64,000 nt of DNA from Ktedonobacteraceae bacterium (GTDB taxonomy: Bacteria; Chloroflexota; Ktedonobacteria; Ktedonobacterales; Ktedonobacteraceae), in assembly GCA_035653615.1 (NCBI GenBank), contig DASRBN010000039.1, positions 62,001-126,000 of the forward strand, written 5' to 3'. A program made the position numbers and the translations under genes. Of the stretch, positions 1-64,000 are shown piece by piece. Each line of letters begins with the position of its first letter. The first letter of the stretch is position 1. The notes below the pieces were generated by a model, which worked only from the letters and a program-made list of their open reading frames with translations, did no database searches and had not been told where the DNA came from.

Positions 1-299
1 GCCTGAACATCGACAACAAGGAAGACACCCACGGGTCAAAAAATGAGCTGTCTCCTATGCTAGAAATCTGTGTCATCGATACTGGGATCGGCATTCCCGC
101 CGAGCATATCGAGCGCATCTTCGATCGTTTCCATCGCGTCGATATGCGTCTCACACGTGAAGTCAACGGTCTCGGATTGGGTCTGGCGATCAGCAAACGT
201 ATTGTCGAAATGCATGGCGGAGTGATCTGGGCCGAAAGCTCTGGGCCTGGAGGCAGCATTTTCCATGTGCTGCTTCCATTGCAGGAAAAAGAAGGATGA
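1..299 (+). CDS. Sensor histidine kinase, C-terminal ATPase part (cut by window start)
   Basis: The reading frame is open from base 3, so this is the tail of a gene starting before the window. The visible 98 residues are the GHKL ATP-binding domain of a sensor kinase: DTGIGIPAEHIERIFDRF carries the G1/F box and GLGLGLAISKRIVEMHGG the G2 box, and the usual short tail (GPGGSIFHVLLP) follows. The domain transfers ATP phosphate to a conserved His that lies outside the window. The gene ends six bases before an OmpR-type response regulator, so the two are almost certainly a cognate pair. The input signal cannot be told from this fragment. Confidence 0.93.
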   Translation, partial: LNIDNKEDTHGSKNELSPMLEICVIDTGIGIPAEHIERIFDRFHRVDMRLTREVNGLGLGLAISKRIVEMHGGVIWAESSGPGGSIFHVLLPLQEKEG

Positions 300-305
300 T
301 CAACA

Positions 306-1028
306 ATGTCTGCTAAAACAACAATTCTTACCGCGGATGATGATCCACAGTTGCTGCGACTGGTGATGCGCAATCTACAGTTGGAGGGGTACGAGGTGAT
401 TGCGGTCAGCGATGGTCAGCAGGCTCTGACTCAGATTGAGCAACAGGCCCCTGACCTTGTGCTGCTCGATGTAATGATGCCTAAAATGGATGGCTTCACG
501 GTCTGCCAGCGTGTTCGTGAATTCTCGACCGTTCCAATTATCATTGTGACTGCACGCGGGCAGGATCAGGACAAAGTTCGAGGGCTTGACCTGGGGGCGG
601 ACGACTATCTCACCAAGCCATTCAGTATAGATGAGCTTCTGGCCCGCGTGCGTGCCGTGTTGAGGCGTACACAGTTTAGCGCCAGGGAGCATGCACAAGG
701 TCTACAAACAACCGCAACCATTGGTGAACTGGAAATTGACTATTCCCAACACCTGGTAAAGATAGCGGGCCGCGAGATCACACTCACACCAACTGAGTAC
801 AATATCCTTGCCTACCTTGCTAAAAATGCCGGACGCGTCCTGACCCAGGATTTGTTGCTTGAACATGTATGGGGCAGTGAGTACCTGGGTGAGAGCCATA
901 TGCTCCAGGTGAATATCAATCGACTACGGCGCAAGCTCGAAGCCGATCCTGCTCACCCCCGTTATATTCTTACTAAAGTGGGTGTTGGCTATTATCTTGC
1001 TTCCCAACTTGATGCTGTCGCGAAGTGA
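306..1028 (+). CDS. OmpR/PhoB-family response regulator
   Basis: A 240-residue two-domain response regulator. The receiver (about 1-120) shows the acidic pocket D11-D13, the phosphoacceptor D55 in LVLLDVMMP, T82 and K104 in DDYLTKPF. The C-terminal winged-helix DNA-binding domain (about 135-233) has the family signatures EITLTPTEYNILAYLAKNAGRVLT and the RRKLE recognition region. An AAGGA element nine bases before the ATG lies inside the end of the upstream kinase gene, so the two are translationally linked. Phosphorylation by that kinase should control DNA binding. The target genes are not evident from the window. Confidence 0.95.
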   Translation: MSAKTTILTADDDPQLLRLVMRNLQLEGYEVIAVSDGQQALTQIEQQAPDLVLLDVMMPKMDGFTVCQRVREFSTVPIIIVTARGQDQDKVRGLDLGADDYLTKPFSIDELLARVRAVLRRTQFSAREHAQGLQTTATIGELEIDYSQHLVKIAGREITLTPTEYNILAYLAKNAGRVLTQDLLLEHVWGSEYLGESHMLQVNINRLRRKLEADPAHPRYILTKVGVGYYLASQLDAVAK

Positions 1029-1074
1029 GCCAGAAAAGACCTGAGCCATCCCGAATGTTGACGAATGGGCTTGT

Positions 1075-1102
1075 AGAGGGCGTACCTTTGCGGTCGCCCT
1101 CT
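1075..1102. repeat. REP-like palindrome, copy 1 (probable terminator)
   Basis: AGAGGGCG pairs with CGCCCTCT around the core TACCTTTGCGGT. It lies in the 120-base gap between two convergent genes and could terminate transcription for one or both. The core (1078-1099) is the first of at least five copies of the same palindrome in the window (also 22514, 45791, 50078, 58946). Confidence 0.7.
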
Positions 1103-1148
1103 TCCCTTACCTGTTCCTCATATGCGAGTTGACTTATGTTTCTGTGGA

Positions 1149-1826
1149 TTATCCTTGCTTGCGTTTCCATCTCCTGTACATCACCTCGTCGCCCAGGCTC
1201 AGGAAGCCCCAGGTAGTCAATCCATGCACGATAACGACTGCCAGCAGCGAGCGTGGCTCAGGTTGCGCCACGTATAGAAGGCTAAATACCAGACCCGCTA
1301 GCCCAACACCCGCCACACTGCGCCAGTTCCACTTACCCAGCCGGTGATAGAGCGTGTAAACAACGGTACTTACCAGCCATCCCCAGCCAATCCAACCTGT
1401 CCACTGAGTCACCGCTGCCAGCAAGAAACCGCGAAAAAATAGTTCTTCGACGGGACCATTGATGACGAGGTAATAAAAGCCCTGGAGAGTGTGATCATTC
1501 AAAGTGGGTCGGCGGAACCAGGGACTAACTATCCAGATGCGATACGTTATCGCAAAGACGCACATCGGGATGCCTATTGCGATACCAAGCAAGAGTTGTT
1601 GAGGCCAGTTATTGAGCGTCAGCCCCAGAAAAGAGAGTGACAGGTGAAGAATAGCAATATAAAGAAAAGGCACGATAGCCATAGGAAGGATACGCATGAA
1701 TATATCTGGCCAGAGCCAGCGCCATGTATCGACAACCGTTGACCGGGCGACCTCTTGAGACTTTACAGATGACACGTTTTTACCTCTACGAGGCAGAAAG
1801 ACTTTCCGCGAGTGGGTAGCAGACAT
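1149..1826 (-). CDS. CPBP family intramembrane metalloprotease
   Basis: A 225-residue membrane protein with about six hydrophobic segments after a basic N-terminus. It has the three CPBP (CAAX protease/bacteriocin-processing, Abi) signatures: E127-E128 and R132 in VEELFFRGFL, H161 in VYTLYHRLG, and H201 in AVVIVHGLTTW. The usual last-motif Asn is not obvious. Families with this fold cleave prenylated or other membrane substrates, or act in bacteriocin self-immunity. It is the last gene of a minus-strand series gltX, unknown protein, CPBP, 18 bases after its neighbour. No strong ribosome site precedes the ATG, so the start is less certain than the family. Confidence 0.85.
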   Translation of the reverse strand: MSATHSRKVFLPRRGKNVSSVKSQEVARSTVVDTWRWLWPDIFMRILPMAIVPFLYIAILHLSLSFLGLTLNNWPQQLLLGIAIGIPMCVFAITYRIWIVSPWFRRPTLNDHTLQGFYYLVINGPVEELFFRGFLLAAVTQWTGWIGWGWLVSTVVYTLYHRLGKWNWRSVAGVGLAGLVFSLLYVAQPEPRSLLAVVIVHGLTTWGFLSLGDEVMYRRWKRKQG

Positions 1827-1844
1827 TGATTAGACAATACTTTA

Positions 1845-2516
1845 TCACCCTGAAGGATGCAAACCCATCTCCTTCAGTTTCGCCAGGCCCTCTTCTACCT
1901 CAACGCGGGAAAGGTTACCCGCGCTCAGTGTGGCATCGCTCTTCTTGCGCAGTCGTGTATAAAAAGCGATGCCGCGTTGAAGAATCGCTTTGTCGGGCAT
2001 ACTGCTGTTCAGCATGTCGAAAAGGATATCTTCGGCCTTCGCAAACTTGCCGGTGTTCTCATAGTATTGTAGTAGCTTCAGCGAAGTTTTTACCGGAAGC
2101 TCATAATCATGTAACTTATAGAGCAGGCCTTCCAGTTCAGGAACGTAATCTACATCGCTGATGTTGCCATCGAGCAGGAGAACTTCAAGGAACAGATTCA
2201 AGGATTTCAGGTAGCAGTAATAGCTTTCATCCTGGTTGTTCTGTTCCTCGTAGATTTCCCCCTCCGCTTTCAGCAATGTAGCCAGCAACCAGCACTTCTC
2301 GGTGTTCAACGTTCCTAGTGAGGTGAGCATCGCCAGCAGCGTTTCCTCAGGAACAGAGTGAATGAAGCCGGCGCCCATGCCGAGCGTCTGCCTGTATTGC
2401 TCGTCAATAAAGTTCAACGCCCCTGCATAATCCTTTATTTGTTTGTGATAAAGAACCTGGGCCAGGGCGCGGCCAATCTCTTCCGCCAGTCGAAGGATGT
2501 AATCTCTCTGTGTCAT
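1845..2516 (-). CDS. Unknown helical protein (possibly DUF6483)
   Basis: A 223-residue soluble protein without a signal peptide. It is predicted almost wholly helical, with TPR-like pairs (for example TSLKLLQYYENTGKFAKAEDILFDMLNSS read in pieces). The start MTQRDYILRLAEE is preferred because AGGAG lies eight bases before this ATG. A longer frame would overlap gltX and has no such site. The N-terminus resembles the DUF6483 family from memory, which is not a searched assignment. It lies 25 bases after gltX and 18 before the CPBP gene on the same strand, so co-transcription is likely. No enzymatic motif is visible. Confidence 0.8.
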   Translation of the reverse strand: MTQRDYILRLAEEIGRALAQVLYHKQIKDYAGALNFIDEQYRQTLGMGAGFIHSVPEETLLAMLTSLGTLNTEKCWLLATLLKAEGEIYEEQNNQDESYYCYLKSLNLFLEVLLLDGNISDVDYVPELEGLLYKLHDYELPVKTSLKLLQYYENTGKFAKAEDILFDMLNSSMPDKAILQRGIAFYTRLRKKSDATLSAGNLSRVEVEEGLAKLKEMGLHPSG

Positions 2517-2541
2517 CGAGAACGCTCCTGGGATTAATGTA

Positions 2542-4065
2542 TCAGGCAAGGCGAGCAATTGCCTGGTCGATACGGCTCAAAGTGCGCTCGCGGCCCAGTA
2601 CCTCCATCATCTGGAAGAGCGGCGGGGTAGCGGTACGCCCACTGATGGCAACGCGGATCGAGCCAAAAAGCTGCCCCGGCTTCAGTTCAAGCTCGGTTGC
2701 AAGCTCGCGCATGGGAGCCTCGATGATCTCATGTTCCCACTCCTCAACTCTGCTCAGCACATTATATGCCTGTAGTAAGGCATCGTGCGTTCTGGGCGCA
2801 TCCATGCCTTTCTGAATCAGCAACTGCGTATCATAATTCAGGTCTTCAGTGTAGAAGAATGAAACTGCGTGCGCGGCTTCACCCAGGGTTTTCAAACGCT
2901 CCTGCTCCAGGCTCAGGACGCGAGCTGTATAGGCGAAATCGAGCGGCCGCTCAATGTTATCCGGTAATCCGCCCTCGATTTCTGGACGCTCCAGGTATGG
3001 CAGTGTGCGGCGCGTCAACTCATCCAGTGGCAACCGCCGGATATAGACGCCGTTCATCCAGGTCAACTTGTCAGGATCATAGATACCACCGGCGATGCCA
3101 ATGCGGTCCAGCGTGAATACCCGGATCAGTTCCTCGCGTGTGAAAAGCTCGGTCTTATCGTCATATGACCAGCCGAGTAGCGCCAGAAAGTTAAACACGG
3201 CCTCCGGAAGGTATCCCTGCTGCTTCAACTCTGTCCAGGCCGGCGCATTGTGACGCTTGCTGAGCTTCCTTTTATCTTTGCCCAGCACATTTGGCACATG
3301 ATATAAAAGCGGCATTTCCCATCCCAGCGCCTTGTAAATCTGTACGTGGCGTGGGGCGCTGGGAATCCAGTCATCGCCACGCAATACATGTGTGATACCC
3401 ATCAAATGATCGTCGACAATGTGCCCCAGGTGATAGGTCGGCAGACCATCCGATTTAAGGATGACCATATCATCAAGGTCGGAATTTTTGAAAACGATAT
3501 CGCCGTGCAGTTCGTCATGTACAATCGTCTCGCCCTCGATGGGCATCGCGAAACGCACCACCCATGACAATCCGGCGGCCTCATTTGCGGCTCGCTCCTC
3601 TGCGCTCAGGTAACGACAGCGCCGGTCATAGCGGGGTGGCAATTTCTGTGCCTCCTGCTGTTTGCGCATCTCGGCCAGCCGCTCAGGAGTGCAATAACAG
3701 CGATAGGCATGCCCCGAAGCAATCAGCTGGTGAGCATACTGCTGGTAAAGGGCCTTGCGCTGCGTCTGATAATACGGGCCATAAGGACCTCCCTCAACAG
3801 GCCCCTCGTCGATATCCATGCCGAGCCACGCAAAACCACCTAAAAGGAAATCGACCGAACCCTCTACCGTGCGCGCAAGGTCGGTATCTTCGATACGCAA
3901 AATGAAAGTGCCGCCGGTATGGCGCGCATAAAGCCAGCTAAACAGTGCGGTACGAAATCCGCCGATATGCTGAATGCCCGTTGGACTTGGCGCGAAACGC
4001 AGGCGCGGCGGGCGAGCTGTGGTAGGTGTTTCCTGCTCCTGCGAACGATGATCTGTTTGTGTCAT
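2542..4065 (-). CDS. gltX: Glutamate--tRNA ligase
   Basis: A 507-residue class I aminoacyl-tRNA synthetase that attaches glutamate to tRNA-Glu. The HIGH-type motif is HIGG (33-36) in FAPSPTGIQHIGGFRTALF. The KMSKS-type loop is KLSKR (267-271). Between them are the family's RIEDTD segment and the zinc-type SWIM-side sequence YRCYCTPERL. The C-terminal anticodon-binding helices end at about residue 500. Length is normal for the bacterial enzyme. The N-terminal extension (about 20 polar residues) precedes the Rossmann fold. An AGGAG lies about 13 bases before the ATG, an unusually long spacing. It is divergent from lysA. Whether the organism uses it also for tRNA-Gln cannot be seen here. Confidence 0.97.
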   Translation of the reverse strand: MTQTDHRSQEQETPTTARPPRLRFAPSPTGIQHIGGFRTALFSWLYARHTGGTFILRIEDTDLARTVEGSVDFLLGGFAWLGMDIDEGPVEGGPYGPYYQTQRKALYQQYAHQLIASGHAYRCYCTPERLAEMRKQQEAQKLPPRYDRRCRYLSAEERAANEAAGLSWVVRFAMPIEGETIVHDELHGDIVFKNSDLDDMVILKSDGLPTYHLGHIVDDHLMGITHVLRGDDWIPSAPRHVQIYKALGWEMPLLYHVPNVLGKDKRKLSKRHNAPAWTELKQQGYLPEAVFNFLALLGWSYDDKTELFTREELIRVFTLDRIGIAGGIYDPDKLTWMNGVYIRRLPLDELTRRTLPYLERPEIEGGLPDNIERPLDFAYTARVLSLEQERLKTLGEAAHAVSFFYTEDLNYDTQLLIQKGMDAPRTHDALLQAYNVLSRVEEWEHEIIEAPMRELATELELKPGQLFGSIRVAISGRTATPPLFQMMEVLGRERTLSRIDQAIARLA

Positions 4066-4224
4066 GCTCTTAGAAATTTCTCCTCTTCATGGCTATAAAT
4101 TTGTTCTATTCTAGCATAGTATGCCGGCATTCGTGTAGCCCTGTTGCGCTGCTGAAAAACTTGAATCTTTCCCATCGAAATGGTACATTAAGGCAAAGGT
4201 AAACAGAAGGAAACACGATGAAAT

Positions 4225-5580
4225 ATGCCCGTACAATCTGATGCGCTCACTAATCTATCTCATCTCCTGCCCGATACTGCCACATTTTCATCAGACGGTG
4301 TCTTTCATATAGCCGGCAAGTCTGTACCTGAACTTATCCAGCACTATGGCTACAATACACCTCTGTATATCTTTGATCGCACAACCATTATCAATGCCTG
4401 TCAGCGTTACCAGCAGGCTTTTCGGAAGTATTACCATCCCTCTCCAGTACAAATCCTGTATGCATCCAAGGCATATCTTTCGCCATTGGTTGCCGGATTG
4501 GTGACCGGGCAGGGATTAGGACTGGACGTTGTCTCAGGCGGCGAATTGACACTTGCTCTTCGCGCCCATGTCCCGATGGAGCGAATCTCGTTTCATGGCA
4601 ATAATAAATCCATTGACGAGTTACGTATGGCATTAAAGTCAGGCGTGGGACGCATTGTGCTGGACAACTGGAGCGAATTGGAGCGCCTCACTTTGCTTGC
4701 AGGCGAAGGTGGATATCATCCACAGGTCTTAGTGCGTGTCGCGCCGGATGTAGATACTGATACGCATCGCTACTTGCAAACAGGTCACGCCGCCTCCAAG
4801 TTTGGTTTCCCGCTCGCAAATGGCGAGGCCAGGGCCGCCATGCTGCGTATCCTGCAAGAGGGACAGTTGCGATTAGCCGGGCTGCACGCGCATAGCGGAA
4901 CAATGTTACGCGAGACGCGTCCTTATGTCGAGTGCCTGCGCAGGCTAATGGCGCTCGCGCGCGATGTCTATGTAGAGACGCAATGGTGGCCGCGTGAAAT
5001 CAGTCCCGGCGGTGGATGGGCAATCGACGAACCTGGCCAGCCGCCTGTTCCCGGCATCGAAGTGCTGGCGCAGGCTCTACAGGCGACGATGGAGCAAGAA
5101 CTCGCCTTGCGACAGGATGCGCTTCCTGCGCCGACGCTGATAATCGAACCTGGCCGCTCGATCATCGGTCGCGCGGGGGTCGCGGTTTATCGAATCGGTG
5201 CCAGAAAGCCCACACCGGGCGGCGTTACCTACCTGTTCGTAGATGGCGGCATGGCAGATAACATTCGTCCCGCTCTCTATGGAGCGCGCTATACAGCGTT
5301 TCCGGTCGAACGAGCCTTTGCGCCCGCCGGAGAAGCCGTCTGTATCTCTGGCCGCTACTGTGAATCGGGCGATATGCTCATTGATCAGGTCATGTTGCCG
5401 TATATGCGCGAGAACGAATTATTGGCATTGCCAGGCGTTGGTGCGTATTGCCTGCCGATGAGCAGTAACTACAACCTTGTTCCCCGTCCAATCGTACTAC
5501 TCGTTGATGAGCATACGGTACAGGTAATGGAGCGACAAGAAACATACGATGATATTCTATCGCGTTACCAGCAAGTTTGA
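4225..5580 (+). CDS. lysA: Diaminopimelate decarboxylase
   Basis: A 451-residue fold-type III PLP enzyme that converts meso-diaminopimelate to lysine. The PLP lysine is K82 in LYASKAYLSP. Other family signatures are the HSGT segment in LAGLHAHSGTMLRET, the GGG PLP-phosphate loop in EISPGGGWAID, the EPGRSIIG motif, and the C-terminal CESGDML and YNLVPRP segments. An AGAAGG site stands 13 bases before this ATG but only six before another ATG (4218), which opens a seven-codon frame overlapping the start. The real start is still the one given, since the domain begins right after it. Related ornithine/arginine-type decarboxylases are possible, but CESGD favours LysA. Confidence 0.92.
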   Translation: MPVQSDALTNLSHLLPDTATFSSDGVFHIAGKSVPELIQHYGYNTPLYIFDRTTIINACQRYQQAFRKYYHPSPVQILYASKAYLSPLVAGLVTGQGLGLDVVSGGELTLALRAHVPMERISFHGNNKSIDELRMALKSGVGRIVLDNWSELERLTLLAGEGGYHPQVLVRVAPDVDTDTHRYLQTGHAASKFGFPLANGEARAAMLRILQEGQLRLAGLHAHSGTMLRETRPYVECLRRLMALARDVYVETQWWPREISPGGGWAIDEPGQPPVPGIEVLAQALQATMEQELALRQDALPAPTLIIEPGRSIIGRAGVAVYRIGARKPTPGGVTYLFVDGGMADNIRPALYGARYTAFPVERAFAPAGEAVCISGRYCESGDMLIDQVMLPYMRENELLALPGVGAYCLPMSSNYNLVPRPIVLLVDEHTVQVMERQETYDDILSRYQQV

Positions 5581-5646
5581 GACTTATGGTGGTGTTCCCT
5601 CGTAAAAAGACATGGGAATTGTTCCTGTTGATGGAGTATGAGGAAG

Positions 5647-6291
5647 ATGCGAAGAAACCAACCCAAAGATAGTCGTTTTGAGGAATACGACGAACATAAT
5701 CAACCGACAGAACCGATGTCCCAGGTAATTCTCACGCCATATTCATCCTCGTCGAATATATACGGCGCGCCGACCAATCCTCTACCTGAGCCTGACGAGC
5801 AGCTTTTTCTGCCGGGTTCCAATGCGTTCCTGGTTCCAGGCTCATCCAATAGATCAAAAGTATCACCCGCGTATCCATTCCTGCCCGCGGCACCGGCCTT
5901 TAACGGTAATGGTCGTCCACCTGGGGGAGCCTATCCGGTGCGGCCGGCAGACATTGTGCAGCCTGGAAAAAGAAGGCGTACTCAACCGCGACGTAGCATC
6001 TTCCCTGCTTTAGTAGGATTGCTCTTCGTACTTATCCAATTATTGCTGCTCGTGCGTGTTGTACTGCAACTTTTAGGACAACCAGGCAACGTGTGGTGGG
6101 TTGGACTAATCTATAACGTCAGTAGTGTGTTCGTGTTACCGTTGCGCCTGCTCCTGCAAAACGTGAGCATCCCATTGATCGCCGGTACGGATCTGTATAA
6201 CTACTTGCTTGCCCTTGTTGCCATTCTCCTGTACGGGCTCATTTCGCGCATACTGGTACGCTTCTTGAAAGCACTTTTGCATTCGCGCTGA
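5647..6291 (+). CDS. YggT-family membrane protein with long disordered N-terminus
   Basis: A 214-residue protein. Residues 1-115 are polar, low in order and rich in P, N, S and Q. They are followed by a YggT-like membrane unit: one hydrophobic helix (PALVGLLFVLIQLLLLVRVV), a re-entrant stretch with the family-like IYNVSSVFVLPLRLLL, and a last helix before RILVRFLKALL. YggT proteins have been linked to cell-division-site functions and osmotic tolerance, but no reaction is known. The second of two close ATGs is chosen because GGAG is ten bases before it, while the first ATG (5638) is only one base from that site. The long cytoplasmic head is atypical for the family. Confidence 0.82.
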   Translation: MRRNQPKDSRFEEYDEHNQPTEPMSQVILTPYSSSSNIYGAPTNPLPEPDEQLFLPGSNAFLVPGSSNRSKVSPAYPFLPAAPAFNGNGRPPGGAYPVRPADIVQPGKRRRTQPRRSIFPALVGLLFVLIQLLLLVRVVLQLLGQPGNVWWVGLIYNVSSVFVLPLRLLLQNVSIPLIAGTDLYNYLLALVAILLYGLISRILVRFLKALLHSR

Positions 6292-6361
6292 GCGCGTGGA
6301 TCTGAACGTGGCACAAAACCGAAGAATTACTTGCCTCTATTAGACTCGTTACTTGCCGCTC

Positions 6362-6889
6362 TTAATCTTTGCCGAACTCGTCCAATACGTCCAGGCTATT
6401 GATAAAGTCCCGGTACGCATCCAGGTTATCCTGCTCGGATTCTTTTTCTTTCTTTGGCTCGGATTTTGGAGAAAGTGGCTCCTCGTTCGTTTCCAGTGCT
6501 ACTCCCGCGCGCTCCAGTACACTCTCCTCTACGAAGATCGGCGTTTTTGCACGTACAGCGAGAGCGATAGCATCGCTGGGGCGTGAGTCGATTTCAACAT
6601 GCCGGCCATCGACATCAAGAACGATTCGCGCATAGAATATATCTTCGATCAGGTCCGAGATGACGATACTCTCAATTTTAGCACCGAGATCACCAATCAC
6701 ATTCTTGAGCAAATCATGCGTGAGCGGGCGAGGCGAACTCGTCCCCTGAAGTTCGATAGCAATGGCATATGCTTCGGCATGCGCTATCCAGATAAACAAG
6801 TAGCGCTCTTGCTTCGTAGCTTTCAAGATGACCACTCGCTGCGATGTCTGCAAGTTTATTCGCACGCTTTCAACTGTCATCTCAATCAT
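6362..6889 (-). CDS. Bifunctional nuclease family protein (DUF151/BFN)
   Basis: A 175-residue protein. Residues 1-130 form the DUF151 domain, with the hallmark RPSDAIALAVRAKTPIFVEE and the preceding FYARIVLDVDGRHVEID. Plant and bacterial members have been described as nucleases, while in many bacteria the role is unknown. The last 45 residues are charged (EPKKEKESEQ) and end in a helix, as often seen for the UvrB/UvrC-motif tails in this family. The gene stands alone between two long spacers, and its 5' side faces lexA. A start at the fourth residue (MTVESV) is equally possible. DNA-repair context with lexA is suggestive only. Confidence 0.88.
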   Translation of the reverse strand: MIEMTVESVRINLQTSQRVVILKATKQERYLFIWIAHAEAYAIAIELQGTSSPRPLTHDLLKNVIGDLGAKIESIVISDLIEDIFYARIVLDVDGRHVEIDSRPSDAIALAVRAKTPIFVEESVLERAGVALETNEEPLSPKSEPKKEKESEQDNLDAYRDFINSLDVLDEFGKD

Positions 6890-7127
6890 CTATCTGACTC
6901 CCTCTTTCATCACTGGGGTTCGTTGAGTCTCCGACGCCTCTATTGTACACCCTTTTGAGTGTGGTGCGCAAATGGATGTTATCCATCACCGGTCACTTGC
7001 CACACAACATTCAACCCCGTTTATGTCTATCTCTCTATTAATGAAGTATAGCAAAACCTGTGTCTTATTCCAAGTCTTTGCGCTGAAAAGGTCACCAACT
7101 TGCCAAAAAGGACGCAGTTCGCGAATA

Positions 7128-7141
7128 CGAAAATATTTTCG
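7128..7141. promoter_or_regulatory. Perfect 14-bp palindrome, candidate LexA operator
   Basis: CGAAAATATTTTCG is a perfect dyad centred 28 bases upstream of the lexA -35 element. LexA usually represses its own gene through a dyad operator. This dyad differs from the Bacillus-type GAAC-N4-GTTC box, so the assignment is inference. Confidence 0.45.
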
Positions 7142-7162
7142 GAAAATTCGTTCAATAAACGC

Positions 7163-7191
7163 TTGACTTGTGGGGCCAGGTTTGTTATGAT
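7163..7191 (+). promoter_or_regulatory. Sigma-70-type promoter of lexA
   Basis: TTGACT (7163-7168) and TATGAT (7186-7191) are separated by exactly 17 bases, about 80 bases before the lexA start. Both hexamers differ from consensus by one base. Confidence 0.75.
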
Positions 7192-7269
7192 TTGAATAGC
7201 CGTTCTACTTTGACGTGGCATGGCTAAAACAGGTATGCAACCTATGCAGAAAGGCAGGAAGATAGCACA

Positions 7270-7893
7270 ATGGCAACTGAGCAAACAAGTGATATTCAGA
7301 AGCGCATCTACGATTTCATCGTCAGTTATATGAAGAAAGAGGGCATGCCACCGACCAATCGCGAGATTGGCAGTGCGATGAGCATAGCAAGTACCGGTCA
7401 TGTCGATTACCATCTTTCTATGCTCGAAAAGAAAGGCTACATCGTTCGTGAGTCCAAAAAGAGCCGCGGCATCAAGCTTTCCCAGCAACCCGGCGGTATT
7501 CCTGTCATGGGCAGCATTGCCGCAGGTGAGCCGATTGAGGTTTTCTCTGAACAGGACCAGCGGCTTGATGTTGGCCAGGAGCTCGAGCAGCAGGGTACGT
7601 ATGCGCTCGTTGTCAAGGGCCGTTCGATGATCGAAGATCATATTTGTGACGGCGATTATGTCGTTATCAAGCCACAGACCACCTGTGAAAATGGTGATAT
7701 CGTGGTTGCCACTCGTAAGCAGGATAATGGTCGTGCTACCCTGAAACGCTTCTTCCAGGAACATGATAAAGTGCGTTTGCAACCTGCTAACTCTGAAATG
7801 GAACCCATCTTCGTATCGCGTTCCGAATGGGATCGCGAATGGGTAGTACAGGGCAAGGTCGTCGCAATTTTCCGCCAGTATCGCGCTGCATAG
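7270..7893 (+). CDS. lexA: LexA repressor, SOS regulator and autoprotease
   Basis: A 207-residue LexA. The winged-helix DNA-binding domain (1-65) has the typical MPPTNREIG and STGHVDYHLSMLEKKGYI segments. The S24-type autoprotease domain (about 80-205) has the cleavage site A85-G86 in GSIAAGEPIE, catalytic S119 in VKGRSMIEDHI, and K159 in RATLKRFF. RecA filaments on damaged DNA would trigger self-cleavage and derepress repair genes. AGGA lies ten bases before the ATG. The gene has its own promoter and a palindrome upstream, consistent with autoregulation. It is a single-gene unit followed by a stem-loop. All catalytic residues are intact. Confidence 0.97.
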   Translation: MATEQTSDIQKRIYDFIVSYMKKEGMPPTNREIGSAMSIASTGHVDYHLSMLEKKGYIVRESKKSRGIKLSQQPGGIPVMGSIAAGEPIEVFSEQDQRLDVGQELEQQGTYALVVKGRSMIEDHICDGDYVVIKPQTTCENGDIVVATRKQDNGRATLKRFFQEHDKVRLQPANSEMEPIFVSRSEWDREWVVQGKVVAIFRQYRAA

Positions 7894-7903
7894 TTTTTAT
7901 CTC

Positions 7904-7961
7904 AACAACGTGTAGCTTCACGAGTATATTTGTCAATACATCGATGAGGTTACACGTTGTT
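7904..7961. terminator. Stem-loop after lexA
   Basis: AACAACGTGTA (7904-7914) pairs with TACACGTTGTT (7951-7961), extended by a G-U and a C-G pair, around a 32-base loop. It starts 11 bases after the lexA stop. There is no clear U-run, so it may be a terminator or an mRNA end-stabilising structure. Confidence 0.5.
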
Positions 7962-8067
7962 CCAGCTTTCCTCAACCTCATGCATGGTCATTGTTCTCCC
8001 GAAATGATAACCACAGTTCCATTTTTGTGATTTGCCACTTGTAAAGCCGCTTTGCGCCCAAAATAGC

Positions 8068-8096
8068 TTGTAGTTTTGCTTAATATCTGATATACT
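8068..8096 (+). promoter_or_regulatory. Likely promoter of the two-helix membrane protein gene
   Basis: TTGTAG (8068-8073), 17 bases, TATACT (8091-8096). The -10 is near consensus and the -35 has three of six consensus bases. It lies about 95 bases before the next start codon. Confidence 0.5.
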
Positions 8097-8191
8097 CTAC
8101 TCAGCCTGAGATTTTTTACTTCAATATGCTAACTGAGCCTCAGCAGCCGTGTTGTGAATGCGATAGGTAGAGCAGAAAGGAAACGAAATTT

Positions 8192-9331
8192 ATGAAAGCT
8201 GCGGCCCTGGCCCTGGCATTCTTGCTTCTTGTTGGTGCGGCAGTGATTCTGGCTTTTGCCAATACGCTCAGCTCCTGGGTGCTTGGAGGTTTAATCGGAG
8301 GGCTTGCAGCATTACTCATTAGCATTCCCATCTCCCTGGCATTATTCACCATCATGGCTCGCCGTCATGATGAACATTTTTTTATGCAGCAGGAAGAAGA
8401 GGAGATGGTTTATGACGACGACGGCGAATATGCTGAAGTATATGAAGCTGATGCCTATGTCCTGCCGTCCGAAGAAGATCAATATGTAGAACCACGGCGG
8501 CGATTACCCGAAGCTCGTAATGTCTCCGCACAAGATTACCCTCGACTGCCGGCAGCAGGACAGAGTCATGCGCGGGCCGCCGCTAATGGCATGTATAATC
8601 AGCGTGCATTGAGATCCCCTCAAGGTACACAGCATCCTTCGCAAGCCTTGCCGGCTCAACAAAATAGCGCAAGAATGCCTGCCCAGCGCCCCGCTCTTAC
8701 TGGCAGTTTACCATATTTAGGGAACCAGGCGAGTTCGCTGGCAAAGCATCGGACGGCGGCATTACGCGCGGCGCGGATTGAGGCGGCCCGGGACCTATAT
8801 AATGAAAGCGATGATCTTCCAACCACCACTTCGATGTCCAGGCGTCTTCCAGGATATCCTTCTCAATCTCTGAAAGTCCAATCTGATGCCGAAGGATTAC
8901 CTCGCCCTACCCGTCGGCTTCCACAACAAGACAACTTATCCAGAAGGCCGCGGCATTCTATGGATACCAATACTACCCGGCAGACCGGCGCGCGACGTTA
9001 CCGGCAGGTGGATAGCGCTCGTTCTCTGGACAGCAATCCTCAGACCGGGTCTTTAGAAATGCAAGAGACGAACACAGATAAGCTACATGGCCGTTTCGAG
9101 CAAACAGAGCCTCTGCGCAGAAATCCCGAAACCGGTAAGTTTGCTCGTAATCCGCAGTTAGAAGAACAACCACGCAATCCAGATGTGGTCACAGGGAGCC
9201 TGAAAAATCCTCTTCTACGTCGCGCACCCTACATGTATGAGGACGATCCGCTGCGGGAACAACTGGCGCAATATATCGAACGCCCCATCACGCGCCGCTC
9301 TTCACTTCAAGAACCCATAGACGAAGAATAA
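8192..9331 (+). CDS. Unknown two-helix membrane protein with long disordered tail
   Basis: A 379-residue protein I do not recognise. Two hydrophobic helices (about 3-25 and 30-53) form a hairpin in the membrane. An acidic stretch follows (HFFMQQEEEEM to about residue 95, with many E, D and Y). The remaining 280 residues are low in order and rich in R, P, Q, N and S, with repeated short basic motifs such as RRLP (seen at least four times). The tail probably lies in the cytoplasm as a scaffold or nucleic-acid or protein-binding region. AAAGGAAA precedes the ATG and a promoter stands upstream. It is a single-gene unit. No enzymatic residues are visible. Confidence 0.8.
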   Translation: MKAAALALAFLLLVGAAVILAFANTLSSWVLGGLIGGLAALLISIPISLALFTIMARRHDEHFFMQQEEEEMVYDDDGEYAEVYEADAYVLPSEEDQYVEPRRRLPEARNVSAQDYPRLPAAGQSHARAAANGMYNQRALRSPQGTQHPSQALPAQQNSARMPAQRPALTGSLPYLGNQASSLAKHRTAALRAARIEAARDLYNESDDLPTTTSMSRRLPGYPSQSLKVQSDAEGLPRPTRRLPQQDNLSRRPRHSMDTNTTRQTGARRYRQVDSARSLDSNPQTGSLEMQETNTDKLHGRFEQTEPLRRNPETGKFARNPQLEEQPRNPDVVTGSLKNPLLRRAPYMYEDDPLREQLAQYIERPITRRSSLQEPIDEE

Positions 9332-9437
9332 GAAGATTAATCTCTATGTACTAAAGAGCTAGCCTCATCGCGTAAAGTATGTTAGTATAGGTCAAAAGCA
9401 ATTTGGCTTATGCTTGTGTGTGAAGGAGGCTAATTCT

Positions 9438-10415
9438 TTGTTGACACATCTTACTAACTGGCTTACTACAAATATAACAAATCTGTATGCTACAACTGGC
9501 CTGATCGGTATTATATTGGCTATGGCCATCGAAAGCTGCTGTATACCATTGCCAAGTGAAATTGTGATGCCGCTGGCAGGTATCATGATTTACAATCATA
9601 AAATCCTCTCTGGTCTGAATCCTGTCGCGAGTATCCTGCTGGTAGCTGTTGCAGGCGCTATTGGCTGTCTGCTTGGCTCGATAGTTGCCTACTGGATTGG
9701 TTACAAAGGTGGTCGCCCCCTCATGCTCAAATATGGTCGCTATGTACTCATTTCGCAGCATGACGCGGATACAGCAGACCGTTTCTTCCAGCGCTGGGGC
9801 AGCGCCACCGTCTTCTTCTCGCGCTTGCTACCCGTGGTTCGCACCTACATTTCGCTGCCTGCCGGTATCGCAAAGACTCCATTTGTAAAATTCTGCATCT
9901 ATACCGTGCTGGGTTCATTGCCGTGGTGTCTGATTCTCGCATTCGCAGGCTATGAGTTGGGAAAAGCGACGAACGGCTTATCCTCGCTCGGCACAATCTT
10001 CCATGGCCTGGACGTGGTTGTTCTTATAGCCATCGTGGTTCTGGTTGCTCTTTACATATGGAGACATATTCGTAACGACCGCAAGGCTCGTGAAGAACAC
10101 GCGGCCAAAGAAGCTGCGCAGGCCCAGCTAATCGCTCAACAGCCCCCTCGGATGCAGCAATTTCAGTCACAACCATGGCAGCAGCCGGCTTCACAACAAT
10201 CGCCATGGGTTCAACAACAGGCGCCCCAGCAAGTCTGGGGGCAACCGCCAGCCCAGACTTCGCCATGGGGTCAGCCACAGCCGGCGCAGCCCTCACCATG
10301 GAGGCAATCTCCCCCTCCATCACCATCACAGCCTCCGCAATGGGGACAGATGCAGCCGCCACCTCAACAGCCCTGGCCCCAGCGCAACGGCGATGATAGT
10401 AACTTTTCGCGCTGA
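9438..10415 (+). CDS. DedA-family (VTT domain) membrane protein with W/P/Q-rich tail
   Basis: A 325-residue protein. Residues 1-215 are a DedA/SNARE-associated domain with the family signatures E33-type glutamate in AIESCCIPLPSEIVMPLAG and FFSRLLPVVRTYISLPAG, the latter carrying the essential arginines. Relatives translocate undecaprenyl phosphate or phospholipids across the membrane. The start is TTG: AAGGAGG (9423-9429) ends eight bases before it and no ATG is suitably placed. From residue 225 a cytoplasmic tail has repeated Q/P blocks with SPW and QPW units (at least five tryptophans) and no recognised fold. Such a tail is not usual in DedA proteins. Confidence 0.9.
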   Translation: MLTHLTNWLTTNITNLYATTGLIGIILAMAIESCCIPLPSEIVMPLAGIMIYNHKILSGLNPVASILLVAVAGAIGCLLGSIVAYWIGYKGGRPLMLKYGRYVLISQHDADTADRFFQRWGSATVFFSRLLPVVRTYISLPAGIAKTPFVKFCIYTVLGSLPWCLILAFAGYELGKATNGLSSLGTIFHGLDVVVLIAIVVLVALYIWRHIRNDRKAREEHAAKEAAQAQLIAQQPPRMQQFQSQPWQQPASQQSPWVQQQAPQQVWGQPPAQTSPWGQPQPAQPSPWRQSPPPSPSQPPQWGQMQPPPQQPWPQRNGDDSNFSR

Positions 10416-10433
10416 AATGGAGAGGCTTCAGCG
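10410..10433. terminator. Hairpin containing both stop codons of convergent genes
   Basis: CGCTGAA (10410-10416) pairs with TTCAGCG (10427-10433). The TGA of the DedA gene and the reverse-strand TGA of the GlpP-like gene both lie in the stem. It is small, so its strength as a terminator is doubtful. Confidence 0.45.
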
Positions 10434-11033
10434 TGGAGTTTTGAACCAGAGTTGGTAGGTGCTGCTGCTGCTTAATAATGCACCGGCAGCCTGAATGCGC
10501 GCTACATCGGCGGCGGTGCGAATGAATCCACCGGCAATAAAGGGACCCGCAAGTAATTGGCGCAGAGTTGGGGCCATTTCAGGAAAAATAATGCCCGGTA
10601 GGACCTCTACTATGTCGGGAGCCGCCCGCGCTATGGTACGCACGCCTGTTTCTAGTGCGGAATCGTCCAATAAAAGCAGGCGCTGGATGGTAATCAAACC
10701 CTCTGCTTTGCCTGCCGCGACCAGCTGCGAGCGACTGGTGATGATTGCGTCGACACCGATATCATGTAAATACTGAATGCCCGCGCGGTCTTTCCCTACA
10801 CCGCTCACGAGATCAACGTGTACAACTAACCGCTTCCCATAATCGCGTGCCTGCGTGACAAAAGGCGCTAGTTGAAACGCATCTCCTTTCAGGATGAACA
10901 GCATGTGGACATCAGAATCGAGAGCAACCTGAATATCCTCATTCGATTTTATCGCTGCCGCCACCGGAAAGAGGCGGGACAGGCGTAGAAACTCTTGCTT
11001 TGTCATCATATCAGTATCTGACTTGTGTATCAC
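10428..11033 (-). CDS. glpP: Glycerol-3-phosphate-responsive antiterminator, GlpP family (copy 1)
   Basis: A 201-residue TIM-barrel-like protein of the GlpP family. In Bacillus, GlpP binds the glp leader RNA with glycerol-3-phosphate and prevents termination. Seen here are the family blocks VVHVDLVSGVGKDRAGIQYL, GVDAIITSR, TIQRLLLLD, VEVLPGIIFPEM and PFIAGGFIRT, which include the conserved phosphate-site glycines. This copy keeps the classical ligand-pocket sequence. It is transcribed away from the glp genes, back to back with a second GlpP-like gene. The start is uncertain: GTG at 11033, or ATG at 11009 or 11006 (before TKQEFLRL). None has a strong ribosome site. Confidence 0.88.
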   Translation of the reverse strand: MIHKSDTDMMTKQEFLRLSRLFPVAAAIKSNEDIQVALDSDVHMLFILKGDAFQLAPFVTQARDYGKRLVVHVDLVSGVGKDRAGIQYLHDIGVDAIITSRSQLVAAGKAEGLITIQRLLLLDDSALETGVRTIARAAPDIVEVLPGIIFPEMAPTLRQLLAGPFIAGGFIRTAADVARIQAAGALLSSSSTYQLWFKTPR

Positions 11034-11091
11034 AATATGATCAGGTTTACGCTTACGATTTGAGATAGTTATGGAACGAACGCCTTAACCC

Positions 11092-11120
11092 TTGACAAAA
11101 GGATGCGTACTGAGTACTAT
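11092..11120 (+). promoter_or_regulatory. Strong promoter of the glp block
   Basis: A perfect TTGACA (11092-11097), a spacer of exactly 17 bases and TACTAT (11115-11120). It faces the second glpP-like gene, leaving an untranslated leader of about 220 bases that contains two hairpins. Confidence 0.8.
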
Positions 11121-11211
11121 TAATTATAAGCTAACTCTACACCGTTGTATAGCTGCTGGGGTTTCGTTTTCTTTCAGCATCTTACGAGCTTATCGAACAA
11201 ACAAATATTTA

Positions 11212-11236
11212 CACATCGGCATAATGTGCCGGTGTG
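11212..11236 (+). promoter_or_regulatory. Leader hairpin upstream of the attenuator
   Basis: CACATCGGCA (11212-11221) pairs with TGCCGGTGTG (11227-11236) over ten base pairs (one G-U) and a five-base loop. It lies in the leader between promoter and terminator, a plausible protein-binding element for a GlpP-type regulator. Confidence 0.55.
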
Positions 11237-11282
11237 GACCGTTTGGACAATTGTATATGTGCCCGGGGACAGTGAGATGAAA

Positions 11283-11328
11283 AGTCCTGAGCCAACCTTC
11301 GATAAGGCTTAGGGCTTTGTTGTTTTTT
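11283..11328 (+). terminator. Intrinsic terminator in the glp leader (attenuator)
   Basis: AGTCCTGAGCC (11283-11293) pairs fully with GGCTTAGGGCT (11306-11316), allowing two G-U pairs, and is followed directly by TTGTTGTTTTTT. This is a classical intrinsic terminator between a strong promoter and the first structural gene. It is therefore most likely conditional, relieved by GlpP with glycerol-3-phosphate. Confidence 0.8.
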
Positions 11329-11349
11329 ACTGGTACGGTGAGGTACAGC

Positions 11350-11955
11350 ATGCTAAGACAGTCCAGCGCGTCGCTCCTTAACCGGTTAGATAACTGTAAA
11401 ACTATCCCAGTCATCGAGAACCGCGCACAATTTATGCAAGTTTTCGATTCCCCGCATATTCGTGCCATTCTGCTGCGTCATTGTAATCTGTTCGAGCTTT
11501 CGAGTTTGGTAGACCAGGCATATAGGCGCGATCTCTCCCTCTATGTCAATATCGATCATATCGATGGAATTCATTCCGATGCGGCCGGTTTGCGTTACCT
11601 GGCCGATCAATTCCGTGTGGCAGGTGTTGTTTCAAATCATCCCAAACTGTTGGCATTAGCGAAAGATTTTGGGATGGAGACCATACAACGAATTTTTGCC
11701 GTCGACTCAACCGGATTAGAAGTGGCGTTGGGGACGGTCGATAGGTCTTATACTGATCTGCTCGATATTTCTCCCGCGCTAGTTATTCCTTATGTGATTT
11801 CGCGGTTAGCTGAGCCTTTACCATTGAGCTTTATAGGCTCTGGCTTGATTCAGACATCGCAACAGATACAAAGAATCCTTCGTGCGAATGCAGCAGGTGT
11901 GGCAGTCATGCGCAAAGAACTCTGGCGAGAACCGGTCGTAGGAATAGCGCGCTAA
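11350..11955 (+). CDS. Divergent GlpP-family protein (copy 2)
   Basis: A 201-residue relative of GlpP, the same length as the divergent copy 1. Conserved blocks remain (VNIDHIDGIHSDAAGLRYLADQF, METIQRIFAVDS), but two regions that are near invariant in GlpP are changed: VEVLPG becomes LDISPA, and the IAGG phosphate loop becomes IGSG. The ATG given follows GTGAGG with six bases spacing. A longer frame would start inside the leader terminator and is rejected. It is the first gene after the attenuated leader and precedes glpK, so it probably controls the glp genes. It may respond to a different ligand or be an RNA-binding partner of copy 1. Confidence 0.8.
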   Translation: MLRQSSASLLNRLDNCKTIPVIENRAQFMQVFDSPHIRAILLRHCNLFELSSLVDQAYRRDLSLYVNIDHIDGIHSDAAGLRYLADQFRVAGVVSNHPKLLALAKDFGMETIQRIFAVDSTGLEVALGTVDRSYTDLLDISPALVIPYVISRLAEPLPLSFIGSGLIQTSQQIQRILRANAAGVAVMRKELWREPVVGIAR

Positions 11956-12101
11956 ACTATCTTCTTGTGGCTCCGTAAAGCGGTCCCGGCATGGCACTGG
12001 TAGCTGCCGTGCCAGATCATATAGTGTCAAGGGTACTTCGGCTTCCACGGTGAAAGACTTGCGGGAACCGCAGGTACACTCTAGCAGAAAGAGGGTTATT
12101 T

Positions 12102-13598
12102 ATGGCAAAGTATGTGCTTGCCCTGGATCAGGGTACAACGAGTTCGCGCGCGATTGTCTTCAATCATGATGGCGCGATTGTCAGTGTAGCGCAGCAGGAG
12201 TTTCCCCAGATTTACCCGGCACCGGGATTGGTTGAACATGATCCAGAGGCGATCTGGTCAAGCCAGCTCGCGGTTGCTCAGGAAGCGCTGAAAAAGGCGG
12301 GGGCCTCGGCCTCCGATATAGCAGCCATTGGCATCACGAACCAGCGCGAGACGGCGATTGTCTGGGAGAAATCCACCGGTAAACCCGTTTTCAATGCCAT
12401 TGTGTGGCAGAGCCGGCTCACGGTTCCTATTTGTGATGCGCTGAAAGCGAAAGGCTTCGACAAGGAAATCCGGGATCGTACCGGGTTGGTGACTGACGCG
12501 TATTTCTCCGGCACAAAAGTAAAATGGATTCTCGACAATGTTCCCGGCGCGCGTGAAAAGGCAGAGCGCGGAGAATTACTCTTCGGCAACGTCGATACGT
12601 TCCTCATGTGGCGACTCTCAAAAGGGCGTGTGCATGCCACCGATCCCTCAAACGCATCACGCACGCTCCTGTACAACATCTATCAGGGCGATTGGGATGA
12701 TGTCATCCTCAATGAACTGGGTGTTCCACGCTCGATGTTGCCCACGGTCATGCCATCCAGTGGAGTATTTGGCGAGACCGACGCTGAGTTCTTCGGTGCG
12801 CCTATCCCCATGGCTGGAGATGCCGGCGATCAGCAGGCGGCTACCTTTGGACAGGCCTGTTACGAGGTAGGCATGGCGAAGAACACTTACGGCACCGGCT
12901 GTTTTATGCTCATGAACACCGGAACGCAGGGTGTGCCGTCGCAGAATGGCTTGCTCACTACAGTCGGCTGGCGGGTAGATGACAATCCAACCATTTATTG
13001 CCTGGAAGGGAGCATCTTTATCACCGGTGCAGCTGTCCAGTGGCTGCGTGATGGCCTCGGTGTCATCAAGCAGAGCGTCGATGTGGAGGCATTGGCGAAT
13101 ACCGTTCCTGATAACGGCGGTGTCTACCTGGTGCCGGCTTTTGTGGGCCTGGGCGCTCCATACTGGGACCCCTATGCTCGCGGCACCATTATCGGTCTGA
13201 CTCGCGGCTCGACGGTTGGTCATATCGCCAGGGCGACACTTGAATCGATGTGCTATCAGACTCGCGACGTGCTGGAAGCCATGACTGCCGATAGCAAGGT
13301 CGATTTGAAGACGCTGCGCGTCGATGGCGGCGCAGTCGTCAACAATCTGCTGATGCAATTCCAGGCCGATATCCTTGGCGTGCCGGTGCAGCGGCCAAAG
13401 GTAGCTGAGACGACGGCCCTCGGCGCGGCCTATCTCGCGGGCCTCGCAGTTGGTTTCTGGAGCAGCCAGGCGGAAGTAGCCGAGCAATGGGCTATCGATC
13501 GCACCTTTGAGCCTCAAATGAGCGCCGATCAACGCGAAAAGCTCTATGCCGGTTGGAAGCGAGCGGTCGAACGCTCTCAGGGTTGGGAACAGGCCTGA
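12102..13598 (+). CDS. glpK: Glycerol kinase
   Basis: A 498-residue FGGY-family kinase that converts glycerol and ATP to glycerol-3-phosphate. Seen are the N-terminal phosphate loop [12 protein letters not shown], the glycerol-contact residues in [17 protein letters not shown], the central [13 protein letters not shown] with the catalytic-base aspartate, and the C-terminal [22 protein letters not shown] and [12 protein letters not shown]. Length is typical. A histidine near [17 protein letters not shown] is the region where Gram-positive enzymes are phosphorylated by HPr, though here the usual H is not obvious. GAGGG lies before the ATG. It follows the GlpP-like gene by about 145 bases and precedes glpF. 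Confidence 0.97.
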
Positions 13599-13742
13599 CA
13601 CATGGAACAGGGGCGCGAGGAATTGATTGCGCCCCGCAGGAACTCGTAGTGCGTACCTTGTTGTAATCGTTATTTTAGCGCGGCGACACGCCAGTTGTGT
13701 TAGCCGTCATTCCCTCAAGTATCATAGAAGGAGTGAGCATTT

Positions 13743-14648
13743 ATGGCATCTCGATCTGTAGCTACGCCATCTGCACTCGCTGGGACTCCCGGTGAGATGC
13801 TCGCGGAATTCTTCGGCACGATGGTGCTGATTCTCTTTGGCGATGGCTGTGTGGCAGTCTATGGACTCTTTGGACCATCACAAAATGTGGGTATAGGTGC
13901 GAATACCTGGCCGGTCATTATCTTCGGATGGGGTCTTGCCGTTATGTTAGGCATATATGTCGCGGGAGCTATCAGCGGTGCTCACCTCAATCCGGCTGTA
14001 ACATTGGGACTCGCTGTCACCGGGAAATTCTCCTGGAATAAGGTTCTTCCTTACTGGGTAGCGCAGATACTTGGCGCGTTTGTGGCCGCCCTTATTCTCT
14101 ACTTCGTCTACCAGGGGGCGCTCGTCAATGCTTTGGCAGCGAATCATCTGTCAATTGGCGACATTGCCCAGGGGCCGACTTTTGGCGGTAAGGGTTTCGG
14201 GTGGATTTTTTACACCGGCCATAGGGCGTTCGTTGGAACGTTCGGCGCCTTCTGCGACGAGTTTGTAGGCACTGCTCTGCTTGTTGGCCTGATACTGGTG
14301 ATTGTTGATGCCCGCAACCAGCCCGTCCAGGCAAACCTGAATCCACTCATTATCGGCTTCCTGATCGTAGCAATAGGTGCCTCTTTCGGCGCCAATACCG
14401 GGTATGCCATCAATCCTGCTCGTGATTTTGGCCCTCGCCTCTGGATTGGCTTCGTCAGTGGTTTCTCCAGCTTCTCCGTAGACAATTACTACTTCTGGAT
14501 ACCTATCATCGCACCCCTGGCAGGAGGTGCAGTCGGCGGTCTGATCTATGAATTCACCGTCGGCAAAGTGCTTGCTGCAAGGGATCTCATGAAATCCGGT
14601 ACCGCGGAAACAAAGGGTGAAGCTGTACGCGAACCCTCAGTCGAGTAA
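13743..14648 (+). CDS. glpF: Glycerol uptake facilitator (aquaglyceroporin)
   Basis: A 301-residue MIP-family channel with six membrane helices and two half-helix loops: AHLNPAVTLGLA (first NPA) and GYAINPARDFGPRLW (second NPA). The Asp after the second NPAR is the mark of glycerol-conducting members, so it should pass glycerol rather than only water. AAGGAG stands nine bases before the ATG. An internal insertion rich in G and F lies before helix 4, and the last 30 residues are a hydrophilic tail. It sits between glpK and glpD, 144 bases after glpK, and is presumably co-transcribed. Confidence 0.96.
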   Translation: MASRSVATPSALAGTPGEMLAEFFGTMVLILFGDGCVAVYGLFGPSQNVGIGANTWPVIIFGWGLAVMLGIYVAGAISGAHLNPAVTLGLAVTGKFSWNKVLPYWVAQILGAFVAALILYFVYQGALVNALAANHLSIGDIAQGPTFGGKGFGWIFYTGHRAFVGTFGAFCDEFVGTALLVGLILVIVDARNQPVQANLNPLIIGFLIVAIGASFGANTGYAINPARDFGPRLWIGFVSGFSSFSVDNYYFWIPIIAPLAGGAVGGLIYEFTVGKVLAARDLMKSGTAETKGEAVREPSVE

Positions 14649-14674
14649 CCGTCACACCTTGAACAAATGAAAGG

Positions 14675-14786
14675 GCGAAAATACGAGGGTGTAAATCGCT
14701 ACCGGGTAGCTGGGTCAGGGGAAAACCCTGGATGGCAGTCTTTTCTGATCCTACTATCCCAGGCAGAAATACCTTCGTATTTTCGC
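14675..14786. repeat. 16-bp inverted repeat between glpF and glpD
   Basis: GCGAAAATACGAGGGT (14675-14690) and ACCTTCGTATTTTCGC (14771-14786) pair over 16 positions with a single G-U. The 80 bases between hold a smaller hairpin, CAGGG-gaaaa-CCCTG, which covers the only ribosome-site-like AGGGG near glpD. It may be a translational or antitermination control element for glpD, or a small mobile palindrome. Confidence 0.65.
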
Positions 14787-16501
14787 AATCACAGATCACC
14801 ATGCAACCACTATCGTCAACTGTGCGCAAAAACAACCTCGCTCTCCTGGGTAGCGAATATTTTGATGTGCTGGTCGTCGGGGGGGGCATCACCGGTGCCG
14901 GTGTTGCCCTGGATGCCGTCGCGCGTGGATACAAGGTAGCGCTCGTTGAAAAGACTGATTTTGCCAGTGGTACCAGCAGCAAATCAACGAAGCTATTACA
15001 TGGAGGTATTCGCTACCTGCCTAATTTCGATTTTCCCTTAGTGCATGAAGCCTTGACGGAACGTGGTATTCTGATGCGAATCGCGCCATATCTGGCCCGG
15101 CCCCTTGGCTTTGTTCTTCCTATTTACGAGGGTGATCGGCATCCCGTCGGCCTGCCGTTTACTACGCCGGGAGGCGTTGGGCTTGGCTTCATTCTCGATA
15201 TCGGCCTCTGGCTCTACGACATACTGGCCGGGCGGCGCAATATCAAAAGGCATCGACATTTAAGCCGGGCAAAAGTCTTGCAAATGGCTCCAGCCCTGCT
15301 TCAGAAAGGGTTGAAAGACGGCTACATCTACTACGATGGGCAAACCAACGATGCGCGTTTGACTATGGCAATCATTCTCACCGCCGCGCAATACGGCGCC
15401 GTGATTACCAATTATACAGAAGTTACTTCCTTTGTTCTCGAAGGAGGCAAAGTGCGGGGCGCGCACGTGTGCGATAGACTTGAGAATAAAGAGGTGACCG
15501 TGCGTGCTCGCTATGTTGTGAACGCAACAGGTGTCTTTTCTGAGGAAGTTGAGCATCTTACAGGCGAGGAGCCACAGGTAAACATCGAACCGAGTAAAGG
15601 CGTACACCTGGTGTTTGCTCGCGAGGATGTGAAGCTCGGCGACTACGCCATTGTTTTGCCTGAAACGGATGACAAGCGCATTCTCTTTATTGTCCCCTGG
15701 CAATCACGGGCGATTTTTGGTACGACCGATACCGGAACCGGTGATCTGAATCATCCGTTGGCGTCACAGCAGGATATTTCGTATTTGCTTGCCCATCTCA
15801 ATCGTTATCTTTCCGTCCATCTTACTGAGAAGGACATTATCAGTACGTATGCAGGCTATCGCCCGCTGGTACGTCCTGGCAAGGGTTCTGGACATTCTCC
15901 TGCGAAACTCTCTCGCACGCATGCCGTTTTAGAGGGATCAACCGGCATAGTTACAATTGTGGGCGGCAAAATGACCACCTACAGGCGAATGGCGCAGGAT
16001 ACCGTCGATGTCTTAAGTAAGCATGATGGCTCAATACCGGTTCACCCCACGCAAGACCTGCCTCTCTATGGAAGCGCGGGCTGGCCTGCCGTCCAGCATG
16101 AACTGAAGGTGAAAGGCTCAGCGCTTGGATTGAATCCGCAAACGCTCGAACATCTTGGCAGGAGCTACGGAGCGGCGGCGATGAGTGTAGTGAACCTGGT
16201 GGAGAGTAATGCCTCACTAGGACAATTGCTCATCGGAGACCTTCCGTATATTCGTGCCGAAGTGGTACATGCCTGCCGTAATGAAATGGCGATGACTCCT
16301 TACGATGTGCTGGCTCGTCGTACCGCGATCATCCTTGAAGACCGGCAGCGCGGGTTGGGCGTGGTCGACGACGTGGCCGCTCTCATGGCGGCTGAGCTTG
16401 GCTGGTCACCCGAACAGCAACAATCTATGGTAGAATCTTTTCGGGCTGCCATAGAAGAGCAGCTAGCTGCCGAAACATTTTTGCAGGCGGCCTCTCAATA
16501 A
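14732..16501 (+). CDS. glpD: Aerobic glycerol-3-phosphate dehydrogenase
   Basis: A 589-residue FAD enzyme that oxidises glycerol-3-phosphate to dihydroxyacetone phosphate at the membrane, passing electrons to quinone. The dinucleotide fold is [36 protein letters not shown] and the later [13 protein letters not shown] with [12 protein letters not shown] are GlpD hallmarks, and a C-terminal helical domain follows residue 430. The start is uncertain. ATG 14732 has AGGGG ten bases upstream but lies inside a large inverted repeat. ATG 14801 (MQPLSSTV) gives the more usual N-terminus of 566 residues but has no ribosome site. The order glpK-glpF-glpD supports a catabolic role. Confidence 0.93.
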
Positions 16502-16523
16502 TATTCGGAGGAGAAAGGATACC

Positions 16524-17525
16524 ATGAAAAAACTCATCAACAAACCTGAAGATGTCGTCAAAGAGGAACTGGAGGGTATGGCTGCTGCCCACGCAGACCT
16601 GATTCGCGTGAATGTCGAGCAGCAGATTATCATCCGTAAAGATGCTCCTGTGCAGGGAAAGGTCGGTGTTATTTCCGGTGGTGGCAGCGGTCACGAGCCA
16701 ATGCACGGAGGATTTGTCGGACGCGGTATGCTCGATGCAGCCTGCCCCGGCGCGGTTTTTACTTCTCCTGTTCCCGATCAGATGCTTGAAGCTACGCGGG
16801 CCGTCAACGGTGGTGCCGGCGTGCTGCATATCGTGAAGAACTACACCGGCGACGTACTCAACTTTGAGATGGCAGCTGAGTTAGCCCAGGCTGATGGCAT
16901 TGAAGTGGAGAGCGTTGTTACCAATGACGACGTAGCCGTACAAGATAGTCTCTATACGGCGGGCCGCCGTGGTGTGGGTGTTACCGTCTTGCTCGAGAAG
17001 ATCGTGGGCGGGCTGGCGGAAACGGGCGCTCCTCTAGCCCAGGTGGCGGAATTAGCGCGCAAAGTCAATAGCCAGGGTCGAAGTATGGGTATGGCGCTCA
17101 CCTCTTGCACTGTGCCCTCGGCGGGCAAACCAACATTTGAGCTGGGCGAAGATGAGATGGAAATTGGTATCGGCATTCATGGCGAACCGGGCCGCCGTCG
17201 TGTCAAGCTGGCCCCGGCAGATGAGATTACCGAGATGCTCGCTACCCCTATTATCGATGACCTTGGCCTCAAATCCGGTGATCAGGTGCTGGCCTTCGTC
17301 AATGGCATGGGTGGAACGCCGCTGATTGAGTTGTACGTTGTTTACAATGCCTTGAACAAAATTTTGAAGGGCAAGAATATTTCAATCGTGCGCAACTTGA
17401 TCGGCAGCTACATCACTTCGCTCGAAATGGCCGGTTGCTCAATCACACTGCTGCGCATGGATGATGAATTGATCAAGTATTGGGATGCCCCTGTCCACAC
17501 TCCAGGATTACGCTGGGGCGAATAG
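16524..17525 (+). CDS. dhaK: Dihydroxyacetone kinase subunit DhaK
   Basis: A 333-residue substrate-binding subunit of the PEP-dependent dihydroxyacetone kinase. The signature [21 protein letters not shown] binds the triose. H219, in [10 protein letters not shown], matches the histidine that forms the covalent hemiaminal with dihydroxyacetone. Length matches the family. GGAGGAGAAAGG lies before the ATG, 22 bases after glpD, so it continues the glp operon. Together with DhaL and DhaM it produces dihydroxyacetone phosphate, the same product as GlpD, so the cluster joins two entry routes into glycolysis. Confidence 0.96.
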
Positions 17526-17565
17526 GTAACAATGCATCCCTGATGAATGTTAGGAAGCTATTGCA

Positions 17566-18198
17566 ATGACCAACGAAGATACTTTGCGCTGGTTAACTCG
17601 TATTGCCGATGTGCTGCACGAGAATCGCACCTATTTAACTGAGCTTGACTCCGCAATTGGAGATGCAGACCATGGTATCAACATGGATCGTGGATTTACC
17701 GCCGTGCGGGGCAAATTCCCCGACATGCAATCTATGGATATGGCGGGCCAGTTGCGGACAGTCGGTTCGACGCTTGTCTCAACGGTAGGTGGTGCCAGTG
17801 GCCCGCTTTATGGCACTGCCTTCTTAAGGGCAGCCGGGGCAGCGGCGAATAAACAGGAGCTGACCGCGGCTGATGTTGTTGCCATGCTGGATGCTTTCAC
17901 CGGAGGCATCGTTGCGCGTGGCAAGGCGCAGCCGGGAGAGAAAACCATGGTCGATGCTTTGTCGCCCGCCGTAGCCGCGGCTAAGCAGGCTCTGGATGAA
18001 GGCGCATCGCTCGCGGAAATAACACAGCGAGCTGCTTCGGCGGCTGAAGAAGGTATGAAAGCGACCATTCCGCTTCAGGCTACAAAAGGCCGTGCCAGCT
18101 ACCTTGGCGAGCGCAGTATTGGCCACCAGGACCCTGGAGCGACATCGAGCTGGCTTATCCTTCGTAGCCTGGCAGAGACCTGCCAAAACATGAAATAA
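17566..18198 (+). CDS. dhaL: Dihydroxyacetone kinase subunit DhaL (ADP-binding)
   Basis: A 210-residue all-helical subunit that holds ADP as a permanent cofactor and passes phosphate from DhaM to DhaK-bound dihydroxyacetone. The DSAIGDADHGINMDRGF segment carries the Mg-ADP aspartates. STVGGASGPLYGTAFLRA, KAQPGEKTMVDALSPA and the C-terminal GRASYLGERSIGHQDPGATSS are family motifs. AGGAAG precedes the ATG. It lies 40 bases after dhaK. The stop codon sits inside a 13-bp stem that separates it from dhaM. Confidence 0.96.
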   Translation: MTNEDTLRWLTRIADVLHENRTYLTELDSAIGDADHGINMDRGFTAVRGKFPDMQSMDMAGQLRTVGSTLVSTVGGASGPLYGTAFLRAAGAAANKQELTAADVVAMLDAFTGGIVARGKAQPGEKTMVDALSPAVAAAKQALDEGASLAEITQRAASAAEEGMKATIPLQATKGRASYLGERSIGHQDPGATSSWLILRSLAETCQNMK

Positions 18199-18222
18199 CC
18201 AGGCATATGTGCCTGGTTATTT
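18193..18222. terminator. 13-bp perfect hairpin between dhaL and dhaM
   Basis: AAATAACCAGGCA (18193-18205) pairs with TGCCTGGTTATTT (18210-18222) around a four-base loop, and the TAA of dhaL is in the left arm. The weak U-run suggests partial termination or transcript protection, which would lower dhaM relative to dhaKL. Confidence 0.7.
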
Positions 18223-18244
18223 CTGATCCAAGGAAGATGAACCC

Positions 18245-20878
18245 ATGACGGTCGGCCTGGTTATCGTTTCCCACAGCGCCCAACTTGCCGCGGGAGTTGC
18301 TGAACTTGCCGGACAGATGGTTCAGGGCAACGTTCCCATCGCAGCCGCGGGTGGAGGTCCCGATGACATACTGGGAACGTCCACGGATAAAATCCTCGCT
18401 GCCATCCAATCGCTGGGTAATCCTGATGGCGTACTGGTGCTGCTAGACCTGGGCAGCGCCATTCTTTCGACTGAGATGGCGCTGGAAATGCTGGATGACG
18501 AACAGAGGAATCGCACACGTCTCAGTTTCGCGCCGCTCGTCGAAGGCGCCGTAGCCGCTGCCCTCGAAGCCGCGCTCGGCCATTCGCTTGCTCAGGTACA
18601 GCAGGCGGCGGAAAACGCTGCCAATCCAGCGCAGCTTCAGCAACTAAAACCCGTGAGTCAGGCAGAGGAGATCATAGCCCCTGAAAATGTGACTCCAGCG
18701 CCGCCGGTGGAAGCTAAATCAGATGCGAACATGGCAGAAGCGAGCCTGCTTTTGACCAATCCTACCGGTTTGCATGCCCGACCGGCAAGCCTCTTTGTGC
18801 AGACGGCGGGAAAATTTCAATCTGTCGTAGAAGTGCGGAAAGGTAGCAAGCAGGTTAGCGCAAGTAGTATTTTTGGCGTTCTCTCGCTTGGCGCCAGGAA
18901 TGGCGATACTATCACCATTCGCGCGCAAGGCGCCGATGCCCATGATGCCATAGAAGCATTGCGCGAACTCGTACAGGCGAACTTCTATGAGTCACCTGTG
19001 GAGGAGAGCGCGTCCAAAGCTGTTACCCAGGCTCCAGTTCCCCAAAAGTCTGGCGGTATAGATGCTGAAATACCAGCCGCGCCTCGCGGTTCCTGGAAAG
19101 GCGTAATGACCTCAGCAGGCGCGGCTTTAGGCTCCGCGTTCCTTTATACTTCAGGCGCACTTAAGTTGAGCGCCGTCGAAAGGCGCACTATTACCGAACG
19201 CGAGGTCGAATCGGAGCAGCGACAACTGCGTGAAGCGATGGCAGCTGCCGCTCGAGAACTGAAAACATTGGCGAAAGACCTGCAAAGCAGCGTTGGAGAG
19301 TCTCAGGCGGCGATCTTTGACGCCCAGGCCCTCATGCTGGATGATCCAGCATTGCAGGCATCCGCGCTCAATGTGATTGAGAATCAGCATATCGATGCCG
19401 CCAGCGCGCTAGCTATAGCGGGCGAGCAGCAGGCGGCAGCTCTCGAGGGACTGGACAATTCCCTATTAGCGGCGCGGGCCGTTGATGTGCGCGATGCCGT
19501 CAGCAGGGCGGTGCAGCACCTGCGACCTTTCGCCGCGGCAAAGCTGGATTTGAATGCCCTTGCCCGGCCCAGTATTCTTGTCGCTCGCGACCTGACCCCT
19601 TCGGACACAGCGCAATTACGACCTTCCATGATTCTTGGTATCTGCACCACCCAGGGCGGGCCAACCGCGCATGCCGCTATTTTAGCGCGCGCCCTTGGCA
19701 TACCCGCCATCGCCGGACTCGACGAAGCCGTACTGGAGGTTATTCACGCGGGTGATGAATTGGGATTGGATGCCGATCATGGCCTGCTTTATCACTTGCC
19801 GGATGAGAAAGTTCGTGCCCAATTAACGCAACGCATAGCCGAGCGTCAACGCCAGCAGACAGCCCTCAAAGCTGCCGCCCAGCAGGCTCAAACGCCCCTT
19901 GTTTTGAAAGGCCGCGCTATTCATATCGAAGCGAATATTGGCACAGAGGCCGAAGCCGAGGCCGCCCGCCAATGGGGCGCTCAAGGAGTAGGACTACTGC
20001 GCACGGAATTTCTTTTTGCCACCGCCTCAACTCTTCCCAATGAGCAGGAACAGCGTCAAATCTACGCGAAGGTATTCCGCGCCTTCTATGGAGATGGCGA
20101 AGGCCCACGCTGGCCTATCGTCGTGCGCACCCTGGACGCGGGTGCGGATAAGCCCATGCCTGCGCTGAAGCCGGTGCTTGAAACAATGGATGAAGAGAAT
20201 CCAGCTCTCGGTTTGCGCGGCATTCGCATTTCCCTGGCGCATGAATTCCTGCTCGAGCAGCAGATTGCCGCAATACTGCTGGCCGCTGCCGATACAAGGG
20301 CGAATCTACGAATCATGTTTCCCATGATTACGACTTTGGAGGAACTGAATGCCGCCCGCTCTATCTATGATCGTGTCTATGACAGGCTCAAAGAGCAGCA
20401 GGCCGCGCTGCCTGAACACGTCGCAGTCGGAATTATGGTCGAGGTGCCGGCTGCAGCAGTGATGGCCTCAGAACTGGCCGAGCGAGCCGATTTCTTCAGT
20501 ATCGGCTCCAACGACCTGTTGCAATATGTCCTGGCCTGTGATCGCACGAATGCGACGCTCTCAGGCCTGTACAATCCGCTGCAGCCGGCAGTTTTGCGAC
20601 TCATTGGGCAGGTCGCGGAGGCAGGCAGACGCGCGGGCAAACCTGTAGCCGTCTGCGGCGAAATGGCGGGCGATCCCCGGCTTGCTCCCATCCTGGTAGG
20701 ATTGGGCGTGGATGAATTGAGCATGTCACCCACCTCTATTCCGCAAGTTCGGTCGGCTCTTTCGAGCTGGATAGATGACGAACTGATCGCAATCGCCGAA
20801 AAGGTCAGGCAGGCGAAAACGGTGGCTGAAGTTGAGCAGGCGTACCTTGAGATTCAGGCGAAGCATGAGCGGGGATGA
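18245..20878 (+). CDS. dhaM: DhaM fused to HPr and PTS enzyme I (phosphoryl donor for DhaKL)
   Basis: An 877-residue, three-module phosphotransfer protein. The EIIA-mannose-like domain (1-125) has H10 in VSHSAQLAAG and the acceptor loop AAAGGGPDD. After a linker, an HPr domain (165-250) has H177 in NPTGLHARPAS. Enzyme I (about 280-877) has the phospho-His H476 in TQGGPTAHAAILARALGIP, the PEP-binding RTLDAGADKPMPAL and ENPALGLRGIR, and C-terminal VAVCGEMAGDP. PEP phosphate should run EI, HPr, EIIA, DhaL. Because all relay domains are in one chain, no separate PTS is needed. AAGGAAG precedes the ATG, 46 bases after dhaL. Confidence 0.96.
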   Translation: MTVGLVIVSHSAQLAAGVAELAGQMVQGNVPIAAAGGGPDDILGTSTDKILAAIQSLGNPDGVLVLLDLGSAILSTEMALEMLDDEQRNRTRLSFAPLVEGAVAAALEAALGHSLAQVQQAAENAANPAQLQQLKPVSQAEEIIAPENVTPAPPVEAKSDANMAEASLLLTNPTGLHARPASLFVQTAGKFQSVVEVRKGSKQVSASSIFGVLSLGARNGDTITIRAQGADAHDAIEALRELVQANFYESPVEESASKAVTQAPVPQKSGGIDAEIPAAPRGSWKGVMTSAGAALGSAFLYTSGALKLSAVERRTITEREVESEQRQLREAMAAAARELKTLAKDLQSSVGESQAAIFDAQALMLDDPALQASALNVIENQHIDAASALAIAGEQQAAALEGLDNSLLAARAVDVRDAVSRAVQHLRPFAAAKLDLNALARPSILVARDLTPSDTAQLRPSMILGICTTQGGPTAHAAILARALGIPAIAGLDEAVLEVIHAGDELGLDADHGLLYHLPDEKVRAQLTQRIAERQRQQTALKAAAQQAQTPLVLKGRAIHIEANIGTEAEAEAARQWGAQGVGLLRTEFLFATASTLPNEQEQRQIYAKVFRAFYGDGEGPRWPIVVRTLDAGADKPMPALKPVLETMDEENPALGLRGIRISLAHEFLLEQQIAAILLAAADTRANLRIMFPMITTLEELNAARSIYDRVYDRLKEQQAALPEHVAVGIMVEVPAAAVMASELAERADFFSIGSNDLLQYVLACDRTNATLSGLYNPLQPAVLRLIGQVAEAGRRAGKPVAVCGEMAGDPRLAPILVGLGVDELSMSPTSIPQVRSALSSWIDDELIAIAEKVRQAKTVAEVEQAYLEIQAKHERG

Positions 20879-21014
20879 TACAAAAGGTAAACTCCTGTGA
20901 GAGAAGGCTTTCTTTTTCACGAGAATATGGTAATGTTATATGCAAAGGTCTCACCTGAACATTCAGAATTTTGGTCTTCCAGGTAGACTGTACTCGTGAA
21001 AAAAGGAGGCCATT

Positions 21015-21704
21015 ATGCCAGCACTTGTTGGTCAGCTCTTGCTTATAGGTCTCATCGGCTATTTGTGGGGATCGATTCCCGCCGGTTATTGGATGGGGAA
21101 GTTACTCAAAGGCAGGAATTTTGATATCCGCGACTATGGCAGTCACAAGATTGGGGCGACCAATGTATTGAGGACATTGGGACGCGTTCCGGCCATTATC
21201 GTTTTCATCTTCGATCTTTCAAAAGGGATACTGCCTACACTTCTGGCAACGCTTGTCCCTTTCTTTTATGCAGATGGTTGGGGACCTGCTCTGGCAGCTT
21301 TTCTGGCGCTGGTCGGTCACTGTTTCCCCGTCTTTATAGGCTTTAAAGGGGGGCGTGGGGTTTCTACTGGCGCGGGCGCTCTGGCAGTAATTTATTGGCC
21401 TGCTTTTTTGATTGGCTTCTTTCTTACTATTGTCACCATTGCTATCTCGCGCTATGTTTCCCTCGGCTCTATTGTAGGATGCCTGGTTTCAATGGTTTGT
21501 GGTATCGTTTTTGCGAGCCTGGGTTTGATTTCCATACCTGCATTGTTGTTCATGCTTGCCGGTCCTTTGCTGATCATCCTGCTGCATCACGATAACATCG
21601 GCCGTTTGCTAGCAGGAACCGAGCGCAAGATAGGGCAGAAGGTGAAGGTGGAAGAATCCGGGGCTTCGCCATCTACTAATGCCACACCAAACGTGAAGGC
21701 CTGA
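21015..21704 (+). CDS. plsY: Glycerol-3-phosphate acyltransferase (acyl-phosphate type)
   Basis: A 229-residue integral membrane enzyme of the PlsY family, which acylates glycerol-3-phosphate from acyl-phosphate in the first step of phospholipid synthesis. Signatures: GSIPAGYWMGKLLKGRNFDIRDYGSHKIGATNVLRTLG, FDLSKGILPTLLA, GHCFPVFIGFKGGRGVSTGAGA, and the late HHDNIGRLLAGTERKIG. Seven hydrophobic segments fit. AAAGGAGG gives a firm start. It follows dhaM by 136 bases and draws on the same glycerol-3-phosphate pool made by GlpK. The stop codon lies in a perfect hairpin shared with the convergent pgsA. Confidence 0.96.
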   Translation: MPALVGQLLLIGLIGYLWGSIPAGYWMGKLLKGRNFDIRDYGSHKIGATNVLRTLGRVPAIIVFIFDLSKGILPTLLATLVPFFYADGWGPALAAFLALVGHCFPVFIGFKGGRGVSTGAGALAVIYWPAFLIGFFLTIVTIAISRYVSLGSIVGCLVSMVCGIVFASLGLISIPALLFMLAGPLLIILLHHDNIGRLLAGTERKIGQKVKVEESGASPSTNATPNVKA

Positions 21705-21718
21705 CTGTTCAGGCCTTC
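21695..21718. terminator. Bidirectional terminator shared by plsY and pgsA
   Basis: GAAGGCCTGA (21695-21704) pairs perfectly with TCAGGCCTTC (21709-21718) around CTGT. The TGA of plsY and the reverse-strand TGA of pgsA form the top of the stem. Confidence 0.8.
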
Positions 21719-22347
21719 GTAGGGTTTGTCTCTGGCTTATTCTGGAAAAGAGGACGCGCGCCGATCATATATTCAGCGCCGGAAATGATGGTCCAGAGCG
21801 TTCCGAGCAGCAATAAAGCGTCTGCTACCAATAACATGATCGGGCCGACCTGCAAGGTATGGCTGTTAAAGACAAGGTATGGCGGGAACAACGACAGATG
21901 GCCGGGTCCCATTCCGGCTCCCAGGGCCATCGCTAACAGTATCCCGCCGAGGGCGACCAGTGTGATGAACGTTTTCTGTTTGCCCCAGGGACCAGCTGGA
22001 ATCACCGTTCCCCTGGCGGCTGCCATAGAACGCAGGCCGGTCACGAGGAATTCGCGAGCCACAATGATGACGGTGATCCAGCCCGGAACAAGTCCGATCT
22101 GTACGAGCGCAATCAGGATGGCCGAGACGAACACCTTATCTGCCGTCAGGTCCAGAAAGATGCCCAGTGGGGAAACGGTTTTATAACGCCGGGCGAGTTT
22201 ACCATCGAAGTAGTCGGTTGCCGAGGCGAGAGCGAATATGATCGTTGCGACAATATATGCCCATTGCTGATTGGCAATGATAAGAATGTACACGAAAACG
22301 GTAGCCAGAATCCGGCTGGAACTGAGTATATTAGGCATGTTGCGCAT
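21709..22347 (-). CDS. pgsA: CDP-diacylglycerol--glycerol-3-phosphate 3-phosphatidyltransferase
   Basis: A 212-residue membrane enzyme of the CDP-alcohol phosphotransferase family. The catalytic motif D-x2-D-G-x2-A-R-x8-G-x3-D-x3-D is complete in ATDYFDGKLARRYKTVSPLG followed by IFLDLTADK. N-terminal MRNMPNILSSSRI is typical of PgsA, which makes phosphatidylglycerol phosphate. The start is set by GAGAGG six bases before this ATG. A longer frame has no site. It is convergent with plsY and, like plsY, uses glycerol-3-phosphate. A related CDP-alcohol transferase with another acceptor cannot be excluded, but the N-terminus and length favour PgsA. Confidence 0.93.
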   Translation of the reverse strand: MRNMPNILSSSRILATVFVYILIIANQQWAYIVATIIFALASATDYFDGKLARRYKTVSPLGIFLDLTADKVFVSAILIALVQIGLVPGWITVIIVAREFLVTGLRSMAAARGTVIPAGPWGKQKTFITLVALGGILLAMALGAGMGPGHLSLFPPYLVFNSHTLQVGPIMLLVADALLLLGTLWTIISGAEYMIGARPLFQNKPETNPTKA

Positions 22348-22513
22348 TGCAAGCCTCTCTTTCGCATAAGGGCGTACCAGGTGACGAGTGCGAGAAATCG
22401 ACAACGTGCCAGATACACCTGCACTCTACACGAATCCGCACGCTACGGGCGCCCATTGTATCTTTGTTTATATAAACAGGCGATAAAGACACTTCTTGAT
22501 CTTTATTTCCTAG

Positions 22514-22535
22514 GGGCGTACCTTTGTAGTCGCCC
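22514..22535. repeat. REP-like palindrome, copy 2
   Basis: GGGCGTACCTTTGTAGTCGCCC, same family as 1078-1099. It lies in the spacer between pgsA and the SDR gene, which otherwise shows no gene. Confidence 0.75.
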
Positions 22536-22643
22536 GCTCGCAAAACCTGGAAATCAAATACATTCAACTACCCCACATTATATCTGCCTTATGAAGTTTA
22601 AGCCAATGTTTGAGGAGATGTTATGAGCCGATGGAGGGAACAC

Positions 22644-23453
22644 ATGAATACCTTTTCTGGAAAAGCCGTGCTTGTCACCGGGTCTGGAGCCGGAATTGGC
22701 TATGCGCTATGCCATGCCTTTGCCGGTGCGGGAGCCATTGTCGGACTGAATGATATCGACTCCGCGCTCTGCCAGAAAGCAGCGCAGCAGATCAATAGCG
22801 ACCTCAATGTCGAACGGGTCTATCCCTATGCCTGTGATGTTGCGGACGTAGATGCGGTCGGCAAGATGTTTCAACGCTTTGTTGACGTAGCCGGACGGCT
22901 GGATATCGTGATTGCCAACGCCGGTATCACGAATTACGGCCAATTTCTCACTTATAGTCCGGAAGCATTTGATAGATTGTTGGGTGTGAATCTGCGCGGG
23001 AGCTTCTTTACGGCGCAATACGCGGCCAATAGTATGATTGAGGCACATATTCCTGGACGCATCATTTTAATGTCCTCTGTAACCGGCATCCAGGCGCATG
23101 CAAATCTGGGAGCGTATGGAATCACCAAGGCAGGCATTCGGATGATGGCGAAAATCATTGCGCAGGAAGTGGGCAAATATGGCATTACCGCTAACGCCAT
23201 CAGTCCGGGAGCGATCCTCACCGAACGCACGCTAAAAGATGACCCAAATTATGAAAGGAATTGGGCCAGTGTGACTCCAACAGGGCGTGTCGGATACGTG
23301 GAAGATGTCGTGGCAGCTGCCCTCTATCTTGCCTCACCAGAAGCACGCCATGTGACCGGGCAAACTCTGGTAGTTGATGGCGGGTGGACGTTGCAGAGTC
23401 CTCTGCCAGCAGATCATCCAGACCTGCCCGGATATTCTTCACAATTGAGGTGA
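22644..23453 (+). CDS. SDR-family NAD(P)-dependent oxidoreductase
   Basis: A 269-residue classical short-chain dehydrogenase. The Rossmann motif is TGSGAGIG near the N-terminus, followed by NAG (IANAGITNYG), the catalytic serine in LMSSVTG, Y-x3-K in YGITKAG, and a C-terminal VTGQTLVVDGGW. It probably interconverts an alcohol and a ketone or reduces a 3-oxoacyl compound, but the substrate cannot be inferred. Two ATGs (22623 and this one) both have good ribosome sites five bases away (GAGGAG and GGAGGG). The inner one gives the normal distance to the glycine motif. It is a single-gene unit. Confidence 0.9.
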   Translation: MNTFSGKAVLVTGSGAGIGYALCHAFAGAGAIVGLNDIDSALCQKAAQQINSDLNVERVYPYACDVADVDAVGKMFQRFVDVAGRLDIVIANAGITNYGQFLTYSPEAFDRLLGVNLRGSFFTAQYAANSMIEAHIPGRIILMSSVTGIQAHANLGAYGITKAGIRMMAKIIAQEVGKYGITANAISPGAILTERTLKDDPNYERNWASVTPTGRVGYVEDVVAAALYLASPEARHVTGQTLVVDGGWTLQSPLPADHPDLPGYSSQLR

Positions 23454-23487
23454 GTACCTGGGCGGTCTTGCCTATTCGTCTAACCGG

Positions 23488-24195
23488 CTAACTTTGTGCC
23501 GTGAAATCGATGGTGATAACGACCTTGTTTTGCGCAATAGCGATATTTGCCAGATTGGGCGGCTGCATGCCGAAATCGGTCATGTAGATGGTGCTGGTGG
23601 CCGTTCCCGTTATCGTATTGCCCACAACCTTGCCCTGCACATCGAACGTCTCTTTGTTCGTTTTGCCGTGCATCGTCAGGTTCCCAATCAATTGAAAGTG
23701 AACCGCCTGCCCATCGCTATAACTTGCCGGTAGGCCCTGCGTGCTGACAGAAACGAATGTGGCATAAGGATACATATCGGTTTGCAGCGTATTGCGTTGT
23801 ATATAGTTATCGCGCATACTCGAATCTGATTGCAACGTTCTCAAGTCGACCTGAATAGTCATGCCTGCAACGAGGGGATTATTGCCGGTTCGTATTTTGA
23901 AACTGCCCTGTACCGAATGGGTCGTACCGACGGCATCATTATTGGGCTTATTCTGGATGATCAGATTTTCGTATACGCTGTAAGATGCCGTGGTCTGACC
24001 GGGCACGATCTGAAATGTTTCCAGGCCGGTTGATGGAATAGGAGTAGGAGTAACCGTTATGGCCCCAGGTGCGACATGGGACTGTGATTGGCTGACGGCA
24101 CTCGCGAAACGTGATGTGTAAATTAAGCCTGCAATAATTAAGATAATAACCAGGACAAGGCCACCTCCGGCCCACCAGATGTAGCGTTTTTTCAT
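23488..24195 (-). CDS. YceI-family lipid-binding protein, membrane-anchored
   Basis: A 235-residue protein. The N-terminus (MKKRYIWWAGGG then a strongly hydrophobic stretch to about residue 28) is an uncleaved anchor or signal. A short linker with PTPIPSTG follows. Residues 60-235 form the YceI beta-barrel, which binds isoprenoid-like or other amphiphiles. Family features are SVQGSFKI, MRDNYIQRNTLQTDMYPYATFVS and MHGKTNKETFDVQGK. AAGGAGG is six bases before the chosen ATG. An earlier in-frame start has no site. It is convergent with the SDR gene and 87 bases after a hairpin that follows the next minus-strand gene. Confidence 0.88.
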   Translation of the reverse strand: MKKRYIWWAGGGLVLVIILIIAGLIYTSRFASAVSQSQSHVAPGAITVTPTPIPSTGLETFQIVPGQTTASYSVYENLIIQNKPNNDAVGTTHSVQGSFKIRTGNNPLVAGMTIQVDLRTLQSDSSMRDNYIQRNTLQTDMYPYATFVSVSTQGLPASYSDGQAVHFQLIGNLTMHGKTNKETFDVQGKVVGNTITGTATSTIYMTDFGMQPPNLANIAIAQNKVVITIDFTAQS

Positions 24196-24281
24196 GGGTT
24201 CCTCCTTGAAGTGCAGTAAGCATGCCGGAATAGTAACAGAGATTTCTTGAACTGTATACAGATAAGCTGACCCTAAATATC

Positions 24282-24310
24282 CCATCTCTTCCCAGGAGGA
24301 GAAGAGATGG
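24282..24310. terminator. Hairpin downstream of the DUF5666-like gene
   Basis: CCATCTCTTC (24282-24291) and GAAGAGATGG (24301-24310) pair perfectly around nine bases. It lies about 120 bases beyond the end of the 24428-24958 minus-strand gene and upstream of the YceI gene. Confidence 0.55.
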
Positions 24311-24427
24311 TACTCGGAACTGGTTCTTGCTATGAGCAGGATCGTCCAGGACCGGCTAGAGATCAGGTGTCACAACCGGCAATCGTAGTTCACGTTGATC
24401 GGATTACCGGTATGTGGCACCAGCCTA

Positions 24428-24958
24428 TTAATGGATGTCGATGCTTGTGGCAGTGATGCTTCCATCGCTGTTGTGCGTTCCCATGACGCTAATCTGGGAG
24501 CCAGCTTTGATAGCGCTCGCGCTGACAGTTTTGCCAGCCTGTGTGTACTGGGTACTGGCTGTCGTGTGGATCGTGACGGAACTGCCACTTGCCGTTTTAG
24601 CCACGATCGTATTGCCGTTCACGCTCGATACAGTCAGTTGCTCGCACTGACCCTGCCCGCCTGCTCCCGGTCCGGCAAACAACGACTGAGGGCCATTGTT
24701 AGCCCCTGGTATGGTAATCTGCGCCTGGGAATTGGCGAAGTTACCCTGGGATGCGGACAGCGTCTGAGTGCTGTTAGAGCTTCCCTGGGAGAGCGCATTG
24801 GCAGTACTCGTGCCATGAAGCGTGCCCAGTATCGTACCGGCTGCCAGGGCAAGCATGAAAGCAAACGCCAGCCCGCCAATCAGGAGCCAGTTACGACCGC
24901 GATGCTGTACGTCCGGTTGGCTCAGGTGTGGCGAGCTCCACTGCTCATGGTCTTCCAT
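24428..24958 (-). CDS. Anchored extracytoplasmic protein, DUF5666-like
   Basis: A 176-residue protein. A polar head of about 22 residues precedes one membrane helix (NWLLIGGLAFAFMLALAAGTILG). A low-complexity S/Q/N/G region follows, then a C-terminal small beta domain with the pattern VSSVNGNTIVAKTASGSSVTIHTTASTQYT and AIKAGSQISVMGTHNSDGSITATSI. This matches the OB-like repeats seen in DUF5666 proteins, recognised by eye. The role is unknown. AAAGGAGGAAAA before this ATG decides the start. Ends DIH. Secreted-domain small proteins of this kind are frequent in Ktedonobacteria, which is an inference. Confidence 0.75.
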   Translation of the reverse strand: MEDHEQWSSPHLSQPDVQHRGRNWLLIGGLAFAFMLALAAGTILGTLHGTSTANALSQGSSNSTQTLSASQGNFANSQAQITIPGANNGPQSLFAGPGAGGQGQCEQLTVSSVNGNTIVAKTASGSSVTIHTTASTQYTQAGKTVSASAIKAGSQISVMGTHNSDGSITATSIDIH

Positions 24959-25369
24959 AAATTTTCCTCCTTTCCCTAGAAATGGACTGGTGCAGCGAGA
25001 GATTTCGCCGCACTCTGAGTGTAGGCTGCTAGCATGTGAAATATATTGGATAATTATGTGATTTTTCTCATCATTTCGGGCCAGGTAGAGTTCTTTGAAG
25101 AACATTCATCCTTCTCTCTTCATAGCTCCAGGTTTCTGAACGCGCTGTAAGAATCTTCATGAAAGGGTGGATGTAGGTAGACTGGAGGGATTCGTGTAGT
25201 TGATCGTGATTTGTGAAGCGCTATAGGGCAGCGTATTCATGTTGCCGAATATGATAGCGACTGTACAACGCGAAGAAAAGAATACACAACAGCATCAACA
25301 GGCCGAAGGGATTGTATTGGCAACTCTGGCAGGTGCAAAATGCTGTCCTGGCAGCCCAGGCATAATACA
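24959..25369. other. 411-base spacer with no supported gene
   Basis: It lies between two minus-strand genes. It contains A+T-rich DNA near 25035-25080, likely the promoter region for the downstream gene. A plus-strand frame (25239 on) overlaps the GH3 gene and has no ribosome site, so it is not called. Confidence 0.5.
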
Positions 25370-26644
25370 TCATGGCAATTTGATCAGTCCCATCTGCACT
25401 TTGAGGGCGATAATGCGATGCAGTGATTGCAGTAAGCGTTCGTGCGAGATGCGCCCCGATTGAACAGCAGCGGTAACGGCGGCGACAACCGCGGCCAGGC
25501 GATCAGGCTCAATAGGGCATTCTACGATGTCGTTCCCCGCCAGAATAGCCCGCACGCTTGCCTCGGCAATCCCCTGGGCCGGGTCGCTATATCCCTGCTG
25601 CTGCATGAACTGGATCAGGCCCTGGGCGTCCATTGCATCGGTGACGACGACTCCTTGATATCCCAGTTGACCACGCAACACCTGGTTCACCAGTATGGGC
25701 GAGAGCGAGGCTGGTTCCTGTGCATCATAGGCCGGAACGATGACGTGGGTCACCATAATCATTCCAGGATGGTGCGACAGCAGGTTGCGGAACGAGGCGA
25801 AGTCGATGTTGTTGAGTTCAGACTGGGAATGGGTAATCGTCGGCAATCCATAATCCGGATTGGCCGGCGCGGAGCCGATCCCGGGCCAGTGCTTCAACGT
25901 CCCCTCGACGCCATGCTGCTGCAAGCCATCGAGAAATGCCCCGGCATAGGTCGTTACCTGGCCGACCGTCGTGCCGAACATGCGGCTCTCGCTGATGGCG
26001 CCACCTTGATAAATGTCTGCCAAAGGCGCGAAATCGGTGTTGATGCCGGCGGCGAGCAGGCGGGCGGCGTCAAGCTGCGCCTGCGCATATGCCTGCTGAG
26101 AATTGCCGCTGGCTGCCAGCACCTGTGGTGAAGGCGTTGGACCGTAATAGGGGGAGAGGCGATCAACAATTCCCCCTTCCTCATCTGTGGCGATGATCAG
26201 CGGCTGGTTGGCGTGCGATTGAACGTCGTGTACCAGTTGAGTGAACCCGCTCAAGGTTGTCGGCATAAGTGGGCCACCATTGTAGGCGTTGAAGATGATG
26301 GCGTTAGCGATATCCCATTGTTGCAAGGGTTGGTTCAGAGCGCTCGTATAGCCATTCGTATAAACTGCCAGCATGAGCAACTGGCCAATCTGCTGCGTCT
26401 GAGTCAGGTGATTGATATACATGTCGATGCGCTGGCTTAGTGATGCTGTAGCAGTAGGGCTGGCCATCATGGTAGGAGTGGAGCCGGGTGTAGCAGTAGG
26501 GGTGGGTGTGGCCGTATGAGGGGTGATTGTAACCGTGCCTGGCGTGCCTGCGCTGGTTTGACCACAGGAAGCCGAAAGTACCAGAATGGCTAACAGGGCG
26601 AGAACGGGCAAAAGCCGCCCATAAAAATTGCGTATATATTCCAT
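25370..26644 (-). CDS. Glycoside hydrolase family 3 lipoprotein (beta-N-acetylhexosaminidase-like)
   Basis: A 424-residue secreted enzyme. The signal peptide ends in a lipobox (LSASC, acylated Cys about residue 27). A T/P-rich linker follows (TATPTPTATPGSTPT). The GH3 N-terminal TIM barrel begins near residue 75. Family landmarks: IIATDEEGGIVDRLS (substrate pocket), FAPLADI, GTLKHWPGIG (KHFPG-type loop with the acid/base His region) and VVVTDAMDAQGL (nucleophile Asp). The one-domain form without the GH3 C-terminal domain is that of NagZ-like enzymes, which remove N-acetylglucosamine, for example in peptidoglycan turnover. Substrate not proven. Single-gene unit. Confidence 0.9.
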   Translation of the reverse strand: MEYIRNFYGRLLPVLALLAILVLSASCGQTSAGTPGTVTITPHTATPTPTATPGSTPTMMASPTATASLSQRIDMYINHLTQTQQIGQLLMLAVYTNGYTSALNQPLQQWDIANAIIFNAYNGGPLMPTTLSGFTQLVHDVQSHANQPLIIATDEEGGIVDRLSPYYGPTPSPQVLAASGNSQQAYAQAQLDAARLLAAGINTDFAPLADIYQGGAISESRMFGTTVGQVTTYAGAFLDGLQQHGVEGTLKHWPGIGSAPANPDYGLPTITHSQSELNNIDFASFRNLLSHHPGMIMVTHVIVPAYDAQEPASLSPILVNQVLRGQLGYQGVVVTDAMDAQGLIQFMQQQGYSDPAQGIAEASVRAILAGNDIVECPIEPDRLAAVVAAVTAAVQSGRISHERLLQSLHRIIALKVQMGLIKLP

Positions 26645-26859
26645 AGTTTTTACTCAGTTCTATATAAGGCCGCGAGTCACCTGCCTGCGCTTCTCTCCAC
26701 ACAAAGTCTGATTGAGCGCATAAAGCTTGTCGCCAGTGTGAGCAACATTGCAGTGCCGCATATACTATAGAAAACGTTGCATATGATCAGAAAGTCATCA
26801 ACAATTCAGAGCGGCAAAAGCATATGTGCATGCTGCTGAGAACGTTCGAACTGCTCTCA

Positions 26860-26888
26860 TTGATATATATCGACCAGGCGGGTAAAAT
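26860..26888 (+). promoter_or_regulatory. Likely promoter of the MFS gene
   Basis: TTGATA (26860-26865), 17 bases, TAAAAT (26883-26888), about 47 bases before the MFS start codon. Confidence 0.6.
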
Positions 26889-26935
26889 GTGATGACTCGT
26901 TAAAAAATCCCTTTCGCAACATCGGAGCCTGGTAC

Positions 26936-28405
26936 ATGCAGCGTTTTAACATCAGTCAGAAAGTCAGTGTCAGTATTATTTTTGTCGCCGCCATGTTCAT
27001 GAGCATCATGGACTCGACCATCGTCAATGTCGCTCTTCCCTCATTAAGCCGTGATTTTCACGCGCCGGGCACTTCAATCGATGCCGTCGTTGTGGGGTAT
27101 CTTGTCAGTCTCGCCATTATTATCCCCGCTTCGGGCTGGTTAGGTGATCGCCTGGGCACGAAGCGTATTTTCTTGACTGCGCTGGCACTCTTTACCGTGT
27201 CGTCAGCGCTCTGCGGGTTGGCAACGAGCCTGCCGATGCTCGTCGGGTTTCGCCTCTTACAAGGTATGGGAGGAGGCGCGATGACGCCGGTGGGAACCGC
27301 AATCCTGTACCGCACATTCCCGCCGGAGGAACGCGTTCAAGTATCGCGCATCCTCAATATTCCGACGGTATTTGCGCCGGCCACTGGCCCGGTTCTTGGT
27401 GGCCTGCTGATCGTGAACTTCTCGTGGCGCTGGGTTTTCTATGTCAATGTCCCTATCGGTATTCTGGCGTTTCTCTTCGGCATCCTCTTCTTGCAGGAGT
27501 ATCGAGGGCAAGATACCAAATCTTTCGACCTGTACGGCTTCCTGCTGGCGGGCATAGGTCTCGCTCTGTTCATGTATGCCTTAAGTGAAGGGCCGAATTA
27601 TAGCTGGACATCGCCGGCCATTATGGGAACCGGGATCATAGGGCTGATCTGTTTGATAATCTTTATCCCGCTTGAACTGCGCTCAACACATCCGATACTG
27701 GACCTACGCCTGTTTCGCAATCGAGCATTCCGTACCTGCAACCTGGTTTCGCTCTTCTCTACGGCAGGTTTTCTTGGCCTGCTCTTTGCGGCCCCTCTGT
27801 TCCTCCAACAAGGTCGTGGCGTTTCCGCGCTTACCTCCGGGCTGACGACATTTCCAGAAGCGGTAGGTGTCCTCATCTCTACCCAGATCGTGACGCGCCT
27901 CTATCCTGACGTTGGACCGCGCCGGCTTATCGCAATCGGCCTCACCGGTGTGGCCATTGTTATGGGGCTTATGAGTCTGATCGGACAGGATACGACTCTC
28001 TGGCTGATGCGCGCGTTAATATTCCTGACGGGAGCGGGCATGGCTTTCTCATTCACATCTGTGCAGGCTGCCGCTTTCGCGACCATCTCAACATCAGAAA
28101 CCGGCCAGGCCTCGGCGCTCTTCAATGCACAGCGACAGATTGGCGCCTCACTCGGTGTTGCCCTCCTCAGCACTGTAATTAGCGTCGTGGGCATAACGCA
28201 GCTCAGTGCGAGTGGTACAATTGTACCCAACCTTACATCGTATCATGCGGCGTTCATTGCCGCGGCCATGCTTGCATTCATCGGTGCCTGTATAGGGCTG
28301 ACTGTGCATGATAGCGATGCCGCGGCCACCATGCGACGCAGGGTTCGGCGTTCCGAGAAAGAGCGTATTGCTGAACCGGTATCAAGTACAGTGCAGGCCG
28401 ATTGA
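26936..28405 (+). CDS. MFS drug exporter, DHA2 (EmrB/QacA) type
   Basis: A 489-residue transporter with about 14 hydrophobic segments. MDSTIVNVALPSL in the first helix is the DHA2 motif D1. The loop GWLGDRLGTKRIFL is MFS motif A, and GPVLGGLLIVNFSWRWVFYVNVPIG is motif C with the following conserved WR-FxxN. A cytoplasmic tail (RRRVRRSEKERIAEP) ends the protein. It probably exports cationic or amphiphilic compounds with proton exchange. GGAG lies before the ATG. It is a single gene with no TetR- or MarR-type regulator beside it, which is unusual for this class. A promoter lies just upstream. Confidence 0.93.
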   Translation: MQRFNISQKVSVSIIFVAAMFMSIMDSTIVNVALPSLSRDFHAPGTSIDAVVVGYLVSLAIIIPASGWLGDRLGTKRIFLTALALFTVSSALCGLATSLPMLVGFRLLQGMGGGAMTPVGTAILYRTFPPEERVQVSRILNIPTVFAPATGPVLGGLLIVNFSWRWVFYVNVPIGILAFLFGILFLQEYRGQDTKSFDLYGFLLAGIGLALFMYALSEGPNYSWTSPAIMGTGIIGLICLIIFIPLELRSTHPILDLRLFRNRAFRTCNLVSLFSTAGFLGLLFAAPLFLQQGRGVSALTSGLTTFPEAVGVLISTQIVTRLYPDVGPRRLIAIGLTGVAIVMGLMSLIGQDTTLWLMRALIFLTGAGMAFSFTSVQAAAFATISTSETGQASALFNAQRQIGASLGVALLSTVISVVGITQLSASGTIVPNLTSYHAAFIAAAMLAFIGACIGLTVHDSDAAATMRRRVRRSEKERIAEPVSSTVQAD

Positions 28406-28446
28406 TTTCAGTTGCGCTGATTTCTAACTTCCCTGGATGGTATTTG

Positions 28447-28477
28447 TTGACAACAATAGCAAAAGGCGGACTATGAT
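28447..28477 (+). promoter_or_regulatory. Possible promoter of the serine hydrolase gene
   Basis: A perfect TTGACA (28447-28452) and TATGAT (28472-28477), with a long 19-base spacer. It stands 84 bases before the next start codon. Confidence 0.45.
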
Positions 28478-28560
28478 ACCATCAGGAAGCGCGGCTTAGC
28501 AGAGAAAGCTGGCAAGAAAAATAAAATGGAAATATATACATGCAGAAGGAAAAATGACTC

Positions 28561-30297
28561 ATGCAGGCACAAGAATCTTCAGAAGGTATGACGCGATTAC
28601 AGGGATTTGAGGAATTTGTAGGCACTATCATGCAGGATTGGAAGGTGCCAGGGTTGGCTATTTCTATCATCAAAGATGGTGAAATTATTTTCTCAAATGG
28701 CTTCGGCAAACGAGATGTGGATGGCGGACTCGAAGTAACGCCGCAAACGCTCTTTCCTATCGCATCCTGTAGCAAGGCCTTTACAACGACCGCGATGGCA
28801 ATGCTGGCGGATGAAGGAAAGCTGGATTGGGATACGCCGGTAAAGCATTATCTGCCGTCGTTCAAACTCTACGATTTGTTTGCCACCGAACACATGACGC
28901 CTCGTGACCTCGTGACGCATCGCTCCGGCCTGCCGCGTCACGATCTGATGTGGTATAACTCCTCTGCCACCCGGCAAGAGCTGTTCGAGCGCCTGCAATA
29001 CCTTGAGCCGAGTAAGGATTTGCGAGCTGTCTTACAGTACCAGAACCTGATGTATATGGTGGCGGGCTACCTGGTCGGGCAGCTTTCCGGGCAAAGCTGG
29101 GAAGAATTCGTACAGCAGCGCATCTTTGACCGCCTGAAGATGAACAGCAGCCTGTTCTCGACAGATGCGGCGCAGGAGACGTCCGATTTCTCTTTCCCCT
29201 ATAAAGAGGAGAAGGATGAGGTCAAGAAAATTCCGTTTTACGAGGGCCAATGGTCGATTGCTCCTGCCGGTGGGATCATATCCAACGTGGCAGATTTGAG
29301 CAAATGGATACTGCTCCAGCTGAACAAGGGCAAGCACGAAGGCGCACAGGTTGTTTCTGAAAATCAGGTCGTCCAGATGCACATGCCGCAAATGGTGGCG
29401 CCCGTGACTTTCCCATTTGCCGAAGTACCAATATCCAGCTATGGCCTTGGCTGGTTTGTCGAACCGTACAGGGGACACATGATGGCCGAACATGGTGGCA
29501 ATATCGACGGCTTCAGTTCGCTTGTTACCCTGCTGCCTGATCAGAACATCGGGGTGGTCGTGCTCACCAACCTGAATCAAAATCCTGTACCCCTCATTCT
29601 CACCTACAACATCTGTGATCGCCTGTTGGGATTGGATGAAGTGCCATGGAGCGATCGCTTGAAGAAATTCTGGACGGACATCAAAGAGGCCCAGGAAAAG
29701 GGGAAAGAGAAAACCGAGGCCGACCGGGTTCCCAACACACGTCCATCCCATTCGCTCGATGCCTACACCGGCGAGTACGAGCATCCTGGCTACGGCATCT
29801 TCGCGGTCGAATTGGAAGGCGACCGGTTGCTAGGGACATTCAATTCGATGACCTTCCCACTCAAGCACTACCACTATGACACCTTCGAGCTGTTTCTCGA
29901 AAAGTTCGATGTGCATATGAAAGTCTCTTTCTTTACTAATGTCAGGGGCGATATCGACACTCTGAGCGCGCCGCTCGAAGAAACCGTGAAAGATATCGTC
30001 TTCCACCGCCTGCCGCCCAAAGATATGACCGGCAAACACTTCCTCGAACGCTTTGTTGGTGAATACGAGGTAATGGGTTTGACGATGACGATTGCCCTCA
30101 AGGGAGAGCATTCGCTGATGGTATCTCTTCCCATGCAGCCCGAGTTCGAACTGGTTGCCTACAAGGGCAACACCTTCCACGTCAAGGGACTCTCCGGCTA
30201 CAGCATCGAATTCAAGCTCGATGAAACAGGTAAGGTGACCGGGGCAATTGTAGAGCAACCGTTTGGTGTAGCAACTGCTACCAGGAAAGCGGAATAG
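28561..30297 (+). CDS. Beta-lactamase-fold serine hydrolase with C-terminal lipocalin-like domains
   Basis: A 578-residue class C beta-lactamase/penicillin-binding-fold protein without a signal peptide. The catalytic SxxK is S69-CS-K72 in FPIASCSKAFT. The YxN box is LQYQNLMYM (about residue 160). The KTG-equivalent is HGG in MAEHGGNIDGFSSLV. After residue 370 come two beta-rich segments: one beginning HSLDAYTGEYEHPGYG, of the DUF3471 type, and another starting FLERFVGEYEVMGL. Such proteins act as esterases or D-aminopeptidases, and lactamase activity is not implied. AGAAGG is about 13 bases before the ATG. Confidence 0.9.
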   Translation: MQAQESSEGMTRLQGFEEFVGTIMQDWKVPGLAISIIKDGEIIFSNGFGKRDVDGGLEVTPQTLFPIASCSKAFTTTAMAMLADEGKLDWDTPVKHYLPSFKLYDLFATEHMTPRDLVTHRSGLPRHDLMWYNSSATRQELFERLQYLEPSKDLRAVLQYQNLMYMVAGYLVGQLSGQSWEEFVQQRIFDRLKMNSSLFSTDAAQETSDFSFPYKEEKDEVKKIPFYEGQWSIAPAGGIISNVADLSKWILLQLNKGKHEGAQVVSENQVVQMHMPQMVAPVTFPFAEVPISSYGLGWFVEPYRGHMMAEHGGNIDGFSSLVTLLPDQNIGVVVLTNLNQNPVPLILTYNICDRLLGLDEVPWSDRLKKFWTDIKEAQEKGKEKTEADRVPNTRPSHSLDAYTGEYEHPGYGIFAVELEGDRLLGTFNSMTFPLKHYHYDTFELFLEKFDVHMKVSFFTNVRGDIDTLSAPLEETVKDIVFHRLPPKDMTGKHFLERFVGEYEVMGLTMTIALKGEHSLMVSLPMQPEFELVAYKGNTFHVKGLSGYSIEFKLDETGKVTGAIVEQPFGVATATRKAE

Positions 30298-30301
30298 CAT
30301 A

Positions 30302-30352
30302 GGACCAGGCGCGACTTTCCGGTGGCATGTCGTCGAAAAGTCGCGCCTGTCC
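30302..30352. terminator. Terminator between convergent genes
   Basis: AGGCGCGACTTT (30307-30318) pairs with AAAGTCGCGCCT (30337-30348), and GGAC/GTCC extends it with one bulge. It fills the 59-base gap between the hydrolase and the isomerase gene. Confidence 0.75.
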
Positions 30353-30356
30353 CAGG

Positions 30357-31091
30357 CTATTTGAAATATTGCAGCGATATCCTCGCGCTCTCCAGTGAAG
30401 GAATTTGGGGATGGTCGTTTTCGACAATGCCCCATAGGCCGCGAGCCTGCGCAAACTCCCACATGCTTCGCATATCAAGAATGCCCTTGCCAACCTCGGT
30501 CATAGAACGGTCAGCTGCCATATCCTTGAAGTGGATGAGGGCGATACGGTCGGCATGGGCTTGCAGAAATGCAACGGGATCGACTCCAGCATAGGCAACC
30601 CAGTACACATCCAGTTCGATCTTGACCAGCGCGGGGTCTGTAGCCTGAAGTAGATAATCAAAGAGATAGCCGCCATTCACAGGACTAAATTCAAAGTCAT
30701 GGTTATGATAGCCGAAGATAATTCCATATGCCTGGCAGCGCTGCCCGATGGCGTTCAGGCGGGGAGCCAGCGCCCGCATGCCCTCCGGTGTGCGCTGCTC
30801 GTTCGGCAGCCAGGGCAGCACAATGATGGGGCACCCAATGTCCAGGCAATAGCGAATCGAGGCCTCAAGCCGCGATTCTTGCAATGCATCTAACCCAAGA
30901 TGCGTCGCGACCGGGTACAATGCGGTCTCTTTCAATAACGCCGACATTTCTTGCGCCGTCAGATTCCCATACCCGGCAAATTCGACGCCTGGATATCCAA
31001 TCTGTGCCACGCGCCGCAACGTCCCGGTGAAATCACGTGCTGTCTCGTCGCGCACGGTATAGAGTTCTAAAGCAACTTTCAGATTGTTCAT
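30357..31091 (-). CDS. Sugar phosphate isomerase/epimerase (TIM barrel)
   Basis: A 244-residue xylose-isomerase-like TIM-barrel protein (IolE/Hyi superfamily). Metal-site patterns are visible: YGIIFGYHNHDFEF with the usual H-N-H-x-E/D set, VKIELDVYWVAYAG (metal Glu and Asp), ALIHFKDM (His and Asp), and GIVENDHP (last Glu and Asp). The substrate is probably a keto-sugar or inositol derivative. AAGGAG before MNNLKVALEL sets the start. It is divergent, across 160 bases, from a Gfo/Idh/MocA dehydrogenase. That is a common pairing in sugar or cyclitol catabolism, so the two may share a pathway and a regulator. Confidence 0.88.
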   Translation of the reverse strand: MNNLKVALELYTVRDETARDFTGTLRRVAQIGYPGVEFAGYGNLTAQEMSALLKETALYPVATHLGLDALQESRLEASIRYCLDIGCPIIVLPWLPNEQRTPEGMRALAPRLNAIGQRCQAYGIIFGYHNHDFEFSPVNGGYLFDYLLQATDPALVKIELDVYWVAYAGVDPVAFLQAHADRIALIHFKDMAADRSMTEVGKGILDMRSMWEFAQARGLWGIVENDHPQIPSLESARISLQYFK

Positions 31092-31251
31092 TTTACAGCT
31101 CCTTGTGGTTGCTCTCCATGGGATTTGCCTTTCCTCATCACTATAACATATACATGCTTTTGGTAACATGCTGTGCCATAATAATAGGCAAGGGTGCTAA
31201 GGCAATCGTTTTTACTCTCAATATATCTGGAAGGAACGACTCATCCCGCGT

Positions 31252-32364
31252 ATGAATAGAAAAATCTCCATCGGCATTATCGGATGTGGCAATATCAGTT
31301 CGGTGTACCTTGCAGCGCCGCGCCTGTTTGATAATTTGCGGGTTGTCGCCTGCGCGGATATTGATATGCAACGGGCACGCAGTCAGGCAGAGAAATATGG
31401 CGTTCCCAGGGCCTGTACCGTTGCCGAGTTACTGGCAGACCCGGACGTCGAAATCGTTATCAATCTGACTGTTCCAAACGCGCATGCTGAAGTCGCCCTG
31501 CAAGCAATTGCGGCAGGAAAACCAGTCTACGGCGAAAAACCACTGGCGACTCGGCGCGCGGATGGAAGGGCCATTTTAGAGTCGGCACATGCGAGAAATT
31601 TGCGTGTCGGCAATGCTCCCGATACATTTCTCGGCGCCGGCTTCCAGACCTGCATCAAGCTGATCAACGATGGTATAATCGGAACGCCGGTAGCCGCAAC
31701 TGCTTTCAAGCTGAATCACGGCATGGAACACTGGCATCCCGACCCGCATTTCTTCTATCAACCTGGCGCCGGACCTATGTTCGATATTGGCCCTTATTAT
31801 CTCACAGCTCTGATTGCCATGATGGGACCCGTGCAGCGCGTAACTGCCGCTATGCAGACAACCTTTGCTGAGCGCACTGTTACCAGCGAGCCGAAGTATG
31901 GGACAAAAATTCCCGTTACTACCCCTACGCATATTGCGGGCATCATGGAGTTTGCCGGCGGCGCTATTGGCACGATACTCACCACTTTCGATGTCTGGTA
32001 TTCAAAACTGCCCTTTATCGAAATTTATGGAACCGAGGGTACGCTCAGCACGCCCGATCCCAACCGCTTCGATGGCCCGGTCTTTATTCGCCTGGCAAAA
32101 GACGAGCAATGGCGAGAAGTCCCTCTCACGCATAACTATACGGGCAATGCGCGCGGCCTGGGTATCGCCGATATGGCACACGCTATGCGCACCGGTCGTC
32201 CTCATCGCGCCGACGGAGAAATGGCCTACCATGTTCTGGATATCATCGAGTCCTTTATGGAATCCGCGAACGAGGGAAGGCATATTACGCTCAGCAGTAC
32301 TTGTTCGCAGCCTGAACCTTTGAAGCCGGGGCCGTTACCATGGGAAGAGGAACAGGCTGATTGA
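31252..32364 (+). CDS. Gfo/Idh/MocA-family oxidoreductase
   Basis: A 370-residue NAD(P)-dependent dehydrogenase. The N-terminal Rossmann motif is IGIIGCGNISSVYLA. The nucleotide-to-substrate bridge EKPLATRRADGRAI contains the conserved catalytic EKP. The C-terminal domain has the family GPMFDIGPYYLTALIAMMGP with the active-site Asp and the usual H replaced by Y. Such enzymes oxidise sugars or cyclitols. The start ATG follows AAGGAA at a distance, moderate support. It is divergent from the TIM-barrel isomerase and likely works with it. The tail (LKPGPLPWEEEQAD) is longer than usual. Confidence 0.9.
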   Translation: MNRKISIGIIGCGNISSVYLAAPRLFDNLRVVACADIDMQRARSQAEKYGVPRACTVAELLADPDVEIVINLTVPNAHAEVALQAIAAGKPVYGEKPLATRRADGRAILESAHARNLRVGNAPDTFLGAGFQTCIKLINDGIIGTPVAATAFKLNHGMEHWHPDPHFFYQPGAGPMFDIGPYYLTALIAMMGPVQRVTAAMQTTFAERTVTSEPKYGTKIPVTTPTHIAGIMEFAGGAIGTILTTFDVWYSKLPFIEIYGTEGTLSTPDPNRFDGPVFIRLAKDEQWREVPLTHNYTGNARGLGIADMAHAMRTGRPHRADGEMAYHVLDIIESFMESANEGRHITLSSTCSQPEPLKPGPLPWEEEQAD

Positions 32365-32500
32365 ATGGGTGCTATTCATATAGACATGGCAACTAGAACA
32401 ACATATAATGAGGTTGTCAGCATGAATAGGGGCTTCTGTCCAGGCTCTTTGTGCGAACTTATGCAACCAATAGAATATGAATTGAATATAGAGGGACATC

Positions 32501-32851
32501 ATGAACCAGTATAACCATCCCGTACCTGTATCATTTTTGCTTGATGAGGAAAACCGGCGACTTATTCTTACCTGGAGCGATGAACACGAAAGCATTCATG
32601 GCTGGGAAGCGCTGCGCTGGGCCTGTCCTTGCGCCTGGTGCGCGGGCGAAGGCGGACAGCCCGGCATGTTGCAGAACAAGCAGAGCCTCACGAGCGAAGA
32701 AACGACTTTGGTAAACATCGAGCCGGTAGGACGTTATGGCCTGACGCCTGTATGGGAAGATGGGCATAAGACGGGCATCTATACCTATGAAAAGCTACGT
32801 GCCAGTTGCGAATGTGATGAGTGCCGCGCGGGTAGGAGATTCAGGCAATAA
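32501..32851 (+). CDS. DUF971 (gamma-butyrobetaine hydroxylase-like N-terminal) protein
   Basis: A 116-residue single-domain protein. The DUF971 pattern is clear: ENRRLILTWSDEHESIHGWEALRWACPCAWC, then VNIEPVGRYGLTPVWEDGHKTGIYTYEKLR. The paired CPCAWC and the C-terminal SCECDEC give six cysteines, suitable for zinc or an iron-sulfur cluster. Stand-alone DUF971 proteins are often encoded near Fe-S assembly genes, but none is seen here. No catalytic hydroxylase domain is present. An AGAGGG element is about seven bases before the ATG. Single gene after the dehydrogenase, 136 bases apart. Confidence 0.85.
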   Translation: MNQYNHPVPVSFLLDEENRRLILTWSDEHESIHGWEALRWACPCAWCAGEGGQPGMLQNKQSLTSEETTLVNIEPVGRYGLTPVWEDGHKTGIYTYEKLRASCECDECRAGRRFRQ

Positions 32852-33047
32852 GTTAACAAACGTTACATTTCTCGTTATATGAGATGTAGGTCAACAATAG
32901 ACAAATTTTCTGGATACCGGAGCAGGTGTCCAGGATTTCATCGCATAGTGTATTTGCCCTTGACGTTTTTGGTTTTGGCAGCTATACTACACCAACCAGA
33001 GGCGGCGGGGGCCGGATCACTTTTAGCCCGTATAGGGGATTGAAAGA

Positions 33048-33188
33048 ATGAATGGAATCAGTTCACCGGTTCAATCTCGCCGCCGCGGCATCGTCATATC
33101 TGGCCTGGCGCTGCGCATTCTGATCGCCTTTATCATTAGCTGGATTATCGTGCTGGCATTCTTTATCTCCGGGGCCGTTTCGCGTTAA
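33048..33188 (+). CDS. Small 46-residue single-helix membrane protein
   Basis: A short frame: a basic head (MNGISSPVQSRRRG), then one long hydrophobic helix (residues about 18-42: ALRILIAFIISWIIVLAFF) and SGAVSR at the end. AGGGG lies about ten bases before the ATG, and the stop overlaps the stop of the convergent VOC gene by three bases (TTAA). The positive-inside pattern fits a cytoplasmic N-terminus. I do not recognise a family. It could be a small membrane regulator, toxin-like peptide or subunit. The composition argues for a real product. Confidence 0.6.
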   Translation: MNGISSPVQSRRRGIVISGLALRILIAFIISWIIVLAFFISGAVSR

Positions 33189-34030
33189 TCTTCCTGCTTG
33201 AGTTCTTCTTGCTCCAGCGCCTGCTCTTCTTCAAAGCGGACGCCATATCTACCGCTCAGGTAATCATACATGTGGTCGGTGAAATGATTGGGGTTAATGA
33301 ACCCGCGATATTCCGGCTTGATTTCGGAGAGTTGAATCATCAGGTTCGTCTCTCCATTGCGATAGTGGCAATACAGTGACCAGCGCTCGTTGCGCTCCAG
33401 CAGGGTGAAATCGGAAGAGATGGAGCCGGAACCATTGCCCACCCGTTCGCGGCGCAATTGCGCGTGATGTGCCAGGTGATGATAGGCCGCATCCAGGTTG
33501 TCCACCACAAAACCGATATGGTGCCAGCGACTCGGCAGTCCATCCGAAAGTGGCGCTTTCTCCGTTCCAAACAGGAATAACGCCGTATTGCCGGTTGTCA
33601 GCACGGTCTGGTGCCGGTCATCGCGCACAATCGTCATCCCCAGCACCTCGCTGAAAAAAGCCTTCGCGTCTTCTCGATCCGCCATTGTCATCGCGAGGTG
33701 GTCGAACCCAAAGTTCGTCCACGTTCTCTGGCCGGCCTCTGCGGTCGCCTTGCTCAATGGGATAGCCTCGATGTGGAACGTGTTCGTCTTGAAATGGGCA
33801 ACGCTCTCGCCAATGAACATATCTGGAAAGACCTCATCTCCATCCGGCGTGCTGATGCGAATGCGATGTCCGACCAGCAGGCCCGGCGGCAATGCATGTT
33901 CAAGCGCCTCGTGATAGATCTCCTGCGGATTGACCTCTACCGGATACGGCTGGTCGTTCACCACCAGCGTCAGGTGTATCTTCTGTTGCTTTGGAGAGGT
34001 TTCATGGGTTGATTGTGTCTGGTTGGTCAT
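33185..34030 (-). CDS. VOC (glyoxalase/dioxygenase-fold) family protein
   Basis: A 281-residue protein. Residues 15-90 form a small beta-rich head (IHLTLVVNDQPYPVEVNPQEIYHEAL and so on). Then comes a VOC module from about 105 to 235: FGFDHLAMTMADREDAKAFFSEVLGM with a metal-type His, RWHHIGFVVDNLDAAYHHL with a second His, and SLYCHYRNGETNLMIQLSE with a metal-ligand Glu region. A 45-residue C-terminal tail is acidic (EEEQALEQEELKQED). The reaction (lyase, dioxygenase or epimerase) is open. The ATG follows AAAGGATAG. The unusual head domain is not part of ordinary glyoxalases. Confidence 0.82.
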   Translation of the reverse strand: MTNQTQSTHETSPKQQKIHLTLVVNDQPYPVEVNPQEIYHEALEHALPPGLLVGHRIRISTPDGDEVFPDMFIGESVAHFKTNTFHIEAIPLSKATAEAGQRTWTNFGFDHLAMTMADREDAKAFFSEVLGMTIVRDDRHQTVLTTGNTALFLFGTEKAPLSDGLPSRWHHIGFVVDNLDAAYHHLAHHAQLRRERVGNGSGSISSDFTLLERNERWSLYCHYRNGETNLMIQLSEIKPEYRGFINPNHFTDHMYDYLSGRYGVRFEEEQALEQEELKQED

Positions 34031-34187
34031 GTGTAACTCTATCCTTTCATTGTAGTGTCAACACCTTCTATTATATGATGTAGGTGCTTCATCATTGCCA
34101 GGCTGGTACGTGGTAAGCAAGGCGGGCGACCGTAGAGTGCGGATTCATCCAGCACGTGGTGCGCCCTTACTACATATTGGAGTAGAT

Positions 34188-34784
34188 ATGACGACACTCA
34201 TTCTTGGACTGGGAGGTAGCTTGCGGCCAGGTTCGGTCACGACCCTTGCGCTGCGCATCGCTTTAGCAGGAGCGGAAGCGGCAGGAGCATCTACAGAGTT
34301 GCTCGACCTGGCAACCTTGCCTCTTCCTCTGTTCAATGGTACATATTCACTCGAAGCATATACCTCTGAGGGCCGCGATGCCATCCTGACCTTGCTGAAT
34401 GCTGTACGCAGGGCGCAGGGTTTTATATTCGCCTCGCCGACTTACCATAACACAATCAGCGGTTCTCTGAAAAATGCGCTCGATTACCTGGAACTATTGA
34501 AGGATGATACTCCCCCGCGGCTGGAGGGAAAAGTTGTAGGTTTGATGTCCGTGCAGCTTGGTGTTTCCGGCACCGGAAATCACACCATAACCACCATGCT
34601 GCTGGCGGCACGTGCCATGCGGGCATGGGTAGCGCCGACAATGGTGGCAGTACCGGACAGCCGGCAGATGTTTAACGAAGAAGGCCAGCCCTACGATCCA
34701 ACACTGGCGGTGCGCCTGCATACATTGGGGGCAGAGGTGGCACGTGCCAGCGAGATGTTTGCTGCTCACTGGCGAACCTCGTGA
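34188..34784 (+). CDS. NADPH-dependent FMN reductase family protein
   Basis: A 198-residue flavodoxin-fold protein. The FMN phosphate loop is LGGSLRPGSVTTLALRIAL. SPTYHNTISGSLKNALDYLELL is the family hallmark around the isoalloxazine, and LEGKVVGLMSVQLG follows. Related enzymes reduce FMN, quinones, azo dyes or chromate. The start MTTLILGLGG follows GGAG at five bases. A longer frame adds an unrelated head and is rejected. Its stop is eight bases from that of the convergent MpaB-like gene, with both near a small hairpin. Confidence 0.9.
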   Translation: MTTLILGLGGSLRPGSVTTLALRIALAGAEAAGASTELLDLATLPLPLFNGTYSLEAYTSEGRDAILTLLNAVRRAQGFIFASPTYHNTISGSLKNALDYLELLKDDTPPRLEGKVVGLMSVQLGVSGTGNHTITTMLLAARAMRAWVAPTMVAVPDSRQMFNEEGQPYDPTLAVRLHTLGAEVARASEMFAAHWRTS

Positions 34785-34792
34785 TACGAAGG

Positions 34793-35638
34793 TTAAGCCG
34801 ATTGACTCATGGTTCGTTCGATGATTCGCCGGGTGACCGGTAGTACACGCATAGACATAGGCAGGTGTGGGATAACAGTGCGCATTCCCCACGTGGATAC
34901 ATCAAAGGCTCTCTGCCGTATATCGCTCCACTCCATGTCATAGATATCGCGTAATGGTTGGGGTAGCAGAGCGCAGGTCAATTGAAAGTTCAGGTGTATC
35001 AACGGGCGAAAGACCGGGGGCAGAGGTGGAAAGAGTACCTGTTGAGCGATCCGCCGGGCCTGAGGTGTGGCGGCCAGGCGGTTGCTATGCACCATGTCGT
35101 CAACGTATTGTTTCAGATCGTTAACTGTCCTGGGCATATCGCGGGGTTGAAGGCCCAGCAGGTGCGCTACCCTTTTCGATTCCTGGTAATACCGGTCCTG
35201 CTCTTCGTAAGAAAGTGGGCCGATGAAGAGCCTGTAGGTCAGCAATACCGTATCGACCAGCGTAGCATGTACCCAGAGCAGCAGTTCTGGATTGCGCGCA
35301 TCATAGCGACTGCCGCTGCTATATGCTCCGACGTCGAGCGGCAGGGTACCATGCACATGACGATGCAAGCGATTGATGGTTTGCGCGGCCCGGCGCGTCC
35401 TTACCGTTGAACCGAAGGTAAGATATTGGCCCAGCGTGAATGTGCGCTCGGTGCGGCCAAAAGGATCAGACATGTAGCTGCTATGCGCGTAGACTCCCAT
35501 CGCAATCATCGGATGAGCTATCTGCATCAAGACCGCGCGCGCGCCACCCAGTAATACGACCGTTTCGCTGCCGATTCTCCAGGTCGCACTGCCTGGACCG
35601 TAGTAGCCATAATCCTTCTTGTTCGCCGGATATTCCAT
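34793..35638 (-). CDS. Oxygenase MpaB family protein (DUF2236)
   Basis: A 281-residue mostly helical protein. Family features: GGARAVLMQIAHPMIAMGVYAHSSY with the conserved HP, DPFGRTERTFTLGQYLTFGS, and NPELLLWVHATLVDTVLLTYRLF, where W-H is conserved and contributes to heme binding in studied members. Relatives include latex-clearing protein and fungal MpaB, which oxidatively cleave isoprenoid chains. Many bacterial members have no assigned substrate. The ATG lacks a strong ribosome site. It directly follows the SDR gene on the same strand (eight bases), so an oxidation/reduction pair acting on one lipid-like substrate is a fair inference. Confidence 0.88.
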   Translation of the reverse strand: MEYPANKKDYGYYGPGSATWRIGSETVVLLGGARAVLMQIAHPMIAMGVYAHSSYMSDPFGRTERTFTLGQYLTFGSTVRTRRAAQTINRLHRHVHGTLPLDVGAYSSGSRYDARNPELLLWVHATLVDTVLLTYRLFIGPLSYEEQDRYYQESKRVAHLLGLQPRDMPRTVNDLKQYVDDMVHSNRLAATPQARRIAQQVLFPPLPPVFRPLIHLNFQLTCALLPQPLRDIYDMEWSDIRQRAFDVSTWGMRTVIPHLPMSMRVLPVTRRIIERTMSQSA

Positions 35639-35646
35639 GTTTCTGC

Positions 35647-36486
35647 TCAGTCCTGGTTTGATGATAACCGTGCTATGCGCTCGTAGAATGATGCGCCCAT
35701 AAGTTGTTCTGCCTTATCGGGGTCTTCTTTATAGAGCTGCAAGCCGAGCGAGGTTGCTTGTGTGGGAGCCAGTGTCAGGTCTGGACGGCCATCCGCGACC
35801 GCCTGAAGAATCTCGGAGGCCACCTGGTCCGGGGTCAGCAGGACTTGAACGCCCATAATCTGCGCCACCTCTCCTTCTTTTTGTACCATCGGTGTATCTA
35901 CCCAATCGGGGTAGACCGTCGTGATACCCAGGCCGCTATTGTACCATTCGGCCCGCAGCGCTGAGGCGAAACCACGTACCGCCCATTTACTTGCGCAATA
36001 GCCCGAGAGGAAAGGCACGCCAAGTTTACCCGCGACCGAGCTGAGGAAGACAAAATGCCCGGCTCCTTGCTGGCGCATATAAGGCAGCGCTGCATGCGTG
36101 CAAATATAGGTTCCCATGAAATTGATATTCATCAGGGTCTGCATTTGACTCACTGAAAACGAGTCAATCGGACCACCCGCGCCGATACCGGCTGAAGTCA
36201 CGACCAGGTCAATGCGTCCAAAATTCGTGGAGGTCTGTCGCATCAGCTCCTCCACCTGCTCCTCGTTTGTTACATCGGTCACCATTGTCAGTATTCCACC
36301 TGCCCTGGTAGTGGCCGGTTGCTGTTGACGTAACTGCTCTTCCGCCTGTTGCAGGCCCTGGCTATTTATATCCGCCAGCACGACATGCGCGCCCTTGCTT
36401 CGCAATGCTTTTGCCGTCGCGAACCCAATGCCGCTGGCCCCACCCGTGATTACTGCCACTGCGCCCTCGAAGTTCGTCAATGCCAT
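35647..36486 (-). CDS. SDR-family oxidoreductase
   Basis: A 279-residue classical SDR. TGGASGIGFATA binds the cofactor; VTSAGIGAGG replaces the usual NAG; FLSSVAG supplies the serine; and YCASKWAVRGFASALRAEW has the catalytic Y-x3-K. ITTVYPDWVDTPM is the usual PG loop in a changed form. The C-terminus differs from fatty-acid reductases and resembles retinol/steroid-like SDRs. AGGAG stands about seven bases before the ATG. It is the first gene of a two-gene minus-strand unit with the MpaB-like gene, so both may modify the same hydrophobic substrate. Confidence 0.9.
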   Translation of the reverse strand: MALTNFEGAVAVITGGASGIGFATAKALRSKGAHVVLADINSQGLQQAEEQLRQQQPATTRAGGILTMVTDVTNEEQVEELMRQTSTNFGRIDLVVTSAGIGAGGPIDSFSVSQMQTLMNINFMGTYICTHAALPYMRQQGAGHFVFLSSVAGKLGVPFLSGYCASKWAVRGFASALRAEWYNSGLGITTVYPDWVDTPMVQKEGEVAQIMGVQVLLTPDQVASEILQAVADGRPDLTLAPTQATSLGLQLYKEDPDKAEQLMGASFYERIARLSSNQD

Positions 36487-36576
36487 TACGATATACTCCT
36501 CTCGGTTAAGTCTGGGGTCATAAAATCTTCTCGAAAAGAATCTTACCCCGCTCTAAGAATGGTGTCAAATGAGCGA

Positions 36577-36686
36577 GACCCGCGGCAGAGCTATTTAAAA
36601 GTCGAGAGACCGAGCTTGATTTTGTCGGAGTCCCTTGTAAAGTTGACCGCACTTGACTCGACTTTTAAATAGCCCTGGACCCGCGG
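36577..36686. mobile_element. 92-bp MITE-like element with 9-bp target duplication
   Basis: The element (36586-36677) has terminal inverted repeats of about 21 bp: CAGAGCTATTTAAAAGTCGA... and its complement ending ...ATAGCCCTG, one mismatch (17 inner positions perfect). It is flanked on both sides by the identical 9-mer GACCCGCGG (36577-36585 and 36678-36686). The 50-base centre has no coding capacity. Exact repeats at both edges indicate a transposition event, with the transposase supplied elsewhere. Confidence 0.85.
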
Positions 36687-36722
36687 AATTGGCACTCTAG
36701 AACAAGAGAGCGATACTCCCTG

Positions 36723-36851
36723 GCATAAGAAAAGGGACGAGTACCTGGATACGTCGTCCCTTTTCTTATGCGCCCTGGCAATGTCATTCTGAGCGCAGCG
36801 AAGAATCTGAAAGGACGATGACCTGGCCAGGCCGTCGTCCCTTTCCTTATG
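36723..36851. repeat. Cluster of palindromes with partial duplication and a REP
   Basis: A perfect 18-bp stem (GCATAAGAAAAGGGACGA at 36723-36740, complement at 36754-36771). Its right arm recurs, with one change, at 36834-36851. Between the two lies a TGTCATTCTGAGCG... repeat (36782-36808). The second copy, with AAGGACGA upstream, forms a hairpin that can terminate the minus-strand gene ending at 36863. Confidence 0.7.
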
Positions 36852-36862
36852 CCGGAGAGTAA

Positions 36863-37444
36863 CTACTGCTGTTGAGGCGGCATCTGTTGTGGATACTGCG
36901 CTTCGGGCAGATCATATTGCTCCTTTGGCTGTCCGTGTTGTGGGTATTGATGTTGCTGGCCTCCTTCCAGGTATGTTCCTTGAGCCGGAGGTGGCTGCAT
37001 CGGCTGGTATCCCTGCTGGTAGGATTGATAGGGTGCCTGCTCCTGCTGGTAAGGTTGCTGGTAGGGTTGTTGATAAGGCTGCTGGCCAGGCCGGGTCGCG
37101 GCAAAAAGCCCCATTCCAAGCAATCCTGCTAGAATCGGTGCGGCCAGCGAACCCAGGATGGCGGAAATTCCTGCCCCCACGACAAACCAGATCCACGAAC
37201 CGGTAATGAAGAATAATGCTAGAATAATCATCCACAAAAAGCCATATAAGCTACCATAAACAGCTCTTGGGTTAAGCGAACCAATCGAACCAATCAGAAT
37301 ACTGAATGCCAGGCCAATGAACAGGAAAGCCAGAAATCCGTTGCCACCAAACGTGTTCTGAAAGAAGAAACCAAGCGCAAGAAAAATGAGAAAAATGCCG
37401 CCTGCCGCCCCGCTTAGGGGCCCACGGTAACGCCTGTAATACAT
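36863..37444 (-). CDS. Unknown small multi-spanning membrane protein with Q/Y/P tail
   Basis: A 193-residue protein I do not recognise. After a basic head (MYYRRYRG), four or five hydrophobic segments cover residues 10-115. They are followed by a cytoplasmic tail with tandem PYQQ units (at least three in a row) and further Q/P/Y blocks to the C-terminus. AGGAGGG in front of the ATG decides the start. The leader base pattern (AGGAGG-GATAGCGTT-ATG) is nearly identical to that of the gene at 46359-46718. The tail resembles those of other membrane proteins in this window (DedA), which suggests a shared tail type for assembly. Confidence 0.78.
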   Translation of the reverse strand: MYYRRYRGPLSGAAGGIFLIFLALGFFFQNTFGGNGFLAFLFIGLAFSILIGSIGSLNPRAVYGSLYGFLWMIILALFFITGSWIWFVVGAGISAILGSLAAPILAGLLGMGLFAATRPGQQPYQQPYQQPYQQEQAPYQSYQQGYQPMQPPPAQGTYLEGGQQHQYPQHGQPKEQYDLPEAQYPQQMPPQQQ

Positions 37445-37817
37445 AACGCTATCCCTCCTGATTATAAAGAGATGGACTTCATGCAATAAGCATGGATGAG
37501 ACAATCGTTTCTAATTCTATTGTAAACGATTGTCTCACATAAAAGCATGTATCTAAAGACATATTCCTGTCATGTAATCGAATATGACCTGCTAGCTCCA
37601 AAGTCACGCCTCTTGCAAGTTATTCTCATGTTCCAATTAGCTGGCCTCGCTATCCAGCACGAAGCGTAACAATGTTTCTCTTTTTGTATACGCGGCAGCC
37701 GGAGGATGGTTGATGTAGAGATGGGTTACAGCGCGCCGAATTGCCTCGCTTTGACGGCAGCCAGGGAAGCGAGTTGGGCATTATCTCGAGCCAGACGTCC
37801 GTCCGGCAGTAGAACCC
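37445..37817. other. 373-base spacer with a 14-bp inverted repeat
   Basis: TGAGACAATCGTTT (37497-37510) and AAACGATTGTCTCA (37524-37537) pair perfectly around 13 bases. It sits 53 bases upstream of the minus-strand membrane protein gene, where it could be an operator or a 5' RNA structure. No gene is supported in the rest of the spacer. Confidence 0.6.
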
Positions 37818-38882
37818 TTACAATCGTAAATCGATCAGCGCCTTTCGGATGCCGGTTAAAGCCTCACTGATGTGCTCGGCTTCCAGACCGTAATGAGTCA
37901 CGGCCCGTATCCTACCCTCGCCGATGTGGCCCATCAGCACGCCGTGTTCCTTCGCTTTTGCCACAAATTGTTCTGTCTCCTCCTCAGTCAGAGGCTCCTG
38001 CTCATTACGACGAACCGAGAAGATTACCATATTTGTCACCACGCGTTCCGCATCGACGGCAATCTGGGGATATTCGGCCAGGCCGTATGCCAGCTGCTTG
38101 CAATGTGCATGATCCTCGGCCAGCCGGTCTACCATCTGCTCCAGCGCCACAATACCCGTTGCCGCGATGATACCAGCCTGCCTCATGCCACCACCCATCA
38201 GCTTGCGCATACGGTGTGCGCGGCGTATGAAGTCTCGACTGCCAACTACCATAGAACCCACGGGCGCGCTCAGTCCTTTCGAGAGGCAAAACATGACCGA
38301 ATCGACCGTGCGCACAAGTGTGCTAACGGGTATTCCAAGTGCGATGGCGGCATTGAAAACACGCGCGCCGTCCATATGAACCGCGACACCTCGCGCGTGC
38401 GCCAGGCCGGTCAGCGCCTCAACCTCGGCGACATCTAGCACAGTTCCACCGCAACGATTATGGGTATTTTCGATACACAGAAGGGCGGTAGCCGCTGTAT
38501 GCTCATCGCTGCCGTCAGATATGCCAATACGAATTTGATGCAAATCTAGCATGCCGTTTTTGTCGGTCGCCACAACATGCCGGGGTGAGCCGCCAATTGT
38601 TGACGCGCCGCCCAATTCATGGTGATAAATATGCGATTGATCGCCAACGATAAACGCTTCGCCTCTAGCTGTATGGGCCATTACCGCCGCCGTATTGCCC
38701 ATCGTACCGCTCGGCACGAGCAATGCGGCTTCTTTACCCAGGCGCTCCGCCGCCATTTCTTGCAGGCGATTCACTGTAGGGTCTTCTCCATATACGTCAT
38801 CTCCCAACTCGGCGCGGTACATCGCCTCACGCATGGCCGGGGTCGGCAAAGTCACTGTATCGCTACGTAGATCAATCATCAT
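37818..38882 (-). CDS. ltaE: Low-specificity L-threonine aldolase
   Basis: A 354-residue fold-type I PLP enzyme that splits threonine or allo-threonine to glycine and acetaldehyde. N-terminal IDLRSDTVTLPTPAMREAM, DDVYGEDPTVNRLQE and LLVPSGTMGNTAAVMAH are family hallmarks. IENTHNRCGGTVL and HMDGARVFNAAIALG bind PLP. The Schiff-base lysine is in CLSKGLSAPVGSMVVG. AAGGAGG five bases before the first ATG of a pair (MMIDLR) sets the start. A longer frame would run into the neighbouring nth gene. Glycine produced here could feed the one-carbon folate enzymes encoded near 44.3-45.8 kb, an inference. Confidence 0.93.
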   Translation of the reverse strand: MMIDLRSDTVTLPTPAMREAMYRAELGDDVYGEDPTVNRLQEMAAERLGKEAALLVPSGTMGNTAAVMAHTARGEAFIVGDQSHIYHHELGGASTIGGSPRHVVATDKNGMLDLHQIRIGISDGSDEHTAATALLCIENTHNRCGGTVLDVAEVEALTGLAHARGVAVHMDGARVFNAAIALGIPVSTLVRTVDSVMFCLSKGLSAPVGSMVVGSRDFIRRAHRMRKLMGGGMRQAGIIAATGIVALEQMVDRLAEDHAHCKQLAYGLAEYPQIAVDAERVVTNMVIFSVRRNEQEPLTEEETEQFVAKAKEHGVLMGHIGEGRIRAVTHYGLEAEHISEALTGIRKALIDLRL

Positions 38883-38905
38883 AAAGGCCTCCTTACTTTC
38901 TTTTA

Positions 38906-39625
38906 TCATAAAGCCGTTTCTTGAACGTTCACGCTTCCCACATAGGCGCACTCACTATAAAGCGGGCACACATTGCACGCGGGTCGTTGTGCATGGCAGA
39001 TTTGCCGCCCATGCCGGATCAGGTTGACATGCAAAGGATAAACCCACTCAGGAGGGGTCATTTTTCCAATGATGATATGTGCCTGCTCCGCATTCACTTT
39101 TGGCCCGATGAGTCCGAGCCTGCGTGAAACCCTGAATACGTGCGTGTCAATTGGTATAACCGGGCGGTTGAGGTTAAACATGAGTACGCACGCTGCGGTT
39201 TTGGGTCCGACACCAGGAATGCTGCGCAAATATGACCATGCTTCTTCTGAAGTCCGCTTCGTCAATTCATCGAAGAGGAATTCGGCAAGCGATTTTGCGC
39301 CGCCCTGAGCCTGCTGTCTTTCAGTTAACGTTAATAGAGCATCTTGAATACGCGGCGCTTTAATGTTAGCTAATCCTCCTGAGCGAATGGCCTCCGCTAC
39401 TGCCTCTGTTGGGGCATCGCGTACCTCCTCCCAGGTAGGAAACGTAGTGACGAGCTGTTGATAGGCTCGTTCTGAATTGATATCGGAGGTGTGCTGCGAA
39501 AGAATAGTACCGATCAGGCCGCCGAGCGGATCATAATCCGGTTCGTTTTTCGGTTCGCCATAGGTAGCGATTAGCAATTCATAGACGCGAGCTAAGTGAA
39601 TCGTCGGAGTAATTGATGCTGGCAT
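38906..39625 (-). CDS. nth: Endonuclease III-type DNA glycosylase
   Basis: A 239-residue HhH-GPD glycosylase for oxidised pyrimidines. The helix-hairpin-helix and catalytic lysine are in LRSIPGVGPKTAACVLMF (K142), and the catalytic aspartate is D160 in IPIDTHVFRVSRRLG. The C-terminal iron-sulfur loop is complete: C210-x6-C217-x2-C220-x5-C226. The order of motifs and the length fit Nth, though MutY-like A/G specificity is absent (no C-terminal NUDIX domain). It precedes the aldolase gene by 23 bases on the same strand. Confidence 0.93.
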   Translation of the reverse strand: MPASITPTIHLARVYELLIATYGEPKNEPDYDPLGGLIGTILSQHTSDINSERAYQQLVTTFPTWEEVRDAPTEAVAEAIRSGGLANIKAPRIQDALLTLTERQQAQGGAKSLAEFLFDELTKRTSEEAWSYLRSIPGVGPKTAACVLMFNLNRPVIPIDTHVFRVSRRLGLIGPKVNAEQAHIIIGKMTPPEWVYPLHVNLIRHGRQICHAQRPACNVCPLYSECAYVGSVNVQETAL

Positions 39626-39810
39626 TCCTTTTCCTTATCACGTGGTTGATGATATGCTACTATTCTATTGTTGCCCTCTTCCAGATGCAAGAGGCGTCCT
39701 CTGAAATTATGTAGGTAATTTTACTGAGTTGTAGTTCGATATTGCTCGGTAGAATAAGCTTCTCTAGCCTGTAGAGGGGCAATAGCGGGCTGTTTTGCAT
39801 TGTTGCTTCC

Positions 39811-39840
39811 TTGACAATAGGAATTTGTATACGCTATATT
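39811..39840 (+). promoter_or_regulatory. Strong promoter facing the Cys-rich/MauE-type genes
   Basis: A perfect TTGACA (39811-39816), 18 bases, TATATT (39835-39840). The next plus-strand gene with good support starts 490 bases downstream, leaving an unusually long leader. Confidence 0.65.
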
Positions 39841-40137
39841 CTTATTGGTGGTTTACCATTAGGGGATGAGTAAACAAATTCAAAAAATCATTGTCAGGCA
39901 AATACGTAGTAATTCATTGCCATCTGAGGCATCTATCTAGCCGCTATCTCTGTATATATTCAAATTCCTGTCTTTTCATGTATTTCACCGGGCATAATTG
40001 AAAACCTGGATGGACTCCAGGCTCGTGGTTTTATGATCTTACCGGCAGCCCTACTATGGCTGTGGCCTGCATCTCTGTAGAGGAGAGTTGTTTTCATAGT
40101 GTAGCCTCGCTTCTCTTGACGGAACAGGGGGTACGTC

Positions 40138-40254
40138 ATGGTAAACGGAATTACCGCGCTTGCGCCGTATTCAACGGGGGGAGCCCTTCTCCATTTTCCT
40201 CATCCGCCGGACAGGGAAGCCAGGTGTGATATTGTCCCCGTAGTGCGTGTTTGA
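40138..40254 (+). CDS. Possible 38-residue leader peptide
   Basis: A frame of 38 codons (MVNGITALAPYSTGG... ending DIVPVVRV) starts six bases after AGGGGG, a good ribosome site, in the leader of the cysteine-rich protein gene. The peptide has one Cys, no hydrophobic helix and no known motif. It may be a true small protein, a translated leader that controls the next gene 78 bases further, or chance. Confidence 0.35.
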   Translation: MVNGITALAPYSTGGALLHFPHPPDREARCDIVPVVRV

Positions 40255-40331
40255 GTAGCATTGAGATCACAGCGTCTGTGTTTCTCGGCACTCAATTAAG
40301 ATTGGCGTTGCACAAACACAAGGAGATGACT

Positions 40332-40751
40332 ATGGCAAACTGGTTCGATCAAGTAACCAAAACCCTGGCCGACAGGAAGCTGGACCGCCGTCAAGCGATG
40401 AAGACCATCGCGGGCACCGTAGCAGGCGTGGCACTCGCATCGTATCTGCCTGAAACCGCGCTGGCGAAGGTGAAGAAACACGGGTGTTCGGTGCAAGCGT
40501 GTGGTACCTACACGAACTGCCCCAAGGACAAGAACACCAACTGCTACTGCTTTGCTCAGCTCAACGGTAGCGCAGGCTGCGGATGCGACTATGCTTGCGG
40601 CTCTGCCCCGCAGTGTATTAATGGCACCCAGTGTCCTAAGGGCTATTACTGCTCGATCACCTGCTGTGGCACCATGGACTGCGTCCAGAAGTGTAACAAG
40701 ACCTGTACACTGAGTTCGAGTCATGTGGGCAAGACGGCTTCCGGCCACTAG
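40332..40751 (+). CDS. Exported cysteine-rich protein with Tat-type signal (16 Cys)
   Basis: A 139-residue precursor. The N-terminus has R19-R20 in KLDRRQAMKTIAGTV, followed by a mild hydrophobic stretch and an ALA-type cleavage site near residue 45, like Tat signals of methylamine dehydrogenase small subunits. The mature part of about 94 residues holds 16 cysteines (52, 57, 63, 71, 73, 83, 85, 89, 95, 101, 107, 111, 112, 117, 121, 125) and no tryptophan, so it cannot form a TTQ cofactor. The even number suggests eight disulfides. AAGGAG six bases before this ATG excludes longer starts. The next gene is a MauE-thioredoxin fusion, its likely maturation factor. Family unknown to me. Confidence 0.88.
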   Translation: MANWFDQVTKTLADRKLDRRQAMKTIAGTVAGVALASYLPETALAKVKKHGCSVQACGTYTNCPKDKNTNCYCFAQLNGSAGCGCDYACGSAPQCINGTQCPKGYYCSITCCGTMDCVQKCNKTCTLSSSHVGKTASGH

Positions 40752-40768
40752 TTTTTCGGCGTTGCGCA

Positions 40769-40825
40769 ATTACGTATTGAACTTCAATGCGTAATAGTGC
40801 GGGGTGCAATAACGCACCCCGCACT
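40769..40825. terminator. Two tandem hairpins between the Cys-rich gene and its partner
   Basis: First hairpin: ATTACGTATTGAA (40769-40781) against TTCAATGCGTAAT (40783-40795), one wobble. Second: AGTGCGGGGTGC (40796-40807) against GCACCCCGCACT (40814-40825), perfect, loop AATAAC. No U-run follows, so partial read-through to the next gene is likely. Confidence 0.7.
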
Positions 40826-40876
40826 CCTGCTCAAAAACAGCGTAGCTATTTTTGCCACCGTCAGGAGGTTTCATCT

Positions 40877-42418
40877 ATGAGCATTTTGCTCCTGGTAGCT
40901 CGATGGTTACTCGCAGTGGTTTTTGTCGTGGCAGCTCTGGCAAAACTTGCCGACCTTAGAAGATCACAAAAGGCTATGCGTGACTTTGGGATCCCGGCTC
41001 CTCTTGCTGCGCCACTTGGGATACTGCTTCCTTTCGCCGAACTTGCTATAACCATTGCGTTGATAGTGACACCAATTACATTCTATGGAGCAATCGGTGC
41101 CCTCGCATTGCTCGCCCTTTTCATCATAGTTATCAGCGCGAATCTCTCACTTGGCCGTACACCGGACTGTAATTGTTTCGGGCAACTGCATTCGGAGCCA
41201 ATCGGCGCGTCTACGCTGATCCGCAACGTGATCCTTGCTGTGATTGCCGGACTGGTCGTCTGGCAAGGAGCCGCATATGGCAATGTAGGTGCGGATACGG
41301 TCGCCTTGATCTCCACGCTTTCGGCTTTCGAGGTGTTCGTGTTGATTATCTTGATTGTCCTGGCGGCAGTCGTTGCTCTGGAAGGCTGGCTCCTGGTGCA
41401 GGTAATGACGCAGCAAGGAACTATGCTGACCCGCATTGAAACGCTCGAAGGGCAAGCCGGTATTGGAGAGACCGGTCAGAAGCCAGTTATTGGACTACCA
41501 GAAGGTGAAGATGCGCCTGACTTTGCTCTACCCGATATCTTCACCGGGCGGATAATCACACTCAAGGATCTGCTGCCGAGCGATAACAGTAAAAAACCGG
41601 TGGCACTCACTTTCTCTTCTCCCAACTGCGGTCCCTGCAAGGCCATGATCCCTGATTACGTAGAATGGACTAAAAGATATGGCCATAAGGTTACGATGGC
41701 CATGATCACCCAGGGTACTGTTGAGGAGAATGTTGCTAAATTTGCCGAATTCGATGAGAAACCCCTCGTGCTTTTACAGCAAGATATGGAAGTCGCCCAG
41801 GCATATGGAGTGCGTGGCACACCTTCGGCAGTCGCAATCCGCTTCGATGGTTCAATTCATGGTGAAATGGCTCAGGGGGAGGGTGACATTAAAATTCTCC
41901 TGACAGAATTGACAACCGATTATTCGATGCCTCAAACCAATCCTCTTCTGGAGCCTAATCGTCCGACAGATGGTAGGGCATTTCCAACACCGCCAGAAAT
42001 CGGTGAACCTGCTCCCGACCTGCTCATGCTGGATTTTCAAGGCAACCTTCACAGGCTCTCTGATTTCCGTGGCTCTCCAACCCTGTTGCTCTTCTGGAAT
42101 CCAGGCTGTGAATTCTGTGGCATGATTAAGCAGGATGTGCTCGCCTGGGAGAAAAAAACACCCAAAGGCGCGCCGCAACTGGTCATTGTCTCTACAGGTG
42201 GCACCGCTAAGGACAACGATGTAGGCTTCCGCTCGCTCATGATCCAGGATGATACTCCCAGTCCTTTCAGCATCCTGCGCTGGTTCAAAGTGCCTATGAC
42301 CCCTGGCGGCATTCTTCTCGATGAGAATGGCGTCGTACTCGCCAAAGCGGAAGGCGCTATTGAGGTAATGGAGTTGTTCAAGCCCGTTAAAAGAAAGGGC
42401 AAACTGGCAACTGTATAG
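40877..42418 (+). CDS. MauE-like membrane domain fused to two thioredoxin-fold domains
   Basis: A 513-residue redox protein. Residues 1-175 form a MauE/DoxX-like domain with about five helices and the family motif DCNCFG (C98, C100) after SLGRTP. Residues 210-350 are a TlpA/MauD-like thioredoxin domain with C251-GP-C254 and cis-Pro P316 in RGTPSA. Residues 372-505 form a second one with C411-EF-C414 and TPG (P476). In Mau systems, separate MauE and MauD proteins are needed for disulfide formation in the periplasmic small subunit. Here all parts are in one chain next to a 16-Cys exported protein. AGGAGG eight bases before the ATG fixes the start. Confidence 0.9.
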   Translation: MSILLLVARWLLAVVFVVAALAKLADLRRSQKAMRDFGIPAPLAAPLGILLPFAELAITIALIVTPITFYGAIGALALLALFIIVISANLSLGRTPDCNCFGQLHSEPIGASTLIRNVILAVIAGLVVWQGAAYGNVGADTVALISTLSAFEVFVLIILIVLAAVVALEGWLLVQVMTQQGTMLTRIETLEGQAGIGETGQKPVIGLPEGEDAPDFALPDIFTGRIITLKDLLPSDNSKKPVALTFSSPNCGPCKAMIPDYVEWTKRYGHKVTMAMITQGTVEENVAKFAEFDEKPLVLLQQDMEVAQAYGVRGTPSAVAIRFDGSIHGEMAQGEGDIKILLTELTTDYSMPQTNPLLEPNRPTDGRAFPTPPEIGEPAPDLLMLDFQGNLHRLSDFRGSPTLLLFWNPGCEFCGMIKQDVLAWEKKTPKGAPQLVIVSTGGTAKDNDVGFRSLMIQDDTPSPFSILRWFKVPMTPGGILLDENGVVLAKAEGAIEVMELFKPVKRKGKLATV

Positions 42419-42464
42419 GAGCTGCGGCCTTTCCATTAGTATCACTGCTACAAGGATACGGTTG

Positions 42465-42512
42465 AAGTGGTAACTTGCATTATAGCGGCAGGTTGCCACT
42501 TTTGCTTTTTTG
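42465..42512 (+). terminator. Intrinsic terminator after the MauE-thioredoxin gene
   Basis: AAGTGGTAACTTGC (42465-42478) pairs with GCAGGTTGCCACTT (42488-42501), two G-U pairs, followed by TTGCTTTTTT. It closes the two-gene unit. Confidence 0.85.
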
Positions 42513-42677
42513 GCGAAATCGTAGATAACGATAACATCATCAATTATAATGAGGTGAAATTACCGACGTTCCCCTTGCAGGCGCGTTTGCCCGCGAAGGC
42601 TCCTGTTACTAAAGATAGGCTTCTCGCGTCTTTAGTAAGACAGGGAAACTATCTGAGAGAAACTGTGACAGTATAAT

Positions 42678-44054
42678 ATGCAGAATCATCATGTGTTGTT
42701 GGATGAGGCGAAAGCGGTTTTACAAAGGAATACCATAACGGTTACCGTTGATGGAAAACTCTATGAACGAGTCATTCCATCAAGAGATTACTATGTGCAT
42801 CAATGGCTCTGGGATACCGCTGGCGTCGCTATGGGGCTTGTGCATGTAGATGAGCAGGCCGCTTTTAATGAATTGCTCTCATTAGTTGCCGGGCAGTGGA
42901 ACAACGGGTTAATCCCGCACATCATTTATAATCCAGGCGAATCGAGATATTATCCTCCTGCCTCCCAATGGCAAACCGGCAGCTTTACTAGAAACGGCGT
43001 AAAAACGTCGGGTATTACCGATCCTCCACTATTGGCAATAGCTGCTGAATATGTTTATAATCATAGTTCCAATGAGCAGAAGAAATCGGCTTTTATCAAG
43101 TCGATACTGCCATCCCTCGTGGCGTACCACGATCACCTGAAACGCTACCGCGATCCAGAGGTGTGTGGATTGCTGACCATTGTGCATCCATGGGAATCGG
43201 GAACCGATGACTCTCCCCGCTGGGACAGCGTACTGAAACACATTGATCTGAACGCTATTCCGTCGCAGGTCAAGGCGGATGTTGACCAGAATAGAAAAGA
43301 TATACGATACCAGGATTCTCAAGAACGACCTACTCACGCAGATTATTACAGGTATATCTACCTGATAGAACTCTTCAAAAGTCTTGACTGGGACTATACA
43401 AAAATTGTGCGGCAATCCCCATTTGCGGTAAAGGATATTTTCTTTAATTCGATCTGGCAAAGAGCTAACGAGGCTCTTGCCGCCTTACTTGACACATATG
43501 GGAATGCGGAAGCGGCTAACACATACCGGCAATGGGCTCAAGAAACACGTCAGGCTCTCGCAGGCACCTGGGATGCGGCAAATCAGCAGTATTGTGATAT
43601 CGATGTGACGCAAGGCAACCGTCGCGCAATTGTAGCTCCAACTATTGCTATGTTCATGCCATTCTATGCGGGAGCAGTGACAGATCATCACCTGGACGTT
43701 TTATTTCATCGCCTCACGCAGCCCGAAGAATTCTTTACCGCCTATCCCGTAGCCTCAACGGCAGTTAACAGCCAGTATTTCGAAAAAGAGCGCTATTGGC
43801 GAGGCCCGACCTGGCCAATCACTAACTATTTTATTATCGAGGGCTTAAAAAAGTACAAAGCGAAACACACGAATCTGGGACAGTGCGCGGATATCATCAC
43901 CGCCAGAACTATCGAGATGATCGAGGACAACGGGTTCTGGGAATATTTTGATCCAATCGATGACGGAACAAAACCAGGTGCGAAGGGAATGGGTTTTAGC
44001 TCATTCAGTTGGACCGCGGCAATTCTAATTCAGCTGTTAAACATGACAAAATAA
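42678..44054 (+). CDS. GH63-like glycoside hydrolase (mannosyl/glucosylglycerate hydrolase type)
   Basis: A 458-residue (alpha/alpha)6-barrel protein without a signal. Landmarks are RDYYVHQWLWDTAGVAMGL with the aromatic W-D sugar pocket, GLIPHIIYN, HPWESGTDDSPRWD (catalytic Asp region), and YWRGPTWPITNYF with the late FWEYFDP (catalytic Glu region). This set is seen in GH63 mannosylglycerate and glucosylglycerate hydrolases, which degrade compatible solutes, and in related trehalase-like enzymes. The exact sugar is open. No clear ribosome site precedes the ATG, so the true start may differ. It is preceded by a terminator and is a separate transcription unit. Confidence 0.83.
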   Translation: MQNHHVLLDEAKAVLQRNTITVTVDGKLYERVIPSRDYYVHQWLWDTAGVAMGLVHVDEQAAFNELLSLVAGQWNNGLIPHIIYNPGESRYYPPASQWQTGSFTRNGVKTSGITDPPLLAIAAEYVYNHSSNEQKKSAFIKSILPSLVAYHDHLKRYRDPEVCGLLTIVHPWESGTDDSPRWDSVLKHIDLNAIPSQVKADVDQNRKDIRYQDSQERPTHADYYRYIYLIELFKSLDWDYTKIVRQSPFAVKDIFFNSIWQRANEALAALLDTYGNAEAANTYRQWAQETRQALAGTWDAANQQYCDIDVTQGNRRAIVAPTIAMFMPFYAGAVTDHHLDVLFHRLTQPEEFFTAYPVASTAVNSQYFEKERYWRGPTWPITNYFIIEGLKKYKAKHTNLGQCADIITARTIEMIEDNGFWEYFDPIDDGTKPGAKGMGFSSFSWTAAILIQLLNMTK

Positions 44055-44081
44055 TATGCGGTGAAAAGGCACTCCGGCACT

Positions 44082-44152
44082 CTGTCATTCTGAACGGAGC
44101 GAAGAATCTCTCCGTCCAGGAATCAGATTCTTCGCTCCGCTCAGAATGACAG
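44082..44152. repeat. Inverted pair of TGTCATTCTGA...GAAGAATCT repeats
   Basis: Left arm 44082-44109 and right arm 44125-44152 are near-perfect complements (28 bases; the AAC/GCT position breaks pairing) around a 15-base loop. The same sequence occurs singly at 36782-36808 and in a modified inverted pair at 47398-47503. Position after a gene stop suggests use as a terminator. Confidence 0.8.
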
Positions 44153-44297
44153 GGGTGGGTGCTTTCCTGATGCATTACGATTGATCAGCCCCCTTATGTC
44201 CTGCTCGACGCTTCCCCATAAAAGATGTTAGAATGCCAGCAGATGATAAAGTAATTGGCATAGGGGAACATACCTTTTTGATTAAAGGGGAGACAAC

Positions 44298-44921
44298 ATG
44301 TACATCGATCAAACGTTGTTACAATTTTTAGATGATCTTAGCTCCTCGAAACCAACACCTGGAGGTGGCTCCGCATCTGCGGTAAGCGGAGCTATGGGCG
44401 CTGCGCTGGCCAGTATGGTGTGCCGCCTCACACTCGATAAGGATGAATACGCCGGTGTGCGCGAGGAAATCGCGACATTACTGGAGCGGACCGAGAATCT
44501 ACGGCAGCGCTTTCAGCAGCTTATGCAGGAGGATATCGAGGCTTACGGCAAGCTCTCAGAAATCTTCAAGCTGCCGCGCGAAACAAAAGAAGAACGTGCG
44601 GCACGCAGCCGCGCCATTCAGGAGCAACTTGCCCAGGCCGCGCTGGTACCGCTTGAGGTAACTGAGGCCGCAGCCGAATTGATGCAGGCTTGCCTGCGTA
44701 TCTCCGAGATTGGCAACACAAGGGTACTCAGTGACATCGCTACCGGCGCCATGTTGGCCTCCAGCGCGGGAGCTGGGGCAGCCTGGATGGTACGCATCAA
44801 CTTGCAATCAATGAAAGACCTTGAAAAGGTGACGCTCCTGGGAGAACGCCTCAGCGCCGCTCTTGATCAGATTACAGATGCCAGCCAGCAGGTTACGACG
44901 ATAGTAGGGAGCAGAACGTGA
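44298..44921 (+). CDS. Cyclodeaminase/cyclohydrolase family protein (FchA-like)
   Basis: A 207-residue helical protein of the formiminotetrahydrofolate cyclodeaminase family. The signature SSKPTPGGGSASAVSGAMGAALASMVCRLTL is near the N-terminus, and SDIATGAMLASSAGAGAAWMVRINLQSMKD near the C-terminus. Stand-alone members act as methenyl-THF cyclohydrolase (FchA) or formimino-THF cyclodeaminase. Because folD overlaps the end of this gene, a role in one-carbon folate metabolism is certain, while the exact step is open. AAGGGGAG is six bases before the ATG. GTGA overlap with folD shows translational coupling. Confidence 0.92.
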   Translation: MYIDQTLLQFLDDLSSSKPTPGGGSASAVSGAMGAALASMVCRLTLDKDEYAGVREEIATLLERTENLRQRFQQLMQEDIEAYGKLSEIFKLPRETKEERAARSRAIQEQLAQAALVPLEVTEAAAELMQACLRISEIGNTRVLSDIATGAMLASSAGAGAAWMVRINLQSMKDLEKVTLLGERLSAALDQITDASQQVTTIVGSRT

Positions 44922-45790
44922 CGGCGCAAATTATAGATGGGCGAGCGATGGGGGCGGAGATCAAAGACGAGCTAAGGGCGGATATTCACCGCTATGTTGA
45001 GGTACGAGGACGGCCACCAGGATTGGTCATTGTGCGGGTAGGAGGTGATGCGGCATCAGGAGTCTATAGCAGGGCCATCCTTCGCCTCGCCGACCAGGTT
45101 GGATTGCACGCGACGCTCGAACAACTACCTGAATCCATATCGTCTGAAGAGTTGCGGTCAACGCTGCTTGAACTCGATAAGGATGAAAGCACACAGGGCA
45201 TTATTGTTCAAATGCCCTTACCTGAACATCTTTCGCAGCATATGGTCGCCGATACGGTGATTTCCACTAAGGATATTGACGGCATCAGCCCGCGTAGCGC
45301 GGGAAACCTGTTTCTTGGTCTGCCCAGTTTTCTCCCTGCCACTGCCGCATCCGTTATGGAGATTCTTGAACGCACCAGGACTCCGCTCAATGGCAAACGC
45401 GCCGTCATCATTTCTCGCAGCAACGTGGTCGGCAAACCGCTGGCGATGATGCTCTTACAAAAAAATGCTACGGTGACCGTCTGTCACTCGCGCACTACCA
45501 ATCTCTCATGGTACACCCGGCAGGCTGATGTGCTGGTCGCAGCCGCCGGTCACGCCAATATGATTACCGGTGACATGGTTCGTCCTGGGGCCGTCGTTAT
45601 CGATGTCGGGATTAATGAACTGCCTCAAGGTGGCATTGTGGGCGATGTCGATTTTACCTCTGTCCGTGAAGTAGCCGGGGCGCTGACCCCAACTCCCGGC
45701 GGCGTCGGCCCATTGACCAATATACTCTTGCTCAAGCAATGCGTAAAGGCCGCCTGGCAGCAAGCCCGTCAAGAGCCAGGTGACATGTAG
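44918..45790 (+). CDS. folD: Methylene-THF dehydrogenase/methenyl-THF cyclohydrolase
   Basis: A 290-residue FolD. ASGVYSRAILRLADQVGL carries the catalytic-lysine region, but the usual Y-x3-K lysine appears as R in SRAIL, which is odd. Q-M-P-LPEHLS, KDIDGISPRSAGNLFLG, RAVIISRSNVVGKPLAMMLL (NADP site), VTVCHSRT and TPTPGGVGPLTNILLLKQ are all present. The start is GTG, overlapping the stop of the cyclodeaminase gene by four bases. If the usual catalytic lysine is truly missing, cyclohydrolase activity may be weak. The FchA-like partner would then supply it, an attractive inference. Confidence 0.93.
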   Translation: MTAQIIDGRAMGAEIKDELRADIHRYVEVRGRPPGLVIVRVGGDAASGVYSRAILRLADQVGLHATLEQLPESISSEELRSTLLELDKDESTQGIIVQMPLPEHLSQHMVADTVISTKDIDGISPRSAGNLFLGLPSFLPATAASVMEILERTRTPLNGKRAVIISRSNVVGKPLAMMLLQKNATVTVCHSRTTNLSWYTRQADVLVAAAGHANMITGDMVRPGAVVIDVGINELPQGGIVGDVDFTSVREVAGALTPTPGGVGPLTNILLLKQCVKAAWQQARQEPGDM

Positions 45791-45812
45791 GGGCGTACCC
45801 TTGAGGTCGCCC
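45791..45812. repeat. REP-like palindrome, copy 3 (plus a degenerate copy at 45869)
   Basis: GGGCGTACCCTTGAGGTCGCCC starts one base after folD ends. A decayed copy (AGTCCCTTGAGGTCACCC, 45869-45886) lies 57 bases further. Together they fill the gap between folD and the convergent hsp20. Confidence 0.75.
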
Positions 45813-45909
45813 GCGATTCGTTTAAAACCCCCTTGAAATGGGTTTGGGATCATACCCAGGCAGGAAACAGTCCCTTGAGGTCACCCACTTTCGCTCATCT
45901 TCTCGTAAA

Positions 45910-46305
45910 TCAGTCTAAGCCATGCCCTATATTGCCTATATGTTCTCCGTGGGCCGGACCGACAGTCTGCAAGGTCAGGCGCCCGGGGTATATTGTGTCA
46001 CTGAGTGGCATTGCCACAACCAGTACGCCATTGCCGTAAGTCACGTTGGCATGTTCTCCATCGACGGTATTGGGCAGCTTGATCTCGCGGTGATAGTCGC
46101 CAACGCTCCATTCATCGATGAGCAATTCTTTCACATCCTTAAGTAGCCCTCGCAGCGCTCCATGCAAAACCAACACGCCGTTCTGCGTGATTTCGACCAG
46201 AATATCCTCCGGTTCCATACCGGGCATCGGCGCGGCAACCATTAAACGATCGGGAGTGCGGTACATTTTTATCGGAATCTGTTGGATTTTCCCCTCTTCT
46301 TGCAT
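45910..46305 (-). CDS. Hsp20/alpha-crystallin small heat-shock protein
   Basis: A 131-residue ATP-independent chaperone. The alpha-crystallin domain runs from YRTPDRLMVAAPMPGMEPEDILVEI to GVLVVAMPLSD, including the REIKLPNTVDGEHANVTYGNGVLVV core, equivalent to the A-x-x-x-n-GVL motif. It lacks the usual C-terminal IxI motif in recognisable form, which may affect oligomer size. AGGAG about nine bases before this ATG chooses the start over an upstream in-frame TTG. It is convergent with folD and shares strand with the small CGCGxPND protein upstream. Confidence 0.88.
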   Translation of the reverse strand: MQEEGKIQQIPIKMYRTPDRLMVAAPMPGMEPEDILVEITQNGVLVLHGALRGLLKDVKELLIDEWSVGDYHREIKLPNTVDGEHANVTYGNGVLVVAMPLSDTIYPGRLTLQTVGPAHGEHIGNIGHGLD

Positions 46306-46358
46306 GTTCTTCTGCTCCTGTACGCTCAAAAATTGAGTGAAAGCTGAGTGGGTAGTAG

Positions 46359-46718
46359 TTACTCTCCCTCATTTGGTTTTTGTACTCCACCATGGCCTGT
46401 ATATCCCATTTCCATGCTCTCTTGCCAGGCAGTGCCCGATTCTTGACCCGGAGAGGGAGCATATTCCCCTGGGCGTTCTTGCGGTTGGTCGGCGGGAATA
46501 AATTGTCCCGATTGTTGCTGATTCCTGTCAGGAGGAGACGAGGCCGATGAACTCTGAGCAGCACCTGGTTGGTAACCTGTCGCCTGCAAAAAATTCGCTA
46601 TAACCCTATCACGCGTGGTACCGGCAGCTTCAGCCGCCTGGTTTAGGTCGTCCATCGTAATATTGCGGCTATCCCCATGATCATCGTTCGGCTTGCCACA
46701 GCCACAAGTGAGACACAT
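46359..46718 (-). CDS. Small unknown protein with N-terminal CLTCGCGKPNDDHGD motif
   Basis: A 119-residue protein. The first 20 residues hold three cysteines and H/D residues (CLTCGCGKPNDDHGD), suited for a metal. A short helix follows (MDDLNQAAEAAGTTRDRVIANF), and then a disordered P/Q/S/G tail. Small proteins with the same N-terminal motif are common in actinobacteria and Chloroflexota, of unknown function. AGGAGG before the ATG is a firm start. The leader of this gene, including GATAGCGTT before the ATG, is nearly identical with that of 36863-37444. The spacer to hsp20 is 53 bases, so both may be transcribed together. Confidence 0.82.
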   Translation of the reverse strand: MCLTCGCGKPNDDHGDSRNITMDDLNQAAEAAGTTRDRVIANFLQATGYQPGAAQSSSASSPPDRNQQQSGQFIPADQPQERPGEYAPSPGQESGTAWQESMEMGYTGHGGVQKPNEGE

Positions 46719-46929
46719 AACGCTATCCTCCTGTATGTCTAAAAGAAAGTCAGATGTGGTTTCACAAAAGTCTCACGTTTTTTCTTGCTTTTAAGTTTCA
46801 TGACCACTGGCTTCTTCCCATCTATTCGCATCACATCACGGCTTGAGTCCGAGCAAAGAAATATGCTATGCTTCTATAGAAAGAGCGGCGCGTAGTACAG
46901 GCTTTGTTCATGTGGTCACAGGAGGAAAC

Positions 46930-47382
46930 ATGAAAATTGCGATTGGCAGCGATGAACGCACCCATCTGACCGACATGCTGATCGAAGAGCTACAGAAACG
47001 CGGGCATGACCTGATCCTCTTTGGCCCGCTCGCAGCGGATGATCCCGACGCAGACTGGCCCCAGACAAGCAGTAAAGCGGCGAAGGCAGTAGCCCAGGGG
47101 GTGGCAGACGAGGGTATCGTTTGCTGTTGGACGGGCACCGGAGCTTCGATTGCTGCCAACAAAGTGCCAGGCATTCGTGCCGCTCTCTGCCACGACGCCG
47201 AAACCGCTCGCGGCGCGCGCATCTGGAATCATGCCAATGTACTTGCGCTTAGCCTTCGGGCTACATCGGAACCCATGGCTAAAGAGATACTGGATGCCTG
47301 GTTCGCCACTCCCTATTCCGAGGATGAGTGGAACAGGCAGCAGATTGAGCGAATCAGCCAGCTAGAGGCGCGTCATGAGTAA
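46930..47382 (+). CDS. RpiB/LacAB-family sugar-phosphate isomerase
   Basis: A 150-residue protein with the RpiB fold. MKIAIGSDERTHLTDMLIEELQKRGHDL is the N-terminal nucleotide-like loop. GIVCCWTGTGASIAANKVPGIRAALCHDAETARGARIWNHANVLALS matches the catalytic-Cys (CxxGxG) and phosphate-binding parts of ribose-5-phosphate isomerase B, quoted here in shortened sense (Cys-Cys-Trp at about 61-63, H about 95). It could be RpiB or an allose/galactose-phosphate homologue. AGGAGG with five bases spacing sets the start; a longer frame has no site. Confidence 0.85.
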   Translation: MKIAIGSDERTHLTDMLIEELQKRGHDLILFGPLAADDPDADWPQTSSKAAKAVAQGVADEGIVCCWTGTGASIAANKVPGIRAALCHDAETARGARIWNHANVLALSLRATSEPMAKEILDAWFATPYSEDEWNRQQIERISQLEARHE

Positions 47383-47397
47383 TGTTTTTAGCTTCTA

Positions 47398-47503
47398 GCG
47401 AGAGATTCTTCGCTTCGCTCAGCATGACATGCCCCCGCGGAGGCATGTCATGCTGAGCGCAAGAAGCCGAAGCCCTGAGCAACGAAAGGGAAGAATCTCT
47501 CGC
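47398..47503. repeat. Nested inverted repeat upstream of adk
   Basis: Outer arms GCGAGAGATTCTT (47398-47410) and AAGAATCTCTCGC (47491-47503). Inner perfect 17-bp stem GCTCAGCATGACATGCC (47417-47433) with its complement (47442-47458). The sequence belongs to the TGTCATTCTGAGCG family and lies directly before the adk ribosome site. Confidence 0.75.
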
Positions 47504-47521
47504 CAAAGAGAAAGAGGAAAA

Positions 47522-48193
47522 ATGATGGATATCCTGCTGATTGGAGCACCAGGAGCCGGCAAAGGGACACAGGCGGAGAAGCTTTCTCAACTCTTCTCGC
47601 TTCGCCATATCGCCAGCGGAGACCTGTTCCAGAAAGCTTTTGAAGAGCAAACGGAACTGGGGTTAAAAGCGCGTAGCTATGTTGATCTGGGCGAACTCGT
47701 CCCCGATGAAATCACTATTCCCATGGTGATGCGTCACATCGAGGAACCGGAGAGTTCGCAAGGTGTGGTGTTGGATGGCTTCCCGCGCACACTGGCCCAG
47801 GCGCAGAAGTTGGATGAAGAACTGGCGCGTCTCAACCGGCAGATCGACCTGGCCATCCATCTCAAGGTTTCTCGCGAGGAGCTACTCCAACGACTTGCCG
47901 GCAGGCTCTTCTGCAAGGCAAATCAGCACGTGTACCACACTAAATTTCGCCCCCCGGCAGTGGCAGACAGGTGTGATCTGGATGGAAGCAAGCTCTATCA
48001 GCGCGCTGACGATGCCGGAGAAGCCATGCGCAGGCGCCTCGTCATCTACTTCAACGAAACCGTCCAGTTGCTTGACTACTATAGTCGGAAGAATAAGCTG
48101 CGAGAGGTGGACGGTGATCAGTCCATCGATCTTGTGAATCAGTCGCTCAAAGACATCATCAATAACTATATGGAGGAGAACGCGAAGGCGTAA
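47522..48193 (+). CDS. adk: Adenylate kinase with altered zinc-site LID
   Basis: A 223-residue adenylate kinase (ATP + AMP to 2 ADP). P-loop GAPGAGKGTQ (8-17), ASGDLFQKAF for AMP binding, VVLDGFPRT, and LID R residues (RLAGRLF, YQRADD) are present. In zinc-type LIDs four ligands (C-x2-C...C-x2-C/D) are usual. Here they read C131-x2-N134 and C151-x2-D154, so one Cys is lost. AGAGGAAAA near the start supports ATG 47522. The gene stands outside the ribosomal-protein cluster where adk normally sits, so a second copy may exist elsewhere in the genome, not visible here. Confidence 0.94.
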   Translation: MMDILLIGAPGAGKGTQAEKLSQLFSLRHIASGDLFQKAFEEQTELGLKARSYVDLGELVPDEITIPMVMRHIEEPESSQGVVLDGFPRTLAQAQKLDEELARLNRQIDLAIHLKVSREELLQRLAGRLFCKANQHVYHTKFRPPAVADRCDLDGSKLYQRADDAGEAMRRRLVIYFNETVQLLDYYSRKNKLREVDGDQSIDLVNQSLKDIINNYMEENAKA

Positions 48194-48206
48194 GGAGATT
48201 GCATCC

Positions 48207-48446
48207 ATGACCAACATCTTTCAGGCGCTTGCCAATGAAGAAAAATTGACCGATGAACTATTCGCATTCATTACCGATGATAATGCGGATCATCGAAACG
48301 AACGTGCCATTATCAGCGTTCTGCACGAGGTCATCCCCCAGATGGTCTCGGTCGCCGAGTGCATGATTATCGATGGCGTCAATGAGCGACACTATGTCGC
48401 TGATTATGTACACGCCGTCTTAAGCGGCGAAGGGATTATGGACTGA
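48207..48446 (+). CDS. Small helical protein of unknown function
   Basis: A 79-residue soluble, acidic protein (MTNIFQALANEEKLTDELFAFITDD...). AAGGAG is present seven bases before the ATG, and the gene is 13 bases after adk and 19 before the peroxiredoxin gene, all on one strand, so a three-gene operon is likely. Predicted mainly helical with a single Cys (AECMIIDG). No family is recognised. The strong ribosome site and spacing argue for a true protein. Confidence 0.72.
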   Translation: MTNIFQALANEEKLTDELFAFITDDNADHRNERAIISVLHEVIPQMVSVAECMIIDGVNERHYVADYVHAVLSGEGIMD

Positions 48447-48465
48447 TTCACCCAAGGAGAATTTT

Positions 48466-48963
48466 ATGAGTAATTCAGAGGTTCAGGAGCAGCAGGCTGC
48501 TCCTGATTTTATACTTCCCGCAGTTGGGAATTCGGATGTTGTAAAAAATGGCCAGGTACACCTGCAGGAACTGAGAGGACATCCGGTTGTTCTTTACTTT
48601 TATCCAAAAGATGACACCCCGGGTTGTACAAAGGAAGCGTGTTCGTTTCGCGATGCCAATCGTGAGATGCAAAAACGCGGCGTCATTGTTCTGGGTGTCA
48701 GTACCGATGACGTGCGTTCGCATCAGAAATTTGCCGGTAAATACGATTTGCCTTTTCCATTGCTCTCCGATACGGATACTGCTGTCTCGAAGCTCTACGG
48801 CGTTTATGGCGAAAAGAACATGTACGGTAGAAAGTACATGGGCGTTAACCGTGCCACTTTCTTGATCGATAAAGATGGCATTGTGCGCAAAATCTGGCCA
48901 AAGGTCAACCCGGATGGGCATGCTGGTGAAGTACTCGAAGCCGTCGATGCGCTGAAACTATGA
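48466..48963 (+). CDS. bcp: Thioredoxin-dependent peroxiredoxin, BCP type
   Basis: A 165-residue peroxiredoxin that reduces hydroperoxides. YPKDDTPGCTKEACSFRDA has peroxidatic C54 and, five residues on, resolving C59, the atypical 2-Cys BCP pattern. T51 and P52 of the PxxxTxxC motif are present, and the catalytic Arg is in GVNRATFLI. AAGGAG precedes the ATG by six bases. It is the last gene of the adk, small protein, bcp series. The reducing partner would be a thioredoxin, not encoded in this stretch. Confidence 0.94.
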   Translation: MSNSEVQEQQAAPDFILPAVGNSDVVKNGQVHLQELRGHPVVLYFYPKDDTPGCTKEACSFRDANREMQKRGVIVLGVSTDDVRSHQKFAGKYDLPFPLLSDTDTAVSKLYGVYGEKNMYGRKYMGVNRATFLIDKDGIVRKIWPKVNPDGHAGEVLEAVDALKL

Positions 48964-48970
48964 TGTAGCT

Positions 48971-49083
48971 GAGAGGCTCCTTCAATTCGTGAAGTAAATA
49001 GTGATTGCATACGGTTTTCGCAAGCTCTCATGAGCAATAGTGATTGACTATAAAATGAAAGACGAATTTGAAAGGAGCCTCTC
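48971..49083. repeat. Inverted repeat that can hide the ribosome site of the next gene
   Basis: GAGAGGCTCCTTCAATTCG (48971-48989) is complementary to CGAATTTGAAAGGAGCCTCTC (49063-49083), apart from two single-base bulges. The right arm contains the AAGGAG of the lipoprotein gene at 49086. Between the arms the 11-mer AATAGTGATTG occurs twice. Confidence 0.65.
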
Positions 49084-49085
49084 TA

Positions 49086-49718
49086 ATGATCAAGCTGAAA
49101 TCTGGCGAGCAGCGCTTGTTGCTCTGCGCGTCAACCGGTCTTGTGCTCATAATGTTGCTGGCGGCCTGTACTTTTGGCGGCAGTAGCGGAAATTCAGCGA
49201 AACCAACCCCAACACCTACTCCCAGACCCACCCCCTCACCAACCCCAACGGCTCCTCCACTGGTAACTTATAGCGGAAATGGTTTTACCATCGGTTATCC
49301 CCAGGGATGGAAGGTGACACCGCAGGGAAACAATGCCATTCAATTTGCTGACCCTTCTGGCATTTATAAATTTGCTGTGGCCGTTACGCCGAATCCAGAA
49401 GGGGTGCTCACTCCAGAGCAACAACTTGCAGCTGCTCTGAGCGCGGGCAACTCAAATTTGAAAAATCCTCAACCGGTGAATGTCCCTGCCACCACAACAG
49501 TTGGGGGCGATACATGGAGCCAGAAAGCTGAAACTGGAAATACGACTGTCAATGGTCAAAATACCACCGTCCAATTAGTAGCTCTTGCTGATAACCATCC
49601 GGCGAATTCCCCTTCGACTAAATCATATCTGATTGCGTATGGCACCGGCCAGGCCATTTTCCAGGCCGCAAATACGACCTACTTCCAGCCCATGTTGCAA
49701 TCATTCAGGTTTAGCTAA
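49086..49718 (+). CDS. Lipoprotein with T/P-rich linker, PsbP-like domain
   Basis: A 210-residue secreted lipoprotein. The signal peptide ends in LLAAC (acylated Cys about 28). A linker with repeated TPTP units follows, then a domain with GFTIGYPQGWKVTPQGNNAIQFADPSG, the look of PsbP/DUF1795 proteins (single alpha-beta fold), to FQPMLQSFRFS. Role unknown. The AAGGAG lies eight bases before the ATG and within one arm of an inverted repeat that may regulate translation. Other lipoproteins in the window use the same TPTP linkers. Confidence 0.82.
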   Translation: MIKLKSGEQRLLLCASTGLVLIMLLAACTFGGSSGNSAKPTPTPTPRPTPSPTPTAPPLVTYSGNGFTIGYPQGWKVTPQGNNAIQFADPSGIYKFAVAVTPNPEGVLTPEQQLAAALSAGNSNLKNPQPVNVPATTTVGGDTWSQKAETGNTTVNGQNTTVQLVALADNHPANSPSTKSYLIAYGTGQAIFQAANTTYFQPMLQSFRFS

Positions 49719-49829
49719 GTTTCAGTTGCTTTCCCTGTCACGGCATCTCTATTTACTGAGATTTAACCAACGTATCGTGATAAAAGCAGGAAGTGGCGAA
49801 GGAATGATTTTTTAAGGAGGTATGTTTTC

Positions 49830-50042
49830 ATGTGGCTCTGGAAAAAAGAAAAAGAATACCAGTTGACTCCAGTTCCATCCTACATACGCGAGTACCTGAC
49901 TCCACAGGAAAAGCGAAGATTGAGCGAGCGGCGCGAACGCCTGAGCATATACTCTGAGTTTGTGTGCGGGCCAGAAGAGCGCAGGCTCAGATTCTTGCGC
50001 TGGCTGGTGCAAGAGGGCAAGCTGCAAGGGGATACACTCTAG
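49830..50042 (+). CDS. Small basic protein of unknown function
   Basis: A 70-residue soluble protein with many R, E and L (PQEKRRLSERRERLSIYSEF and EERRLRFLRWLVQEGKL), mostly helical. AAGGAGG is followed by ATG at nine bases. A closer ATG in another frame (49821) gives only a short frame. A single Cys is present. No family recognised. It could be a small nucleic-acid-binding or regulatory protein. The strong ribosome site supports it as real. Confidence 0.68.
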   Translation: MWLWKKEKEYQLTPVPSYIREYLTPQEKRRLSERRERLSIYSEFVCGPEERRLRFLRWLVQEGKLQGDTL

Positions 50043-50077
50043 GAAAACGAAAATGATTTCAACTCCGACTCCTGACA

Positions 50078-50099
50078 GGGCGCACCCTTGCGGTCACCC
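50078..50099. repeat. REP-like palindrome, copy 4
   Basis: GGGCGCACCCTTGCGGTCACCC, located between the small basic protein gene and the convergent thioesterase gene. Confidence 0.75.
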
Positions 50100-50123
50100 T
50101 GGCTTGCCGGTAATGGGAGTCGT

Positions 50124-50675
50124 TCAACTCTGTTCATCTATCTGCTTTAATTCCTCCGTGATCTTCTGCCTTTGCATACGACGCTTGCGGGCTCGTTCTA
50201 TGATCGCCTTTTCTGTATCATTGGCAGGCACAAGCGGAGGTACAGGCGTTGGTTTGCGATTGGCGTCCAGAGCTACATAAATGACGTAGCTGCTGGCAAT
50301 ATGGCGAACATCCCCCGTGATTAAGTCTTCGGCCATCACTTCTACGCCCACTTCCATGCTGGTGCGTCCGACATAGTTCATTTCGCAGTTGATAGAAACA
50401 ACGTTGCCGATGTAGGCGGGAGCCAGAAAATCGAACGCCTCTACTCGTGCTGTGACCACAGTGGGATTCTGACTGTGTTTGATCGCTACAATAGCTGCCG
50501 CCTCGTCAACCATGCGCATAATCACACCTCCATGCACATTACCATGCGCATTCGCGTCGATCAGCTCCATAAGCCGGCGCGTGGTACTTCGCGAGTACGC
50601 GATACTCCTCCCCTGCGTCACATCGACTTCAGGAAAAGCCTGCTGCCTGTTTGCCAGTTTCTCGAATGGATTCAT
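50124..50675 (-). CDS. Acyl-CoA thioesterase, hotdog fold (YciA/BACH type)
   Basis: A 183-residue single hotdog domain. RRLMELIDANAHGNVHGGVIMRMVDEAAAIVA contains the N-x-HG-G-x4-D-E pattern of YciA-like acyl-CoA thioesterases (catalytic Asn or Asp near 42-57), and VVTARVEAFDFLAPAYIGNVV is the following typical strand pair. A basic tail (ARKRRMQRQKITEELKQIDEQ) ends the protein. It hydrolyses acyl-CoA; chain length not inferable. The ATG has a weak ribosome site (AAGAAAG region). Single gene. Confidence 0.88.
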   Translation of the reverse strand: MNPFEKLANRQQAFPEVDVTQGRSIAYSRSTTRRLMELIDANAHGNVHGGVIMRMVDEAAAIVAIKHSQNPTVVTARVEAFDFLAPAYIGNVVSINCEMNYVGRTSMEVGVEVMAEDLITGDVRHIASSYVIYVALDANRKPTPVPPLVPANDTEKAIIERARKRRMQRQKITEELKQIDEQS

Positions 50676-51004
50676 ACCGCTTTCTTCACCTCAAGAACAT
50701 ATGCTTCTCTAACTTTTCTCTATTATGCCACCCTGGTAGCAACCTTTCCAATGAAGCTCTCCATTTTTAGGTGCATAGCATCCTGGCAATGAAGCCGTCA
50801 AACTCAATAACGAGGAAGCGGCAAGAAACTAATAGCGAGTGGTGAAATGGGTCATATGACACTCATCTATTGCATTGAACATGACGTAAGCTCTATGCGA
50901 GGTACTCTCTCAGCTCTATTAGAATACGCGTGTATTATTCATTTGTATTATTCAAGATGAGTTTGCCTCTCTTGAGGGGCAGATTCATTCAAAGGAAGTG
51001 TCAT
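50676..51004. other. 329-base spacer with operator-like palindromes
   Basis: It holds the left arm of a 16-bp inverted repeat (50848-50863) and A+T-rich DNA near 50925-50955. No gene is supported. A divergent promoter pair is expected for the thioesterase and the giant membrane protein genes. Confidence 0.5.
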
Positions 51005-51012
51005 ATGACCCA
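50848..51012. promoter_or_regulatory. 16-bp inverted repeat, one arm over the start codon
   Basis: TGGGTCATATGACACT (50848-50863) and AGTGTCATATGACCCA (50997-51012) are perfect complements 133 bases apart. Each arm contains the 10-bp palindrome GTCATATGAC. The right arm spans the ATG (51005) of the next gene. Confidence 0.65.
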
Positions 51013-54000
51013 GATGTCTGTATCGCACTGTGATAGTTGCGGTTTGACAATCAATCCGCAGGCGGGGGAGAATTGTCCTCGCTGTGGCTATCCGGTCGAT
51101 CCTTCAAAAGAAGAGCAATTTCTAGAGGCAGCAATACATGATCTTCAACGTGTTGCCAGGTACGGAGGAGCTAATCTCACCGTCGCCGGACTGATACAAC
51201 GTTATCAATCCCGCCTCAACTACTTGCAAGTTTTCGGGACAAAAGCCGCTATAGCCACTACTGCTCCAATCCTTTCAGTAGAAGGTGGGCCGGCCAATAT
51301 GCCATTGACGAACCCATTTGCAACTCCCGTGCAGGAGGTTGCAATCGGACCGGTTTCGCCTCCAACTTCAACTTCACCGGTTCCAGAGCCGGCCGGCGAA
51401 AGACCTCGCGGCGTCTTTTCCTGGCGGGCGTTCTTTGCGGATCAGGCCATCAATATTGTTGCCTCGCTCGGCGCATTTCTGATACTTGTAGGCTCACTCA
51501 GTTTCGTCGTTACTACCAATAACCCCTGGAGTTCCTTCCTTATCCTGTTTATTGTCCAGGCAGTTTTCGGCAGCACCGGTATTATCACATATCGTTACCC
51601 CACCTTCCGCGTCGTTGCGATCATTTACACCGTCATCTTCGCGCTCCTGGTTCCACTGGTCAGCTTCTCTGCTTACAGATTAGCCGCGGGAAATCTGATC
51701 CCGCTCAGTGTGCCTACGTTAGTGGCTATTGCAGCCATCTATGCCGCCGTTGTCTATATCCTGCTGGCAATCTATCAACGGGCAACGACATTTGCTTACC
51801 CAGGCATGGCATCTCTACTCCTGGCAGACCTTGCCATTGCCGATGCCTTTCATGCTGGCGTCTGGTGGTGGCCCAGCGCCCTGATGGTACTGGCTTTTCT
51901 AACGATCATCTCTATCCATCCTACCTCTTACAACCGGCTTTTTAGTGACAGGACCGCTGTGCTGCTTATTCCAGTGCGCGTTTTGATGTATACGATAGTT
52001 ATCGTCGCGGTATGCTTCATTTTCTCTATTCTGCTGCTTTCCAACGCAAATCTCTTTCCTACAGGGCAGGCAGCCGAAGTGCGCTATTCAATCCTGGTCA
52101 TGTCGCTGCTCCTCTTGTTGTGGACCTCCCTCGCGCTCTGGCTAAGCGGGCAGACGAAATGGACATTGCTCATTGCATACCTGTTCCTGGCAAGCGTGCT
52201 AGCCTTTTGCTATGCCCTCGGTTTGCAGCCAATAGGATACACACTGGCTCTTACCGGCCTTGCCCTTTTCTATCATGGCATTAGTCGTTTCGCGAATCGC
52301 AGACTCCAGCCATTTGGCCTCCTGAGTATTGGTTTGGATCAGCTCGCGCTGGTGCTGGCATTTATCCTACCTTTTATCGCCTCACCATGGTTACTCTTCC
52401 AACTCCTGTTTAGAGCGTATGGCGTCTCTACCGACGCGCCTTTTGTTTTCAAGGCAAGCTGGCAGACGGTAGCGGAACTGCTTGCAGTAGGATGTGGACT
52501 TCTCCTTACAGTAAGCATCACCTTCAGGCGAGCTGGCTTGCGTAAAACGCCGGTCAAAGCTGCCTGGTGCTGGTTGCTCCTCCTGACCGGCTTCTTGCTC
52601 ACTTGTGAGTACAGTATTGTAGTGCTCGCGCTGAATATCACTCCAGCGTGGCCTTTCTTTGGCCTGGCACTTGTTCTGGTCGCTTCCACTGTCTTTGTTC
52701 GCCGGCGTATAGGGGCAGCATGGGCTAATCCCCTGGATGTCGCCGCATTGATCGAAATGGTTTTTACCCTGATCCTTAGCCTGACTTTGAATGAAAACGC
52801 TATCATCACACTATTGCTCCTCTTTGCCGCGCTGACATACGCTGTTCTGATCTACCAGCGCCGTTCAGAATGGCTATTCTTGCCGCTCGTTTTTGCGATC
52901 CTGGCATTACCACCTCTTGAAAGCCGTCCAATTGTGATGCTGGTCATGGGCGTAGTGCTGCCACCCGCATCTGTCGCTGTTCGTCGCTTCATCTCTGAAA
53001 GAAGGAATGTTTCTCAGCCCGGTCAAACCTCGAATATGCGGCTGACAGGTTTGTGGGAATGGCCACTGCTGGGTATAGCATTGCTCTATAGCATCGTCTT
53101 CTCGATACATGACATATATGCTGCTACAAGTACTGTGCAGGAGGTAGCGGGCCTGGCATTTCCTGTCGGGGTGGAGATTGCCCTCCTGGCGCTCAGCTGG
53201 TATGGATCTGCCGCTGCCGCACGGGTAAAAGTATGGCTCATCCCATCTATAGTTTTTGCCCTCGGCGCTGTACTTATCCCCAGCAATTCTTTCTGGGCAC
53301 TGGTCGTGCTGACGCCGCTGACTGCTTTACTCGCTATGGGAATCAATCGTTTTGCGGGCAGAGATTGGGCGTTGCCATTAGCGATTGTAGCCATTCCTGG
53401 CGCTGTGATGACCGGTTACACGGCAGGGATACAGCATCACCAGTCAATATTGCCCTGGGTACTGCTGGGTTATGCCGTACTTGCTCTGCTCATCATGCTG
53501 GTGGAGCGCTTGCCTGAAAAGCTCGTGTTTCCGGTAGCTCTGGTAGCCTGGAGCATTGCTGTCTGGCAGCCGCCTCTATCAAATGTCCAATTGATGATTT
53601 CCTATAGCCTGCTGTGCGCGCTGATCTTTGCGTCACAATACATCTGGAGAGTAATTCCACCGGCAGCCAACAGAATTCCTGCGCCGGTTGTACACACTGT
53701 CCTTGGTATAGGTGGACAGGTAGTAGTCATACTCTACATTATCGCGCAGGGTGGGCTTTTTGCCAGTTCCGGGCTGCTGGCACATGTTGGGGCCGGGGCG
53801 CTGCTCGAGTTGGCAATCCTGCTGTTCTGGTATGGAAGTGTGCATAGCGGAAATATCAAGCGCCTGCTTGCCACTGAAAGCGATGCAGGGAAACGCGAAG
53901 CACGCCTATCCCAGGCCATAAGAGTGCGTCACTGGTGCAATTACGGAGCCGGATTACTGCTTGCATTGGTGGTCAGCTGGGAGCTTTCGGCATTTCACCA

Positions 54001-54475
54001 GACCCGGCTTGACCTGTTATCCATTGCTCCTGCCAGCTACCTCTTAGTAGTCGCGCCATTCTTACCGCGTGATGAGGTATTGCCACAACGACACAGGGTG
54101 GGGCAACTTGTCTCATTCCTGGGTGCCGTTCTTCTCCTCTTGCCATCATTGTGGTTGAGCTTTAACGATAGCAACCTGTTGTCAACACTCATCCTCCTGA
54201 GCGAAGCGCTGGCCTTGCTGGCCCTGGGAATTGTGACGCGTGTACGAAACCAGGCATTACCAGATTCAACCGGCGTTGATAACTTCACTTCCTCCACGCT
54301 GGTCTACGCGGGCGTTAGTATGATTATTGTAGGAGCTATGCGCGCCTTATTCTTAACAGGGCAGGGTGTTCCCGTCGTATTAACATCTGGCGGATTGATC
54401 CTGATCGCCTTTGCTACCGGTTTGAAGCTGGCGAGCAATCGTTTCCTGGCAGGTAAGGAGTCTAAGTCCTTATAA
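51005..54475 (+). CDS. Giant polytopic membrane protein with N-terminal zinc ribbon
   Basis: A 1156-residue protein. It starts with a zinc ribbon (C-D-S-C...C-P-R-C within the first 35 residues), then a short helical region and a P/T-rich linker to about residue 135. The rest is about 30 hydrophobic segments separated by short basic loops (NRRLQPF, RRIGA, RRFISERRN). The architecture matches the very large zinc-ribbon membrane proteins of actinobacteria and Ktedonobacteria (the SCO7613 C-terminal type), function unknown. It is not an obvious transporter. AAGGAAG, six bases before, and a palindrome over the start codon suggest controlled translation. Ends KESKSL. Confidence 0.85.
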   Translation: MTQMSVSHCDSCGLTINPQAGENCPRCGYPVDPSKEEQFLEAAIHDLQRVARYGGANLTVAGLIQRYQSRLNYLQVFGTKAAIATTAPILSVEGGPANMPLTNPFATPVQEVAIGPVSPPTSTSPVPEPAGERPRGVFSWRAFFADQAINIVASLGAFLILVGSLSFVVTTNNPWSSFLILFIVQAVFGSTGIITYRYPTFRVVAIIYTVIFALLVPLVSFSAYRLAAGNLIPLSVPTLVAIAAIYAAVVYILLAIYQRATTFAYPGMASLLLADLAIADAFHAGVWWWPSALMVLAFLTIISIHPTSYNRLFSDRTAVLLIPVRVLMYTIVIVAVCFIFSILLLSNANLFPTGQAAEVRYSILVMSLLLLLWTSLALWLSGQTKWTLLIAYLFLASVLAFCYALGLQPIGYTLALTGLALFYHGISRFANRRLQPFGLLSIGLDQLALVLAFILPFIASPWLLFQLLFRAYGVSTDAPFVFKASWQTVAELLAVGCGLLLTVSITFRRAGLRKTPVKAAWCWLLLLTGFLLTCEYSIVVLALNITPAWPFFGLALVLVASTVFVRRRIGAAWANPLDVAALIEMVFTLILSLTLNENAIITLLLLFAALTYAVLIYQRRSEWLFLPLVFAILALPPLESRPIVMLVMGVVLPPASVAVRRFISERRNVSQPGQTSNMRLTGLWEWPLLGIALLYSIVFSIHDIYAATSTVQEVAGLAFPVGVEIALLALSWYGSAAAARVKVWLIPSIVFALGAVLIPSNSFWALVVLTPLTALLAMGINRFAGRDWALPLAIVAIPGAVMTGYTAGIQHHQSILPWVLLGYAVLALLIMLVERLPEKLVFPVALVAWSIAVWQPPLSNVQLMISYSLLCALIFASQYIWRVIPPAANRIPAPVVHTVLGIGGQVVVILYIIAQGGLFASSGLLAHVGAGALLELAILLFWYGSVHSGNIKRLLATESDAGKREARLSQAIRVRHWCNYGAGLLLALVVSWELSAFHQTRLDLLSIAPASYLLVVAPFLPRDEVLPQRHRVGQLVSFLGAVLLLLPSLWLSFNDSNLLSTLILLSEALALLALGIVTRVRNQALPDSTGVDNFTSSTLVYAGVSMIIVGAMRALFLTGQGVPVVLTSGGLILIAFATGLKLASNRFLAGKESKSL

Positions 54476-54552
54476 ATGCTACATTGCTGATTGTTATGAT
54501 AATTTCCTTCCCTTGTGGTATGATGGTGTCAAGTCAATAAGAGGAGGAAATT

Positions 54553-55383
54553 ATGGAGCTTTCGCTACGACTTGATACGCTCGGCCTTGTGGAAATGCGT
54601 TACTTGCGGAGTAGGGAACGGTATAGGGACTGGCCCCCTTTTCTCCTGATGGCGGCATCGCGGCAGGCACGTATTCTGGCATACTTGAGCCGGGAAGCCG
54701 TCGATCAACTGCACCAGCAGGTTCTGGCAGTGGAGGAAGCAACCGGCTTAGGAATTGAAGATGGGGATGAGGAGGAAGATGACGAGATTGAGAATGATGA
54801 GCTGGCCGGGCACGAAGAAGGTAGCCAGACCGATCCAGAGGGCGACGACTTTTCACCTGCCTTTGCCCAGGCTCTTGAGCGTCTGAACGACCTGGCTCGC
54901 CAGCGTTTACCTGATGCGGCGAGTACTACGAATACTCCCGGCGAAGAATTAAGCGCCATAACTGAGAACGAGCTATCAATCGGAGATGAAGAGGATGCCC
55001 TTGAACAATTGCAAGATGCTTTTGTCCAGATGATGGAGGTCGTGCGCGAACTTGCCGAGGAACTCTCGACCGATGCGCTCAAACTCACCACCCGCTTTCG
55101 CTGTGCTCGCACCGATATCTTCTTCACTCAAGCCGATCCAACCGAAGAAGAGGATGAAGAGGATGAGGATGAATCCGCTGAAGAGCGGGGAGAAGAGAGC
55201 ATAATGCCGGTCGAAGTTGAACTGGCGCTGGTCTTGCGCCTGTATGAAGAAGGCCGGGCCAAAGCCGATGATCTTCCGGCCATTGAGCTTCAGCTGGATG
55301 TGGACGACTTCGAACATTTGCACGAATCGCTTGATGTTGCTCTTGAGCGCGATAGGCGCAGCCGTCGCCGTCGCGGTTCATGA
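54553..55383 (+). CDS. Unknown highly acidic protein
   Basis: A 276-residue soluble protein. The first 65 residues look folded (MELSLRLDTLGLVEMRYL...AYLSREAVDQLHQQVLAVEEATG). Two long acidic runs follow, about 72-100 (DEEEDDEIEND) and 195-215 (EEEDEEDEDESAEERGEE). A central helical block (EDALEQLQDAFVQMMEVVRELAEELS) and a C-terminal folded segment end in a basic RRSRRRRGS. No family recognised. AAGAGGAGGAAATT before the ATG is a strong site. The basic tip and acidic runs suggest a histone-like or ribosome- or RNA polymerase-associated factor, pure inference. It precedes the S9 peptidase by 85 bases. Confidence 0.78.
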   Translation: MELSLRLDTLGLVEMRYLRSRERYRDWPPFLLMAASRQARILAYLSREAVDQLHQQVLAVEEATGLGIEDGDEEEDDEIENDELAGHEEGSQTDPEGDDFSPAFAQALERLNDLARQRLPDAASTTNTPGEELSAITENELSIGDEEDALEQLQDAFVQMMEVVRELAEELSTDALKLTTRFRCARTDIFFTQADPTEEEDEEDEDESAEERGEESIMPVEVELALVLRLYEEGRAKADDLPAIELQLDVDDFEHLHESLDVALERDRRSRRRRGS

Positions 55384-55467
55384 AAATACCAGGGTGGTTC
55401 TCGGTGCCAGAATTACCCTGCTTCCATTCGTTTGAGAAACTAGAAAAAGAGGATGAGGAAAATATCT

Positions 55468-57513
55468 ATGTCTGCTGACTTACGCGATATCACTATTGAG
55501 GATCTCTACCAGTTCAAGTTCGTGGCCAGGCCACGTATTTCGCCCGATGGACAGCGAGTAGCTTTCGTTGTCACCACCATTGATAAGCGCAACTACGAGT
55601 ACCGTTCTTCGATCTGGGTGGTTGCCGCAGAGGGTGGCGAGGCGAAGCGTTTTACCTATGGCGATGGTAATGCCAATAGCCCCTGTTGGTCTCCTGATGG
55701 CCGCTGGCTGGCCTTTGTCTCCGAGCGCAAAGGCGAGACGACCGGTAAGAGCGAGAAAGGACAGAAAGATCTGGGCAAGGATAAACCCCAGATCTGGCTT
55801 ATTCCTACAGATGGCGGCGAAGCTCGCCAGCTGACCTTCATGCAGCACGGCGCGTCTAACCCGGTCTGGTCGCCGGATAGCAAGTACCTGCTATTTAACG
55901 CCGAGGTCGGGCCAGCCGATGAGGAAACTGAAGATGGCAAGCCTCTGCCCAAGGCGCGCGTCATAGACCGGCTCTGGTATCGTCTTGATGGCGTCGGCTT
56001 TATCTACGAGAGGCGCAATCACCTGTTCCTGCAGGATATCAACGGTGGCGAGCCGCAGCAACTGACCGATGGGGACTGGGATGATAGCGATCCTGCCTGG
56101 TCGCCTGATGGTTCGCGCATCGCCTTTGTCTCCAGTCGCCGCGATGACCGCTGGCGTCTGCCTGCCCCCGATGTCTATACCATGACTATCGAGAATGGGA
56201 AGGCAGGCACACTCCAATGCCTGACCGATGGCTCGCTTTCTTGCAACTCACCCGCCTGGTCGCCTGATGGGCAAACAATCGCATTTCTGGCCGCCCTCAA
56301 ATTGCGCTCCGGCGGCCATGTCGATGTCTACACGATTGCAGCGAATGCGCAAGAAAGCGCCGCCACATGCCTGACTAAGGAGTTCGAGGGCAGTTTCCAG
56401 GACTGGACGAACAGCGATATGGGCGACGAGCATCTTTCCCCCGCCCCGGCCTGGTCGTCCGATGGCAAAACGCTCTATGAACTGGCCTCGCACCGCGGAG
56501 CCACCCGCATTTTCGCCATACCCATCGAAGGAACTGGCGCACATCCTGCCACGCTGACTCCCGGCGAAGTGCATGTGCGAGACTTTAGCGCCGATAAATC
56601 CGCCGGTAGACTGGCAATGCTGGTCGGCAGTCCAACCAGAGCGCCTGAAATCTATGTGCGTTCAACCGCTTCCAACGGTGAACTGCGCCGTCTGACAGGC
56701 TTCAACGATGAACTGTTCAATTCTCTGGCGCTCGCAACGCCTGAGTATATGTCATATACCGGAGCCGAAGGTTGGCCCATGGACGGCTGGATTCTCAAAC
56801 CACGCAATTTCGACCCCTCGAAGAAATATCCGCTGATCGTGGAAATTCATGGCGGGCCTGCAACGCAGTATGGCTATGGCTTCTTCCATGAGATGCAGGT
56901 GCTGGTCGCTGCCGGTTACGTTGTCCTCTACACCAACCCGCGCGGCAGCATCGGCTATGGGCGCGACTTCTCGCTGGCAGTACGAGGGGCCTGGGGCGAA
57001 AAAGACTCACTGGATATCATGGCCGGGGTGGACGCGCTATTGCAGAAGGGCTACATCGACGAGCAGCGCATGGGCGTCACAGGCGGCAGCTACGGCGGAT
57101 TCATGACGAACTGGCTCATAGGTCACACAGACCGCTTCAAGGCGGCAGTCACCCAGCGCAGTGTCGTCAACCTGGCATCCGACTTCGGCTCCTGCGACTT
57201 CGGCTGGACATTCGCCGATGACGAGCTGGAAACAACCCCCTGGGATGACCTGGATGCCTACATGCACATGTCGCCCATCAAGTATGTGAAGCAGATGCAT
57301 ACGCCCCTGTTGATCTTGCACAGCGAGCAGGACCTGCGCTGCAACATCGAGCAGGCTGAGCAACTTTTCGCGGCCCTGAAATACCTCGGACGCGAAGTGC
57401 TATTTGTGCGCTTCGAGGGCCAGAGCCACGGCCTTTCTCGCGGCGGCCATCCAAAACTCCGCGTCAGGCGGCTGGAGCTTATCCTGGACTGGTTTGAAAA
57501 GTACCTGAAGTAA
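55468..57513 (+). CDS. S9-family peptidase (acylaminoacyl/dipeptidyl-peptidase type)
   Basis: A 681-residue serine peptidase. Residues 1-400 form a WD-like beta-propeller built on TolB repeats (SPDGRWLAFVSERKG, SPDSKYLLFNA, SPDGSRIAFVSSRRD, SPDGQTIAFLA). Residues 430-681 form the alpha/beta hydrolase with S541 in GGSYGG, D622 in HSEQDLRC and H654 in GQSHGLS. No signal peptide, so probably cytoplasmic; it cleaves short peptides after entry through the propeller. ATG 55468 is preferred because GAGGAAAATATCT gives normal spacing. An earlier ATG at 55453 is also possible. Confidence 0.95.
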   Translation: MSADLRDITIEDLYQFKFVARPRISPDGQRVAFVVTTIDKRNYEYRSSIWVVAAEGGEAKRFTYGDGNANSPCWSPDGRWLAFVSERKGETTGKSEKGQKDLGKDKPQIWLIPTDGGEARQLTFMQHGASNPVWSPDSKYLLFNAEVGPADEETEDGKPLPKARVIDRLWYRLDGVGFIYERRNHLFLQDINGGEPQQLTDGDWDDSDPAWSPDGSRIAFVSSRRDDRWRLPAPDVYTMTIENGKAGTLQCLTDGSLSCNSPAWSPDGQTIAFLAALKLRSGGHVDVYTIAANAQESAATCLTKEFEGSFQDWTNSDMGDEHLSPAPAWSSDGKTLYELASHRGATRIFAIPIEGTGAHPATLTPGEVHVRDFSADKSAGRLAMLVGSPTRAPEIYVRSTASNGELRRLTGFNDELFNSLALATPEYMSYTGAEGWPMDGWILKPRNFDPSKKYPLIVEIHGGPATQYGYGFFHEMQVLVAAGYVVLYTNPRGSIGYGRDFSLAVRGAWGEKDSLDIMAGVDALLQKGYIDEQRMGVTGGSYGGFMTNWLIGHTDRFKAAVTQRSVVNLASDFGSCDFGWTFADDELETTPWDDLDAYMHMSPIKYVKQMHTPLLILHSEQDLRCNIEQAEQLFAALKYLGREVLFVRFEGQSHGLSRGGHPKLRVRRLELILDWFEKYLK

Positions 57514-57578
57514 TCTGATGCCTCCATTTGAATACTCGAAACACCTGGGCCTGATTTCACCCGATCAGTTCCAGGCAG

Positions 57579-57630
57579 CATGGAATCGGTTCGGTTTGGG
57601 GAGATTTCTCCACGCCGAACCGATTCCATG
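57579..57630. terminator. Long hairpin after the S9 peptidase gene
   Basis: CATGGAATCGGTTCGG (57579-57594) and CCGAACCGATTCCATG (57615-57630) are perfect complements, with an inner GGAGA-TT-TCTCC. The stem is 16 bp. No U-run follows directly. It may terminate the peptidase transcript. The rest of the spacer (to 57807) holds no supported gene. Confidence 0.7.
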
Positions 57631-57807
57631 TGGCCTATTTGGACAGAATGTCTTTCTGACCAGTACAGAGGGTACCTGTTCAATATCTGGGACTATTTTC
57701 AGCGTAACGGTAATCTACCCTGGGATGAGAACTTAACGCTTTGCGAGTGGGCGAGTACATATATCTTTTGCCTCGACCTCTTACTGCCCTAAAAATACTG
57801 AGGTTCA

Positions 57808-59001
57808 TTATGCTTGCAGCATCCCGATCTTGTCGCTTCCTGCTTCGGTGAACCAGAATGTGTTGTTGCTTCCCTCTACAAGCCCCAACGGCAAACTGCT
57901 GGGTGTGGGAATGGTGTAGTAGGTAAATCGCCCGGTCGCGGGATCAAGACGCGCAAGCACATTTTGAGCAGAAACCGTCATCCAGACGTTGCCCGTGTTT
58001 GAGTCGGCCAGCACTCCATAGAGTCCACCCGAACCACTGCCTGAGCCGCTTACCGTTGGCGCATCATATGTCTTGAACTGGCCGGTCGCTGAATCGAGGC
58101 TCAAGAGCATGGAATTGAAGGTCGTGATCCAGAGCAGGCCGTGAGAGCCGCTCGTAATCTCCATAATCGCGGTATCTTTCGCTGTTGAAACGGTAAAAAA
58201 TTGCATCTGACCTGTTGAAGGATCGAGGCGACCAACGCGGTTTTGACCAGATTCCGTGAACCAGACTATGCCCTGTGAATCGACTGTGATTCCATATGGA
58301 TCGATTGTCTGGATGTTTTGCTTCGTAGCAAGGGGATATTGCCGAATGGAACCGTTGCCTGCATCGAGCCGCCCGATAGCGCCGGCATTCAATTCTGTGA
58401 ACCAGATGTTTCCATTCTTATCAAGCGCAAGATCATTGGGAGCGCTGGGCAACGTGAGCGTTTTGCCGGCATTGCTGGGATCAGGGACAGTGATCGAAGG
58501 CAATTGATAAATCTGGAAACGACCCGTCTTTGGGAAGTAATGTCCAATGTAATCGGCGTATTGCTCTGCGAACCAGATCGTATCATCATCTGCAACTTCC
58601 ACTCCCATCATGCCTGATTGTCCATGGGGCGGCTTTATCTGCTGGAACTTACCTGTATGCGGGTCAAAAACGGCCAGGAAATTCTTGTTCATTTCGCCGA
58701 ACCAGATGCGCCCTTCGTGATCGATGGCAGGCCGCATCAGCCCGCTATTGGTTTGTGGCAGTGCATATTCGTGGAAATTTCCTGTAGCCATAACGGCGGG
58801 AGTGGCGGCTTGCTGGCTGGAAGCGGTCGGAGAATCGATGGGGCCGGTGGCCGAAGATTGGGTGACAGGGTCTCCACAGGCCGCAAGGAGCAGGGAGAGC
58901 AACAGAATGGGAAGAATAGCGGACAAGGCTTTAACATTCCATCGAGGGCGCACCCTGGCGGTCGCCCTGGTCTCTACTGCCCTTTTCATCAGAAATCTCA
59001 T
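57808..59001 (-). CDS. Lipoprotein with Vgb-like beta-propeller (virginiamycin B lyase family)
   Basis: A 397-residue secreted protein. The signal ends in LLLAACGDP (lipobox Cys about 43). A short S/T/Q linker follows, and then six or seven blades of the pattern G-x-I-W-F-T-E-x-x-x-x-x-I-G-R-L-D (for example DSQGIVWFTESGQNRVGRLDP, DKNGNIWFTELNAGAIGRLD). This is the propeller of streptogramin lyase Vgb, but Vgb has particular His/Glu ligands that I cannot assert here. AAGGA nine bases before supports the start at 59001. REP copy 5 lies inside the N-terminal codons, coding part of the basic signal head. Confidence 0.85.
   Translation of the reverse strand: MRFLMKRAVETRATARVRPRWNVKALSAILPILLLSLLLAACGDPVTQSSATGPIDSPTASSQQAATPAVMATGNFHEYALPQTNSGLMRPAIDHEGRIWFGEMNKNFLAVFDPHTGKFQQIKPPHGQSGMMGVEVADDDTIWFAEQYADYIGHYFPKTGRFQIYQLPSITVPDPSNAGKTLTLPSAPNDLALDKNGNIWFTELNAGAIGRLDAGNGSIRQYPLATKQNIQTIDPYGITVDSQGIVWFTESGQNRVGRLDPSTGQMQFFTVSTAKDTAIMEITSGSHGLLWITTFNSMLLSLDSATGQFKTYDAPTVSGSGSGSGGLYGVLADSNTGNVWMTVSAQNVLARLDPATGRFTYYTIPTPSSLPLGLVEGSNNTFWFTEAGSDKIGMLQA
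58946..58967. repeat. REP-like palindrome, copy 5, inside the Vgb-like gene
   Basis: GGGCGCACCCTGGCGGTCGCCC, on the minus strand read within the n-region of the lipoprotein signal peptide. It is the only copy found in a coding sequence. Confidence 0.75.
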
Positions 59002-59006
59002 AGCTA

Positions 59007-59546
59007 TCATTCCTTCAGCAAGACGCTTATATCCGTCCAGCCGTATGCAATCTCCTCGATCACGGCTCCACTGATCTCGAAGTGGTTCGACTTTACAAAT
59101 TGCCCGCCTAACGCCTCATAAAAGCGCCGCGAAGATGTATTTCCGGCAAATACCCACAACATCATCGATTGTGAACCCATCGCCAGAAAGCTCCTTATCA
59201 ATGATCGCGTAAGATCACGTCCGATGCCCTGTCCCTGGTACTCCTTCAAAACGTAGATGGCATATAGCTCGCTCTGGTATTGTGGTTCGTTATAGCGATT
59301 TGGCCCCCCTGTCACAAAACCAATGATTCGGCCCGTTTCGTCCTCCGCGACAAAAGTGAATCTGTCCTCTCTGGCCCTACTTAAGCCTGTTTTCCATTCC
59401 TTTTCACGTTCCTCATATGAAAGATTTGCAAGGTAATCATCCGGCACAATACCGCGATAGGTTGTTCGCCATGTATCGACATGCACCCTTGCGATACCGG
59501 CGGCATCTTCAACACGTGCTGCTCGAATAATCATACACGTTTCCAT
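59007..59546 (-). CDS. GNAT-family N-acetyltransferase
   Basis: A 179-residue single GNAT domain. MIIRAARVEDAAGIARVHVDTWRTTYRGIVPDDYL is a frequent N-terminus in this family, GFVTGG forms strand 4, and the acetyl-CoA pyrophosphate loop is YQGQGIGRDLTRSLI (Q-x-x-G-x-G/A). FAGNTSSRRFYEALGG follows. The acceptor is unknown. The start is at ATG 59546 or the fifth codon (59534), both weakly supported by ribosome sites. It lies between mtaB and the Vgb-like gene, on the same strand, with 15 and 5 bases spacing, so the three may form an operon. Confidence 0.9.
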   Translation of the reverse strand: METCMIIRAARVEDAAGIARVHVDTWRTTYRGIVPDDYLANLSYEEREKEWKTGLSRAREDRFTFVAEDETGRIIGFVTGGPNRYNEPQYQSELYAIYVLKEYQGQGIGRDLTRSLIRSFLAMGSQSMMLWVFAGNTSSRRFYEALGGQFVKSNHFEISGAVIEEIAYGWTDISVLLKE

Positions 59547-59561
59547 TATCTATATTGACGA

Positions 59562-61040
59562 TCATTCCACAGCGATTCCTCGAATACCATCATCAACCAG
59601 TTCGTTCAAATGGGCCTTAACAAGCCTATTTTGCCAGTTGCGATCTGTATGGTCAGGATGGTCAGGGAGACCATCGATTTCGACGCGCAGGTAATTGTCG
59701 GTCAATCCTTCCCAGCGGCCATGTTTGCGAGCTTCGATGAGTACCTGCATCGTCTCGCCCAGGAATTGCTGGCGGAAGAGCCGGGCATGTTCATCGTTCA
59801 ACGCAAGTAATCGTTCGCTGCGGGCCTTCTTTACTTCCTCTCGAATCTGCCCTTTCATACGCGCTGCTGCCGTACCCTGCCTTGGGGAGAAGCGGAAAAC
59901 ATGCGCTTTAGCAAATTGAAGTTGTGCGGCAAGCTGGTAGGTCGCCGCGAAATCATCGTCGCTCTCGCCCGGGAAACCGGTGATGATATCGGTGCTGATG
60001 GCAATGCCTGGGACGAGACGTTTGGCTGTGGTGATGATCGTGGCGTAGCGTTCGCTATTGTAGCGCCGGGCCATGCGTCGCAGGATATAATCCGAACCGC
60101 TCTGCATCGGCAAATGAAGGTGGCGGCACATGCGGGGATTTTCCCACAATTCTAGCCATTCCAGGCGAAAATCTTCCGGCTCCAACGAAGAGACGCGAAT
60201 GCGCGCGATATCGGTTTCATGCAGCAGGGCTGCGATCAAGTCTCCCAGGTCGCGCTTTTCATCATCTTCGGGATGGTAGTCTCCCAGGTGAATGCCTGTC
60301 AGGACGATTTCCTGGAAGCCGGCTCGTGCCTTACGCCTCACGTTTTCGACAATCGATTCGATGCTGCGGCTGCGCGATGCTCCCCGTACATAGGGAACGA
60401 TACAGTATGTGCAGCGATTATTACAACCATCCTGCACTTTCATCTGTACGCGTGTTCGTGATAACAGTCGCGCACCGGCTGTTTCGGCCACGCTCACGCT
60501 ATCCGTAACAAGCGCAAGCGTGGATGGATTGTCTGGCTGTGGCTCTTGTTCAGCAGGATCAATGGATAGCGAGCGGTCGCTGCCGATATGTTGCGCATCG
60601 AGGTGAAGCACCGGCAAGGCACGACCATACCCCGTGCTTGATGATTCACTCCATGGATTTTTTGATTTACTTGCGGTCTCGTATTGTTCCTTGATAGCGT
60701 TTGCTAACTGGTCCTTGCCTGTGTTGCCTACTACCAGGTCTACTCCGGGCAAGGCTGCGACCGCTTTAGGATTCATTTCTGCGTAGCAACCGGTGACGAC
60801 CAGTAACGCACCGGGATGACGGCGACGCGCCTGGCTGATCATCTGTCGCGAACTGCGATCTCCCAGGTGCGTTACAGTGCAGGTATTGACGATATACACA
60901 TCGGCGATCTCGCTGAAATCGCGCTGCTCGAAGCCTGCCTCGTCCATCTGTTCGCTGATGGCTTCGCTATCGGCCTGATTGACCTTGCAGCCCAACGTGG
61001 CTACGGCAAAAGTTGTTTTTGATGATGATTGATCTCGCAT
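59562..61040 (-). CDS. mtaB: tRNA (N6-threonylcarbamoyladenosine-2-)-methylthiotransferase MtaB
   Basis: A 492-residue radical SAM enzyme that adds a methylthio group to t6A37 in tRNA. The N-terminal UPF0004 domain has TLGCKVNQADSEAI, NTCTVTHLG and GCYAEM, whose three Cys bind the first Fe-S cluster. The radical-SAM CxxxCxxC is VQDGCNNRCTYC. A C-terminal TRAM-like domain ends the protein. The NQ in GCKVNQ distinguishes MtaB from MiaB and RimO. An insertion of about 55 residues with polar sequence lies between the two domains (residues about 130-185), longer than usual. Weak ribosome site before ATG. Confidence 0.93.
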   Translation of the reverse strand: MRDQSSSKTTFAVATLGCKVNQADSEAISEQMDEAGFEQRDFSEIADVYIVNTCTVTHLGDRSSRQMISQARRRHPGALLVVTGCYAEMNPKAVAALPGVDLVVGNTGKDQLANAIKEQYETASKSKNPWSESSSTGYGRALPVLHLDAQHIGSDRSLSIDPAEQEPQPDNPSTLALVTDSVSVAETAGARLLSRTRVQMKVQDGCNNRCTYCIVPYVRGASRSRSIESIVENVRRKARAGFQEIVLTGIHLGDYHPEDDEKRDLGDLIAALLHETDIARIRVSSLEPEDFRLEWLELWENPRMCRHLHLPMQSGSDYILRRMARRYNSERYATIITTAKRLVPGIAISTDIITGFPGESDDDFAATYQLAAQLQFAKAHVFRFSPRQGTAAARMKGQIREEVKKARSERLLALNDEHARLFRQQFLGETMQVLIEARKHGRWEGLTDNYLRVEIDGLPDHPDHTDRNWQNRLVKAHLNELVDDGIRGIAVE

Positions 61041-61195
61041 ATATCTGTATTCTTCTGGATTTTTTCACGAAATGGGAAAATGTTCTCTCGTTTATACTAC
61101 TGGCTGATTATACCGTATTCCACGCCTGTTGGCGATATGTCCCCTACTCAGTAATACCTGAGCAGGTTACGCGGGCATCATAATTTCAAGTTGGT

Positions 61196-61771
61196 TCATC
61201 GTGCTATCTGGGATTGGACTGGGGTTGTCTCGAGGATTGTCTTATGGATCAATGGCAGGGCGAACCAGATATTTCCCAGCCCGAAAAGCGTTCCGGTGAG
61301 CACTCGCAGTTGCCAGGTGCTTTCGCGCAAGCCGAACATCTGTGTTGTCCCATCTATAGCCATGGGCAGGATCAATAATAGCCATAGCCACCATGGAATA
61401 CCGGGCAGGCGTTTTTTGCTCAACACAAAAATCAGGCTCGTAACGAACATCGAGCTATAGATGGAGAAGTTACGCTCGCACATGCCAAGCTGGTGCCCGA
61501 AAATGTAGAACGAGTGCGAGGGGATCTGCGCGCAAACCAGGTGCAGGGCAAAGAATATTTGTTTGGAGAGCGCATCAAGGCCAAAGTACGAGAGAAAAGG
61601 AACGCTCAGTGCCGCGAAAACGATGATTCCCAATATATAAGTGAGCAGGGTGGCCCAGTGATTCAGCAGAAAATCACCTATATACAGGCCGAGGCTATTC
61701 ATAAAGTTGTTCAGTGCCTGCCTGCGTGGTGAATACGTGTTATGGATGTCTTGAACCTGTTGTAGCGCCAT
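61196..61771 (-). CDS. DUF2085 membrane protein
   Basis: A 191-residue membrane protein with about four to five helices. CAQIPSHSFYIFGHQLGMCERNFSIYSSM is the DUF2085 signature, with Cys and His residues that might bind heme or metal, function unknown. The region after it has WWLWLLLILPMAIDGTTQMFGLRESTWQLRVLTGTLFGLGN, in which the D and G-TQ are conserved. The gene follows a glutaredoxin-like gene by 23 bases. A pairing of a Cys-rich membrane protein with a thiol-redox protein is suggestive. Confidence 0.88.
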   Translation of the reverse strand: MALQQVQDIHNTYSPRRQALNNFMNSLGLYIGDFLLNHWATLLTYILGIIVFAALSVPFLSYFGLDALSKQIFFALHLVCAQIPSHSFYIFGHQLGMCERNFSIYSSMFVTSLIFVLSKKRLPGIPWWLWLLLILPMAIDGTTQMFGLRESTWQLRVLTGTLFGLGNIWFALPLIHKTILETTPVQSQIAR

Positions 61772-61794
61772 GCTATTTTTCTCTCTTACACAAT

Positions 61795-62058
61795 TTATTC
61801 CAGGTGAAAAGCCTCTGAAAGCTCGGCGTACTGGATGCGGCCTTCGAGCAGCGTACTGTCGTTGATGATAATCACCGGTATGCGATAGCGATATTGCTCG
61901 AATACCTGTGGGTCGCTGCGAATGTCGATCTCCGTCAGTTCATATTCGGTTTGCGCCGCGATATCTTCGAGCATATCACGCGCTTCCTCGCATAAGTGAC
62001 AGCCTGCCTTCGTATAGAACACCACCCGGGTCGTTGCCGGTCGTTTTGCCTTATCCAA
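61795..62058 (-). CDS. Glutaredoxin-like protein (DUF836)
   Basis: An 87-residue thioredoxin-fold protein with C-x2-C in TKAGCHLCEEARDML, followed by YELTEIDIRSDPQVFEQYRYRIPVIIIND, the cis-Pro motif IPV. It belongs to the glutaredoxin-like DUF836 group; a thiol-disulfide reductase role is likely. The start is uncertain: TTG at 62058 follows GGAG at eight bases, and a TTG 18 bases further upstream (62076) is the alternative; no ATG fits. It lies just before the DUF2085 gene. Confidence 0.82.
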   Translation of the reverse strand: MDKAKRPATTRVVFYTKAGCHLCEEARDMLEDIAAQTEYELTEIDIRSDPQVFEQYRYRIPVIIINDSTLLEGRIQYAELSEAFHLE

Positions 62059-62161
62059 AAATATGACTCCATACAACTTTGCTTGTTATCGCCATCTTAC
62101 CATACTTAGAGACAAGATGGTAGGGTCTGTATGCCAGATTCGTCAGTTTTGCGGCATGAAG

Positions 62162-62225
62162 AAACGCGGCATGGCCGGAAAAGCAGGTCATCAGATATAT
62201 CCGCTTTTCCGGCCATGCCGCGTTT
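62162..62225. terminator. 23-bp perfect hairpin
   Basis: The 23 bases at 62162-62184 and 62203-62225 are perfect complements (core GCGGCATGGCCGGAAAAGC) around an 18-base loop. On the minus strand it follows the small secreted-peptide gene by 50 bases and has T-rich sequence after it, which fits a terminator. Confidence 0.8.
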
Positions 62226-62274
62226 GTTTGGCAAAGATTGTGTACTGCCCTGGCGCAGTCAGACTTTGTGCTGT

Positions 62275-62463
62275 TTAGCACATCCTGGGCGGAGCCGGGC
62301 AGTACCAGTTGGGATCATCTGCCAGCTGGCTGCTATGAATGCTCGTGTGATGTTGAGGCATAGCTTGAAGCGTTGCCATACGTACCGTCCAGCCAAACAA
62401 TCCTGCTACCAATGCTAAAGCCATTGCTACAAGTACAATAAATTTCTTCATAGAAAGTACCAT
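62275..62463 (-). CDS. Small exported peptide with signal sequence
   Basis: A 62-residue precursor. The basic start (MVLSMKKF) is followed by a hydrophobic helix (IVLVAMALALVAGLFGW). After it come about 33 residues, ATLQAMPQHHTSIHSSQL then ADDPNWYCPAPPRMC, with two Cys near the C-terminus. AAGGAG lies six bases before the ATG. A strong terminator hairpin stands downstream. No family is recognised; it could be a small secreted or periplasmic factor or, given the His-rich head, metal-related. Confidence 0.65.
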   Translation of the reverse strand: MVLSMKKFIVLVAMALALVAGLFGWTVRMATLQAMPQHHTSIHSSQLADDPNWYCPAPPRMC

Positions 62464-62664
62464 CGAAGTCTCCTTTTCTTTTGTGAGCGAAAGGGGCTTC
62501 CTTCCGCCCTCCCCGTTTTGATGAGGGCCATTTCTCTCCGTCTATTGAGGTAGGTGAGAGAAAAATGGCAAAATCTTGCAGTTTGGGGGGAATAAAAATT
62601 AGAGGCTTTTAGGAGACAAACTGTCATTGCGGAGTGTGTAATCGTCAGGATAGAAGGTGAGGCC

Positions 62665-63462
62665 ATGATCGAGTCAGGCAGTGATCTTCGTTCAGATATT
62701 AAAGGTGTAGCCAGAAATGCTGTGCGTGCTTACGCACAGAGCATAGTTTCAGCGGAATGGCTAGAAGAGCAAATTTTGATGGACTGGGAGGGTAGGCGCT
62801 GCGGAGAAGACCCACCATCACGCTCAGTTCTGATACGCATCGCGCAGAGGATTTGTAGCCAGAAATTATACGAGGCCTGGCGCTCCTCTGACAGCCACCT
62901 GAGCGAACTGGCTTTCGAAAATCTCAGGCGCTACCTGGAATTTTCATTATCTCATAGCCGCTACGCTCAGCAGCTCGCACAACTTGCGCATGCCGTGGAT
63001 GATGTCCTGAATCAGACTCTGGTGGAACTTCATCAAGCCCTGCTTCGCACCACATCTGCCGGACCAGATGACCCGGCAGCTTTCCTGAAATGGACGCAAA
63101 CAATTGTACTCCGCCAGGCACACACTTTTTTGCAGAAAAACCGGCGCGAGCAACATATCTCACTGGATAATCAGCCCGAGGGGTTTATGGAGCAGTTCGT
63201 TGACAGCAATAATGCCGACCCCCAGGAGCAAGTAGTGCGAAAGGAATTGCAAGAAACTCTTAAAAATGCTATTCTATCCTTGAAGAACCCCCGTTACCGG
63301 GACGTGCTTCTCTGCACCTACCTGGCAGGTATTGATGAGGGTGAACTGGCGTCGCGGTTAGGTGTGCAGGTACAGGATGTCTACATGTGGCGACATCGGG
63401 CGTTGAAAGCGCTCCGTAGCAAGCCGGAAGTGATGCAGGCTCTTTGGCCATGGCTGCGGTAG
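62665..63462 (+). CDS. RNA polymerase sigma factor (sigma-70 family, ECF-like)
   Basis: A 265-residue protein. Residues 80-170 correspond to region 2 (AQLAHAVDDVLNQTLVELHQALLR and FLKWTQTIVLRQAHTFLQKNRREQHISLD); residues 190-260 to region 4 (ILSLKNPRYRDVLLCTYLAGIDEGELASRLGVQVQDVYMWRHRALKALR), including the helix-turn-helix. Regions 1.1 and 3 are missing, as in ECF factors. A longer N-terminal head (1-70) is unusual. AAGG is seven bases before ATG. A zinc-type anti-sigma-like gene follows 49 bases downstream, the normal ECF arrangement. The stimulus is not seen. Confidence 0.88.
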   Translation: MIESGSDLRSDIKGVARNAVRAYAQSIVSAEWLEEQILMDWEGRRCGEDPPSRSVLIRIAQRICSQKLYEAWRSSDSHLSELAFENLRRYLEFSLSHSRYAQQLAQLAHAVDDVLNQTLVELHQALLRTTSAGPDDPAAFLKWTQTIVLRQAHTFLQKNRREQHISLDNQPEGFMEQFVDSNNADPQEQVVRKELQETLKNAILSLKNPRYRDVLLCTYLAGIDEGELASRLGVQVQDVYMWRHRALKALRSKPEVMQALWPWLR

Positions 63463-63511
63463 CAAGTTCTCGTTGAGCTGATAGGGGATTCAGTTTGAGA
63501 GGAAGAAGGCC

Positions 63512-63868
63512 ATGGGTTGTGACGAATTGCGTCGCGTCTTACGTCTATATGGCTCTGAGTCAGATATCGCTTGCAGCCTTATCGCCACTCATATCCGCTC
63601 TTGCCCAATCTGTAGTCACGGTGTTGATCGACTCACCGCCGATTTACTTGCTAAAAAGCAGGACAATCTTACCTGCGAGGAGTGCCGCAATCGTTTCCCT
63701 TCCTATTATGAGGCGGCTCGTCCCGAATATCCACTGGTAAAAATGCCTGACGTAGAAATGACCGAGATGGCTTTGCATCTTGGCTCCTGTGACGCCTGTA
63801 GAGATCAATACGAGTCGTTCGTGCTGCTTTCAGAACTGGAAGAGCGCGATGAGATGGCTGACTTATAA
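63512..63868 (+). CDS. Zinc-finger anti-sigma-like protein, soluble
   Basis: A 118-residue protein with two H-x3-C-x2-C modules: H27-C31-C34 (HIRSCPIC) and H89-C93-C96 (HLGSCDAC), plus C55-x2-C58 and C3/C21. The pattern of the ZAS anti-sigma domain (C-x2-C...H-x3-C-x2-C) is therefore repeated. There is no membrane helix, so it would act in the cytoplasm. Redox-controlled soluble ZAS proteins release their sigma factor upon Cys oxidation and zinc loss (known for RsrA); that mechanism is likely here. AAGG stands before the ATG. Together with the upstream sigma gene it forms a two-gene unit. Confidence 0.8.
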   Translation: MGCDELRRVLRLYGSESDIACSLIATHIRSCPICSHGVDRLTADLLAKKQDNLTCEECRNRFPSYYEAARPEYPLVKMPDVEMTEMALHLGSCDACRDQYESFVLLSELEERDEMADL

Positions 63869-63941
63869 ATTTCAGAGAGAGCAACATGGCCCCGGTGCCG
63901 AACGAACAGCGCCAGGGCCATGTTGCTCTCTCTGAAATTTA
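63866..63941. terminator. 27-bp perfect hairpin containing both stop codons
   Basis: The arms are 63866-63892 (core TTCAGAGAGAGCAACATGG) and 63915-63941, with a 22-base loop. The TAA of the anti-sigma gene and the TAA of the minus-strand gene lie at the outer ends of the stem. Bidirectional terminator. Confidence 0.85.
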
Positions 63942-64000
63942 TTCTTCGACTTGTGCTTCCTTGTTTGTTTCTGGTTCCTCTTTCTTAGGAACGTAGAGCT
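63939..64000 (-). CDS. C-terminal end of an unknown minus-strand gene (cut by window)
   Basis: Reading the minus strand from 64000, the frame gives LYVPKKEEPETNKEAQVEE and a stop at 63939. The charged, glutamate-rich end resembles tails of ribosomal or translation proteins, but the family cannot be told from these 20 codons. Confidence 0.6.
   Translation of the reverse strand, partial: LYVPKKEEPETNKEAQVEE

Follow-up and report, generated by a model that had tools for sequence, protein, structure and literature searches.

A predicted Tat-exported cysteine-rich protein and a MauE-thioredoxin-thioredoxin fusion: a recurrent gene pair in Ktedonobacteraceae and a probable substrate-maturase couple

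Two genes in the same orientation were characterized in the window, the whole 64,000-nucleotide stretch analysed here, which belongs to contig C39 of a Chloroflexota genome of 6.59 Mb; Ktedonobacter racemifer and Dictyobacter vulcani are members of the same family. The first gene is preceded by a Shine-Dalgarno-like AAGGAG at 40320 and encodes a small protein whose leader carries an arginine pair (RR, residues 19-20), a hydrophobic stretch after it and ALA-K46 (Table 1). The Tat signal model TIGR01409 scored 18.5 bits on this product against a cut-off of 16.7, and Pfam TAT_signal scored 14.9 bits against 22.7; on the strength of the TIGR01409 leader match the product was classed as a predicted Tat-exported protein. 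An earlier sequence-only reading had described an RR-type Tat protein with 16 Cys in 94 mature residues and no Trp, and its coordinates and motifs proved to be exact. Sequence searches of Pfam, NCBIfam, PADLOC and the PDB gave no relative of the Cys-rich domain, and Foldseek found no significant match for its AlphaFold model (pLDDT 69); the partial matches were weak (knottin-, EGF- or Dickkopf-like, best E 0.28) and were left unused. Our best guess is that this product is a knottin-like secreted effector or an envelope protein.

The ATG of the second gene is preceded by AGGAGG, and its product was matched by PF07291 (MauE) over residues 1-129 with 100.4 bits (cut-off 27) and twice by the AhpC-TSA/thioredoxin models of Pfam. 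The motifs DCNCFG, CGPC and CEFC were located at residues 97-102, 251-254 and 411-414, respectively, and the AlphaFold2 model contained five membrane helices and two thioredoxin (Trx) folds. Hence, the claim that a single chain joins a MauE domain to two Trx folds was borne out by both Pfam and AlphaFold2. The closest structural relative of the Trx folds was ResA, and TlpA, CcmG and DsbF-type proteins were also related. Among 90 aligned homologues of the fusion, the Trx CxxC motifs were kept in 88-90 and the MauE CxC in 89. The MauD equivalog model TIGR02661 remained below its cut-off (46 bits against 188.6), no VKOR or DsbB domain was found in the fusion by the Pfam search, and the PADLOC anti-phage defence models did not match the window pair. 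From its domains and its model, the fusion is classed as a putative thiol-disulfide oxidoreductase with two CxxC Trx folds of the ResA/TlpA type.

The 125-bp spacer between the stop of the first gene and the start of the second (40752-40876) folds unusually well (z -7) and contains two hairpins. The core of the second one, TGCGGGG..CCCCGCA, occurs at only two sites in the 6.59-Mb genome, both of them spacers directly 3' of Cys-rich genes that precede a fusion; a third Cys-rich/fusion pair has a related spacer hairpin, and a fourth Cys-rich gene of this genome is followed by a perfect palindrome. The terminator scan gave no score to the spacer hairpin, which has no T-tract. These hairpins may serve to provide more substrate than enzyme message.

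Table 1. Features of the gene pair in the window (window positions) and the other MauE loci of the same genome (contig only).
Feature	Position	Strand	Details
Cys-rich exported protein gene	40332..40751	+	139 aa; ATG 40332 to stop 40751
Tat-type leader, residues 1-45	40332..40466	+	RR at 40386-40391; TIGR01409 above cut-off, Pfam TAT_signal below
Mature 94-residue Cys-rich domain	40467..40748	+	16 Cys, 0 Trp; no Pfam, NCBIfam or PDB relative
First intercistronic hairpin, 12-bp stem	40769..40795	+	Folding
Second intercistronic hairpin, AGTGCGGGGTGC-AATAAC-GCACCCCGCACT	40796..40825	+	Folding
Gene of putative MauE-Trx-Trx membrane thiol-disulfide oxidoreductase	40877..42418	+	513 aa; ATG 40877 to stop 42418
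MauE domain, 4-helix membrane, residues 1-129	40877..41263	+	PF07291 E 1e-28
CxC of MauE, D-C98-N-C100-F-G	41168..41176	+	Both Cys in 89/90 aligned homologues
Fifth membrane helix, links MauE to Trx domains	41324..41398	+	Alignment, AlphaFold2
First Trx domain, ResA/TlpA type	41501..41869	+	CGPC at 41627-41638
Second Trx domain, weakly MauD-like	41990..42349	+	CEFC at 42107-42118
MauE locus C23			MauE, TM-Trx, 15-Cys RR-leader protein; second Trx and 9-Cys RR-leader protein
MauE locus C33			Trx, MauE, TM-Trx, 16-Cys RR-leader protein
MauE locus C37			MauE, 11-Cys RR-leader protein
MauE locus C12			11-Cys protein, MauE-Trx
MauE loci C44 and C42			MauE, TM-Trx, 10-Cys peptide with non-RR leader
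MauE locus C34			Only one of the ten MauE genes without a small Cys-rich neighbour

Three further homologues of the Cys-rich gene and two further full fusions were found on the same contig at C39:4000-12900, in the order Cys-rich, fusion; Cys-rich, fusion, Cys-rich. All three full fusions of the genome thus lie directly 3' of a Cys-rich gene. The four Tat-leader Cys-rich proteins of this genome have 16 Cys each, 13 of which are invariant, and the identity to the window copies is 45-51% for the Cys-rich paralogues and about 48% for those of the fusion; these pairs are old duplications in which the pairing was retained. Since the paralogues share 13 invariant Cys and both other full fusions follow one of them, the window pair is not a chance association. 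An isolated Cys-rich ORF on contig C15, without a Tat leader of its own and overlapping the end of a secreted-protein frame, was counted as the sole copy lacking a fusion. Furthermore, ten MauE genes of the genome exceed the Pfam cut-off and nine of them have a neighbouring small ORF with 9-16 Cys, in most cases bearing a Tat-type leader, as judged from ORFs by eye and by script rather than from curated gene calls.

Other features of these loci were also recorded. Most of the 28 other family genomes have one MauE gene or none (maximum five), compared with the ten found here. The Cys-rich and fusion genes at the start of the contig are interleaved with an array of PF04185 phosphoesterases of the phospholipase C/acid phosphatase type (L008:1-10523), and PF04185 genes also flank the fusions of L064 and of the Eremiobacterota locus L153. 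On contig C35 (G000:C35:248840-253112; L176:8841-13112, L015), a 1424-codon NRPS with condensation-like, adenylation and carrier domains carries at its C-terminus the last two MauE-type helices and a CGPC Trx domain 51% identical to that of the window fusion; this chain, unique among 29 family genomes, may have arisen by recent gene fusion or represent an NRPS tethered to the membrane. Another kind of Cys-rich peptide, whose members share a non-RR leader of about DRLxxKLGxxNxLLDxLxxRxxPxxxAxA-C, lies beside MauE in Ktedonobacteraceae (L191, L193, L204, L208, L217, L219, L221), and at L191:2557-3531 a signal peptidase I-like frame, seemingly fused to a Trx-like domain, is found beside MauE, Trx and a 10-Cys peptide.

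The recurrence of the pair was then assessed in other genomes. Among the family mates, a small Cys-rich ORF was present within about 1.5 kb at 12 of the 26 MauE loci fetched, again as judged from ORFs by eye and by script. A pattern scan of genome contigs with the Cys-rich protein alone was abandoned after it returned no relatives, the sequence being too divergent. A profile of the Cys-rich domain was positive in only two of 400 Chloroflexota genomes, both of which have fusions; in the second one, JAICWV01 (LS_FP_2_bin.70), the domain forms the end of a 29-Cys RR-leader protein and is separated from a fusion by one sulfotransferase gene. Altogether, five of the six known copies of the domain have a fusion no more than one gene away, in agreement with the co-occurrence proposed beforehand.

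Around 80 fusions from other genomes, 24 Cys-rich ORFs were counted in 149 kb at less than 1 kb from the fusion and 13 in 587 kb at more than 1.5 kb, an approximately 7-fold higher density near the fusions with a binomial p of 5e-9, which is optimistic because the 80 loci are phylogenetically non-independent. Under a stricter criterion demanding a Tat leader, the counts were 14 in 149 kb and 8 in 656 kb; strict neighbour criteria missed some partners and passed a few wrong-frame ORFs. With looser criteria, two near matches were judged spurious (L076 on the minus strand and L082), as were most of the far ones, which makes the enrichment estimate conservative on this point. On the fusion tree, the label for a Cys-rich neighbour (assigned by hand for L093, L115 and L153) changes about 11 times by parsimony, six of the changes being forced by well-supported branches. 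Fusion loci with such a neighbour were found in Chloroflexota, Thermomicrobiota, Acidobacteriota, Actinomycetota, Pseudomonadota, Nitrospirota and Vulcanimicrobiota, although several of these come from metagenome assemblies, in which an individual phylum assignment may be mistaken.

The partners of homologous fusions are mostly unrelated in sequence and have in common their leader type and Cys content. Moreover, 29 of the 80 fusions form one well-supported acidobacterial clade, located between der and tgt, in which no Cys-rich neighbour was found and the second Trx motif is often the DsbA-type CPHC; many Thermomicrobiales fusions likewise showed no Cys-rich neighbour within 1 kb. The folding system had been called dedicated, and this holds inasmuch as the pairing recurs, but not for fusions that adjoin unrelated Cys-rich proteins or for the many in the two groups just described that have no such partner nearby. 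The best explanation is that the fusion would act as a modular maturase for Cys-rich proteins, most of them exported by Tat, and would be paired locally with a single substrate. As a pairing it seems to be a folding-and-export module of general occurrence that has been little described.

Several arrangements in other bacteria are informative. Ktedonobacter racemifer carries, one after another, three short genes for Cys-rich Tat proteins, the fusion, tatA and tatC. On two Streptomyces plasmids, whose proteins are 95% identical, a single chain comprises MauE, a Trx domain (CGAC or CSAC), an RR-hydrophobic segment identified by eye and a 14-Cys tail, and on its sequence it is a putative Rosetta-stone fusion of the enzyme with a substrate-like domain. 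A Caballeronia megaplasmid encodes a TM-Trx-Trx protein and, directly after it, a Tat-leader protein with 16 Cys that weakly resembles the Streptomyces tail (E 0.002).

Additional variants were observed among the fusion loci. Thermomicrobiales fusions such as L084 and L089 are about 670-690 aa long with three CxxC motifs (CGPC, CGFC, CGFC), suggesting a MauE-Trx-Trx-Trx architecture. Three proteins (L062:5112-5831, L136:9366-9998 and L139:2-1523) each combine a PqqD-like N-region, for which the Pfam match was checked in L062 only, with an RR leader and a Cys-rich tail; the one in L062 adjoins a fusion and an NTP_transf_5 protein. A Stf0 sulfotransferase lies directly upstream of the fusion at L061:1423-2202 and L058:2101-4476, once fused to a GT2 glycosyltransferase. 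At L065:6025-8204 (G024), a MauE-Trx fusion ends after the fifth helix and an IS200/IS605-type transposase-like ORF comes directly next.

Taken together, the two genes of the window probably encode a substrate and its thiol-disulfide maturase, whichever the membrane face on which they meet. Tat would export the small protein, whose stability would need up to eight disulfides since 16 Cys in 94 residues leave little else for a core. Electrons would flow from the substrate Cys through the two CxxC Trx domains to the CxC in the membrane domain of MauE; the final acceptor would presumably be quinone or some other component of the membrane, and the two Trx domains may divide the work, one oxidising and the other isomerising. 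If the redox domains work on the cytoplasmic side, the disulfides would be put in before or during Tat export. The gene anatomy, the paralogous pairs, the recurrence over several phyla and the single-chain form were observed in the sequences, whereas we infer the electron direction, the acceptor, the disulfide number, the membrane face and the chemistry, the last from the domain families. Such a relay from substrate to membrane would fit the conserved CxxC and CxC motifs, and the CGPC of the first Trx domain, also typical of reducing thioredoxins, counts against an oxidative reading.

The membrane face of the redox domains was considered from the distribution of charged residues. According to the positive-inside rule, K/R-rich loops face the cytoplasm. 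Across 90 aligned homologues, K+R per loop amounted to 3.5, 2.2 and 3.1 on the side of the CxC and the Trx domains and to 0.01, 0.16 and 0.85 on the other, acidic residues offsetting part of this bias; the unfused MauD-like proteins have 0 K/R before their helix and 3.0 after it in 15 of 15 cases. Because of this bias and the rule, the redox parts would be cytoplasmic. In the Streptomyces chain, the RR segment comes immediately after the Trx domain, and the beginning of that segment must be cytoplasmic if the Cys-rich part is exported, and therefore this Trx domain would also be inside. We slightly favour a cytoplasmic location of the redox domains, with disulfides formed before or during Tat export. 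The oxidative system proposed from the sequence alone is retained as a probable maturase, but the textbook membrane side that it implied is not the one towards which the sequence evidence leans.

The same enzyme-substrate pair could also work outside the membrane after export, as VKOR-Trx does and as is usually assumed for MauD/MauE, and this has a substantial though less than even chance of being correct. The ResA, TlpA, CcmG and DsbF-type proteins that the fusion Trx domains resemble are extracytoplasmic in known cases, and the cytoplasm is reducing, which counts against a cytoplasmic face. A single-span TM-Trx-Trx homologue (L068) begins with MRRRD, which fits an N-in/Trx-out orientation, and the charges flanking the helices might serve a function instead of setting the topology. 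Action outside is opposed by the charge bias, which for MauE and MauD alike favours the inside, and by the Streptomyces chain. Tat generally prefers folded cargo. Short unstructured cargo of 100-120 residues is tolerated (PMC6708511), so prior folding is not strictly required and a short reduced protein could pass; an scFv Tat cargo needed cytoplasmic disulfides supplied by CyDisCo (PMC6708511). A more far-reaching reading, with a less than even chance of being correct, is that fused and unfused MauE/MauD-type proteins constitute a natural cytoplasmic pre-export disulfide system that hands folded Cys-rich cargo to Tat, its genes being scattered over several phyla and having radiated with many unrelated Cys-rich secreted proteins.

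A different role of the product, as a RiPP-like or bacteriocin-like secreted disulfide peptide modified by the MauE-Trx enzyme, seems unlikely here. The window pair comprises a Cys-rich precursor and MauE, and neither an ABC exporter nor a protease nor any further gene for modification lies alongside. Nevertheless, ABC transporters, signal peptidase I and LuxR-type regulators were read from ORFs near other MauE loci of this genome, and PqqD-domain Cys-rich proteins adjoin some fusions. In addition, decRiPPter (2020) yielded three candidate RiPP families in Streptomyces in which mauE accompanies precursors containing 8 or more Cys, and a role of mauE in modifying these precursors was suggested (PMC7794033). 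In those families, which are predicted RiPP clusters, MauE (and once MauD) is likewise the neighbour of a short Cys-rich precursor, and mau genes are missing (PMC7794033). The present loci differ in the MauE-Trx-Trx fusion, the Tat leader, the spread over several phyla and the paralogous pairs. Since it concerns the role of the product, this alternative is compatible with a maturase and its substrate.

It is rather improbable that the Cys-rich protein binds a metal or cofactor for whose loading the Trx domains keep the thiols reduced. CGPC is thioredoxin-like and ResA-type proteins reduce apocytochrome thiols, but the even number of 16 Cys in all four Tat-leader copies of the genome, their knottin-like spacing, the frequent CPHC of the der-tgt clade and the lack of a cofactor-insertion gene near the window pair argue against it. 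Finally, a remnant of a methylamine dehydrogenase (mau) operon, which the MauE domain and the weak MauD similarity of the fusion might evoke, was rejected as very improbable, since the genome has no PF02975 light chain, the Cys-rich protein has no light-chain match and its mature part has no Trp for TTQ. The heavy chain PF06433 was not matched in the genome by a search that was silent in control genomes too. The Mau-like neighbourhood, which had been noticed from the sequence, is real and conserved, and it has no dehydrogenase light chain.

MauD and MauE are known for the maturation of methylamine dehydrogenase, and MauE is usually annotated as a methylamine gene. The MauD/MauE of Paracoccus denitrificans share with the present pair a MauE with DCxCFG, a MauD-like membrane-anchored Trx and a Cys-rich Tat substrate; here, in contrast, one chain carries two Trx domains, there are several copies per genome and no dehydrogenase light chain, and the substrate is free of Trp and unrelated in sequence to that light chain. 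VKOR-Trx and DsbA/DsbB are comparable in having a membrane bundle, an extra helix leading to Trx folds and disulfide chemistry, but the membrane domain here is of the MauE/DoxX type with a CxC and the charge bias suggests the opposite face. The proposed logic, disulfides first and then folded export by Tat, is that of CyDisCo with Tat, which is engineered from Erv1p plus PDI (PMC9995818, PMC6708511), the natural counterpart here being only a proposal. The precedent for the present finding is the link between MauE and Cys-rich precursors made by decRiPPter; in the open-access literature searched, we found no report of a MauE-Trx-Trx fusion, of its link to Tat or of the multi-phylum pattern.

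The folding route of natural multi-disulfide Tat cargo is poorly known, because Tat usually takes cargo that is already folded and the cytoplasm is a reducing compartment. An enzyme-substrate pair that is compact and portable, found beside tatA and tatC in one Ktedonobacter species and in one chain in Streptomyces, makes this question directly testable. MauE is likely to have a much broader job than methylamine metabolism, and its neighbours provide a genome-mining handle for new disulfide-rich secreted peptides, for the making of which the pair could supply a natural tool. If the cytoplasmic MauE/MauD system is true, it would be the natural counterpart of the engineered CyDisCo-Tat route.
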